Source: Candidatus Roizmanbacteria bacterium RIFCSPHIGHO2_12_FULL_38_13 (GTDB taxonomy: Bacteria; Patescibacteriota; Microgenomatia; UBA1406; GWC2-37-13). From it: DNA of 38,323 bases. The position numbers were made by a program, and so were the translations under genes. Location: the NCBI GenBank assembly GCA_001789555.1, contig MFZZ01000022.1, forward strand, positions 1-38,323, read 5' to 3'. This document shows positions 1-38,323 of this stretch, in pieces. Below the pieces are notes generated by a model. It saw only the letters and a list, made by a program, of their open reading frames with translations. It had not been told where the DNA came from and did no database searches. The first letter of the stretch is position 1. The number at the start of each line of letters is the position of its first letter.

Positions 1-813
1 CACACTTCCGTCACCACGTATGTAGACTTGATTATTATTAAAATTGAAATTCGCTGTCGTTCCACTGTCTCCTATCCCAAGAAATGTATTTGTACCGTCA
101 CCTATAGTAGTTAGGTTATTGATCGTTGTTACAGAATCAAGAGTGGTTTCCAGTGAGAAAGTTGTCTCAGTTAAATCAAGGTCAGTTCCTGCAGTGTAAG
201 TAGTATTCGAATCTGTGATTTCTGAAAGCGTGCTATTTATCGTGATCTCATTGCCACTTGTGCTTATCGAAATATTTGAACCCGCCTTAAGATCAACAGT
301 TCCAGTAAGTCCCTCAATTGAGTCAAGAGCCGAAGTTTGGACAGTCGAGATGGCAGTTGAACTGATTACAGGAAATTGTGGGTCTCCTGTAATTACGATT
401 CCATCTCCTGCTGTGATTTCATAAACAACATTTGGAGCTGTAATGTTTTCCTCAAAAAAAGCAGGTTCTGTAAATCGTGATTGTAGGTTAAAAAAAATTG
501 TTGCATCTTCAGCCGCCTTGACATCTTCAAATTCTCCAAGAACTTGGGCCAGATCCTTTGGGTCGATAAGAAATGTACTGACGCCTTTTTCTTGCAAGAA
601 TGAGAAACTGGGAGATGGTATCTGGTTCTTATTTATGGCATTTAGAGTCTTTAGATAGTCCTTAAATGCTGCAAATGTTAAAAATATTGTAACGGCAACT
701 ATAAAACCAAAAATTGGGTATTTTATTTCCGATGAAAGCCACCAACCCGATCTAAATGGGTGAAATTTTTTTGAGAAGATCTTTATAGTAATCCTTTTTA
801 CAATTTCTGTCAT
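1..813 (-). CDS. Fibre-like surface protein, N-terminal part (cut by window edge)
   Basis: An open frame runs from an ATG at 813 to the window edge (271 codons, no stop reached), so only the N-terminus is seen. It has a basic cytoplasmic start, one membrane segment at about residues 32-50, then a Ser/Thr/Asn/Gly-rich beta-type region with motifs such as ITAGDGIVITG and TTIGDGTNTF, as in phage-tail-fibre-like and beta-strand-repeat surface proteins. No cleavage site is obvious, so it is probably a type II anchored protein displayed outside the cell. The gene is divergent from the F1-like ATPase operon across a 231-bp AT-rich gap. No good Shine-Dalgarno precedes the ATG. The C-terminus lies outside the window and may carry a tail-fibre end domain like that of the 9258-10889 protein; this is inference. 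Confidence 0.75.
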   Translation of the reverse strand, partial: MTEIVKRITIKIFSKKFHPFRSGWWLSSEIKYPIFGFIVAVTIFLTFAAFKDYLKTLNAINKNQIPSPSFSFLQEKGVSTFLIDPKDLAQVLGEFEDVKAAEDATIFFNLQSRFTEPAFFEENITAPNVVYEITAGDGIVITGDPQFPVISSTAISTVQTSALDSIEGLTGTVDLKAGSNISISTSGNEITINSTLSEITDSNTTYTAGTDLDLTETTFSLETTLDSVTTINNLTTIGDGTNTFLGIGDSGTTANFNFNNNQVYIRGDGSV

Positions 814-1044
814 GCAACTATTTGAAAAATTACCTTGGAAAATACCGACATAAATTTAGTATTACATATATTTATGCAAGATGCAATATATATTACATAT
901 AAGTTTTAACAGAAAGATGAAAATTTTTAATATTTGTACAAATTTATTTATCTTTATTTACTTTATTTGTTTTCTTATGGCCAAAAATAAAATAGTACTT
1001 TTTTGCTCTTTTTGCCATTGTAATCCTCATTAAAAATCTCTACA

Positions 1045-1827
1045 ATGAAATTAGACAATATGTCACCCCGGGAACTGCAAACATATTGCTATCGGATATT
1101 TTTTTTTGTATTGGCCTTTTTGATTTTGGTCAATCCCGTATATGCGCAAAAATCTGCCTCAATAGCTACCTACCACATAATAGAGAACTCAAATGTACTT
1201 GATGGTTATATTGTTGCCACTGAAAAAGAGAAATTTCTTATCAGCAACGAGGCCTATCAGCCAAACTTGATTGGCATTGTTAACAAACAGGCTGCAATTG
1301 AAATACGTCTTAACAACAATCCCGATAGTTATCCTGTAAGCACAAGTGGACAGACATATGTTTTAGTTTCATTAGCAAACGGTGACATTAACAGCGGTGA
1401 TTACATAACTTCCTCACCAATAGAAGGTGTCGGAATGAAGGCCACCGTCCCCGGGCCAATTATCGGGGTTGCTCTTGAAGATGCTAGTAACCCAGATGAA
1501 AACACCATAAGCAAGGTGAAAATAAATATTCAAAAAGACTACAATATTGACCAATATAATGCTTTCGGGAGTACCGGTTCTATAAATCCGCTTTTTGGTC
1601 AAGGATTTGAATTCATCAAATATCTGCTTGGTGCAATAGTCTTAATAATTTCGCTCTTGTTTAGTTTCTTATATTTCGGTAGATTATCAATGAAGGGTGT
1701 TGAAGCTTTGGGTAGAAATCCTTTAGCATCTAGACGGATTCAAGCTGGCATTATTTTAAATGTAATTATGGCGATTTCTATTTGTTTAATTGGCTTAGTA
1801 ACAGCAATGTATATTATACGTTCGTAA
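1045..1827 (+). CDS. F-type ATPase c-like subunit fused to a secreted ectodomain
   Basis: 260 residues; ordinary c subunits have about 70-90. Residues 16-34 form a signal peptide ending in VYA, then about 150 residues of beta-type ectodomain, then a two-helix hairpin (about 189-212 and 236-257) joined by a polar loop holding GRNP at 223-226. The loop matches the c-subunit RQP loop, and the segment VEALGRNPLASRRIQAG reads as a c-subunit loop. Counting 20 residues from the loop Arg, where canonical c subunits have the ion-binding Asp/Glu, gives Ile244. Neither helix core has any carboxylate, and the Gly-rich packing motif of helix 1 is missing. The topology (N-terminus out, loop in, C-terminus out) is that of a c subunit. 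It is the first gene of the operon, 6 nt before the b-like gene. Assignment rests on gene order plus the loop. Proton translocation by the usual mechanism looks impossible. Confidence 0.8.
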   Translation: MKLDNMSPRELQTYCYRIFFFVLAFLILVNPVYAQKSASIATYHIIENSNVLDGYIVATEKEKFLISNEAYQPNLIGIVNKQAAIEIRLNNNPDSYPVSTSGQTYVLVSLANGDINSGDYITSSPIEGVGMKATVPGPIIGVALEDASNPDENTISKVKINIQKDYNIDQYNAFGSTGSINPLFGQGFEFIKYLLGAIVLIISLLFSFLYFGRLSMKGVEALGRNPLASRRIQAGIILNVIMAISICLIGLVTAMYIIRS

Positions 1828-1833
1828 AAATAT

Positions 1834-2553
1834 ATGATAGAAATAATACAAAACTTTTCTACTTCAGCCTGGTGGATACCTTATGCAAGTTTACTTGCCA
1901 ATCTAGCCTTATTGTTGGCCGTCCTTTATTTATTAAACTATCGCGGATCAGATGCAGCAGTAAAAACTGCAGACGCGCGAATTGCGAAAATGTTTAAAGA
2001 GGCAGAGTTTCGTGGAGCTCAAATTGTTACCGAAGCAACCGAACGTGCAAAAAAAATACTTTCCGAGGCAACGATATCTAAAATCTCACTGGAAACGCGT
2101 GTTGATCGAGCTTTCGATGACATCATTATCATGGTACAAAGTCGTGTAAAGGACGAAAATCTCGCATTTTCATTGCAACTAAAGAAAAAAATGGATGAAG
2201 AAATATTATTGCTTGAACAGGAGGCAATAAAAATTATCGAAGATCTCAAAGAACATGGAAAAAAACAGCTTGGTTACTTTACCGAGAGCATGCAAACGGA
2301 AACAAAAAATATCCATGAAGAGCTTTTCCGTGACATCGAACAAAATGTTGAGGTAATAAAACAAGACATGAATACATATCGTGAACGTCAGTATAAAAAG
2401 ATCGATCAAAACATGAATATGATTATACAAGCAACATTTAGAGAATATTTGAAATATATTTTATCCTACGAAAATAACGAGGACATTATTTTTAAGTCGT
2501 TAGAAAAATATAAAAGTGATAATTTGGAGGCAAAAAAAAATGGAAATCAATAA
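1834..2553 (+). CDS. F-type ATPase b-like stator subunit (long form)
   Basis: 239 residues, with one membrane helix near residues 14-36 followed by an almost continuous charged helical/coiled-coil region. This is the architecture of subunit b, the peripheral stalk that holds alpha3beta3 still against the membrane part. Ordinary b subunits are about 155-170 residues, so this stalk is roughly 70 residues longer. Its place directly after the c-like gene and before delta matches the c-b-delta order of F1Fo operons. The stop codon lies inside the start of the delta gene (14-nt overlap), which suggests translational coupling. Sequence similarity alone would be weak; the call depends on architecture and context. 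Confidence 0.75.
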   Translation: MIEIIQNFSTSAWWIPYASLLANLALLLAVLYLLNYRGSDAAVKTADARIAKMFKEAEFRGAQIVTEATERAKKILSEATISKISLETRVDRAFDDIIIMVQSRVKDENLAFSLQLKKKMDEEILLLEQEAIKIIEDLKEHGKKQLGYFTESMQTETKNIHEELFRDIEQNVEVIKQDMNTYRERQYKKIDQNMNMIIQATFREYLKYILSYENNEDIIFKSLEKYKSDNLEAKKNGNQ

Positions 2554-3043
2554 TGCGAATTCACATAGGATTATGTTAGATCAGATTTATACGCTGCACG
2601 AACTGCAAATTTATTTACGTTCGTTAAAAACTGCTGAAAATCTCCGTTTTGAACAATCGATAAATTTTTTTGAAGAATTAAGAAATACCCTTCCCTCGCT
2701 ACTCATGAAATATCTCCAAGATTATGCCGAAAGTAATAAAATTAACCTACAAAATCAGGAGCAAGTTTTAAAACTAAGCGTGGATCTTGTTAATTATCTA
2801 GAATCAATTCCTGTGGTCGAACTTACATTTCCTATTGATCTGACGTACAGACAAATTATTAAAATCTGTAAATGGTGGCGTACTAATAGTAATGACGCTG
2901 TTGTTGTCAATATTAAAATCAATCCCGAACTTCTTTCGGGTCTCACCATTGCCTTCAAAGGCAAATATTTCGATTATTCACTTAATCGATGGCTAGAGCA
3001 TGAAGGGGCAGTTGCTATAGCAAAATTACTTACCCCGACTTAA
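2540..3043 (+). CDS. atpH: F-type ATPase delta subunit
   Basis: 167 residues from the ATG at 2540. This start is chosen over an upstream in-frame codon at 2516 because a GGAGG Shine-Dalgarno at 2526-2530 sits 9 nt before it, one of the few clear ones in the window. The body is helical, and the C-terminal motif NPELLSGLTIAFKGKYFD matches the delta/OSCP family end, where the typical form is NPxLIGGxxxxVGDxxxD. Delta joins the b stalk to the top of alpha3beta3. The gene overlaps the b-like gene by 14 nt and is 5 nt from alpha. It is about normal length for the family. Confidence 0.85.
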   Translation: MEINNANSHRIMLDQIYTLHELQIYLRSLKTAENLRFEQSINFFEELRNTLPSLLMKYLQDYAESNKINLQNQEQVLKLSVDLVNYLESIPVVELTFPIDLTYRQIIKICKWWRTNSNDAVVVNIKINPELLSGLTIAFKGKYFDYSLNRWLEHEGAVAIAKLLTPT

Positions 3044-3048
3044 ATATT

Positions 3049-4530
3049 ATGGCAGAGGCATTTGAGGCATATCTCAATAGTACAAGCGAATTTGGGACCG
3101 TTACCCAGGTTCGCTATCCAATGATTTCCGTTGAAGGTCTTCCAAAGGCTCATCCTTTCGAAACTCTCGTTTTTGAGGATGGTCAAATAGGTCAAGTTTT
3201 TGATATGGAATACGATCTCTTGCATGCTCTAGTTTTTTCTTTAGACCCAATACTTATCGGAGCAAAAGTTACTCGCACAAACCAAACACTGGCAATTCCC
3301 GTTGGAGAAACTCTTAAAGGAACTACAGTCGATGCACTTGGCCGGCCTACGCGTCTTGCCAAAGTTTTTACTACCAGAAAGAAACAAAGACAGATTTTTA
3401 CAGAATCATTAGGTATTGATCGTCGTGTCAGTATAAAAAAACCTTTTCTTACTGGTGTAACAAAAGTTGATTTACTGATACCTCTTGGCAAAGGTCAACG
3501 GCAATTGATCTTAGGCGATGCCAAAACCGGTAAAACAAATTTCTTACTTAACGCACTTGTAAATCAGGTGAATTCCGAAAATACCGTCGGGGTATACGCT
3601 GCAATTGGTAAAAAAAGAAGCGAAGTCAAATATCTTGAGGAGTTTTTTCAAAAACAAGGTATTGTTGATAAAGTCATATTGATAGCTGCGACTTCATCAG
3701 ATCCCAATAGCATGATCTATATTGCCCCCTACACTGCTATGGCAATTGCCGAATATTTTCGAGATCTTGGTCAAGATACTGTTGTGATTTTTGACGATTT
3801 AACCACTCATGCGCAAAGATACCGTGAAATAGCTCTTTTAAGCAGACGATTTCCCGGACGTGAGTCATATCCGGGTGATATTTTTTACACTCATGCTAGT
3901 TTGGTAGAACGTGCTGGAAATTATAAACATGAAAAAAAAGGTGAAGTTTCGATAACATGTCTACCTGTTGCAAGTACGGTCGAAGGCGATATCACCGGGT
4001 ATATCTCAACAAATTTGATCAGTATGACCGACGGTCACATTTTTTTTGATACCGAAATTTACAATAAAGGTGAACGCCCGGCGATCAATATTCCTCTTTC
4101 GGTAACCCGTGTCGGTAGAAAAACCCAGTCTATTTTGGTTAGACGAATTAATCGAGAAATACTTTCGCTTCTATCACAGTTTCGTACTCTTAGCCAGATA
4201 GCTCATCTAGATTCCGAACTATCACTAGAGTCGAAGGAGATTTTACACAAGGGTAAGTCGCTCATGGTTATGCTAGATCAATCGACTGGGACTATACCGT
4301 ACGCAATACAGATAATTATATTTGGCCTAATCTGGCTTGATGCGGCCGATCTATCAAAAGAAAAAGTCTATAATGGCATTTTGAACGACCTCATAGGATT
4401 AAATAATAATCCTGCCGAACGTAAAGAAATTGCTTCAATCATTAACAGTAAAACTCTCGACGAGTTTCTTTTGCGGTTAAAGCAAAAGCAAGATATCATT
4501 GATATATGCAACAAAAATCAAATATCATAA
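3049..4530 (+). CDS. atpA: F-type ATPase alpha subunit
   Basis: 493 residues, near the family norm of about 500. The N-terminal beta-barrel is followed by the nucleotide-binding domain, with a P-loop GDAKTGKT at 156-163 (canonical GDRQTGKT), and by SVTRVG at 351-356, whose Arg354 corresponds to the arginine finger that completes the catalytic site on beta. Alpha normally binds nucleotide without hydrolysing it. The arginine finger suggests that the complex still hydrolyses or makes ATP. It lies 5 nt after delta and overlaps the gamma start by 25 nt. The sequence is clearly diverged from textbook alpha, for example GKKRSEV where GQKRSTV-like motifs are usual. Confidence 0.93.
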   Translation: MAEAFEAYLNSTSEFGTVTQVRYPMISVEGLPKAHPFETLVFEDGQIGQVFDMEYDLLHALVFSLDPILIGAKVTRTNQTLAIPVGETLKGTTVDALGRPTRLAKVFTTRKKQRQIFTESLGIDRRVSIKKPFLTGVTKVDLLIPLGKGQRQLILGDAKTGKTNFLLNALVNQVNSENTVGVYAAIGKKRSEVKYLEEFFQKQGIVDKVILIAATSSDPNSMIYIAPYTAMAIAEYFRDLGQDTVVIFDDLTTHAQRYREIALLSRRFPGRESYPGDIFYTHASLVERAGNYKHEKKGEVSITCLPVASTVEGDITGYISTNLISMTDGHIFFDTEIYNKGERPAINIPLSVTRVGRKTQSILVRRINREILSLLSQFRTLSQIAHLDSELSLESKEILHKGKSLMVMLDQSTGTIPYAIQIIIFGLIWLDAADLSKEKVYNGILNDLIGLNNNPAERKEIASIINSKTLDEFLLRLKQKQDIIDICNKNQIS

Positions 4531-5369
4531 ACGAAATAGAATTTCTCGAAGATCTTAGACAACTCGCTCATGTTTACGAGACTATATCTACAATAAAAAT
4601 GCAGCAGATCCGTGAGAGTATCATTCAAAGCCGTTCTTTTTTCGCCGAGCTTATGGATATCTTTCAGTCTCTCCAGTATGAAAACTTGGATACAATAAAT
4701 GAGAATATTGCTACTTTGACCGAACAACGTGGAATCAGTTTAAAACCAATGGCAACAGTTATTATTACTGCAAATACCAAATTTCATGGCGATATCTTGC
4801 GGAAAACCTTTAATTACTTCATTAAAAAATATGACAGAGCAGGTGATCTTTTTGTAATTGGAAAAATTGGTCGAGAATTGATACAACAATACAAAAGCAG
4901 CATTAATTTTAAAGAGTTTGATATTTCGGACATAAACTTTACAATTCAAGATCTAAAGCCCATTCTATTTCATCTCTTGCAATACAAAAAAATTCATGTT
5001 TACTATGCGGTATTTAAAAATTTGGTTGAACAAATCCCAACAGATGCCGATATCGCAGATATTTTAAAACTCACACCTGAAGAAATTAAAGAGCAAACCG
5101 GTAAGGAAAAACAAACTGATTTTCTATTTGAACCTTCCGGGCAAAAAATTGCTGGCTTCATACACAACAGCGTTATTGCTATGTTGCTTCTGCAGACTGT
5201 GTCGGAAACTCATCTTGCCCGGCTCGCTTCAAGATTAAATGCTATGGACGCTTTGTTGCAAAGAATTGATATCGATGTAAAAAAACTTGATTCCAAACAA
5301 CGCCGTTTTGAAAAATCGCTCCAAAGCATCAAGCAGGCCGAACGTCTTTCTGGAATCGCGTTATGGTAG
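4506..5369 (+). CDS. atpG: F-type ATPase gamma subunit (rotor shaft)
   Basis: 287 residues, the family length. The N- and C-terminal helices that form the central coiled-coil shaft can be seen: an N-terminal helix holding STIKMQQIRES (compare the family's KAMKMVAAS region) and a C-terminal helix with ETHLARLASRLNAMDALLQR (compare SEHAARMAAMDNA). Between them lies the Rossmann-like domain, with VIITANTKFHGDI in place of the usual TSDRGLCGG region, so the foot domain is strongly diverged. Gamma couples rotation of the ring to conformational change in beta. Its start lies inside the alpha gene, so translation is probably coupled. Confidence 0.88.
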   Translation: MQQKSNIINEIEFLEDLRQLAHVYETISTIKMQQIRESIIQSRSFFAELMDIFQSLQYENLDTINENIATLTEQRGISLKPMATVIITANTKFHGDILRKTFNYFIKKYDRAGDLFVIGKIGRELIQQYKSSINFKEFDISDINFTIQDLKPILFHLLQYKKIHVYYAVFKNLVEQIPTDADIADILKLTPEEIKEQTGKEKQTDFLFEPSGQKIAGFIHNSVIAMLLLQTVSETHLARLASRLNAMDALLQRIDIDVKKLDSKQRRFEKSLQSIKQAERLSGIALW

Positions 5370-5401
5370 TTAAAAATTTGAAACAATTGAGTTGCAGCTA
5401 A

Positions 5402-6778
<1,377 letters not shown>

Positions 6779-6791
6779 TTTAGCATAAAGT

Positions 6792-7130
6792 ATGCAGCAG
6801 CCAAATGTAAGTCAACCTGTTAATCTTCAAATAAGTATCCTCTCACCGGACAAAATAATATATCTAGGACAAGCGGAAGCTGTTACATGTAAAAATGAAA
6901 AAGGCGTATTTGATATACTTCCACTACACAGCAACTTTATTTCACTTATTGATGACTATATCATTATTCATCTTCCTCGCGGACGTGAACACAAGATTAA
7001 GATCGGGCGAGGTCTTTTGAAGGCTATCGAAAACAAAATTACTATTTTGCTTAATATCGATCTCACCGAGAAAGACGTTATCTTCAAAGCACTATTTAAA
7101 CAAATTGAAGATAATCAAAAAAAAACCTAA
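6792..7130 (+). CDS. atpC: F-type ATPase epsilon subunit (short form)
   Basis: 112 residues against about 130-140 in most bacteria. The N-terminal beta-sandwich is present, with GVFDILPLHSNFISLI matching the family's GxFGILPGHAPL motif. After it only a short segment remains, so the C-terminal helical hairpin that inhibits ATP hydrolysis in many bacteria is reduced or lost. It lies 13 nt after beta and ends the operon, convergent with the next gene 9 nt away. Loss of the inhibitory arm would fit an enzyme meant to run as an ATPase; this is inference. Confidence 0.85.
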   Translation: MQQPNVSQPVNLQISILSPDKIIYLGQAEAVTCKNEKGVFDILPLHSNFISLIDDYIIIHLPRGREHKIKIGRGLLKAIENKITILLNIDLTEKDVIFKALFKQIEDNQKKT

Positions 7131-7139
7131 TTATTTTGG

Positions 7140-9185
7140 TTATCGTTCTACTGTTGCTCCGGGCGAGGACTCTTTTGGTAGTTCGAGTTTAGGTTCAACT
7201 GCGGCCGGAGGAGGTGTTGGTAAATTTAACTCTTGAGTTGGAGCTTCTTCTGTTGTCTCTGTCGCCTGCTGTTGAGCGATCTGCTCATCATATTTCTGCT
7301 GGAACGTTTTTAAATCATCCTGGGCTTTTTTATAATCATCCTCTGCTCTTGCAGGATCAACAAGGCCTATCACCACCTGCATCTGCTGGACCGCACCTCG
7401 ATAGTTTCCGTTTTGATAATAAGCCCAAGCTAGATTGTAGTGTGAGTTAGCCCAATCTGGTTTTAAAGATACAGCTTGCTCAAAAAGTCTTTGTGCACTT
7501 TCATAATCTTGTAAAAGATAGAAGACACTTCCAAGTTCGAGACGAAGAACTGGGTTATAACGATCAAGACTTATTGCCTGTTGATAGGAAGCAATGGTCC
7601 ATACAGGGGCTTGTTGTACTGCGTTTAAGATCTGACGATAGATCCCCGCCAGGTTTTGCCAATTTGTGACCCTTGCCGGATTCAATGCGACCGCAGCTTT
7701 TGCTTCATTAATCGAAATCTGGAGCGATTGTGTTACAGCAGTTCTTTCCTGTTCAGTCAGTTGAGCTCCCGTTTGAGCTTTTGCGGCCAAATTGTTGGCA
7801 ACAAGTAAATTTGCTTGAGAAAAATTACGTCTGAACTCTTCACTGTAAGGATTATACTGAACAGCCTGCTGTTGATTTTGATACAATTTCTGAAGGCTGT
7901 TTTCAGATATTGCGTCAATTGATCTTTTGAAATAAAGTTCTGACAAAAAATTACGTCCGACAAAATATATGGAACTACCTATAAATAAAAATCCCAGAAC
8001 TGAAAGTCCAATGTGTGCAGGTACTAATTTGCTTAGATCAACTTCATATTCGTCAAGTTTCTGTTCCCCTCTCACGTCTGCAACAACAAAGGCCATACTT
8101 GCAAAAAATAAGAAAAAGTTGATAAGCGACGGTGGTAATAGGAAAAGAAGAGCCAGTGAAGTAATAAACATTCCTTTAGTTTCAATCTGTGTCTTATTTA
8201 AATCTTTGAAGACATAATAAATCAAAAGTCCAAATCCTACTAATCCCAAAAGACCCAGTTCTGTAAAAATATGCAGTATTGCAGATCGCGAAGAAGCAAA
8301 ACTGCTTACCTGCCATAATGAAGTTAGGTTATATTGAGGATTTCTTACCTGTGTGAACAAGGAACCAAAATTATCTACCCCAACTCCAAACACAGCGGTA
8401 AGTGGATTTTTCAATATCTCAAGTGCAGCAAACCAAGATAGATTTAGTGGAGGAAGTATTACTTGTGTCCCTTCGGTCAACATGGATTGAATAACAGTGT
8501 AGAGTGTAAATGCAATTGTAACTGCAGCAGCGGTAATTGTAACTCCTAAAAAGGTCGTATATATCCTTTTATTTTCTGAATCCTTTAAAGCACCTTTCTG
8601 TATTCTCCAGATATAAAGAGAGGCGCCAATAATAATAAACAACAGGAAGCTCACTAAATCAAATGAGGAACCGATGGTATTAAAAGAATTGTTTTTGAGG
8701 AAGGACCAATATGATGGAAGATTGATTTTTTGAAATGGGTCGACCATCATGATCATCGAAATTATTGCCACGAACAACCCCGACACCGAAAGTACCAGCG
8801 CAGGTTGAACTTTGGTTTTCTTCAGGAAATATGAGCTATACAAATAAAACACGATCATCGAAATTATCATTACCAGTCCGTACTGTGGCCTAAATATTGC
8901 CTGTATTTTATTTGGAGTAACGAGAATGATGGATAAAACATAGGCAAGAATAATAAGTAAAAATGGTTGTAACGAAGGATTGGTTGCCCAAGTAACTTTT
9001 TTTGTGAAAATAAATTTACTAAGTGAAACGAACAACAAAAGCAAAGCAAATAAAATAAGAAAGTAAAATTTACTATAAATTAAAAACTCTCGAGTAATAG
9101 GTAGAAAAAATAATGGGAACAAAAAAATAAAACCTATGATAAGGACATAATGAATAAAATTAAAAATATATGATTTTTTTTCCAT
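7140..9185 (-). CDS. O-antigen-ligase-like (Wzy/WaaL) membrane protein with TPR tail
   Basis: 681 residues. About ten to twelve membrane helices occupy residues 1-420, with an O-antigen ligase/polymerase-type loop (FGVGVDNFGSLF, then an external loop, then ILHIFTELGLLGLVGFG). A soluble tail carries several TPR units at about 440-620 (for example HYNLAWAYYQNGNYRGAVQQ) and ends in a Gln/Glu/Pro-rich segment. Such proteins join or polymerise surface glycans; fusion to TPRs is common in CPR bacteria. The substrate cannot be told. A well-formed promoter lies directly upstream (9192-9220), with the ATG 6 nt after the -10 box, so the mRNA is probably leaderless. Confidence 0.8.
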   Translation of the reverse strand: MEKKSYIFNFIHYVLIIGFIFLFPLFFLPITREFLIYSKFYFLILFALLLLFVSLSKFIFTKKVTWATNPSLQPFLLIILAYVLSIILVTPNKIQAIFRPQYGLVMIISMIVFYLYSSYFLKKTKVQPALVLSVSGLFVAIISMIMMVDPFQKINLPSYWSFLKNNSFNTIGSSFDLVSFLLFIIIGASLYIWRIQKGALKDSENKRIYTTFLGVTITAAAVTIAFTLYTVIQSMLTEGTQVILPPLNLSWFAALEILKNPLTAVFGVGVDNFGSLFTQVRNPQYNLTSLWQVSSFASSRSAILHIFTELGLLGLVGFGLLIYYVFKDLNKTQIETKGMFITSLALLFLLPPSLINFFLFFASMAFVVADVRGEQKLDEYEVDLSKLVPAHIGLSVLGFLFIGSSIYFVGRNFLSELYFKRSIDAISENSLQKLYQNQQQAVQYNPYSEEFRRNFSQANLLVANNLAAKAQTGAQLTEQERTAVTQSLQISINEAKAAVALNPARVTNWQNLAGIYRQILNAVQQAPVWTIASYQQAISLDRYNPVLRLELGSVFYLLQDYESAQRLFEQAVSLKPDWANSHYNLAWAYYQNGNYRGAVQQMQVVIGLVDPARAEDDYKKAQDDLKTFQQKYDEQIAQQQATETTEEAPTQELNLPTPPPAAVEPKLELPKESSPGATVER

Positions 9186-9191
9186 AAAATT

Positions 9192-9220
9192 ATTCTAAAC
9201 AGATTTATTCAGCTTGTCAA
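9192..9220 (-). promoter_or_regulatory. Promoter of the O-antigen-ligase/TPR gene
   Basis: On the minus strand TTGACA (9215-9220), a 17-bp spacer and TAGAAT (9192-9197) form a near-consensus sigma-70-type promoter. The start codon at 9185 is 6 nt after the -10 box, so transcription should begin at or next to the ATG. Confidence 0.75.
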
Positions 9221-9257
9221 TAAGGAGTTGATTTAGGTTACTGGAAAAGTATTATAA

Positions 9258-10889
9258 TCAATCTTGATCAATAAAAATTAACAATCTTCCGCACTCAATA
9301 ACTTTTCCGTCCGGATCGGTAAATGAACGATATTTTTGAGGACATAATCCAGAAGAAAGACCGATGCTGCTTGACGATGTAAGTGCGTATCCTACGCTGA
9401 AATCATCACTCTCAACTTTAGCACCATAACCTGGAACTTTACTTGCACCAACCCTATCACCCGTCACTATTTCTCCAGAAATTGTTGAAAACAGTATTTC
9501 TATTTGGCCGACAAATCCTATAAGAACCGCACTTTGTTTTGATGTCAATTTATTACCAATAAATCCTGCATTGTTGGTGACGGCTCCAATAATTTTTTCA
9601 TTAGGCAGTGACGCGTGTGCCCCTTTGGTAGATAGTGAAATTATTGAGCCACTTTGCACATCGGACTTATCAAAAAGTGCTACATATTCGGCAAAATCTG
9701 CTCCACTGGTTTCATATATTACTCCATTTTTGTTTAACCTTATTGATCCAACTTTATCCCCACTAGATTGTTCCGTGGCTCCAGCAAAAAAATCAATGAA
9801 ACTTGAAGACTCTGTTTCTGATGAAGAACCAAGATATAAACCTAAAACGCCTGTATCAAAACTGTCAATATTTGTAATATTTCTAATCGAGGCTACAGAT
9901 GAGTTTGGGTTATTCGCGCTTACCGAAAGTAAATTTGTTGGCTTTAATGTACCTATTCCCAATCTTCCTGAATTTATTAATACATTTGCTCCTGTCGCCG
10001 GCTGTAACATTATATCTCCGCCTATCGGATTATTTGCTTTAAGGAGAATTCTCTGTCCTTCTATATTAAATGTTCCGTCCGTAGAAAATAATGATGGATT
10101 TTCGACATCCAATTTTATTTGACCCTTATCATTAATATAGGGTAAAGATGACTTATCGGTCCCAACTGACATTCCTTCTAGCTTCGCAGCATCTCTTGCG
10201 TAGTTTGCTGTAAAAATTTGATATCTTGGTGCTAATTCCTTGCCTGAACCGATAGTTACCCCAAGATATACTGATTGGTTTGAGTCAAAGATTGATTCTG
10301 CCAAGGGCTTCATCTGACAATCGGCGCCAATTCTTACATTGAAGACGCCGTTATAATCGGGAATAATTCCCTTTGCGCCAATACAAGAACCTGTATACAA
10401 TATTTTTCCTGCTACTGCCGCATCATAAAGTCGAAAAATTATGTCTCTTTTAGATTGCAAAGGTTTTCCGTCTGGTTCACTAATAGTACCTTTAAAAGGA
10501 AGTATTCTGCTTTTCGTATCAATCGATAAATTTGATAAGCTATATAGCTTTCTATAAAGATTAAAGTTTATGAATAGTAAAACAAAAAGAATAATCAAAA
10601 AAGAAAACGTAAAAAATTTCACAAATTTATTACTAAGAGAGTTAAAATAGCTTGTCTTTTCAACAGTTTTAATGTTAGCTTTAATATTTAAGCTTAAGTC
10701 TAAAGAGTCTTCAATTTTTTTAGTAAAATTCTTATAAAAAGTATTACTTATTTGATTATTATCGTTAAGCCACTCAATCCAATTTTTTAACATAAATAAA
10801 CGTTCGTACTTTTTAGAAAAAGATATTTCCTTATCAACCTCGCCTAAATATTTCTCAAGAGTTTCCGTATATTTGCTTTGATTTTTCAT
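9258..10889 (-). CDS. Anchored fibre-like surface protein with G2-type end domain
   Basis: 543 residues from the ATG at 10889. The frame is open upstream to 10970, but those codons cross the promoter and run into the MITE, so they are not coding. The protein has an N-terminal cytoplasmic helical part, a membrane helix at about 94-109, and a domain with LPFKGTISEPDGKPL, FRLYDA, NGVFNVRIGA and TANYARDAAKLEG that is typical of tail-fibre-like proteins. A beta-strand region with GRLGIGTLKPTNLLSV follows, then a C-terminal domain from about 396 (GADFAEYV) that resembles the Peptidase_G2/intramolecular-chaperone end domains of phage fibres. That last domain also resembles the ectodomain of the c-like ATPase protein. 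It is probably a surface adhesin or fibre. Confidence 0.75.
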   Translation of the reverse strand: MKNQSKYTETLEKYLGEVDKEISFSKKYERLFMLKNWIEWLNDNNQISNTFYKNFTKKIEDSLDLSLNIKANIKTVEKTSYFNSLSNKFVKFFTFSFLIILFVLLFINFNLYRKLYSLSNLSIDTKSRILPFKGTISEPDGKPLQSKRDIIFRLYDAAVAGKILYTGSCIGAKGIIPDYNGVFNVRIGADCQMKPLAESIFDSNQSVYLGVTIGSGKELAPRYQIFTANYARDAAKLEGMSVGTDKSSLPYINDKGQIKLDVENPSLFSTDGTFNIEGQRILLKANNPIGGDIMLQPATGANVLINSGRLGIGTLKPTNLLSVSANNPNSSVASIRNITNIDSFDTGVLGLYLGSSSETESSSFIDFFAGATEQSSGDKVGSIRLNKNGVIYETSGADFAEYVALFDKSDVQSGSIISLSTKGAHASLPNEKIIGAVTNNAGFIGNKLTSKQSAVLIGFVGQIEILFSTISGEIVTGDRVGASKVPGYGAKVESDDFSVGYALTSSSSIGLSSGLCPQKYRSFTDPDGKVIECGRLLIFIDQD

Positions 10890-10898
10890 ATTAAGGAA

Positions 10899-10927
10899 AT
10901 AGTACAACCATTTAAAAAAATTGACAA
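10899..10927 (-). promoter_or_regulatory. Promoter of the 9258-10889 fibre gene
   Basis: TTGTCA (10922-10927), a 17-bp spacer and TACTAT (10899-10904) on the minus strand, with the ATG at 10889 nine nt downstream. It decides the start codon. The MITE target duplication begins 8 bp upstream of the -35 box. Confidence 0.65.
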
Positions 10928-10934
10928 TTGTAGA

Positions 10935-10942
10935 TATTGTAG
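10935..10942. repeat. Left target-site duplication of the MITE
   Basis: TATTGTAG directly abuts the left terminal inverted repeat; an identical copy abuts the right one. Confidence 0.8.
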
Positions 10943-11123
10943 GTAAGAGTTCACGCTTCTTGACACACACCTGCCTGCCGCAGGCAGGTTGTCATTCCCG
11001 CAAAGGCGGGAATCCATTCTCCAGACTATTTAAAAAATCTGGATCCCCGACTTAATCGGGGATGACACACAATAATAATTGATATATTATGACAAAGTTT
11101 TGTCAAAGATCGTGAACTCTTAC
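10943..11123. mobile_element. MITE, 181 bp, with 23-bp terminal inverted repeats
   Basis: The ends 10943-10965 and 11101-11123 are inverted copies matching at 20 of 23 positions; the outer 13 bp (GTAAGAGTTCACG) are identical. Directly outside lie identical 8-bp copies of TATTGTAG (10935-10942 and 11124-11131), the signature of a transposase-made target duplication. No coding sequence is inside. The interior holds three GC-rich palindromes: CCTGCCTG..CAGGCAGG near 10971-10990, ATTCCCGC..GCGGGAAT near 10994-11013, and ATCCCCGA..TCGGGGAT near 11043-11063. The last two recur inside tatD. It sits just upstream of the fibre-gene promoter. No autonomous partner is visible in the window. Confidence 0.85.
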
Positions 11124-11131
11124 TATTGTAG
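11124..11131. repeat. Right target-site duplication of the MITE
   Basis: TATTGTAG directly abuts the right terminal inverted repeat and matches the left copy exactly. Confidence 0.8.
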
Positions 11132-11725
11132 ATAAAGTATTTATAACATATAACTTCATAACTTAAAAAAGTTTATACATAAAAATAGGGCTCTATATCA
11201 ATTAATATTTTTAACCTATAAAACTAGTTGCACTAAAATTAGATTATGCTCCAAAATAACTATAAGATAATTATGCTTATATTGATTGTTTCAAAGGGAT
11301 AAATTTTAACTATTTAACATTATTATCAATGAATAATAATTATATTTATACTTGTAGTAATAATTAATTAATATGAATATTTATCATGCATTAATATATA
11401 AGGCTTTGCATAATATTTATCGATATATTTATTATTTATCTAGATAATTATTAACATCTATATAGTAATTAGTTCCGTTTTCTTCTGTTCAACTTTTTGA
11501 TAAGCATTTTGTCATTATTAGAATGACCAAATTAATTATTTATTTAAACTTATACGTGTGTAATTTTTGATTTTAATTTTTTTTGTTTTAGCTGTTTTAG
11601 CTTTCGTAGTTAACATAGACAGAATTTATACTAAATTAGCAAATTGTATTATTAAGTGACAATTATTTTTGTGTTTTAAAAAAAATATTGCTAATCAAAT
11701 TATTGTCGAGCGTTAAATGTATTTA
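11132..11725. other. AT-rich intergenic stretch
   Basis: About 590 bp of very AT-rich DNA with stop codons in all frames and no convincing small gene, tRNA or strong hairpin. Its right end leads into the promoter of the PaaX-like gene. It may be a gene remnant or spacer between the divergent fibre gene and the regulator. Confidence 0.6.
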
Positions 11726-11754
11726 TTGACATAAAAAAAATTATCTGATATTCT
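11726..11754 (+). promoter_or_regulatory. Promoter of the PaaX-like gene
   Basis: Perfect TTGACA at 11726-11731, a 17-bp spacer and TATTCT at 11749-11754. The ATG at 11763 begins 8 nt after the -10 box, so the transcript is probably leaderless; no Shine-Dalgarno is present. Confidence 0.75.
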
Positions 11755-11762
11755 AGTGGTAC

Positions 11763-12512
11763 ATGGCAATAAAAGAAAGACGAACGAAAATTTTACTAGC
11801 ATTACTTCTTATGTCCGGTGAAGACTTTTATTTTGTTAAATTTGACAACGTATTTCTTCCTTCTTTTGATTTAACTTTAAACAGAAAGACACTATCCACA
11901 CTTAAAAACCTTGAAAAAGAGATGCTTATTGAGAAAAATACTGACATAAATCTAAAACATCCAACATATAGATTGACAAGCGAAGGATTTAAGAATGTAA
12001 GTTTAATTTTCCCGGTTTTCCGTTTTACAAAAGATAAATGGGATGGTATTTGGCGAATTTTGTCATACGAGATACCTGAAAAAAAACGTGAACTACGTGA
12101 TCGTCTTCGTCGCGAAGTTGCTAGTTGGGGTCTTGGACCTTGGCATCGTTCATTTTGGTTAACTCCTCATCCGGTAATACCTATTTTAAAAGAACTTATC
12201 ACTGGTGAAGAGAAAACTTATGTCCAAGCATTTGAATCAAGTCATGTATTTGGAGACCGAGAAATATTAATTGAAAAAGTATGGAATAAGTCGCAGCTTG
12301 AGAAAAATTATCGCACTTTGTTTATGAAATGGCACGATATCTTGTCCAAAGATGAAGATAAGATAAAAAAAATGAAGGACGTTGTTAATCACTATGTTGA
12401 TATCTTAAAAGTCGATCCTGGTTTGCCAAAAGAACTTCTCGGTGAAAAGTGGATTGGATTTGAAGCAATCAGTCTTTTTAGAGAGATTAGGGCAATATTG
12501 ATGGATATATGA
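11763..12512 (+). CDS. PaaX-like transcriptional regulator (winged helix plus Cas2-like domain)
   Basis: 249 residues. The N-terminal ~85 residues look like a winged helix (RRTKILLALLLMSGEDFYFV, then TLKNLEKEMLIEK, TYRLTSEGFKNV). Residues near 95-140 hold WDGIWRILSYEIPEKKRELRD followed by RLRREVASWGLGPWHRSFW, the pattern of the PaaX middle domain, which shares the Cas2 ferredoxin-like fold. Such genes in CPR genomes are often labelled Cas2, but there is no CRISPR array or cas gene here and the N-terminal domain argues for a DNA-binding regulator. Its target is unknown. It has its own strong promoter and converges with the next gene with 2 nt between stops. Confidence 0.65.
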   Translation: MAIKERRTKILLALLLMSGEDFYFVKFDNVFLPSFDLTLNRKTLSTLKNLEKEMLIEKNTDINLKHPTYRLTSEGFKNVSLIFPVFRFTKDKWDGIWRILSYEIPEKKRELRDRLRREVASWGLGPWHRSFWLTPHPVIPILKELITGEEKTYVQAFESSHVFGDREILIEKVWNKSQLEKNYRTLFMKWHDILSKDEDKIKKMKDVVNHYVDILKVDPGLPKELLGEKWIGFEAISLFREIRAILMDI

Positions 12513-12514
12513 TG

Positions 12515-13105
12515 TTAATTTAAAAGATATTGTAGTTGGCTATTTTTTTTCACTTCTACTCTATTGAACTTGATTTTATTGACCAAACTTAAGCTAGAGC
12601 TATCATATTCCGGAATAAATACAAGCGTATATTTATCATACTTTACCTTTGATAGCAGTTGAAATGGAGATATCTGTTTCAAGAGAACAAGATAGTTTTG
12701 ATTATTGTTTCTATAGTGAACAAATGAATTGTCGTAGCTAATCTTGTTCCTAGTAAATATATTAACGTCGGTGTTTAAATCTACATTTAATACTTTGTAT
12801 CTCGTGGCTAAATTTGAGACAATCTGACTATCCTTACTATCCGTTAATATCATTTCGATCGTTCGGTCATAAAATGGCATATATTTACCTATGCACCCCA
12901 ATACTTCTTTTTGAGATTTTGGGTTTATAAGGATATCGAACTTATTGTCCAGCCTCATGTAAACAGTTAGTTTACCATCCTCGTTGCACAAGGCTATTAT
13001 CGTTTTTTTTAACTTAATATTAGATATGAAAAAAGTAAATATAACTATGATGCTCACAATGATGGTAGTGAAAAATAAACGATGAGAAATAATTTCTTGT
13101 TGCAT
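12515..13105 (-). CDS. Anchored, metallo-beta-lactamase-like protein lacking the metal motif
   Basis: 196 residues with one membrane helix at about 10-30. The segment DNKFDILINPKSQKEVLGCI and the following GKYMPFYDRTIEMIL match the start of the metallo-beta-lactamase domain of ComEC-type proteins, where one expects ILIDxG, LGKYLPFWDRxIDLVILTHPHADH. Where the HxHxDH metal motif should be, the sequence reads TDSKDSQI, and the protein ends soon after. It is probably a catalytically dead relative or an accessory protein. It lies 7 nt downstream of the LysM/M23 gene on the same strand, so the two are probably co-transcribed. The family call is inference from a short stretch. Confidence 0.5.
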   Translation of the reverse strand: MQQEIISHRLFFTTIIVSIIVIFTFFISNIKLKKTIIALCNEDGKLTVYMRLDNKFDILINPKSQKEVLGCIGKYMPFYDRTIEMILTDSKDSQIVSNLATRYKVLNVDLNTDVNIFTRNKISYDNSFVHYRNNNQNYLVLLKQISPFQLLSKVKYDKYTLVFIPEYDSSSLSLVNKIKFNRVEVKKNSQLQYLLN

Positions 13106-13112
13106 ATAGTAG

Positions 13113-14177
13113 TTACTGCAAGAAATTTAGAGGATTCAAAAGTACGCCACCGGAACGAATCTCAAAATGTAAATGAATTCCTGATGAACGTCCGGTTGAT
13201 CCCATTACCCCTATTCTTTCTCCTTTTGTGACTGCCTGGCCCGCAGAGACTTCAATAGATGAAAGATGTCCATAAAGACTCTGATATCCATTGGCATGAT
13301 CAATAATGATATGACATCCATATCCATAAGCTAGACAAGCGGTATAGGTCACGGTACCTGTGTCTGCAGCTAGTACCGGTGGGCTTGATCCGTTTGCAAT
13401 ATCAACTGCCATATGGTACCAAACCGGATAGGTAGTAATGTTGCCAGAAGCTGGCCATATAAAAGTAGAAGTACCTTGAACACCAGCCTGAATTTGGGCA
13501 AAAAATGAGGTACCGGTGTCTTGTTTTGGAACTGGTTTAATAGTCCCGTCAGGCACATATAAAATCTGCCCTGGTGTCAACTGAAAACTATCTGGATCTG
13601 CAAAATCGTTAAACGGGAAATTTACAATGTTTTGAGCATCAATGTTATATTTTTTTGCTATCGTGTAAATATTGTCTCCTGGAGCAACCTTATGGACCAC
13701 ACCTGTCACCGGTGGAATATCGAGAACATCGCCGGGTTTGATTATCTCTGAACTCAAATCATTAGCCCATTTGATAGTATCAATACTGACGTTAAATTTT
13801 GAGCCAATTGACTCAAGGGTATCACCGGTACGCACGGTATATGGTTCGATTTTATCCCTTGGTTTTAGGGAATAAATTGTTGTCAAAGAGCTTTCATATG
13901 GATCAAAATCTACAGACGAACTTTGGAAGTAAGATTGGCTATCATTAAATGAGCTTTCAAAAGGATTATTTTCAGCAATTACCGGACCGGCTATGAGAAC
14001 AGTTATAAGTAGTAAAAAAAATGAGGTGTTTAAAAATGAGCTTGAATATTTACCTCTTTTAACAATAAGGAGAGCGACAACTATATCTTTTATTTTTTCA
14101 AACTGGGCGCCAAAATGTATAGCTCGTGAAAGGAAATATTTTTTTAAAAATAGAAAAAACCCTTTAAAATCGCTCAT
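13113..14177 (-). CDS. LysM-containing M23 peptidase (cell-wall hydrolase)
   Basis: 354 residues. A basic N-terminus and membrane helix at about 51-68 are followed by two LysM peptidoglycan-binding modules (about 112-156, YTVRTGDTLESIGSKFNVS; about 160-209, HKVAPGDNIYTIAKKYNI) and a C-terminal M23 domain (about 238-350). The M23 metal/catalytic residues are present: His255 and Asp259 (HMAVD), His304 (YGHL), and His335/His337 (HLHFE). It should cut peptide cross-links in peptidoglycan outside the membrane, for growth, division or remodelling. It lies 12 nt downstream of the glutamate dehydrogenase gene and 7 nt before the degenerate metallo-beta-lactamase-like gene. Confidence 0.9.
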   Translation of the reverse strand: MSDFKGFFLFLKKYFLSRAIHFGAQFEKIKDIVVALLIVKRGKYSSSFLNTSFFLLLITVLIAGPVIAENNPFESSFNDSQSYFQSSSVDFDPYESSLTTIYSLKPRDKIEPYTVRTGDTLESIGSKFNVSIDTIKWANDLSSEIIKPGDVLDIPPVTGVVHKVAPGDNIYTIAKKYNIDAQNIVNFPFNDFADPDSFQLTPGQILYVPDGTIKPVPKQDTGTSFFAQIQAGVQGTSTFIWPASGNITTYPVWYHMAVDIANGSSPPVLAADTGTVTYTACLAYGYGCHIIIDHANGYQSLYGHLSSIEVSAGQAVTKGERIGVMGSTGRSSGIHLHFEIRSGGVLLNPLNFLQ

Positions 14178-14189
14178 AAACTAGGTTAT

Positions 14190-15464
14190 TTATAATGCAG
14201 CTACTATCCTTTGAACAGCTACCTGAAATGCAGATTCTGTAAGAGATATGTTTTTTTCCTTCCCGTGTGTCCAAACGTCCGAAAAAGCGGCAACTATAAT
14301 CTTTTCTAGCTCCAGGTTTACTTTCTCTTCAGTCCACCAATATCTTTGTTTTCCTTGAACCCATTCAAGATAAGAGACTATGACTCCCCCGGCATTTGCC
14401 AGCACATCAGGCACGATCAGAACTCCATTTCTTTTTAAATATTCATTGGCCTTTGCAGATACTGGACCATTTGCCATTTCAATAATGATTTTGGCTTTAA
14501 TTTTGGACATATTTTCTGTATTTATTACATTTTCTAGCGCAGCCGGTACTAAAATATCTACTGGCAACTCCAAAAGATCTTCGTTTGAAATTTTTTTACC
14601 TCTTTTACTATCGCAAACTCCATTAACACAATAACATTGTGTCACTGTGGCCAATTCTTTTTTGCAGTTCTGCACAGCATTAAGATCAAATGAATCGTTG
14701 TCGTTTTCGACCAGGATTGCACCTTTAGAATCTGAAATTGCAATGATACGGTGGCCTAGCTGGGATGCAATCAGTGCAAAATAATAACCAACATTCCCAA
14801 ATCCTTGAACTGCAATAGTCATTTTACTTTGATTACCACCGTTCAACCTTTTTAACAATTCCTGTAAAACAAAAACACCACCCCTACCTGTGGCTTCCAT
14901 TCTGCCTAAACTGCCACCATTGGTCACAGGCTTGCCTGTAAATGTTGCCGGGCTTTTTCTGCCGATTATTTTCTCGTATTCTGCAAGCATCCATTTCATT
15001 ATGGTTGGATTTGTATTTACGTCTGGAGCCGGAACATCAATATCCTCGCCAATAACATTGGCAAGTTTTGCCACATAATTTTGTGACAAACGGCGAAGCT
15101 CTCCTTGAGATAAAGTTTTTGGGTTGATGACAACTCCACCCTTGCCGCCACCAAAAGGCAGATTAACAACCGCGGTTTTAATACTCATCAAAGTCGCCAA
15201 GGCCTGAACTTCAGACCGATTGACAGTTTCATGAAAACGAATACCACCTTTATATGGTCCAAGTAAATTGTTGTGTTGAATTCTAAATGCCTTTATGGGA
15301 GTTATACGACCATTGTCTCTTTCTAGATCTAGAGTGACCTCATGAATACTATCTGGTTCAATAATACGATCTATTACATCCTGCTCTATGCCAAGGCTTT
15401 GACAAGTTGAACCAATTATCTCCTTTGCTGTGTTAAGCATCTGCTCTCCATTATTTGCTGACAT
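14190..15464 (-). CDS. gdhA: Glu/Leu/Phe/Val-type (glutamate) dehydrogenase
   Basis: 424 residues, normal for hexameric glutamate dehydrogenases, which interconvert glutamate and 2-oxoglutarate plus ammonia using NAD(P). Substrate and catalytic motifs are present: GPYKGGIRFH (Lys72), Lys96, LPFGGGKGG with Lys108, and DVPAPDVNT with Asp138. The nucleotide-binding GFGNVG is at 221-226. A small insertion with three Cys (CYCVNGVC) lies near residue 262 in the NAD domain. The gene follows thioredoxin reductase by 22 nt on the same strand and precedes the M23 peptidase. A leucine- or phenylalanine-specific member is less likely but cannot be excluded. Confidence 0.88.
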   Translation of the reverse strand: MSANNGEQMLNTAKEIIGSTCQSLGIEQDVIDRIIEPDSIHEVTLDLERDNGRITPIKAFRIQHNNLLGPYKGGIRFHETVNRSEVQALATLMSIKTAVVNLPFGGGKGGVVINPKTLSQGELRRLSQNYVAKLANVIGEDIDVPAPDVNTNPTIMKWMLAEYEKIIGRKSPATFTGKPVTNGGSLGRMEATGRGGVFVLQELLKRLNGGNQSKMTIAVQGFGNVGYYFALIASQLGHRIIAISDSKGAILVENDNDSFDLNAVQNCKKELATVTQCYCVNGVCDSKRGKKISNEDLLELPVDILVPAALENVINTENMSKIKAKIIIEMANGPVSAKANEYLKRNGVLIVPDVLANAGGVIVSYLEWVQGKQRYWWTEEKVNLELEKIIVAAFSDVWTHGKEKNISLTESAFQVAVQRIVAAL

Positions 15465-15486
15465 ATATTTAAATGTATTTATTTAA

Positions 15487-16479
15487 CTAACTAATTGATT
15501 TATTTTCCATGATCCACCGTTCGGCGTCAAGTGCTGCGGCTATCCCCATTCCGGAGGCTGTTCCGGCTTGGCGATAAATGTGATCTACACAGTCACCAGC
15601 TGCAAATACCCCAGGTATCGATGTCATTGTCTGATAGTTAAAGTTGAATTTGTCTAAATCTAGTTCTTTTGATCTAGCTGCTCGGATTGCTGCAAAAGTA
15701 CTGGTTACTATATATCCTTTCTCATCTAGAATGATCTTATCTTTAAAAAGTCCTGTGTCCGGCTTGTGGCCGATTGCAATAAAAAGACCATCTATTGTTA
15801 GATCTCTGATCTCTGATTTCTGATTTTTGATTTTTAGGCCTTCGACCTTGTCTTTTCCTAATACCTCCTCTATTGATGCATTCCAAATTATTTTTATCAC
15901 AGAATTGCCTTTCACACGGGCCTGCATAATCTGTGAGGCTCTAAAACTGTCTCGACGGTGAATAATATAAACTAACTTAGCAAACTTGGTTAATGTCTGC
16001 GCTTCTTCCATAGCTGTATCTCCGCCACCTACTACCGCCACAACTTTATCTTTGAAAAAAAATCCATCACATGTAGCGCACGCTGATACTCCTTTTCCTC
16101 TAAGTCTTTGCTCCGATGGTAAATTAAGCCAGAGCGCTTTTGCACCGGTTGCTATTATCACAGAGTTTGCAGTTACAGTCTTGTCAGAATAATTTAATGT
16201 GAAGGGATTTTTTGTAAAATCAACGGATGAAATATTTTCGTCTATGATTTTTGTGTCAAACTTTTCGGCCTGTTTTCTAAATATATCAATCAGATTTGGT
16301 CCCAGTATATTGGGGTAACCTGGATAGTTTTCTACCTCACTTGTAAGCATGAGCTGGCCGCCCGGAGGCGAGCCTGCGTAAAGCACAGGAGCTAGATCTG
16401 CACGAGAGGTATAAATGGCGGCACTAAGACCCGCCGGACCTCCACCGATTATTGCAACTTTATTGCTTTGAGAGTTCAT
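15487..16479 (-). CDS. trxB: Thioredoxin-disulfide reductase
   Basis: 330 residues. FAD-binding GGGPAG at 12-17, redox pair Cys134/Cys137 in ACATCDG, NADPH motif GGGDTAMEEA, and the C-terminal FAD motif VFAAGD are all present. It transfers electrons from NADPH to thioredoxin. Two segments look inserted relative to the family: a short KNQKSEIRD stretch encoded by a heptanucleotide repeat, and about 27 residues (STFAAIRAARSKELDLDKF onward) just before the VFAAGD motif. It lies downstream of the CsoR-like gene, with a heptamer repeat in the spacer. Confidence 0.93.
   Translation of the reverse strand: MNSQSNKVAIIGGGPAGLSAAIYTSRADLAPVLYAGSPPGGQLMLTSEVENYPGYPNILGPNLIDIFRKQAEKFDTKIIDENISSVDFTKNPFTLNYSDKTVTANSVIIATGAKALWLNLPSEQRLRGKGVSACATCDGFFFKDKVVAVVGGGDTAMEEAQTLTKFAKLVYIIHRRDSFRASQIMQARVKGNSVIKIIWNASIEEVLGKDKVEGLKIKNQKSEIRDLTIDGLFIAIGHKPDTGLFKDKIILDEKGYIVTSTFAAIRAARSKELDLDKFNFNYQTMTSIPGVFAAGDCVDHIYRQAGTASGMGIAAALDAERWIMENKSIS
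15798..15832. repeat. Heptanucleotide tandem repeat inside trxB
   Basis: Five consecutive 7-bp units on the plus strand: TTAGATC, TCTGATC, TCTGATT, TCTGATT, TTTGATT. They encode the low-complexity KNQKSEIRD-type loop of thioredoxin reductase on the minus strand. Confidence 0.75.
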
Positions 16480-16483
16480 ATGT

Positions 16484-16504
16484 AAAGGTCAAAGGTCAAA
16501 GGTC
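16484..16504. repeat. Heptanucleotide tandem repeat between trxB and csoR-like gene
   Basis: Three perfect copies of AAAGGTC. The stop codon of the CsoR-like gene (16496-16498) lies inside the repeat, so copy-number change could alter the end of that protein or the spacing to trxB. Confidence 0.85.
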
Positions 16505-16759
16505 AATCGCCCGTTTTATCATGTCCTTTAACTGCTTTGTTTTATTTTCCTCAAACGAACGATCCATGTAATAAAAAATTATTTCCTTTGAAAGGCTATC
16601 TATTGCTTTTTTTACTGCAGAGACCTGCTGGAGTATCTCGGCACAGTCGCGATTTTCTTTAACCATCTTTTGTATTCCTCGCATCTGACCTAAGATACGA
16701 CCCACACGTTTATCAAGTGACTCCATAGTAAGTTTAAGTATATAACATGGTACCATCAT
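16496..16759 (-). CDS. CsoR/RcnR-family (DUF156) regulator lacking usual ligands
   Basis: 87 residues from the ATG at 16759, which overlaps the rho stop (ATGA), so translation is probably coupled. An in-frame ATG at 16726 (MESLDKRVGR) fits the usual family N-terminus and may be the real start. KRVGRILGQMRGIQKMV and the Cys in NRDCAEILQQ match this all-helical tetrameric family of metal- or formaldehyde-sensing repressors. The His and second Cys expected on the next helix are absent (EIIFYYMDRSFEE instead), so Cu(I) sensing by the usual Cys-His-Cys set is unlikely. It may sense something else, perhaps redox state, given trxB downstream; that is inference. Confidence 0.8.
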   Translation of the reverse strand: MMVPCYILKLTMESLDKRVGRILGQMRGIQKMVKENRDCAEILQQVSAVKKAIDSLSKEIIFYYMDRSFEENKTKQLKDMIKRAIDL

Positions 16760-18057
16760 CCTCTATTGAGAGTTTCGAGAAATTCTTTATTATTTTTTGT
16801 TTTAGGTAGTTTCTCAATAAATGCCGTCAGGCTTTCCTCCGAGGTTCTAAGAGCAATCATCCTCCTTAAGATCGTCACACACTTCAAAGTCTCTTTATCA
16901 AAAAGCAGTTCTTCATGTCTTGTGCCCGAACGTGATATTTCGACAGCTGGATAAAGTCTTTTATCGGCAAAATTACGATCAAGATGGATCTCCATATTAC
17001 CGGTGCCTTTTAATTCTTCGTAAATGAGGTCATCCATTCTCGACTCCGTCCCAACCAAAGCCGTACCTATTATGGTTAGACTACCTCCCTCTTCGCAGTT
17101 TCGTGCTGCTCCAAGGAATTTTTTCGCAGGATAAAGTGCTTGAGGATCAAAACCTCCTGATAAAGTCCGTCCAGAATTGCTAATGGATAAATTAAACGCA
17201 CGTGCTAGTCTTGTAATTGAATCCAATAAAATAACCACATCTTTACCCATTTCTATAAGACGTTTTGCTCTTTCTAGAGCAAGATTGGCTACTTTTGTTT
17301 GCTGACGTGGAGTTTCATCGAAATGTGATGCGGCGACCTCTCCTTTAATAAAACGTTTTATTTCAGTTACTTCCTCCGGGCGCTCTCCTATAAGGATTGC
17401 GATAAGATAAATGTCAGGATAATTCTTACCTATAGCTTCAGCGATATCCTTTAAAAACGTTGTTTTACCTGCCTTTGGTTGCGAAACAATTAGAGCCCTT
17501 TGACCAAAACCTATAGGAGATATTAGATCAATTATTCGTGTTGACAATATATCCTGTTCTGTTTCCAATTTAATCTGCTTATTTGGATGTAAAGAAGTCA
17601 GCTCATCAAACTTATTTCTGGTTCGACTTTGCTCTTCAGTAATTTCTTGTCCGTTAATTTTCTTGATCAAAAGCAGGCTATGAAAGCGTTCTCCATCCTT
17701 TGGAGCTCTCGCCAGACCTTCAACTTCATCACCTTTCCTTAACCAAAAACGTCTTATCTGCGAAGTTGAAACATAAATATCTTCATTTGGATTTATAGAA
17801 TAATCTTTTCTTAAAAATCCATATCCGCCATAGGTTATGTCTAAAATGCCTTTAGCCGAATAACTTACCTTTAGGTCCTCCTTCAATTTACTACTTAATC
17901 CACTTTTTTGGATTGTACTTGCCAGAACTGGAGATGTATTTCGGGCTGGCGCCGCATCAAGGATCTCTATTGACTTTTCTTCGTAAGGCTCAATCATTGC
18001 AGAGACATCGATTGTGTCTGCCGGTTTGGAAGGATCTTTTGTATCTGAAGATGACAT
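16756..18057 (-). CDS. rho: Transcription termination factor Rho
   Basis: 433 residues, near the family norm of about 420. The N-terminal ~55 residues are a variable linker. The cold-shock-like RNA-binding domain follows (ILDITYGGYGFLRKD; DIYVSTSQIRRFWLRKGD), then the RecA-type ATPase with P-loop PKAGKTT at 194-200 and the LLDSITRLARA, SGGFDPQALYPAKKF and GTALVGTESRMDDLIYEE motifs of the Q/R loops. Rho is a hexameric helicase that ends untranslated transcripts. It has its own promoter (18073-18100) and is followed, with a 4-nt overlap, by the CsoR-like gene. Confidence 0.96.
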   Translation of the reverse strand: MSSSDTKDPSKPADTIDVSAMIEPYEEKSIEILDAAPARNTSPVLASTIQKSGLSSKLKEDLKVSYSAKGILDITYGGYGFLRKDYSINPNEDIYVSTSQIRRFWLRKGDEVEGLARAPKDGERFHSLLLIKKINGQEITEEQSRTRNKFDELTSLHPNKQIKLETEQDILSTRIIDLISPIGFGQRALIVSQPKAGKTTFLKDIAEAIGKNYPDIYLIAILIGERPEEVTEIKRFIKGEVAASHFDETPRQQTKVANLALERAKRLIEMGKDVVILLDSITRLARAFNLSISNSGRTLSGGFDPQALYPAKKFLGAARNCEEGGSLTIIGTALVGTESRMDDLIYEELKGTGNMEIHLDRNFADKRLYPAVEISRSGTRHEELLFDKETLKCVTILRRMIALRTSEESLTAFIEKLPKTKNNKEFLETLNRG

Positions 18058-18072
18058 AAAAAAATGCTTAAA

Positions 18073-18100
18073 ATTATAACTACAAAAAATAATATTTCAA
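18073..18100 (-). promoter_or_regulatory. Promoter of rho
   Basis: TTGAAA (18095-18100), a 16-bp spacer and TATAAT (18073-18078) on the minus strand, with the rho ATG 15 nt further down. It lies between the structured RNA and rho, so that RNA is not part of the rho leader. Confidence 0.6.
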
Positions 18101-18185
18101 AAAAATACTTTCAAGAAAAGGCTATTTTAGAGGTTCTTGTGTAAATTATTAAATGTAGTAGCCTTATTACAAACAATTGCAAGAT

Positions 18186-18367
18186 TAAAAAATAATCCTC
18201 CTCATGAAAGTCTATTTATGAATCTTTTTTTGATACTAAACGGGTCGATGCGCTTCCCGACTTTACGTCGGAACTGCCGTCATCTTATAGTCCTCGAGTA
18301 TTCGAGGGTTACCCTATACCAAGAGCGTTCAAAAAAGATTTCATTCAGTCGTTTCATTTGGAGGATC
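18186..18367 (-). ncRNA. Candidate structured small RNA, about 180 nt, family unknown
   Basis: A patch richer in GC than its AT-rich surroundings. On the minus strand a promoter (18374-18403) predicts a start near 18367. From there the 5' end GAUCCUCC..AUGAAA pairs with the 3' end UUUCAU..GGAGGAUU. A second long helix (AAUCUUUUUUGA with UCAAAAAAAGAUU) lies inside. The apical ~95 nt hold UAUAG..CCUCGA-AUAC-UCGAGG..CUAUA, and a second arm with UUCCGAC-GUAAA-GUCGGGAA. A TATTTTTT tract directly follows the closing stem, as in an intrinsic terminator. Size and end pairing recall 6S-like RNAs, but no known motif of 6S, SRP RNA, RNase P or tmRNA was found. A mobile hairpin element is the main alternative. 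Confidence 0.6.
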
Positions 18368-18373
18368 ACGCTT

Positions 18374-18403
18374 AATATACAACATGAGATAATTGTTTGT
18401 CAA
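18374..18403 (-). promoter_or_regulatory. Promoter of the candidate structured RNA
   Basis: TTGACA (18398-18403), an 18-bp spacer and TATATT (18374-18379) on the minus strand. The predicted start, about 7 nt downstream, coincides with the first base pair of the RNA's closing stem. Confidence 0.6.
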
Positions 18404-18455
18404 GTGCTTTAAAATCTATTTAACGCTGAATTTGTCTTACTGTTATACTATGATC

Positions 18456-18962
18456 ATGAAAAAAAAGGGTCCATATCTCCTAATCGCTGCTCTAATTTTA
18501 ATACTATTCTTCATTGGTGGTGTGCAGTACGGTAAGGCTGTCGAAAAGACAAATAAAGCTATAGAGACAATACTGTCTACAACACCTGCACCATCAAATA
18601 TAACAAGCCAACCTAAGAATATTACATTTTCACGTTTTGAGCATAAAGAATGTGGCGTATCATTTGTGTATCCATCGCTTCTTTCAGTTGTTAATGAGTC
18701 TTCCACAGGAGCCAGACTGGCAAACAAGACAATAACAGATAAGATCGATTTGGTTTGTGGTACTGATTTTTCAGAAGATTCTGTTGAGGGCTCTCAAGCA
18801 ACTTCATCAGCACTAATTTCAGGTGTCACAGCAAGCATAAGTAAGTTAGACAATAATGTCATCAAGATAAACATCACCCATCCAAAAACAGGTCAAAAAA
18901 TCCGTTTTAAACTCAATAATGAGTTAGAAATTTTATTAAAAGATACCCTAATCTTTTTATGA
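18456..18962 (+). CDS. Small membrane-anchored protein of unknown function
   Basis: 168 residues from the second ATG (18456), chosen because a TATACT -10 box at 18444-18449 ends 6 nt before it. The frame is open further up, to 18393, but the extra residues include no sensible start signal. One membrane helix lies at about residues 7-22, then a Thr/Ser/Pro-rich linker, then an outside domain with two Cys (HKECGVSFVYPS and DLVCGTDF). Its stop overlaps the fmt start (ATGA), so the two are translationally coupled. I do not recognise the family. HKECGVSFVYPSLLSV resembles the start of small secreted PsbP-like folds, but this is weak. Confidence 0.65.
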   Translation: MKKKGPYLLIAALILILFFIGGVQYGKAVEKTNKAIETILSTTPAPSNITSQPKNITFSRFEHKECGVSFVYPSLLSVVNESSTGARLANKTITDKIDLVCGTDFSEDSVEGSQATSSALISGVTASISKLDNNVIKINITHPKTGQKIRFKLNNELEILLKDTLIFL

Positions 18963-19936
18963 ACATAGCCTATTTTGGCAGTCCAGATATTTCGGCGACA
19001 CTGCTAGGTAAACTAGTAAAAATATCACCCGGTAATATTCGAATTCCCTGCGTATTCACCCAGCCGGATAAACCCGCCGGTAAAAATCTTACAAAAACCA
19101 AAACACCGGTCGCTCAACTTGCCTCAAAGCTGGGTTTGGCTCTGTATGACTTGGATGTCAAGTTATATCCAACAAAAGTTGTAGATATTATCAAAAAGCA
19201 TGATATTGAGCTCTGTATATCGTATTCATATGGTTTAGTTATCCCTTTAGAAGTTTTAAGGGCACCTAGGTTTGGATTTTGGAATATACATTTTTCACTT
19301 CTCCCTGAATACCGTGGCCCGGCGCCAGTAGCATATGCCTTGATTTTAGGAGATAACGCAACCGGGACAACCATAAGTCGTATCACCGACAAGCTTGATT
19401 CAGGAGAGATAATTAGCCAAAAAAAAATAATAATTGATGATCACGAGAATAGAATAGAGCTTACTAATAGACTTGCATTGATTTCCGAGGAATTGATGAT
19501 TACATTGCTTTCAAGATTAATAAAAGGAGAAGATATCCCTATGACAGTTCAAGACGAAAAATCCGCCACATACACAAAATTTCTTAAAAAGGACCACGGG
19601 CATTTATCGATCTCGTTTATACAATTTGCTCTCAAAGGAGATGACTTATCCTATCAGAAGGTGCCTTTTTTGATTAAAGAATTTTATGAAAAGTATAAAG
19701 ATACAAATATCCTTCCTGATAAATTCTCTTCAGCAAAAATCCTGTATCAATACTACCGAGGACTCTCTCCGTGGCCTGGCATATGGACTGTCGTCAAGAC
19801 TAATAAAGGAGATAAAAGATTAAAGATCCTTAAAATGAAGCTTATTGACAACAAGCTCGTTCTTATGAAAGTCCAATTAGAGGGAAAAAACCCTGTTCTA
19901 TTTGAAGTTTTTAATAAATCTTATAATATTTTTTAG
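18959..19936 (+). CDS. fmt: Methionyl-tRNA formyltransferase
   Basis: 325 residues, the usual length of about 310-320. It formylates the initiator Met-tRNA using 10-formyltetrahydrofolate. The N-terminal formyltransferase domain shows FTQPDKPAGK, the catalytic set NIHFSLLPEYRG (Asn, His) and LDSGEI (Asp; usual form LDTGDI). The C-terminal OB-fold part with RGLSPWPGIWT matches the family's SPWPGA motif. Between the domains there appears to be extra sequence (about residues 210-250, SISFIQFALKGDDLSYQKV). It overlaps the upstream small membrane gene by 4 nt. Folate supply connects it to thyA and folA further right. Confidence 0.93.
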   Translation: MNIAYFGSPDISATLLGKLVKISPGNIRIPCVFTQPDKPAGKNLTKTKTPVAQLASKLGLALYDLDVKLYPTKVVDIIKKHDIELCISYSYGLVIPLEVLRAPRFGFWNIHFSLLPEYRGPAPVAYALILGDNATGTTISRITDKLDSGEIISQKKIIIDDHENRIELTNRLALISEELMITLLSRLIKGEDIPMTVQDEKSATYTKFLKKDHGHLSISFIQFALKGDDLSYQKVPFLIKEFYEKYKDTNILPDKFSSAKILYQYYRGLSPWPGIWTVVKTNKGDKRLKILKMKLIDNKLVLMKVQLEGKNPVLFEVFNKSYNIF

Positions 19937-20254
19937 TAAATAGTTTATTAGGCCTAACTATATTCTAAAATATCAATATTAACCTATAGTTTATTTATAT
20001 TTATTAAACTTGTAGTAAATTTTTTTATTATTTTCATTTTAAGGCTTAGTTACAAAATGATAATGGTATTGATTGCATTTTGACAATAATTATAAAGATA
20101 TGAAATTTCTAAACAGATCTTTTCGAATTTCAATTAATTTAAGTTTTATTTTGATAATTAAAATAAATACTGTTCTGACATTCTAAATATAAAACTCTAA
20201 ATATACCGTTTTAGATTTAGCTTCAGTGGATAGATGTATATGAATTAACAACGT

Positions 20255-20314
20255 TTAGCGCTCGTTTATTAAAACTGCCAAACGTCCTTCTTGAGACCTA
20301 AATAAATAACTCAT
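20255..20314 (-). other. Possible 19-residue small ORF with strong ribosome-binding site
   Basis: ATG at 20314, stop at 20255-20257, product starting MSYLFRSQEGRLAV. GGAGG precedes the ATG by 5 nt, unusual in a window where most genes lack a Shine-Dalgarno. The frame overlaps the hairpin at 20251-20286. It could be a leader peptide, a gene remnant or chance. Confidence 0.2.
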
Positions 20315-20427
20315 TTAAACCTCCGTTGAGCCGTGTTGATAAAAATAGCAAATAATATAACGCTTAAAAAACAAAATATACTATACTCCTGTAGTCTATT
20401 AAAATTTAAATAATTATTATCGAGTAG

Positions 20428-20447
20428 TTATCCACAATTTATTCACA
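20428..20447 (+). promoter_or_regulatory. Two adjacent DnaA-box-like sites
   Basis: TTATCCACA (20428-20436) is a perfect consensus DnaA box and TTATTCACA (20439-20447) differs by one base; both are in the same orientation, 2 bp apart, in very AT-rich DNA. No dnaA or dnaN is nearby, so an origin is not shown. Confidence 0.4.
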
Positions 20448-20466
20448 AACTATAATATTGAAAAAA

Positions 20467-21146
20467 CTACTGAAGTTTTATGATATCAACCGTACTACTA
20501 TCTGTTATTGAAACAGAATAAATTGGGAGAAAGCTATCAATTTGCTTTATGGTCTCGAATAAGTGCGTATCAGACATTTCAGACAGGACTTCATACAGAT
20601 ACTCATCGGTTAAGTCGCCATATAACTTCACGTTACTATTCTTTATCAAATTTTTAGACAGAGCTCTATGACGACCATCAATCAATGTCTTATGGTAAAT
20701 TAAAATCGATGCCTGCCACTTTCCGTAGTCATTATCGAAAGTGTACGACGGATAAACTCCTTTGGAGCCTGACAGTATGATTAATGCTCCCTCTTTTTCA
20801 CGATTTGCATAGTCATTTATCAGCCGTTCTTTTGAAATGCCAGAATGGTCGATAAACTCATCGTATTGTCCTTTAGCTTCATCATCAAACCCAAACTTTT
20901 CATAAGTCTTTACAAGTGCGTGAAGATAAAGACACTGATAGGGATCGTGACCATGATCTGTTATTGAAAGCGACAGATGGCAACTTCTCCAAAATCGCCA
21001 CCAGGGATTGCCAGAGCAGGTAAATCACTTACATTATCATAGGTTCCACAGAGACAACGACTTTTGTTAACAATTTCATCATCAACCGTATAACTACCCA
21101 TTCTCACTATTTCTTCTATCTGTTCGATGGTTAAGTATTTTTTCAT
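20467..21146 (-). pseudogene. Frameshifted gene of unknown function
   Basis: An N-terminal frame starts at the ATG at 21146 (MKKYLTIEQIEEIVRMGSY, with SRCLCGTYDNVSDLPALAIPGGDFGEVAI) and stops at 20961. The continuation lies in another frame, open without a start codon from about 20990 to the stop at 20467 (SITDHGHDPYQCLYLHALVKTY, ending SITDSSTVDIIKLQ). Joining them needs one missing base near 20965-20990, where there is a TTTT run. The joined product would be about 226 residues. The SRCxxGxY..PGGDxGE pattern recalls an uncharacterised CPR protein family, from memory only. It could be a recent pseudogene, a sequencing or assembly error, or a recoded gene. Confidence 0.65.
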
Positions 21147-21520
21147 AACTATTTTTGTATATTATACGACGTTTATAAAATTACCTGAAAATAAAAACAG
21201 AGTAAGATTAATATCTTTATACTAAATACTACAAGTATTAAATTTATTTTAAACATATCTGGAATTAATGTATAAATATGTTGTTATTTTAAAGAATATG
21301 TCAATAATTTAATTGAACAATCTCTATATTATAAGTATTAAATCTTTATATGATTAATTCTATCAATTTATATTTTTTGATATACATAATTATAGTTTGA
21401 GTAATTTAACTTGATAGTAATTTTCGACCGGTATAATTACCATATTAACAGTCTATATATAGTTCTTACCAAGTTTATAAAATATTCCTTGTCACGTATG
21501 TTAAAATGTTTGAGGCAAAT
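21147..21520. other. AT-rich intergenic stretch before dut
   Basis: About 370 bp of AT-rich DNA between the frameshifted gene and dut. I see no gene, tRNA or strong hairpin. TAAAAT-like -10 candidates lie just before dut (near 21500) without a clear -35 box. Confidence 0.55.
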
Positions 21521-21952
21521 ATGAAAATAAAGATTAAGCTAATCGACAAGACTCTGGCTCTTCCAAAATATCAAACATCCGGCTCTGTTGCCTTTGATCT
21601 ATATGCTCGTAAAAACGTCAAAGTACCGCCGTGGAAGCCGACCATAATCCCGGCAAATGTTGTTATCGAGGTACCCAAGGGCTTTTTTCTGCTACTTGCA
21701 AGCCGTAGCTCTACGCCGCTCAAAAAAAATCTTATTGTTGCAAATGGCATAGGAGTAATTGATCAGGACTATCACGGAGATGAGGACGAAATTGGCGTAC
21801 AGGTCCTCAACTTCTCCGGTAAGTCAGTCAATGTTGCTCGGGGAGAGCGTATTGCCCAAGCCCTTTTAGTACAGGTTGCGAAGGTCGTTGAGTTTGAGGT
21901 AGTTGATTCAATAAAAAAACAGTCTCGAGGCGGATTTGGGGCAACAGGATAA
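21521..21952 (+). CDS. dut: dUTP diphosphatase (dUTPase)
   Basis: 143 residues from the ATG at 21521, preferred over 21506 because GAGG lies 5 nt before it and MKIKIKLIDK matches the usual family start. All five motifs of trimeric dUTPases are present: GSVAFDLYA (1), ASRSSTPLK (2), GVIDQDYHGDE (3), RGERIAQAL (4) and the glycine-rich SRGGFGATG (5). It hydrolyses dUTP to dUMP and pyrophosphate, keeping uracil out of DNA and feeding thymidylate synthase, whose gene follows 24 nt later. Confidence 0.95.
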   Translation: MKIKIKLIDKTLALPKYQTSGSVAFDLYARKNVKVPPWKPTIIPANVVIEVPKGFFLLLASRSSTPLKKNLIVANGIGVIDQDYHGDEDEIGVQVLNFSGKSVNVARGERIAQALLVQVAKVVEFEVVDSIKKQSRGGFGATG

Positions 21953-21976
21953 TGTAATGATAAATTAAAACAGCCT

Positions 21977-22915
21977 ATGGAAAAAAAACATCCGGAATAC
22001 CAATACCTTGATCTTCTACAAGACATTCTCGAAAATGGCTCTTATAAAGCTGACCGTACGGGAACTGGCACATATAGTGTTTTTGGGAGGCAAATCCGAT
22101 TTGATTTATCAAAGGGTTTTCCACTAATTACAACTAAAAAGGTTTTTCTGCGCAGCATTATTTATGAACTTCTTTGGTTTCTCAAAGGAGAATCGAATAT
22201 TAAATACCTTGTTGATAATGATGTCCATATCTGGGATGACTGGCCATACAGATTTTATAAAAAATCTCAAAAAAAGATTTCAAATAAACCTCTTTCACAA
22301 GCAGAGTTTATTCAAAAAATTAAAAACAATGATAAGTTTGCAGAAAAATGGGGCGAGCTTGGTCCTGTATATGGTGTTCAGTGGCGGCATTGGAAGTCAG
22401 TCGAAGGTGAGGAGATAGATCAGATTAAAACGGTAATCAATAAAATAAAAGATGTGGTCAAAAACGATAATAATAATCTAAATTCGAGAAGATTGATAGT
22501 CAGCGCCTGGAATCCAGCCGAAATCAAAGAAATGGAAAGATCTGGCCTACCACCGTGCCACACTTTGTTTCAATTCTATGTTCTTGATGGAAAGCTCTCC
22601 TGTCAACTATATCAAAGGAGCGCAGATATGTTTTTGGGGGTGCCGTTTAACATCGCCTCCTATTCTCTTCTCACCCTTATGATTGCCCAAATAACCGACC
22701 TTAAACCTGGTGAATTTGTCCACACTTTCGGCGATGCTCATATATACAAAAATCATCTCAATCAAGTTAAAGAACAGCTTTCACGCCTACCACTGGCTCT
22801 ACCGACTCTAAAACTCAACCCGAAGATCAAAGATATTAATGATTATAAATACGGAGATTTTAAACTAGAAAACTACAAAGCTCATCCTTCTATAAAAGCA
22901 CCCATCGCAGTATAA
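21977..22915 (+). CDS. thyA: Thymidylate synthase
   Basis: 312 residues. Hallmarks of the folate-dependent ThyA family are [20 protein letters not shown] near the N-terminus, YGVQWRHW, the catalytic Cys in [32 protein letters not shown], and [12 protein letters not shown]. It converts dUMP to dTMP with methylenetetrahydrofolate and yields dihydrofolate. A segment around residues 85-115 is longer than in the E. coli enzyme. It lies between dut and folA, which supply its substrate and regenerate its cofactor. Confidence 0.97.
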
Positions 22916-23008
22916 ATGTCTTAATTTATCTATAACAAAATATAAATATATACATCAAAAAATATAAAATAATATCAGCATTTTTGTTCAATTAAAAAAC
23001 ACAAGAAT

Positions 23009-23503
23009 ATGAATCAACCTACGGTAAGTATAATTGTTGCTCTTGCTAAAAAGAATAAACTTATTGGTAAAAACAATAAACTTCCATGGCATATCACGGG
23101 AGATCTAAAACATTTCAAAAAAATTACATACGACCATCCCATCATTATGGGCAGAAAAACATATGAATCTATAGGAAAACCCCTGCCCAACAGAATAAAT
23201 ATTGTTGTTTCAAGAAATAAAAACTACTCTGTACCTCCAGACTGTTTTGTTGTTCCTTCTTTACAAGAAGCGATAGATCTTGCCAAAGAAAAAGATCTAA
23301 TTGAAATCTTTATTATTGGCGGCGGGCAGATATTTCGTCAGGCAATGTTGGTTGCCGATAAGATCTACCTCACTCTTGTTGAAGGAGATTTTGAAGGAGA
23401 TGTCTATTTTCCGGAGTATGAATCTTTATTTAAAAAGGTACTCTCTCGATCTGAACACGAGTCATCCGGATATAAGTATACTTTTCTCACGCTTGCAAAA
23501 TAA
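23009..23503 (+). CDS. folA: Dihydrofolate reductase
   Basis: 164 residues, the typical bacterial length. Motifs seen are the KNNKLPWHITGDLKHFK region (substrate loop with LPWH), IIMGRKTYESIGKPLPNR (NADPH binding), and IFIIGGGQIFRQAM (GGG cofactor site), with YLTLVEGDFEGDVYFPEY near the end. It reduces dihydrofolate to tetrahydrofolate after thymidylate synthesis. It lies 93 nt after thyA on the same strand. Confidence 0.96.
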   Translation: MNQPTVSIIVALAKKNKLIGKNNKLPWHITGDLKHFKKITYDHPIIMGRKTYESIGKPLPNRINIVVSRNKNYSVPPDCFVVPSLQEAIDLAKEKDLIEIFIIGGGQIFRQAMLVADKIYLTLVEGDFEGDVYFPEYESLFKKVLSRSEHESSGYKYTFLTLAK

Positions 23504-23540
23504 TTTAATATCAATTTTACTTTTAAGAGAGTCTAAATAA

Positions 23541-23570
23541 AAAATGTCATAATTATTGACATAAATTTTT
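23541..23570 (+). terminator. Possible terminator after folA
   Basis: ATGTCA and TGACAT form a 6-bp stem around a TAATTAT loop, flanked by an A-run on the left and AAATTTTT on the right. It is AT-rich but shaped like an intrinsic terminator, and lies between the dut-thyA-folA cluster and the glycosyltransferase gene. Confidence 0.4.
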
Positions 23571-23606
23571 CTAAAGATTATTAATTTTTACCTTCAGTTA
23601 ATTTGC

Positions 23607-23612
23607 TACAAT
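23607..23612 (+). promoter_or_regulatory. -10 box of the glycosyltransferase gene
   Basis: TACAAT ends 6 nt before the ATG at 23619; no clear -35 box and no Shine-Dalgarno. Confidence 0.5.
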
Positions 23613-23618
23613 AAATAT

Positions 23619-24725
23619 ATGGCAAATCAGATCTTTGTATTTGATCCAACGGTAAAAGATACTCAAAGCAAGGTTCGGGGTATTGGCAGATATACACAAA
23701 CACTTAAGGAAAGTCTGGGCGAGGCTACTTTCATTGGTAAGATCGAAAAATTACCAAAAGACAGTATTTTTATAAACCCATTCTTTAATATGATCCAGTG
23801 GCCGATGCCTTTTGGGAGAGTTACCCGCAGGCAAGTTGCAGTGATCCATGACCTGATACCACTTAAATACCCAAATAATTTTCCGGTTGGTCTTAAAGGG
23901 AAAATTTTCCGAATGCTCAATGGTTTTGTCTTAAAAAATTATGACATTATTGTAACTGACTCAATTGAAAGTAAAAAAAGTATCATACAGCTTTTAAAAA
24001 TACCGGAGAGCCGCATAAAAATAATCTATCCAACAGTACCTCGAGTATTCATTCCTCATCTTGATCCAAATGCCACTAGTCATGAGCCGTTTCATAAATC
24101 GGACGGGCATTCTGTGGCAGATTTTAGTGGTATGTCAACCAATGCACTGATAGAGCATCAGGAGTTGAAAAACCTTGAAAATTTTATCATTTACGTTGGA
24201 GATGCGACATCGAATAAAAACCTTCTTAACTTTATGCAGGCCGTGCAAATAGCAAATCTTACCTGTGTTTGTGTCGGAAAGGTTTTTAAACCCGAAAATA
24301 ACCAAAAGATCAACCACCCATGGCAAAAAATGCTTAATATATTTCTTAAGTCAATAACAAACGATCGTAGATTTATCCTACCTGGATTCATCAGCGACAC
24401 CGAATTATTAGCTCTCTACAAAAAGGCTAAGTTAAATGTACTTGTGTCGTTTGATGAAGGATTTGGCCTGTCATACATTGAGGCAGGCTACGCAGGCACA
24501 CCATCTGTTCTTTCCGATATTCCAATTTTTCAAGAGGTAGCCAAAGATTCTGCAATATTTGTCAATCCCCAAGACCCCAAAGATATTGCCCAAAAAATGG
24601 CCGAACTGTATTATGACAGTATGACAAATGAAACCATGCGTATCAAAGCTTTTAATCGAGCACAAGATTTTAATCCGCAGTTGTTTAGGAACCAGTGGAT
24701 CGAGCTTATTCAAAAACTGACGTGA
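23619..24725 (+). CDS. Family 4 (GT-B) glycosyltransferase
   Basis: 368 residues. The C-terminal half has the GT-B features of family GT4: FIIYVGDATSNKNLLNFMQA, RRFILPGFISDTELLALYKKA, and the nucleotide-sugar motif EGFGLSYIEAGYAGTPSVLSD with its two spaced Glu. The N-terminal half (RGIGRYTQTL, VAVIHDLIPLKYPN, IIVTDSIESKKSI) resembles mannosyltransferase-type members. It adds a sugar to a surface glycan or lipid; donor and acceptor are unknown. The nearby O-antigen-ligase-like genes suggest cell-surface polysaccharide synthesis. Confidence 0.88.
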   Translation: MANQIFVFDPTVKDTQSKVRGIGRYTQTLKESLGEATFIGKIEKLPKDSIFINPFFNMIQWPMPFGRVTRRQVAVIHDLIPLKYPNNFPVGLKGKIFRMLNGFVLKNYDIIVTDSIESKKSIIQLLKIPESRIKIIYPTVPRVFIPHLDPNATSHEPFHKSDGHSVADFSGMSTNALIEHQELKNLENFIIYVGDATSNKNLLNFMQAVQIANLTCVCVGKVFKPENNQKINHPWQKMLNIFLKSITNDRRFILPGFISDTELLALYKKAKLNVLVSFDEGFGLSYIEAGYAGTPSVLSDIPIFQEVAKDSAIFVNPQDPKDIAQKMAELYYDSMTNETMRIKAFNRAQDFNPQLFRNQWIELIQKLT

Positions 24726-24742
24726 AAAATTAATTTATTACC

Positions 24743-24955
24743 ATGATCGATTTACCTACTTACATTTTTTTATCTATCGCCTACTTTCTCACGATGCATA
24801 TGGCACTTTCTAAAACTCGGGAATTTGATTTTTTTGAAGGATTTACTCTATTTGCAATTGGCGGAATGATCGGAGCAGCCGTTGACTCTTACATCACCGG
24901 ATTCGTCTTTGCGGCAGTCATGCACTTTATATTCTGGAATAAAGGAAGTGACTGA
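24743..24955 (+). CDS. Small two-helix membrane protein
   Basis: 70 residues with two probable membrane helices (about 5-22 and 34-64, the second with AIGGMIGAAVDSYITGFVFAAV) separated by a charged segment (SKTREFDFFEG). It lies 17 nt after the glycosyltransferase on the same strand and converges with the next gene, so the frame is likely real and co-transcribed. I do not recognise a family. Confidence 0.55.
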   Translation: MIDLPTYIFLSIAYFLTMHMALSKTREFDFFEGFTLFAIGGMIGAAVDSYITGFVFAAVMHFIFWNKGSD

Positions 24956-24960
24956 AATAC

Positions 24961-25449
24961 TCAATTTATCTGTGCTCTATCGATCACTTTACCTGTTACG
25001 TCTTTGACGACAATTGAGTCAACCATATCATTTACCGGCACCAGGACTTCGATCTCATCTGCATTGACCGCCGTGCCGACAGCCTCTTCAACTGCCTCCA
25101 GTTGATCTGCCCTGCCAAAAGATATTGTCACAGTTGTATTCTTTGCACAGGAGTATATTATCCGCTGCTGTTTATCTAAAAATTCGACTTCGACAAAGTC
25201 TTCCTGCAAATCTTCCTGACAGCTATCTGGACTGCCATCGAGGACTTCGTGACTTTTTATAGTATATATATCTTCGTTTTTTTGATATTCCAGCAACACT
25301 GATAATGCCTGCTGCACTTTCTCCTTAGGCTGATTATCTGTAGATGTAGTTTCTCCCGGTTTATTTCCCAATGATCTGAAGATCAAATATCCAAGTCCGA
25401 TTATGATTATAAGTAGCGTGACGACGATAATGATGTTTTTTTTGTTCAT
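24961..25449 (-). CDS. Membrane-anchored protein of unknown function
   Basis: 162 residues with one membrane helix at about 5-24 and then an outside domain of roughly 115 residues after a Thr/Asn/Pro linker. It holds two Cys (PDSCQEDL and YSCAKN) that could form a disulfide, and a regular beta-type pattern near the end (VLVPVNDMVDSIVVKDVTGKV). It starts 12 nt after the large Cys-repeat surface protein and is probably in its operon. No known family recognised. Confidence 0.65.
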   Translation of the reverse strand: MNKKNIIIVVTLLIIIIGLGYLIFRSLGNKPGETTSTDNQPKEKVQQALSVLLEYQKNEDIYTIKSHEVLDGSPDSCQEDLQEDFVEVEFLDKQQRIIYSCAKNTTVTISFGRADQLEAVEEAVGTAVNADEIEVLVPVNDMVDSIVVKDVTGKVIDRAQIN

Positions 25450-25461
25450 ATTAAGTTTAAA

Positions 25462-28422
25462 TTAATTGGCAAAAATAAGACTGATTCTATTATTTGGAAA
25501 GTTGCTTTTAATTTGGTCTAAATTACCCTCGCTATAAATAGCTATGCCAATACCAAGCATTGTCCATTTCTCATCTTTTAACTTCTCCCCAAGCACAGGA
25601 TCATTCCACATTGCATCTACTATTTTGGATGTTTTTATAACATAAGTTTTGTTTAATGGATCGGTTATTGTAATGATATCTTCCATCCTATTAAGTCCCA
25701 AAGCCGACATGCAGTAAACAGCTCCCTCAACGTCATTAAAGTCATCCAATAAATGTCCTCTGACTTGATTTCCTAATCCCCCTGTCATGAGCTCGGTTTT
25801 ATTATTAGTTTGGTTACATGGAAAATCGTCAGACATCGAAGCGGATGCGTAATTCTGGGCGACAAATGCAAGGGTTTCATTTTTATCCAGCCTAGAACGG
25901 TCTATCTTAATACGACTACCATCGATTTTTGAGTGTGCTGTCATTACATCATCAACTATTTTTGAATTATAAACCTCTGATAAATCTTTGGGGACAATAT
26001 TATTAGGTGACTGTTTATTTGCAGCAGTCGGAGACACAGCTTCTGACCATGTAAATATTATAGTTTCACTTTTTACTAAATTGGTATTATTATTACCATC
26101 AGTCAAGTCAACGCATTCCTCACCTTCAACACATTTAGTTATTAATTCAATAAATATTGAGTAGCTTTGATTATCTACAAAGAATGGTTCTTTATTTATC
26201 TTGAAATAAGAACTATTAACTTCATCCAATTTTAAACTTTGGTAATCATATAAAGCATCAATATTTGCTACCTTGTCCGAATCATCGCTGTCAAAGTCAA
26301 TAATCTTAGCTCTGTACACATAAAGAGTAGATTCACCCTCACAGCCAGAAAATTCAATAAAAGTATCTACGTTAGCAGGAATTATTGAGTCTGGAGAAGT
26401 AATTGATATTTTGCATGGCTCTTCTTCTGACTCTTGAGTAGGAACCTTAGTGTCTGACGGACGCGGCGTCAACGTTGCTGTTATCAATGGCGACGGAGTG
26501 TTTGTCGGAGTCGCTGATGGTGTGACAGTGGCAGCCTTCTCCAGCCAGTAAAAGTCCCTTATCCCGCTGTTTTCGGGATTAGCGTCTATGATTTCGCAAG
26601 TTTGGTCAAGACATCTCCATACCTGCCATTGGTATAGCTGTCCCTCAGTTAGGAAAGACTCATCATATTCATTTTGATATACTGTGTCCAAATCTACTGC
26701 TAGTCTAGAGCTCACTTTACCACTAACAGAAAGCCAGGCTTTTTTTTCTGAAGGAGAGATTTCTTTAGGTTTTCTTTCTTTTACGGAAATTCTAAACATG
26801 TCCTCTTCTGTCCCTGGACACGGTTCAAAGGTAAGTTGTGTCTGACCATTGATGACTTTACCATCAACCGGTTCTGCTAGTTTTATTTTACAAAGACCAG
26901 TAGTCGGTGTAGGTGTTGATGTCTGTGCCTGCCCCGCGAAGTCCGAAGGACGAAGTGGGGTTGGCGTCCGAGTTGGAACTGGTGTGGATGTTTTTGTTGG
27001 AGTCGGTGTTCTTGTGTTTGTTGGTGTAGGTGTTCTTGTTGGCAATGGAGTGTATGTCGGCGTAGGTGTGCGTGTGGGTGAAGGCGTAAAGGTCAATGTC
27101 GGGCTCGGTGTGAATGTCGCTGTTGGAATTCTGGTTGGAGAAGGAGTGAATGTCAATGTAGGTGTTGGTGTACTAGTAACAGAGGGCGTTGGCGTTGAGT
27201 CAGTAAAAGGTCTAAATGTATTGGGAGCCCTTGTCGGAGCAGAAGTTGGTATATCTCTTGGCCGAAAAGGAATAGTCGGAGTTGCAGTGGGTGGGATAAT
27301 GATATCAATGATTTTATCCACCAAAGTATCATTCTCCCTCTCTCCTGTTCTTTGAGGTGTGGGCGAAGGCGTCATCTTTGGTTCATTTTGTCCACGCCCA
27401 ATCTCTTTTGCCGTACATACTCCGCTTTCACTATATCCGGAACAACAGTTATAATTGTTGTTAACCTTGAACCCATTTCCTATACATACAATATTAGGAT
27501 TATTTGCCGCATCTGCCCTTTGACAGATGTTTCCCTTGTACTCCTGCACCCAACCCAGATTGCTGTGATTTATGTTCCCCCAGTCACAGTATAGGAAAAT
27601 GATTGTCCCTGGACTAGTCTCAAGCTCACTACTGGTGTTACTGCAAAACCCTCGTGGATATGATAGTCCGTTCCAATAGCAAGGATCGTTGGAAGTAGGT
27701 CCCTCACCCTCAACCGGTCCGCCTGATGTTGAAGTTGGCGGAACTACGTTAGGACCTAATGTAGGTATAGGCGGTTGCTGAGAGCGTGTTGGTGACGGTG
27801 TGCCCTGACCCCAGGTTTCGTTACTAGTCTCGCCTGTTCTTCGTGGAGTCGGAGTATTCGTGTTATTTACGCTCGGAGCTACAGGTCCTGGATCGTTAGT
27901 ATTGTCTAGCCGATCACGCGGCATCTCACCTGTCCTTGGAGATTGCTGTACGCAGAGACCACCACTACTTATCCCTGAACAACAAGGATACTTCCCGTTC
28001 ACTGCCGCTCCATTTGCGATGCATGCGCTGTTATAAACTCCTGACGCAGTATTTCTCGGACACGTATAGCCATCTTTCTCCTGCACCCAACCAATGTTCG
28101 TCGCCGTAGTATTTTTCTTATCACAGTACAAAAATATTTTCAGTCCGTTACCTGCATCAGTAGTTGTATTTGTACAAAATCCATGTGGATAGCTGTTTGA
28201 TCCATATGTGCAATCTTGCCCCGTTGGAAAAGTAAGAGCTGTAGATGCTGCTTGCGCATTACGAAGTTGCTGTGATTCGAGAAACTTACTTTGCAAAAAC
28301 TGCATCAATATTATACCTAAGAAAGAAACAACCAGTAGAAATATCTTAAAATACGAAGATTTATAATTAACAGTTTTTCTTACCTTACTTCTTACCTTAG
28401 ATAAGAGCGTTTTAACTTTCAT
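25462..28422 (-). CDS. Large surface protein: duplicated Cys-rich domain, Pro/Thr stalk, beta domains
   Basis: 986 residues. An N-terminal membrane helix (about 24-44) is followed by two copies of a ~90-residue domain, each with eight Cys in the same spacing (YPHGFC / YPRGFC, FLYCD, GWVQE, ACIANG / VCIGNG, CCSG). Next come Gly/Pro/Thr-rich linkers, a TPTPTRTPTP-type stalk at about 375-506, and beta-type domains at about 508-640 ([13 protein letters not shown]) and 665-790. The C-terminal domain (about 810-986) has no recognised relatives. It is most likely a stalked adhesin or surface-layer-type protein projecting its C-terminal part. It is followed by a small anchored protein 12 nt away. Confidence 0.75.
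26905..27300. repeat. Degenerate tandem repeat encoding the Pro/Thr stalk
   Basis: GTTGGNGTNGGTGT-like units repeat along the plus strand, giving TPTPTRTP-type residues on the minus strand. Low complexity at both DNA and protein levels; the length probably varies between strains. Confidence 0.7.
26932..26960. repeat. Palindromic repeat inside the Pro/Thr stalk
   Basis: CCCCGCGAAGTCC, GAA, GGACGAAGTGGGG: an imperfect hairpin with 3-4 bp perfect stems at both ends. It interrupts the Pro/Thr pattern and encodes the odd residues [10 protein letters not shown]. It looks like a dispersed palindromic unit inserted in frame. Confidence 0.55.
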
Positions 28423-28458
28423 ATATGACTATAATTTCAGTTTAGACTAAAACTGCTT

Positions 28459-29385
28459 TTATTCAAGTCCAAAGAGCTCTTTTGCATTTTCTGTCGTTTT
28501 TTGACCGATCTTCACTGTTGAAAGATTCAAGATCGAAGCTACTTTTTCAGCAATAATCACAATATTTTCCGGTTTGTTTGGATATTTTTTTTCTGTTCTC
28601 AAGGGCTCTGGTAGTAAAAACGGGCTGTCTGTTTCAATTACCAACATTTCCAAGGGAACGTTTTTGATAAACCTCTGCTTTTCTTTCGAATAAGTCACAT
28701 CACCGTCAACACCGATAAATATATGGTTTTCCTTCGCAAAATTTAAAAGTTCTTCATCGGGCTCACAGCAATGAAAAACTGTCCTGTATTCAAGATGCTT
28801 CGCCCATTTTTCCCGCAAAATCTGCAGAAAATCTTTCTTTGCTTCACGATTATGTAAAATCAAACTTTTTTTGTATTTGACTGCCAGATCAATCTGATTT
28901 TTAAATAATTCTTTTTGTAACTCTAGAAAACGTGAATCGATCTGGTAATCTTGATAAACTGTGTTCTCATAAGTATGATTATCGAGCCCGACCTCTCCAA
29001 CTGCAACTACTTTTGGATGAGAAAGTAATTTTTCAATTTCATAGACGTCATCCCGAACGAAGTGAAGGATCTCTCCACTGTCATCCCCGACTTGATCGGG
29101 GATCCATAATTTTCTAGATTCCCGCTTCCGCGGGAATGACATTGAAGATGCTGAATCAAGTTCAGCATGACGCGTGAGATATTTCATCACATGATGCGGA
29201 TGTATCCCAACGGCAGCATAAACACCATCAAGATTTTGAACAATTTCAACACCTTTTTTCGAAGTCTTCACGTCCGTTCCTGGAACAACGATAAACTCGA
29301 CACCTTCCTTTTCTGCGCGAACAACAACGTCGTTCACATTTCTCTTGAAAGCTTTGAAGTTCAGGTGACAGTGGGTATCAAACAT
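28459..29385 (-). CDS. tatD: TatD-family metal-dependent hydrolase/DNase with repeat insertion
   Basis: 308 residues against about 255-265 for the family. TIM-barrel metal ligands are present: HCH near the start (DTHCHLNF), Glu in VVAVGEVGLD, His in LILHNREA, His in TVFHCCE, and Asp in VIETDSPF. TatD proteins are 3'-5' exonucleases or deoxyribonucleases. Residues 72-112 (41 residues, RHAELDSASS.., FPRKRESR, WIPDQVGDD, ILHFVRDD) are the translation of palindromic repeats inserted in frame between the HPHH loop and the next helix. The start is supported by a -10 box 6 nt upstream. Confidence 0.92.
   Translation of the reverse strand: MFDTHCHLNFKAFKRNVNDVVVRAEKEGVEFIVVPGTDVKTSKKGVEIVQNLDGVYAAVGIHPHHVMKYLTRHAELDSASSMSFPRKRESRKLWIPDQVGDDSGEILHFVRDDVYEIEKLLSHPKVVAVGEVGLDNHTYENTVYQDYQIDSRFLELQKELFKNQIDLAVKYKKSLILHNREAKKDFLQILREKWAKHLEYRTVFHCCEPDEELLNFAKENHIFIGVDGDVTYSKEKQRFIKNVPLEMLVIETDSPFLLPEPLRTEKKYPNKPENIVIIAEKVASILNLSTVKIGQKTTENAKELFGLE
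29050..29172. repeat. Composite palindromic repeat inserted in tatD
   Basis: 123 bp (41 codons, so frame is kept) made of four hairpins in tandem: ATCC..GGAT near 29050-29072, ATCCCCGA..TCGGGGAT near 29083-29103, ATTCCCGC..GCGGGAAT near 29120-29139, and TGCTGAA..TTCAGCA near 29150-29168. The two central hairpins match those of the MITE at 10943-11123 in inverted orientation. Confidence 0.85.
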
Positions 29386-29391
29386 TCTATT

Positions 29392-29397
29392 AGTATA
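29392..29397 (-). promoter_or_regulatory. -10 box of tatD
   Basis: TATACT on the minus strand, 6 nt before the tatD ATG at 29385. No clear -35 box. Confidence 0.5.
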
Positions 29398-29408
29398 ATT
29401 TACTTTCC

Positions 29409-30599
29409 TTATTTTTCCCGTGAAACTATACCGGCGGCAAGCCAGAAGATGATTTCCTCACTTATAGAAATAATATTAGTCTGGGAATGAATTATGAATA
29501 CAAGAACCATGACAAGCAGGGTCTGATAAAAAAAATCACCGTTACGACTTAACAGTATGAGCCTTTTTATAACTAAAATTAGAAGAGCAAGATAAAAAAT
29601 AAGTCCGAAAACCCCACTTGTGACGAATACTTCCAGAGCCGAGCCATGTGCTTTATCTATATATATATCTTTTTCCAGAACTACCGGCCAATGACTGGCA
29701 TCAAAGGCAAAATCGGCATTCGCCAAACCCCATCCGACTAATGGTCGCTTGAGGGAGCTGAAAAACATTTTTAGATAAATTCTCGTCCTTCCTTCATACA
29801 CGAATGTTTTTGGTCTATGAGCCATATACCATATACTGATACTTATAAAAGCTATTAACAATGTGGCTCCGATAATGAGCCTGCCCCTCCGTTTAAGATA
29901 TATAAAACTGTATATCGAAAGTAGAACCAAAATTCCAAATGGAGCGGTCCATGATCTGGTGAAAAATAAGGCAATAAGGTTAAAAAGGAGTCCCGCTAAC
30001 CAAAAAATTCGTATAATATTCCTTGAGGATTTAATCTGATAGATAAAGGTTGGAATTGTAACGATTATATATCCCGCTAAAAATACAGGTTGACCAAATG
30101 GCCCTCCCAAAGCTCCCCACCAATTTACTACCTGAGTATCTGAAAAGATAAACAGGCGGACGGCATCTACAATAATCCACAGTGAAAAAATACTGTTACT
30201 GAATGCGATGGTCTGAAAAAAGTACTTATTATTCCAATCTTTTTTCCAGAAAAAGACGATAAATAAATAAAACCCTACAATATGTAAAAAAGTAATTAGA
30301 CCATCGGAACGATAAAAATTTCCGATTAAGCTTTTAATAAAATTTACGCCAATAATAGCTGTTATAAACACGACTCCCGTATAAATCAAAGTTATACGGG
30401 CAACAGATGAGGAGAATATTTTTGAAGATATCTGAGGCAGATGAAAAATAATACTTAACAATAAAAGGAGTTCAACCCATCTTGAAAAAAACCATACTTT
30501 TGGTATTTCATAAGGTACTTCTGCACTAGGCCAATATATAAATGGCATGACGAAGAGCCCTAAATAGAATACACCTCTTAATGCTCTTGACACCCGCAT
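29409..30599 (-). CDS. O-antigen-ligase-like (Wzy/WaaL) polytopic membrane protein
   Basis: 396 residues with about ten to twelve membrane helices. The large external loop has GRTRIYLKMFFSSLKRPLVGWG followed by an IDKAHGSALEVFVTSGVFGL segment, the conserved His-containing pattern of the Wzy_C/O-antigen ligase family (compare the protein at 7140-9185). Unlike that protein it has no TPR tail. It probably polymerises or ligates surface glycan together with the glycosyltransferase at 23619. It is divergent from the LamG gene across 32 bp. Confidence 0.82.
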   Translation of the reverse strand: MRVSRALRGVFYLGLFVMPFIYWPSAEVPYEIPKVWFFSRWVELLLLLSIIFHLPQISSKIFSSSVARITLIYTGVVFITAIIGVNFIKSLIGNFYRSDGLITFLHIVGFYLFIVFFWKKDWNNKYFFQTIAFSNSIFSLWIIVDAVRLFIFSDTQVVNWWGALGGPFGQPVFLAGYIIVTIPTFIYQIKSSRNIIRIFWLAGLLFNLIALFFTRSWTAPFGILVLLSIYSFIYLKRRGRLIIGATLLIAFISISIWYMAHRPKTFVYEGRTRIYLKMFFSSLKRPLVGWGLANADFAFDASHWPVVLEKDIYIDKAHGSALEVFVTSGVFGLIFYLALLILVIKRLILLSRNGDFFYQTLLVMVLVFIIHSQTNIISISEEIIFWLAAGIVSREK

Positions 30600-30631
30600 A
30601 AATAGTATCTATAACTAATAAAAGTGATCTT

Positions 30632-31891
30632 ATGCATATAGTACAGGATTTTCTGGTAAGACTTAAAAATTCCTTTAAAAAATTATCCCGCTCACAAAAA
30701 ATAGCAGTTATTGCCATCCTTCTTCTTCTCCTTATCAGCATCTTATCTCAGATAATTATGAAAAATAGACGTACGTTTACTTCCCGCGGAGCAGAATTAC
30801 CCGCCACACCGCCCACACCGCCGTCAAATAGTTATGCCAAAGCACTTTACCTGAAAAATAGTAAAAACGTCAATGATACCTATGTCAGTGCACCAGCTCC
30901 GATAAAACTTACAAATGCTTATACGCTTGAAGCATGGGTGAATATACCGAAAACAGCAACCTCGGAATCTCAGTTACTTCTTTATGATATTGTTACTATT
31001 TCAGCAGATAAAGAAGCAATAGGTTATTCCTATCTTGCAAAAATTCAGATTGCCAAAATATACGGTACAAATGATTTAACTGCTTCATTTAATGTTCGAA
31101 CCAATAAATTATATCCTGGTCAGGAAGTGGATGAATCTGGTCTTGTAACTTCCATAAATAATGGTTTAGTTTTGAAATATGACCAATGGAATCATATCGC
31201 CGGTACATTTGTAGCCAGCGACGGAGTATGTAAGATTAAGTTATATATTAACGGTATTGACTCAGGATTTCCTTCAGAAGACGCAAATAATTGTTCTACC
31301 TCTCCGTTTGTAGGAAATGCCATTCTGATAGGCAAAACCCAACAAGCGGCAGAAGGCCCTTATTATCTTCACGGAGCAGTCGATGAGGTTAAGATGGTAG
31401 AAAAAATTAAATACTCAAAAGACTTTATTCCTTCTCTGAATCCGGGTGGTGTTGACGAAAAAACACTCTTTTTATATCATATGGATGGTGACCTTAATGA
31501 TTCGTCATATTCTCATTATAATGGAACTCTAACAGGCAGCAATTTTGAATTTATACCAAGTACCATTCGTACAAATAACAGACACCCGATTATTTCAACA
31601 CTGAATGTAACTTATGCAAAAAAAGGTCAATCAGTAACCAGGTCCTTCATTGCGCGGGATAGTTCGTATAACAGTATGATCTCGCAGATAGAGAATCTGC
31701 CGCCCGGACTTAGTATCACAAATTGTAAAGATATGATAGTAACACCTAAGACAGGATCTAAATATATGCAGCATAAATGCGTCATTCAAGGCAATCCTAC
31801 TAAAGTCGGTGAATTTTTCACTACATTTAAAGTGACAGACAATCAAGGCGCTACTTCTGAACAAAATTTCCGCTTTATAATAAGAAACTGA
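30632..31891 (+). CDS. Membrane-anchored LamG-domain surface protein
   Basis: 419 residues. An N-terminal membrane helix lies at about 23-45, then a Pro-rich linker, then a LamG/concanavalin-A-like domain at about 66-275 (YTLEAWVNIP, YDQWNHIAGTF, IKLYINGIDSG, HGAVDEVKM, which are the hallmarks), then a C-terminal Ig-like domain of about 100 residues (LPPGLSITNC, FFTTFKVTDNQGATSEQNF). Likely a carbohydrate- or protein-binding protein on the outer face of the cell. It is divergent from the O-antigen ligase gene and followed 20 nt later by rpiB, which has its own -10 box. Confidence 0.82.
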   Translation: MHIVQDFLVRLKNSFKKLSRSQKIAVIAILLLLLISILSQIIMKNRRTFTSRGAELPATPPTPPSNSYAKALYLKNSKNVNDTYVSAPAPIKLTNAYTLEAWVNIPKTATSESQLLLYDIVTISADKEAIGYSYLAKIQIAKIYGTNDLTASFNVRTNKLYPGQEVDESGLVTSINNGLVLKYDQWNHIAGTFVASDGVCKIKLYINGIDSGFPSEDANNCSTSPFVGNAILIGKTQQAAEGPYYLHGAVDEVKMVEKIKYSKDFIPSLNPGGVDEKTLFLYHMDGDLNDSSYSHYNGTLTGSNFEFIPSTIRTNNRHPIISTLNVTYAKKGQSVTRSFIARDSSYNSMISQIENLPPGLSITNCKDMIVTPKTGSKYMQHKCVIQGNPTKVGEFFTTFKVTDNQGATSEQNFRFIIRN

Positions 31892-31898
31892 AATATAG

Positions 31899-31904
31899 TA
31901 TACT
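31899..31904 (+). promoter_or_regulatory. -10 box of rpiB
   Basis: TATACT, 6 nt before the ATG at 31911. It starts right after the LamG gene stop; no Shine-Dalgarno. Confidence 0.5.
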
Positions 31905-31910
31905 ATTCTT

Positions 31911-32378
31911 ATGACCATCTTCATCGGTGCCGATCATCGGGGTTTTGAACTCAAAGATCAGATCATCGAGTATCTCCAGTCAAAAAATATCCGGACGGAA
32001 GATCTTGGTAACTACGAGTATGATCCGCAGGACGACAACCCTATTTACGCTCAAAAAATAGCCCAAGCCGTACTCCAAAATCCTGACGTCTACCTCGGTA
32101 TCGTCATCTGTGGTTCGGGAGTTGGCGTGTCTATCGCTGCAAACCGTTATAAAGGAATATACTGCGGTGTTGCTTTGAATCCCGATCAGGTGAAAAGCAT
32201 AAGAGAACATGATCACATAAATATACTATCAATTGCCGCCGACTATCAGTCATTTGATGAGGTCAAAAAAATGATCGACATCTTTATCGAAACGCCTAAA
32301 AATCAACAAAGAAAATATTTAAGAAGACTAAAAATCATAGACCAAGAAAATACATCCGTTCATCCCGTGCGCACATAA
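31911..32378 (+). CDS. rpiB: Ribose-5-phosphate isomerase B (RpiB/LacAB family)
   Basis: 155 residues, about the family length. GADHRGFELK at the start and the active-site segment VICGSGVGVSIAANRYKGI (with the catalytic Cys) match RpiB; the REHDHINILSIAA stretch matches the family's NxAN-type loop with changes. It interconverts ribose 5-phosphate and ribulose 5-phosphate in the pentose phosphate pathway. The 3' end overlaps the 3' end of dprA by 19 nt (convergent), so the two genes share their ends. Confidence 0.9.
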   Translation: MTIFIGADHRGFELKDQIIEYLQSKNIRTEDLGNYEYDPQDDNPIYAQKIAQAVLQNPDVYLGIVICGSGVGVSIAANRYKGIYCGVALNPDQVKSIREHDHINILSIAADYQSFDEVKKMIDIFIETPKNQQRKYLRRLKIIDQENTSVHPVRT

Positions 32379-33454
32379 ACTCCCGCATCATTCTTTTCTA
32401 TCATTTTCAAAAGCTCAAGATTTGAGAGCGTCGGTAAAATGGTTACTATCGGAATTTGTAATTTTTTTCCTATTTCATTTGCGTTGAGCGGTTCGTGGTC
32501 AAGTAGACCTAAAATCGATCTTTCACTTTCACTCAACGATGGGAGTAACGACTGGTCTATGGCAACTTTTTGATATGACAATGAAAAAGTTTCAAAAATA
32601 TCCTCAACACGAGTAACAAGAGTTGCTCCTTCTTTGATCAAAGAGTTTGGAGCCTCCGATTGATTGGAGGTAATCGGCGCAGGAGGGGCAAAAACTTCTT
32701 TTCCTTGATCAAGTGCGCATCTTGCAGTGATGAGCGAACCAGAGTCTCTCTGGCCTTCGGCCACTAGTACTCCACGGGAAAGGCCTGAAATAAGGCGGTT
32801 TCTCGAAACAAAAAGACCGGGATGAACCATTCTTTCCGGTGGAAATTCGGAAATGATTAGTCCACCAGTTTTGATAATCTCATCATACAAGCGGTGATTG
32901 CTAGGTGGATAAACCACATTTATCCCACATCCAAGTATTGCGATCGTTCGACCATGGGCGTCTATCGCCGCCTCATGTGCTACAGAGTCTATACCTATTG
33001 CCATACCGGAAACTATGGTAAAGCCTGCCCGAGCAAGCTCCGCAGAAAAACGTTTGGCGATATGGATACCATAAGACGTCGGATTACGAGTACCTACAAT
33101 CGCAAAATAACGGTCATTTTTAAAATCATAACCATTTAAATCGCCTTTTATATAAAGACAGATTGGCCTATCATGAATTTCCAGAAGTTGAGGAGGGAAA
33201 CCTTTATGTTCACGTGTTAATACGGTGATGTTTTTGTCCAAAATTTTCTGGAGCTCTTTTGGCGGATCGAATTTTTCACGAAACTCGACAAACTTGATAC
33301 ATAATTTTGGACCTAAGATTTTTTCAAGATCTGGTTCGGGTGCATTATAAGCTTTTTCAACATCGTTAAAGTGTTTTAATAAGCGATCAAAAATGAGTGG
33401 GCCTATGCCTAAAAAGTAAGAAAATCCTAAATAAGCTGCTAGCTTTGAACTCAT
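32360..33454 (-). CDS. dprA: DNA-processing protein DprA
   Basis: 364 residues, a normal length. The N-terminal helix-hairpin-helix-like part is followed by the Rossmann-type DprA domain with FAIVGTRNPTSYG, TIVSGMAIGIDSVAHEAAI, TIAILGCGINVVYPPSN, and the FVSRNRLISGLSRGVLVAE segment. A winged-helix-like C-terminal domain follows (LGLLDHEPLNANEIGKKL). DprA loads RecA on incoming single-stranded DNA during natural transformation. CPR bacteria commonly keep competence genes. Confidence 0.95.
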   Translation of the reverse strand: MSSKLAAYLGFSYFLGIGPLIFDRLLKHFNDVEKAYNAPEPDLEKILGPKLCIKFVEFREKFDPPKELQKILDKNITVLTREHKGFPPQLLEIHDRPICLYIKGDLNGYDFKNDRYFAIVGTRNPTSYGIHIAKRFSAELARAGFTIVSGMAIGIDSVAHEAAIDAHGRTIAILGCGINVVYPPSNHRLYDEIIKTGGLIISEFPPERMVHPGLFVSRNRLISGLSRGVLVAEGQRDSGSLITARCALDQGKEVFAPPAPITSNQSEAPNSLIKEGATLVTRVEDIFETFSLSYQKVAIDQSLLPSLSESERSILGLLDHEPLNANEIGKKLQIPIVTILPTLSNLELLKMIEKNDAGVYVRTG

Positions 33455-33499
33455 ATGTTATATTATTGTATAATATATTATGATGAAGATATATTAATG

Positions 33500-35176
33500 T
33501 TATACTGATAGAGTTTCAAGATATTTAAGATGTCTTGACTTCAATTCAGAATATCCCTGTCTGTTTACCCCATGCTCACGAATAATTTTTGTCGCATACT
33601 GTGCCCCAAGATAATGAGGCATGATCACATATGTCGCGCCCGATTTATAAAGTTTATTTGCCTCATCGCGCGTCTGGGCAACGACAAGAACTATAGCGCG
33701 TTTATTGACATCGCGGATTTTTTGAATAAGCAGATTATTGGTTTCATTTTCAGGAATTGTGGAAACAACATAAAGTAAATTTTTTAAATCAAGCTCTGCA
33801 AGAAACTCCGCATCTTTGGCATCACCAAATTTGTAAGGTATTTTTTCCTCCTTCATATACTTGATCGCGTCTGGATTAAAATCAACCACAATAAAATCAA
33901 ACCCGAGCCTCTCAAAGGCCTTGACAAAATCGGCGCCGACCCGCTGGTATCCAAATAGGATTGCTTCATACTCCTCATCAAGTTTTTGTTCGCCTTTATT
34001 TTTTCGAAGTGAAAGTAAAGACAATAGCTTAGTCAGCCGAGGATATACCCGTTCTCCATACAAAATCATGTATGTAGAGGCGACTATCGTAATCAGCGCA
34101 ACCAGAGTTATGAGTGAAAGAGTGTCTCTCGACAGATGTCCAAGCTGAAAACCAAGTGCCCCAAGAATGAGTGAAAACTCACTTATTTGAGCAACCGTAA
34201 GTCCGGTAAAAAAACTGGTTCTTTTACTGTATCCAAGCAGGTTCATGATGATGATCATGATCACCGGATTACCAATGAGTACAAAAACCGAGAGCACAAC
34301 TGCAGGCAATAACAGATTAACCAAACTTCCCAACACCATCTGTGAGCCAAGAAGTATGAAAAACAACACTATAAAAAAATCACGAAGCGGCCGCAGTCGT
34401 GAGACAATCTCAATTGAATACGGACTCATCGACATGGCAACGCCCCCAACAAGAGCCCCGATCTCGACCGAAAAACCTAAAGTATAAAAAAGGAGTGCCA
34501 TCCCAAGACCCCATGACAAAGAAAAAATAAACAGTAACTCTTGCGAACGCGCACTAAATTCATTTATTTTAGGTAAAAGATATGAACTGATCAACATAAC
34601 TGCCGATATGAGCAGAATACCTTTTATAAGGGTAATTAAGGTGATAAGAAAAAGGCCGGCACCCGAACTCGATCCTGCCGCTGAAGTCACTAGGAGTATT
34701 ATGGTCGCGATGATATCCTGAACAATCAAGAATCCGATTGCAATTCTGCCGTACAATTTATTTAAATCTCCTTTGTCTGAAAGCAGCTTCAAAATTATGA
34801 TGGTGCTGCTGAATGTGAGCGCAATCGCAACATACAAAGAGGCAATATTATCCAATCCTAAAAATCGGGCAAGAAAAAAACCGATAATGGAAGTAAAAAC
34901 TACTTGAGATATGCCGGAGATAAATGACACCTTACCAACATCACGTATGACTTGTGGATTGAGGTTGATACCAACTATGAATAGCAAAACTGTTATCCCG
35001 AGCTTCGAAAACACCTCTATCACTTGTGAGTTTTGAATTACATTAAGGAATGATGGACCGAGGATAATTCCGCTTAAGATGTAGCCAATAATTAACGGCT
35101 GACGAAGCATCTTTGCAACGGCGGCAACGAGAGTTGCTACCATTATGATAATCGTGATTTCGGCAAATATTTCCAT
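33500..35176 (-). CDS. CPA2-type cation/proton antiporter with TrkA-N domain
   Basis: 558 residues. About 12-13 membrane helices (residues 1-385) match the KefB/CPA2 family (QPLIIGYILSGIILGPSFL, GITVLLFIVGINLNP, GFLIVQDIIATIILL). A cytoplasmic Rossmann RCK/TrkA-N domain follows (about 405-530; AILFGYQRVGADFVKAFE, FIVVDFNPDAIKYMKEE, and GDAKDAEFLAELDL). It exchanges K+ or Na+ for protons with nucleotide gating through the TrkA-N part. Ion specificity cannot be told. The -10 box lies 6 nt upstream of the ATG; the gene is divergent from the TPR gene. Confidence 0.92.
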   Translation of the reverse strand: MEIFAEITIIIMVATLVAAVAKMLRQPLIIGYILSGIILGPSFLNVIQNSQVIEVFSKLGITVLLFIVGINLNPQVIRDVGKVSFISGISQVVFTSIIGFFLARFLGLDNIASLYVAIALTFSSTIIILKLLSDKGDLNKLYGRIAIGFLIVQDIIATIILLVTSAAGSSSGAGLFLITLITLIKGILLISAVMLISSYLLPKINEFSARSQELLFIFSLSWGLGMALLFYTLGFSVEIGALVGGVAMSMSPYSIEIVSRLRPLRDFFIVLFFILLGSQMVLGSLVNLLLPAVVLSVFVLIGNPVIMIIIMNLLGYSKRTSFFTGLTVAQISEFSLILGALGFQLGHLSRDTLSLITLVALITIVASTYMILYGERVYPRLTKLLSLLSLRKNKGEQKLDEEYEAILFGYQRVGADFVKAFERLGFDFIVVDFNPDAIKYMKEEKIPYKFGDAKDAEFLAELDLKNLLYVVSTIPENETNNLLIQKIRDVNKRAIVLVVAQTRDEANKLYKSGATYVIMPHYLGAQYATKIIREHGVNRQGYSELKSRHLKYLETLSV

Positions 35177-35182
35177 AATTTA

Positions 35183-35188
35183 AGAATA
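35183..35188 (-). promoter_or_regulatory. -10 box of the antiporter gene
   Basis: TATTCT on the minus strand, 6 nt before the ATG at 35176. Divergent from the -10 box at 35200-35205. Confidence 0.45.
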
Positions 35189-35199
35189 TCAAATAGAGC

Positions 35200-35205
35200 T
35201 ATAAT
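35200..35205 (+). promoter_or_regulatory. -10 box of the TPR membrane protein gene
   Basis: Perfect TATAAT, 7 nt before the ATG at 35213; no Shine-Dalgarno. Confidence 0.55.
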
Positions 35206-35212
35206 AAGTATC

Positions 35213-36340
35213 ATGATAAAGGAAGACGCATATTATTCTGGCATTCTTAAATCCCATAGTCAAAAAACATTTTGGTACTGGTCAAAAGACAACAGTCTGC
35301 TTTTGAGCCTAACTTTTTTTATTCAGTTTTTGTTGACATACTTTATTTTTTTTCTAATCTTTTTTTGGCAGGATGTCTTCTTTCTTTTTACTGATTTTTT
35401 TGTGAAAATACTGCTTTTAATTGGTACTCTGACTGTCGCCATTTTATTTTTTTTAAAAAACAAACTTGTCGGTCATCTCAAAAAAATCCTCATCTGGCTT
35501 TGTATTTTTCAAATGTTTTTCATCTTTCTTGCTTTCGCAAGTCCTGTTTATATAGTAAGTAAAGAAGACATTCTAATTCATTCGATAAGTTTTATAGTGA
35601 AATCAAAGACTGCTGCCTACACCATTCGTGAATTTGTTACACAACGGGTTCTTGGTTCTAGCTATATATATACAAAGGGCAGACAATCTTCGTCATATGA
35701 TGAAAAAATAAATTACTATAAGAAGGCTATCATGCTCAACGCCGATTACTATAATCCCTATGCGAGTCTGGCGTTTGAATATCTGCGTGAGAAAGACTGC
35801 AATAAAGCAATACAAACTATAGAACGTGTGATTAAAAAGATAGAAAAACCTGATAATCCATATATCGAAGGCAATGGTAAAGCATATTTTTTCTCTGCGT
35901 TTGCTTATATTCTGCAAACGTGCACTGCAAATGATAATCGCATTGAACATTATTATAATGCCTCCCTAGAACTTGATGATTCGATGATTGAAACGTATGT
36001 TAACCGTGCCCAATATTATCTTCTCGTTAATGAGCTAGACAACGCTGAAGACGATCTGATTAAGTGTAGTTCTGACGTAGTTGAAGATATAGTTCAATCA
36101 TCGTGTATGACGAATTTAGGGGTACTTTTTGAGAAACGTGGTGATGTAATGCAAGCAAAAAAATATGCACAGCTCGCAGTAGAGCTTAATGATAATAATG
36201 CCGATGCATGGAATAATTATGGGTATTATTTGGCAGTCGAAGGAAACATTACTGAAGCAATTAAATCCTTTCAGAAAGCCCTGGAAATAAATCCGAATCT
36301 TCAAATAGCTCAAGAAAACCTTTCAATATACAGCTTATAG
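35213..36340 (+). CDS. Membrane protein with C-terminal TPR repeats
   Basis: 375 residues. Three membrane helices are likely at about 30-52, 57-82 and 90-115. The rest is a TPR-type helical repeat region (about 155-370), clearest at DAWNNYGYYLAVEGNITEAIKSFQKALEINP and at CMTNLGVLFEKRGDVMQAKKYAQLA. TPRs bind partner proteins. With the N-terminal helices the protein may scaffold an envelope complex, but no partner can be named. It lies 23 nt before the fibronectin-like gene, which has its own -10 box. Confidence 0.75.
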   Translation: MIKEDAYYSGILKSHSQKTFWYWSKDNSLLLSLTFFIQFLLTYFIFFLIFFWQDVFFLFTDFFVKILLLIGTLTVAILFFLKNKLVGHLKKILIWLCIFQMFFIFLAFASPVYIVSKEDILIHSISFIVKSKTAAYTIREFVTQRVLGSSYIYTKGRQSSSYDEKINYYKKAIMLNADYYNPYASLAFEYLREKDCNKAIQTIERVIKKIEKPDNPYIEGNGKAYFFSAFAYILQTCTANDNRIEHYYNASLELDDSMIETYVNRAQYYLLVNELDNAEDDLIKCSSDVVEDIVQSSCMTNLGVLFEKRGDVMQAKKYAQLAVELNDNNADAWNNYGYYLAVEGNITEAIKSFQKALEINPNLQIAQENLSIYSL

Positions 36341-36349
36341 ACACTTTGA

Positions 36350-36355
36350 TATAAT
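36350..36355 (+). promoter_or_regulatory. -10 box of the fibronectin-like gene
   Basis: TATAAT, 7 nt before the ATG at 36363, right after the TPR gene stop. Confidence 0.5.
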
Positions 36356-36362
36356 TGGCCAA

Positions 36363-37670
36363 ATGCAACTACGGCCGACTTTATACTCGATCATATGTAT
36401 GGTTTTTGCCTTCATTATTCTCGCTCGACCAGCAAAAGTTCAAGCTGCAAGCATAGGTATTTCCGATCCTGGGAATGCAAATAAATTGACAGTTGTTTCT
36501 GCTCCGCAAAATCTTAGAATCGTTTCAATAAAAAATGCTGATGACGACATGATAAAAGTCACTTTTGCCTGGAATTCATCAGAAAAGATTTTTAGATTAT
36601 ATTCGAAAAACGAAGTAGGCACACAGTTTGAACCGGTCGGTTATATTAAAACAAATCCTCTTGAGATTACCTTCCCTGTCATGAAGCCATATTTTACAGT
36701 TTCACTTACGGCGGTTAAGCCGTTTAATAATACTTATATTGAAAGTGCCCAATCAAACGAGTTATTGGTGAAATGGGACTATCCTACTCTCGCACAACCT
36801 ACCAGACTCAAACTTATTAAATCTGAAAAATCCGGTGATTCTACAAAATCTTATCTTGCATGGGACACGGTTAAATATGCGCAAAAATACTTAATTTATT
36901 ATCTGAAGTCCGAAGGTACTTGGGAAAAAATTGGAGAGTCAACGGTAACCGAAATTACTCTAACTCACAGTACATACGGACAACCACTTTCAATTGCTGT
37001 TTCGGCTTCATATGAATACGGAGAAAGTAAAATTTCTGAAAATCTAAGCATACCTCGCGCAATCCAAACCGTTCAGCAAATCACATCTACACCGACAAAA
37101 ATTCCTGACAGAGTACCGAAATCCCCAGAAAACTTGAGAATAATTTCAACCGAGATCAAAGATACCATAAAAGAAATCGATATCGGCTGGGATCAATCGG
37201 ACGGTGCCGAAGGATATGTGATCTTCGTTTCTACTTCCGGCACCTATATTAAGCTTGCAAACGTAGGCAGTAATAGAGCCGTAATAAAAATTCCTTTTGA
37301 TTTTGTCTCATTTAAAGTTGTAGTGTCTGCATTTAATAATAAAGGCGAAAGCGGACGATCTAACGAGATTGAGATTGAAGGGAAGCGAGAAGAAATTGCT
37401 ATTATTGTACCGACCAAAATAATAACTGAAAATCCCGCTCCGACCGTATCAATTGTTCAAAATACTAATCAGGAAGAAGTACTAAGCGTTTTTACTGTCG
37501 AAGAAAAACCACGTTCAGATACAGAAATTATTAAAACAAATAATGTTACACCAACGATTTTACCGACACCAACCAAAATAATAGGCAGTGAAGAAGGGCA
37601 GCAGAAAAATTTACTTATCAGACTTTTGACCGCGATTTTGAAACAAATCCTGGTTTTTCTAAAAAAATAG
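36363..37670 (+). CDS. Secreted protein with fibronectin-type-III-like repeats
   Basis: 435 residues. A signal peptide (about 1-28, ending KVQA) is followed by three ~100-residue repeats with the FN3 pattern (PQNLRIVSIKNADDDMIKVTFAW; PTRLKLIKSEKSGDSTKSYLAW; PENLRIISTEIKDTIKEIDIGW, each followed by a YxIYY/VIFVS-type strand). A Thr/Pro-rich linker and a strongly hydrophobic/basic amphipathic C-terminus (LLTAILKQILVFLKK) end the protein and could hold it at the membrane. It is an outside, ligand- or partner-binding protein; the ligand is unknown. Downstream lies enolase with its own -10 box. Confidence 0.75.
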   Translation: MQLRPTLYSIICMVFAFIILARPAKVQAASIGISDPGNANKLTVVSAPQNLRIVSIKNADDDMIKVTFAWNSSEKIFRLYSKNEVGTQFEPVGYIKTNPLEITFPVMKPYFTVSLTAVKPFNNTYIESAQSNELLVKWDYPTLAQPTRLKLIKSEKSGDSTKSYLAWDTVKYAQKYLIYYLKSEGTWEKIGESTVTEITLTHSTYGQPLSIAVSASYEYGESKISENLSIPRAIQTVQQITSTPTKIPDRVPKSPENLRIISTEIKDTIKEIDIGWDQSDGAEGYVIFVSTSGTYIKLANVGSNRAVIKIPFDFVSFKVVVSAFNNKGESGRSNEIEIEGKREEIAIIVPTKIITENPAPTVSIVQNTNQEEVLSVFTVEEKPRSDTEIIKTNNVTPTILPTPTKIIGSEEGQQKNLLIRLLTAILKQILVFLKK

Positions 37671-37696
37671 ACTTATTCGAGAGGTAACTATTATAC

Positions 37697-37702
37697 TATA
37701 AT
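37697..37702 (+). promoter_or_regulatory. -10 box of eno
   Basis: TATAAT, 6 nt before the ATG at 37709; an alternative TATACT lies 4 bp upstream. Confidence 0.5.
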
Positions 37703-37708
37703 AGAACT

Positions 37709-38323
37709 ATGAAAATCACTTCACTTAAAGCGATCCAAATTCTCGACTCACGCGGCAAACCTACACTTCGGACATTTATAACTCTTGAAGACGGCACTAT
37801 TCATAATGCCTCTGTCCCGTCAGGAGCATCAAAAGGTAAACACGAGGCTCTCGAGCTTCGGGACGGCGACTCAAGTCGTTTTGCCGGACAAGGAGTTTTA
37901 AAAGCTGTCGAAAATGTTAACGAAGTTATTGCCAAAAAAATTGTTGGCGTCGATGTGAGCGATCCAAACAAAATCGATGAAATAATGCTTGAGCTTGACG
38001 GTACGGAAAATAAATCAAAACTTGGCGCCAATGCTATATTGAGTGTGAGTATGGCCTGCGTTCGAGCCGCCGCCCATGTGCAAAACGTACCACTTTGGAA
38101 GTTTATCAATCAATATTATTTCCGACAACCGACAACCGACAACCGACCATTTAAATTTCCTCGACTCATGGTCAACGTGATAAACGGCGGCAAACATGCC
38201 GACTGGAACTTTGATATTCAGGAATTTATGATTGTTCCGGTGACCAATGTTCCGTCGGAGTCGACCAGGATCGCGTCCGAGATTTTTCATCAAATCGGTA
38301 AAAACATTAAAAAGAGAGGACTT
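37709..38323 (+). CDS. eno: Enolase (N-terminal part, cut by window edge)
   Basis: An open frame of 205 codons runs to the window edge. ITSLKAIQILDSRGKPTLRT, SVPSGASKGKHEALELRDGD, LGANAILSVSMACVRAAA, and VINGGKHADWNFDIQEFMIVP are the enolase hallmarks (usual forms DSRGNPT, PSGASTG, NIINGGxHADNxVDIQEFM). Enolase converts 2-phosphoglycerate to phosphoenolpyruvate in glycolysis. A short loop before VINGG (YYFRQPTTDNRPFKF) is encoded by a heptanucleotide repeat. Changes such as Trp in HADWN (usual HADNN) are probably tolerated surface changes. Confidence 0.96.
   Translation, partial: MKITSLKAIQILDSRGKPTLRTFITLEDGTIHNASVPSGASKGKHEALELRDGDSSRFAGQGVLKAVENVNEVIAKKIVGVDVSDPNKIDEIMLELDGTENKSKLGANAILSVSMACVRAAAHVQNVPLWKFINQYYFRQPTTDNRPFKFPRLMVNVINGGKHADWNFDIQEFMIVPVTNVPSESTRIASEIFHQIGKNIKKRGL
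38122..38147. repeat. Heptanucleotide tandem repeat inside eno
   Basis: About 3.7 copies of CCGACAA, encoding the RQPTTDNR loop of enolase. A change of one unit would shift the frame; three units (21 bp) keep it. Confidence 0.85.

Follow-up and report, generated by a model that had tools for sequence, protein, structure and literature searches.

By profile comparison and predicted fold, residues ~36 to 165 of an unusual c-like ATPase subunit and residues ~423 to 532 of a nearby fibre-like protein are one and the same domain. In the structural models, this domain is of the phage β-tulip/Peptidase_G2 type. The c-like gene is the first of an operon at 1045-7130 (+) that encodes c-like, b-like, δ, α, γ, β, and ε subunits. 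The operon lies in the window, by which we mean the whole stretch of 38,323 nucleotides that was analysed; contig C22 of a 1.2-Mb genome begins with this window. A second, ordinary F-ATPase is encoded on contig C31 of the same genome, with an 'a' subunit and a normal c of 79 aa. The parts of the window that bear on the argument are these:

1..813, −: N-terminal part of a membrane-anchored fibre-like giant, divergent from the operon; the contig end cuts off the rest
1045..1827, +: c-like subunit with ectodomain, 260 aa; ATP-synt_C match at residues 196-257, below cut-off
1045..1146, +: N-terminal hydrophobic segment or predicted signal peptide of the c-like subunit, residues 1-34, hydrophobic at 11-29, junction VYA/Q
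1150..1539, +: c-like ectodomain, residues ~36-165, phage β-tulip/Peptidase_G2-type fold by profiles, AF2 model, and Foldseek
1609..1818, +: c-subunit hairpin with GRNPLA loop and, where a normal c has its ion-binding Glu, Ile
1834..2553, +: b-like peripheral-stalk subunit, single N-terminal TM
2516..3043, +: δ (OSCP) subunit, start likely at 2540 (OSCP, 1.3e-6)
3049..4530, +: α subunit, Arg finger kept (SVTRVG)
4506..5369, +: γ subunit (ATP-synt, 1.9e-22)
5405..6778, +: β subunit, P-loop GGGGVGKT and GERSRE kept
6792..7130, +: ε subunit (ATP-synt_DE_N, 3.8e-12)
7140..9185, −: membrane protein with O-antigen-ligase-like region and TPRs, adjoining the fibre gene in related genomes too
9258..10970, −: fibre-like protein with a membrane anchor (TM at ~116-134); 570 aa if started at GTG, 543 aa if at the ATG at 10889
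9375..9704, −: Peptidase_G2/β-tulip domain of the fibre-like protein, residues ~423-532, starting at GADFAEYV

A prophage origin of the locus is rejected, because its neighbours in the window are genes of cellular type (M23/LysM peptidase, glutamate dehydrogenase, pyridine-nucleotide oxidoreductase, Rho, formyltransferase, and Na/H exchanger). The genes at 11763-12512 (249 aa, by eye a PaaX-like regulator) and 12515-14177 (M23/LysM peptidase) keep adjoining the fibre gene in several relatives (L036, L038, L040, and L051). A Laminin_G_3 (concanavalin-like lectin) domain protein, possibly a further surface adhesin, is encoded at 30632-31891.

One domain in the c-like subunit and the fibre protein

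The sequence-only reading had noticed an ordered motif pattern common to the c-like ectodomain and the end region of the fibre protein, and it had proposed that the first resembles the second. The pattern is present where it was placed. The fibre positions then numbered 408-505 of 543 correspond to 435-532 when the ORF is read as 570 aa, from a start 27 codons further upstream. Homology of the two regions is supported by BLASTP, shuffles, profiles, hhalign, and predicted folds. BLASTP of the c-like against the fibre protein gave an E value of 8e-6, with 27% identity over 117 columns. Their Smith-Waterman score was 86, compared with 37.4 ± 5.8 (SD) for shuffles, none of which did as well (0/2000), and with 46 for the next-best ORF of the window. 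An HMM of 17 c-like ectodomains that held no fibre rows matched the fibre protein at 426-532 (i-E = 2.7e-12). The reverse test, with a fibre-only HMM that is effectively a profile from three sequences, matched 80/80 c-like ectodomains. Alignments of the ectodomain and of the fibre domain without common rows were compared by hhalign, with a probability of 99.94% (E = 2.7e-36, 135 columns); with four fibre orthologues alone, the result was 99.0% (8.7e-18). Controls with seven other protein families and with column-shuffled alignments gave at most 0.8%. Finally, a profile of fibre and giant domains placed the ectodomain at 1141-1557 (+; E = 3.6e-30) and the fibre domain at 9264-9719 (−; E = 3.7e-41). 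These two sites, ~8 kb apart, were its only matches in a scan of the whole genome.

For the fold, we built AF2 models from two alignments without common rows and compared them by strand order and common PDB matches. The pLDDT values were 89.5 for the ectodomain and 90.5 for the fibre domain. Both models have ten strands in identical order (ectodomain, 7-13, 23-27, 30-33, 42-46, 52-54, 62-76, 87-90, 97-99, 105-110, and 122-133; fibre domain, 11-20, 31-35, 38-41, 48-52, 56-59, 69-83, 94-97, 104-106, 113-117, and 148-155). In Foldseek, the fibre domain finds its best PDB match in the C-terminal fragment of phi29 gp12 (1.7e-5; TM 0.62/0.60). The ectodomain matches the capsid decoration proteins of Pam3 and BB1, the phi29 head-fibre base gp8.5, and gp12 (TM 0.57/0.52). 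Among predicted viral structures, a pre-neck appendage protein ranks first for the ectodomain (2e-10; TM 0.72), ahead of many large phage proteins, some of them named tail fibres. A PDB sequence search with the ectodomain profile gave no significant match, though the fold search did, and the c-like protein, used alone as the query, had no relative among viral contigs. The β-tulip group consists of gpD, gp87, and gp8.5, with gp12 listed as a structural homologue (review, PMC7602432). Profile and fold comparison of the two regions gave a significant match and the same fold; neither a missing match nor differing folds was seen.

Convergence, by which the likeness would come from β-rich, Gly/Ser/Thr-rich sequence and not from homology, could appeal to a pairwise identity of no more than 27%. 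It is already refuted by the profile E values, the shuffle and column controls, the colinear strands, and the common structural matches, and we give it next to no credence. In the tree, 52 ectodomains are split from 20 fibre/giant domains by one branch (SH-aLRT 99.5), and the ectodomain of the window, at 45% to other c-like proteins, is nearer to them than to the fibre of its own genome. On these grounds, we reject the idea that the fibre domain was recently copied into c inside this genome. One ancient fusion would be consistent with the split.

The domain had also been called Peptidase_G2-like, which stands for the fibre copy and fails for the c-like copy as an enzyme. The fibre protein passes the gathering score of Pfam PF11962 (27.7 versus 25 bits for the whole protein; 31.6 for the domain alone), and the match spans 414-474. 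The c-like protein of the window has no match to PF11962 at E ≤ 1. At that level the profile finds 4/52 ectodomains, weakly (best, 2.2e-4); it finds 10/20 fibre/giant copies. The gp12 C-terminal fragment (3gqh) starts at the Asp of DFAEYF. In the fibre/giant copies that have a residue there, the DFAEY Asp is present in 14/14 and the Glu in 15/15. Neither occurs in the 52 c-like copies: in these, the Asp column is most often Gly, and the Glu column is taken by hydrophobic or small residues. Because the DFAEY Asp and Glu are gone and the PF11962 matches are few and weak, the ectodomain is not likely to be an autoprotease; judged by sequence, it is a relative with the fold and not a Peptidase_G2 enzyme. 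The earlier label of an end domain is too narrow, as giants hold the domain mid-chain and the fold also occurs in cement proteins and fibre bases.

Ion site, F1 motifs, and giant fibre genes

The c-like protein begins with a signal-peptide-like N terminus, and a two-TM hairpin comes later in the chain. The ectodomain is therefore predicted to lie outside the membrane, as the sequence-only reading had it. The A-Q at the signal-peptide junction is found again in many homologues. The hairpin has two TM helices and the RNP loop, and GRNPLA is invariant in this loop, which meets γ/ε. At the ion-site position, 97/97 c-like proteins have I, V, F, L, A, T, or G, and a carboxylate is present in 0/97; the normal c of the same genome has Glu at this column. 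The few acidic residues of the c-like proteins are at the cytoplasmic start of TM2, and TM1 is without the Gly-rich motif of true c. PF00119 ('a') gave one match in the whole genome, in the normal operon, and none with the window operon. A single-sequence profile of 'a' found none in 80 loci. The F1 motifs are kept (β P-loop, 65/65; GERxRE, 65/65; α Arg-finger motif, 69/69), and b has an N-terminal TM in 65/68. Because the ion site is lost and the F1 catalytic motifs are kept, the system looks selected for ATP hydrolysis and not for ion transport.

A scan of GTDB genomes found 92 relatives. We analysed the loci of 80 of these, and the ectodomain is present in all 80. The relatives are Roizman-, Levy-, Woese-, Davies-, Shapiro-, and Amesbacteria, WWE3, Sungbacteria, other Parcubacteria, and one genome labelled Saccharibacteria. 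The order c-b-δ-α-γ-β-ε recurs across Microgenomates, WWE3, and Parcubacteria, and 56 loci hold every subunit. In a sample of the phylum, 38/380 genomes have the operon. Operons of the Woesebacteria type (L062, L071, L090, L102, L120, and L147) encode c-like, α, γ, β, and ε, with b and δ undetected. There are also c-like genes without F1 genes alongside (L035:14049-14855, L036:7273-8121, L038:5711-6505, and L039:2051-2908). These orphan second c-like genes adjoin a TPR/O-antigen-ligase-like protein and a fibre protein (in L039 the contig stops before any fibre gene). Three c-like genes are present in genome G060. At L041:10090-10922 (also L112), the c-like gene is in two frames (109 + 168 aa), from a frameshift error or in a decaying copy.

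A large Thr/Ser/Asn/Gly-rich fibre-like ORF, membrane-anchored where checked, lies within 2 kb in 55/80 loci, and the same composition is found in 22/146 non-adjacent ORFs. About 25 loci have no adjacent giant; many of them, not all, stop at contig ends. In 13 further loci, mostly on long contigs, a giant of ~425 (cut) to 3868+ aa adjoins in 10. The giant is divergent upstream in most Microgenomates and WWE3. It is co-directional downstream in Sungbacteria/Parcubacteria and Daviesbacteria, often at 2-200 bp. In L147 and L149, it is co-directional upstream and overlapping or nearly so, and the L147 giant overlaps the start of the c-like gene. With three arrangements of giant and operon, functional linkage is therefore favoured over frozen order. 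The giants that were checked have ordinary N-terminal TM anchors. Pfam Peptidase_S74 (chaperone of endosialidase) is found in those of L053, L147, and L149. By local profiles, 12/18 complete giants (11/17 distinct) carry S74 or, in L078, the G2-type domain of the c-like protein; most have S74 chaperones and not the c-like protein's own domain.

Other features of these loci were seen as well. A MerR-like DNA-binding helix-turn-helix is at the N terminus of the giants L078:71-9733, L071:5507-9811, and L149:3666-12119, with the membrane anchor next where checked; Pfam itself calls the MerR-type HTH in the L078 and L149 giants. Several giants finish with a conserved WWIV motif. In Levybacteria-type loci, the giant and the c-like gene are separated by an additional gene of ~312 aa, whose product looks by eye Fic-like, with a winged helix at its C terminus (L055:4607-5560, and the same position in L057, L059, L063, L067, L073, L074, and L086).

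A possible surface motor and its rivals

The giant fibre gene that usually adjoins the operon hints at an ATP-driven surface motor. The c-like subunits would form a membrane ring, with the hairpin loop on γ/ε; a ring of about ten is an assumption taken from c subunits. Each subunit would bear one β-tulip domain on the outer face. ATP hydrolysis would turn γ-ε-c against α3β3-δ-b, and hence the ring of exposed β-tulip domains. Because the rotor is without a carboxylate and the operon without 'a', no usual ion pumping or ion drive is expected. The β-tulip crown may be a dock or oligomerisation site for fibres, namely, the neighbouring giant and the 9258-10970 protein. It is best seen as a fibre dock because phage versions of the fold oligomerise and seat fibres. 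In phi29, gp8.5 is trimeric, and its tulip base bears a spike and docks the fibre on the capsid (PMC7602432). As both the head-fibre base and a tail-appendage domain, the phi29 fold is our model for the docking role. The machine would then rotate or pull surface fibres. Ring formation, exposure, rotation, fibre contact, and biological use are the steps that we infer.

We give somewhat less than even weight to an ATP-driven, ion-uncoupled F1 motor whose rotor shows docking domains of phage type, set in a ring, by which surface fibres would be gripped or turned. More tentatively, we propose a rotary surface motor of Patescibacteria, in which an ion-dead c-ring crown docks and spins giant fibres to probe, grip, or move on hosts. 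Net rotation is not assured, because there is no 'a' to hold b against the rotor; the cytoplasmic N terminus of the giant may be one candidate anchor for b in its place. A domain-to-domain pairing of the c-like protein with giants is a guess, because of the prevalence of S74 in complete giants. Orphan c-like genes without adjoining F1 genes (L035, L036, and L038) count against the motor reading, as do the ~25 loci in which no giant adjoins. Woesebacteria-type loci without b and δ misfit a simple rotor and stator, and they would need another anchor or a non-rotary action.

Such an action could be that of a transmitter, in which ATP-driven conformational changes reach, via γ/c, an outer ring that stays still and controls proteins of the surface. 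We consider this unlikely, with a real share of the probability left to it because some operons are without b and δ (e.g., L071, L102, and L147). Similar non-rotary transmission of force or conformation has been proposed for mycoplasma F1-like ATPases, of which types 2 and 3 are without F0 homologues and are tied to membrane proteins or gliding (PMC3369863). Moreover, α matches the MMOB1660 gliding model, but far under the cut-off (377 versus 600 bits). However, c-like, b, and δ, which a rotor and stator need, are kept in most loci, and the loop that meets γ/ε has its invariant GRNPLA. It is improbable that the complex instead powers export, chaperoning, or anchoring of giant fibres, with the ectodomain ring catching or folding them as they emerge. 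F1-type ATPases are kin of export ATPases, and giants hold intramolecular-chaperone domains, to one of which the ectodomain is kin. But the operon is without a conserved export channel or chaperone gene, the giants, with their ordinary TM anchors, could use Sec, and the ectodomain is missing the DFAEY Asp and Glu. We regard as very improbable that the operon is still an ion pump, which would use the normal 'a' encoded elsewhere in the genome or another carboxylate and would carry the ectodomain as a passive cap. No residue able to replace Glu stands at the ion-site column in 97/97, the few acidic residues are found where TM2 starts on the cytoplasmic side, and TM1 has no Gly-rich motif.

Meaning and comparison with known systems

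If the motor reading is true, this is a rotary ATPase with extracellular mechanical work as its output. The operon is a concrete candidate for the means by which Patescibacteria, uncultivated and presumably episymbiotic, handle their surface fibres. Rotary ATPases are described as ion-coupled, and we know of no exception, the mycoplasma F1-like ATPases included, in which a membrane rotor can be recognised. In the present case, the rotor subunit is retained, the ion site is lost in every copy examined, and a phage-fibre domain is gained beside giant fibre genes. A phage structural fold is present in a core energy enzyme. A search of the open literature, with subscription journals outside it, found no description of this operon.

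The c subunit of F-type ATP synthase is like the c-like protein in its two-TM hairpin, its GRNP loop, and the company of F1, δ, and b genes. It differs in that the c-like protein is without the carboxylate and an operon 'a' and has a large exported domain in front. Alternate F1F0 or N-ATPases pump ions and have both 'a' and a c with the carboxylate. Their operons are also second ATPase operons, but the window operon has neither of these two features. Among phage proteins, the gp12 C-terminal domain of phi29 (PF11962; 3gqh and 3suc) is like the fibre copy in fold, Pfam match, and DFAEY. It has an insertion of ~45 residues and sits on a fibre end, whereas the c-like copies are on a rotor subunit. 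The β-tulip cement and decoration domains (Pam3 cement, BB1, TW1, and HFTV1) and gp8.5 (6qyy) have the same fold by Foldseek; unlike them, the ectodomain is fused to the membrane c-like hairpin of a cellular ATPase.

The mycoplasma type 2 and 3 F1-like ATPases, including that of M. mobile gliding, are alike in being a second F1 with no ion coupling and a membrane or surface role, and mycoplasmas too are small host-dependent cells. These types are defined as without c, b, and δ homologues and with X0 proteins of their own (PMC3369863). The window system falls outside this definition, since c-like, b, and δ are present in most loci. The mycoplasma clusters are also without phage-type domains. 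The ectodomain alone is a known fold in a new setting, and the machine is a variant of the F-type ATPase that has the F1 and the c hairpin but not the carboxylate or 'a'.
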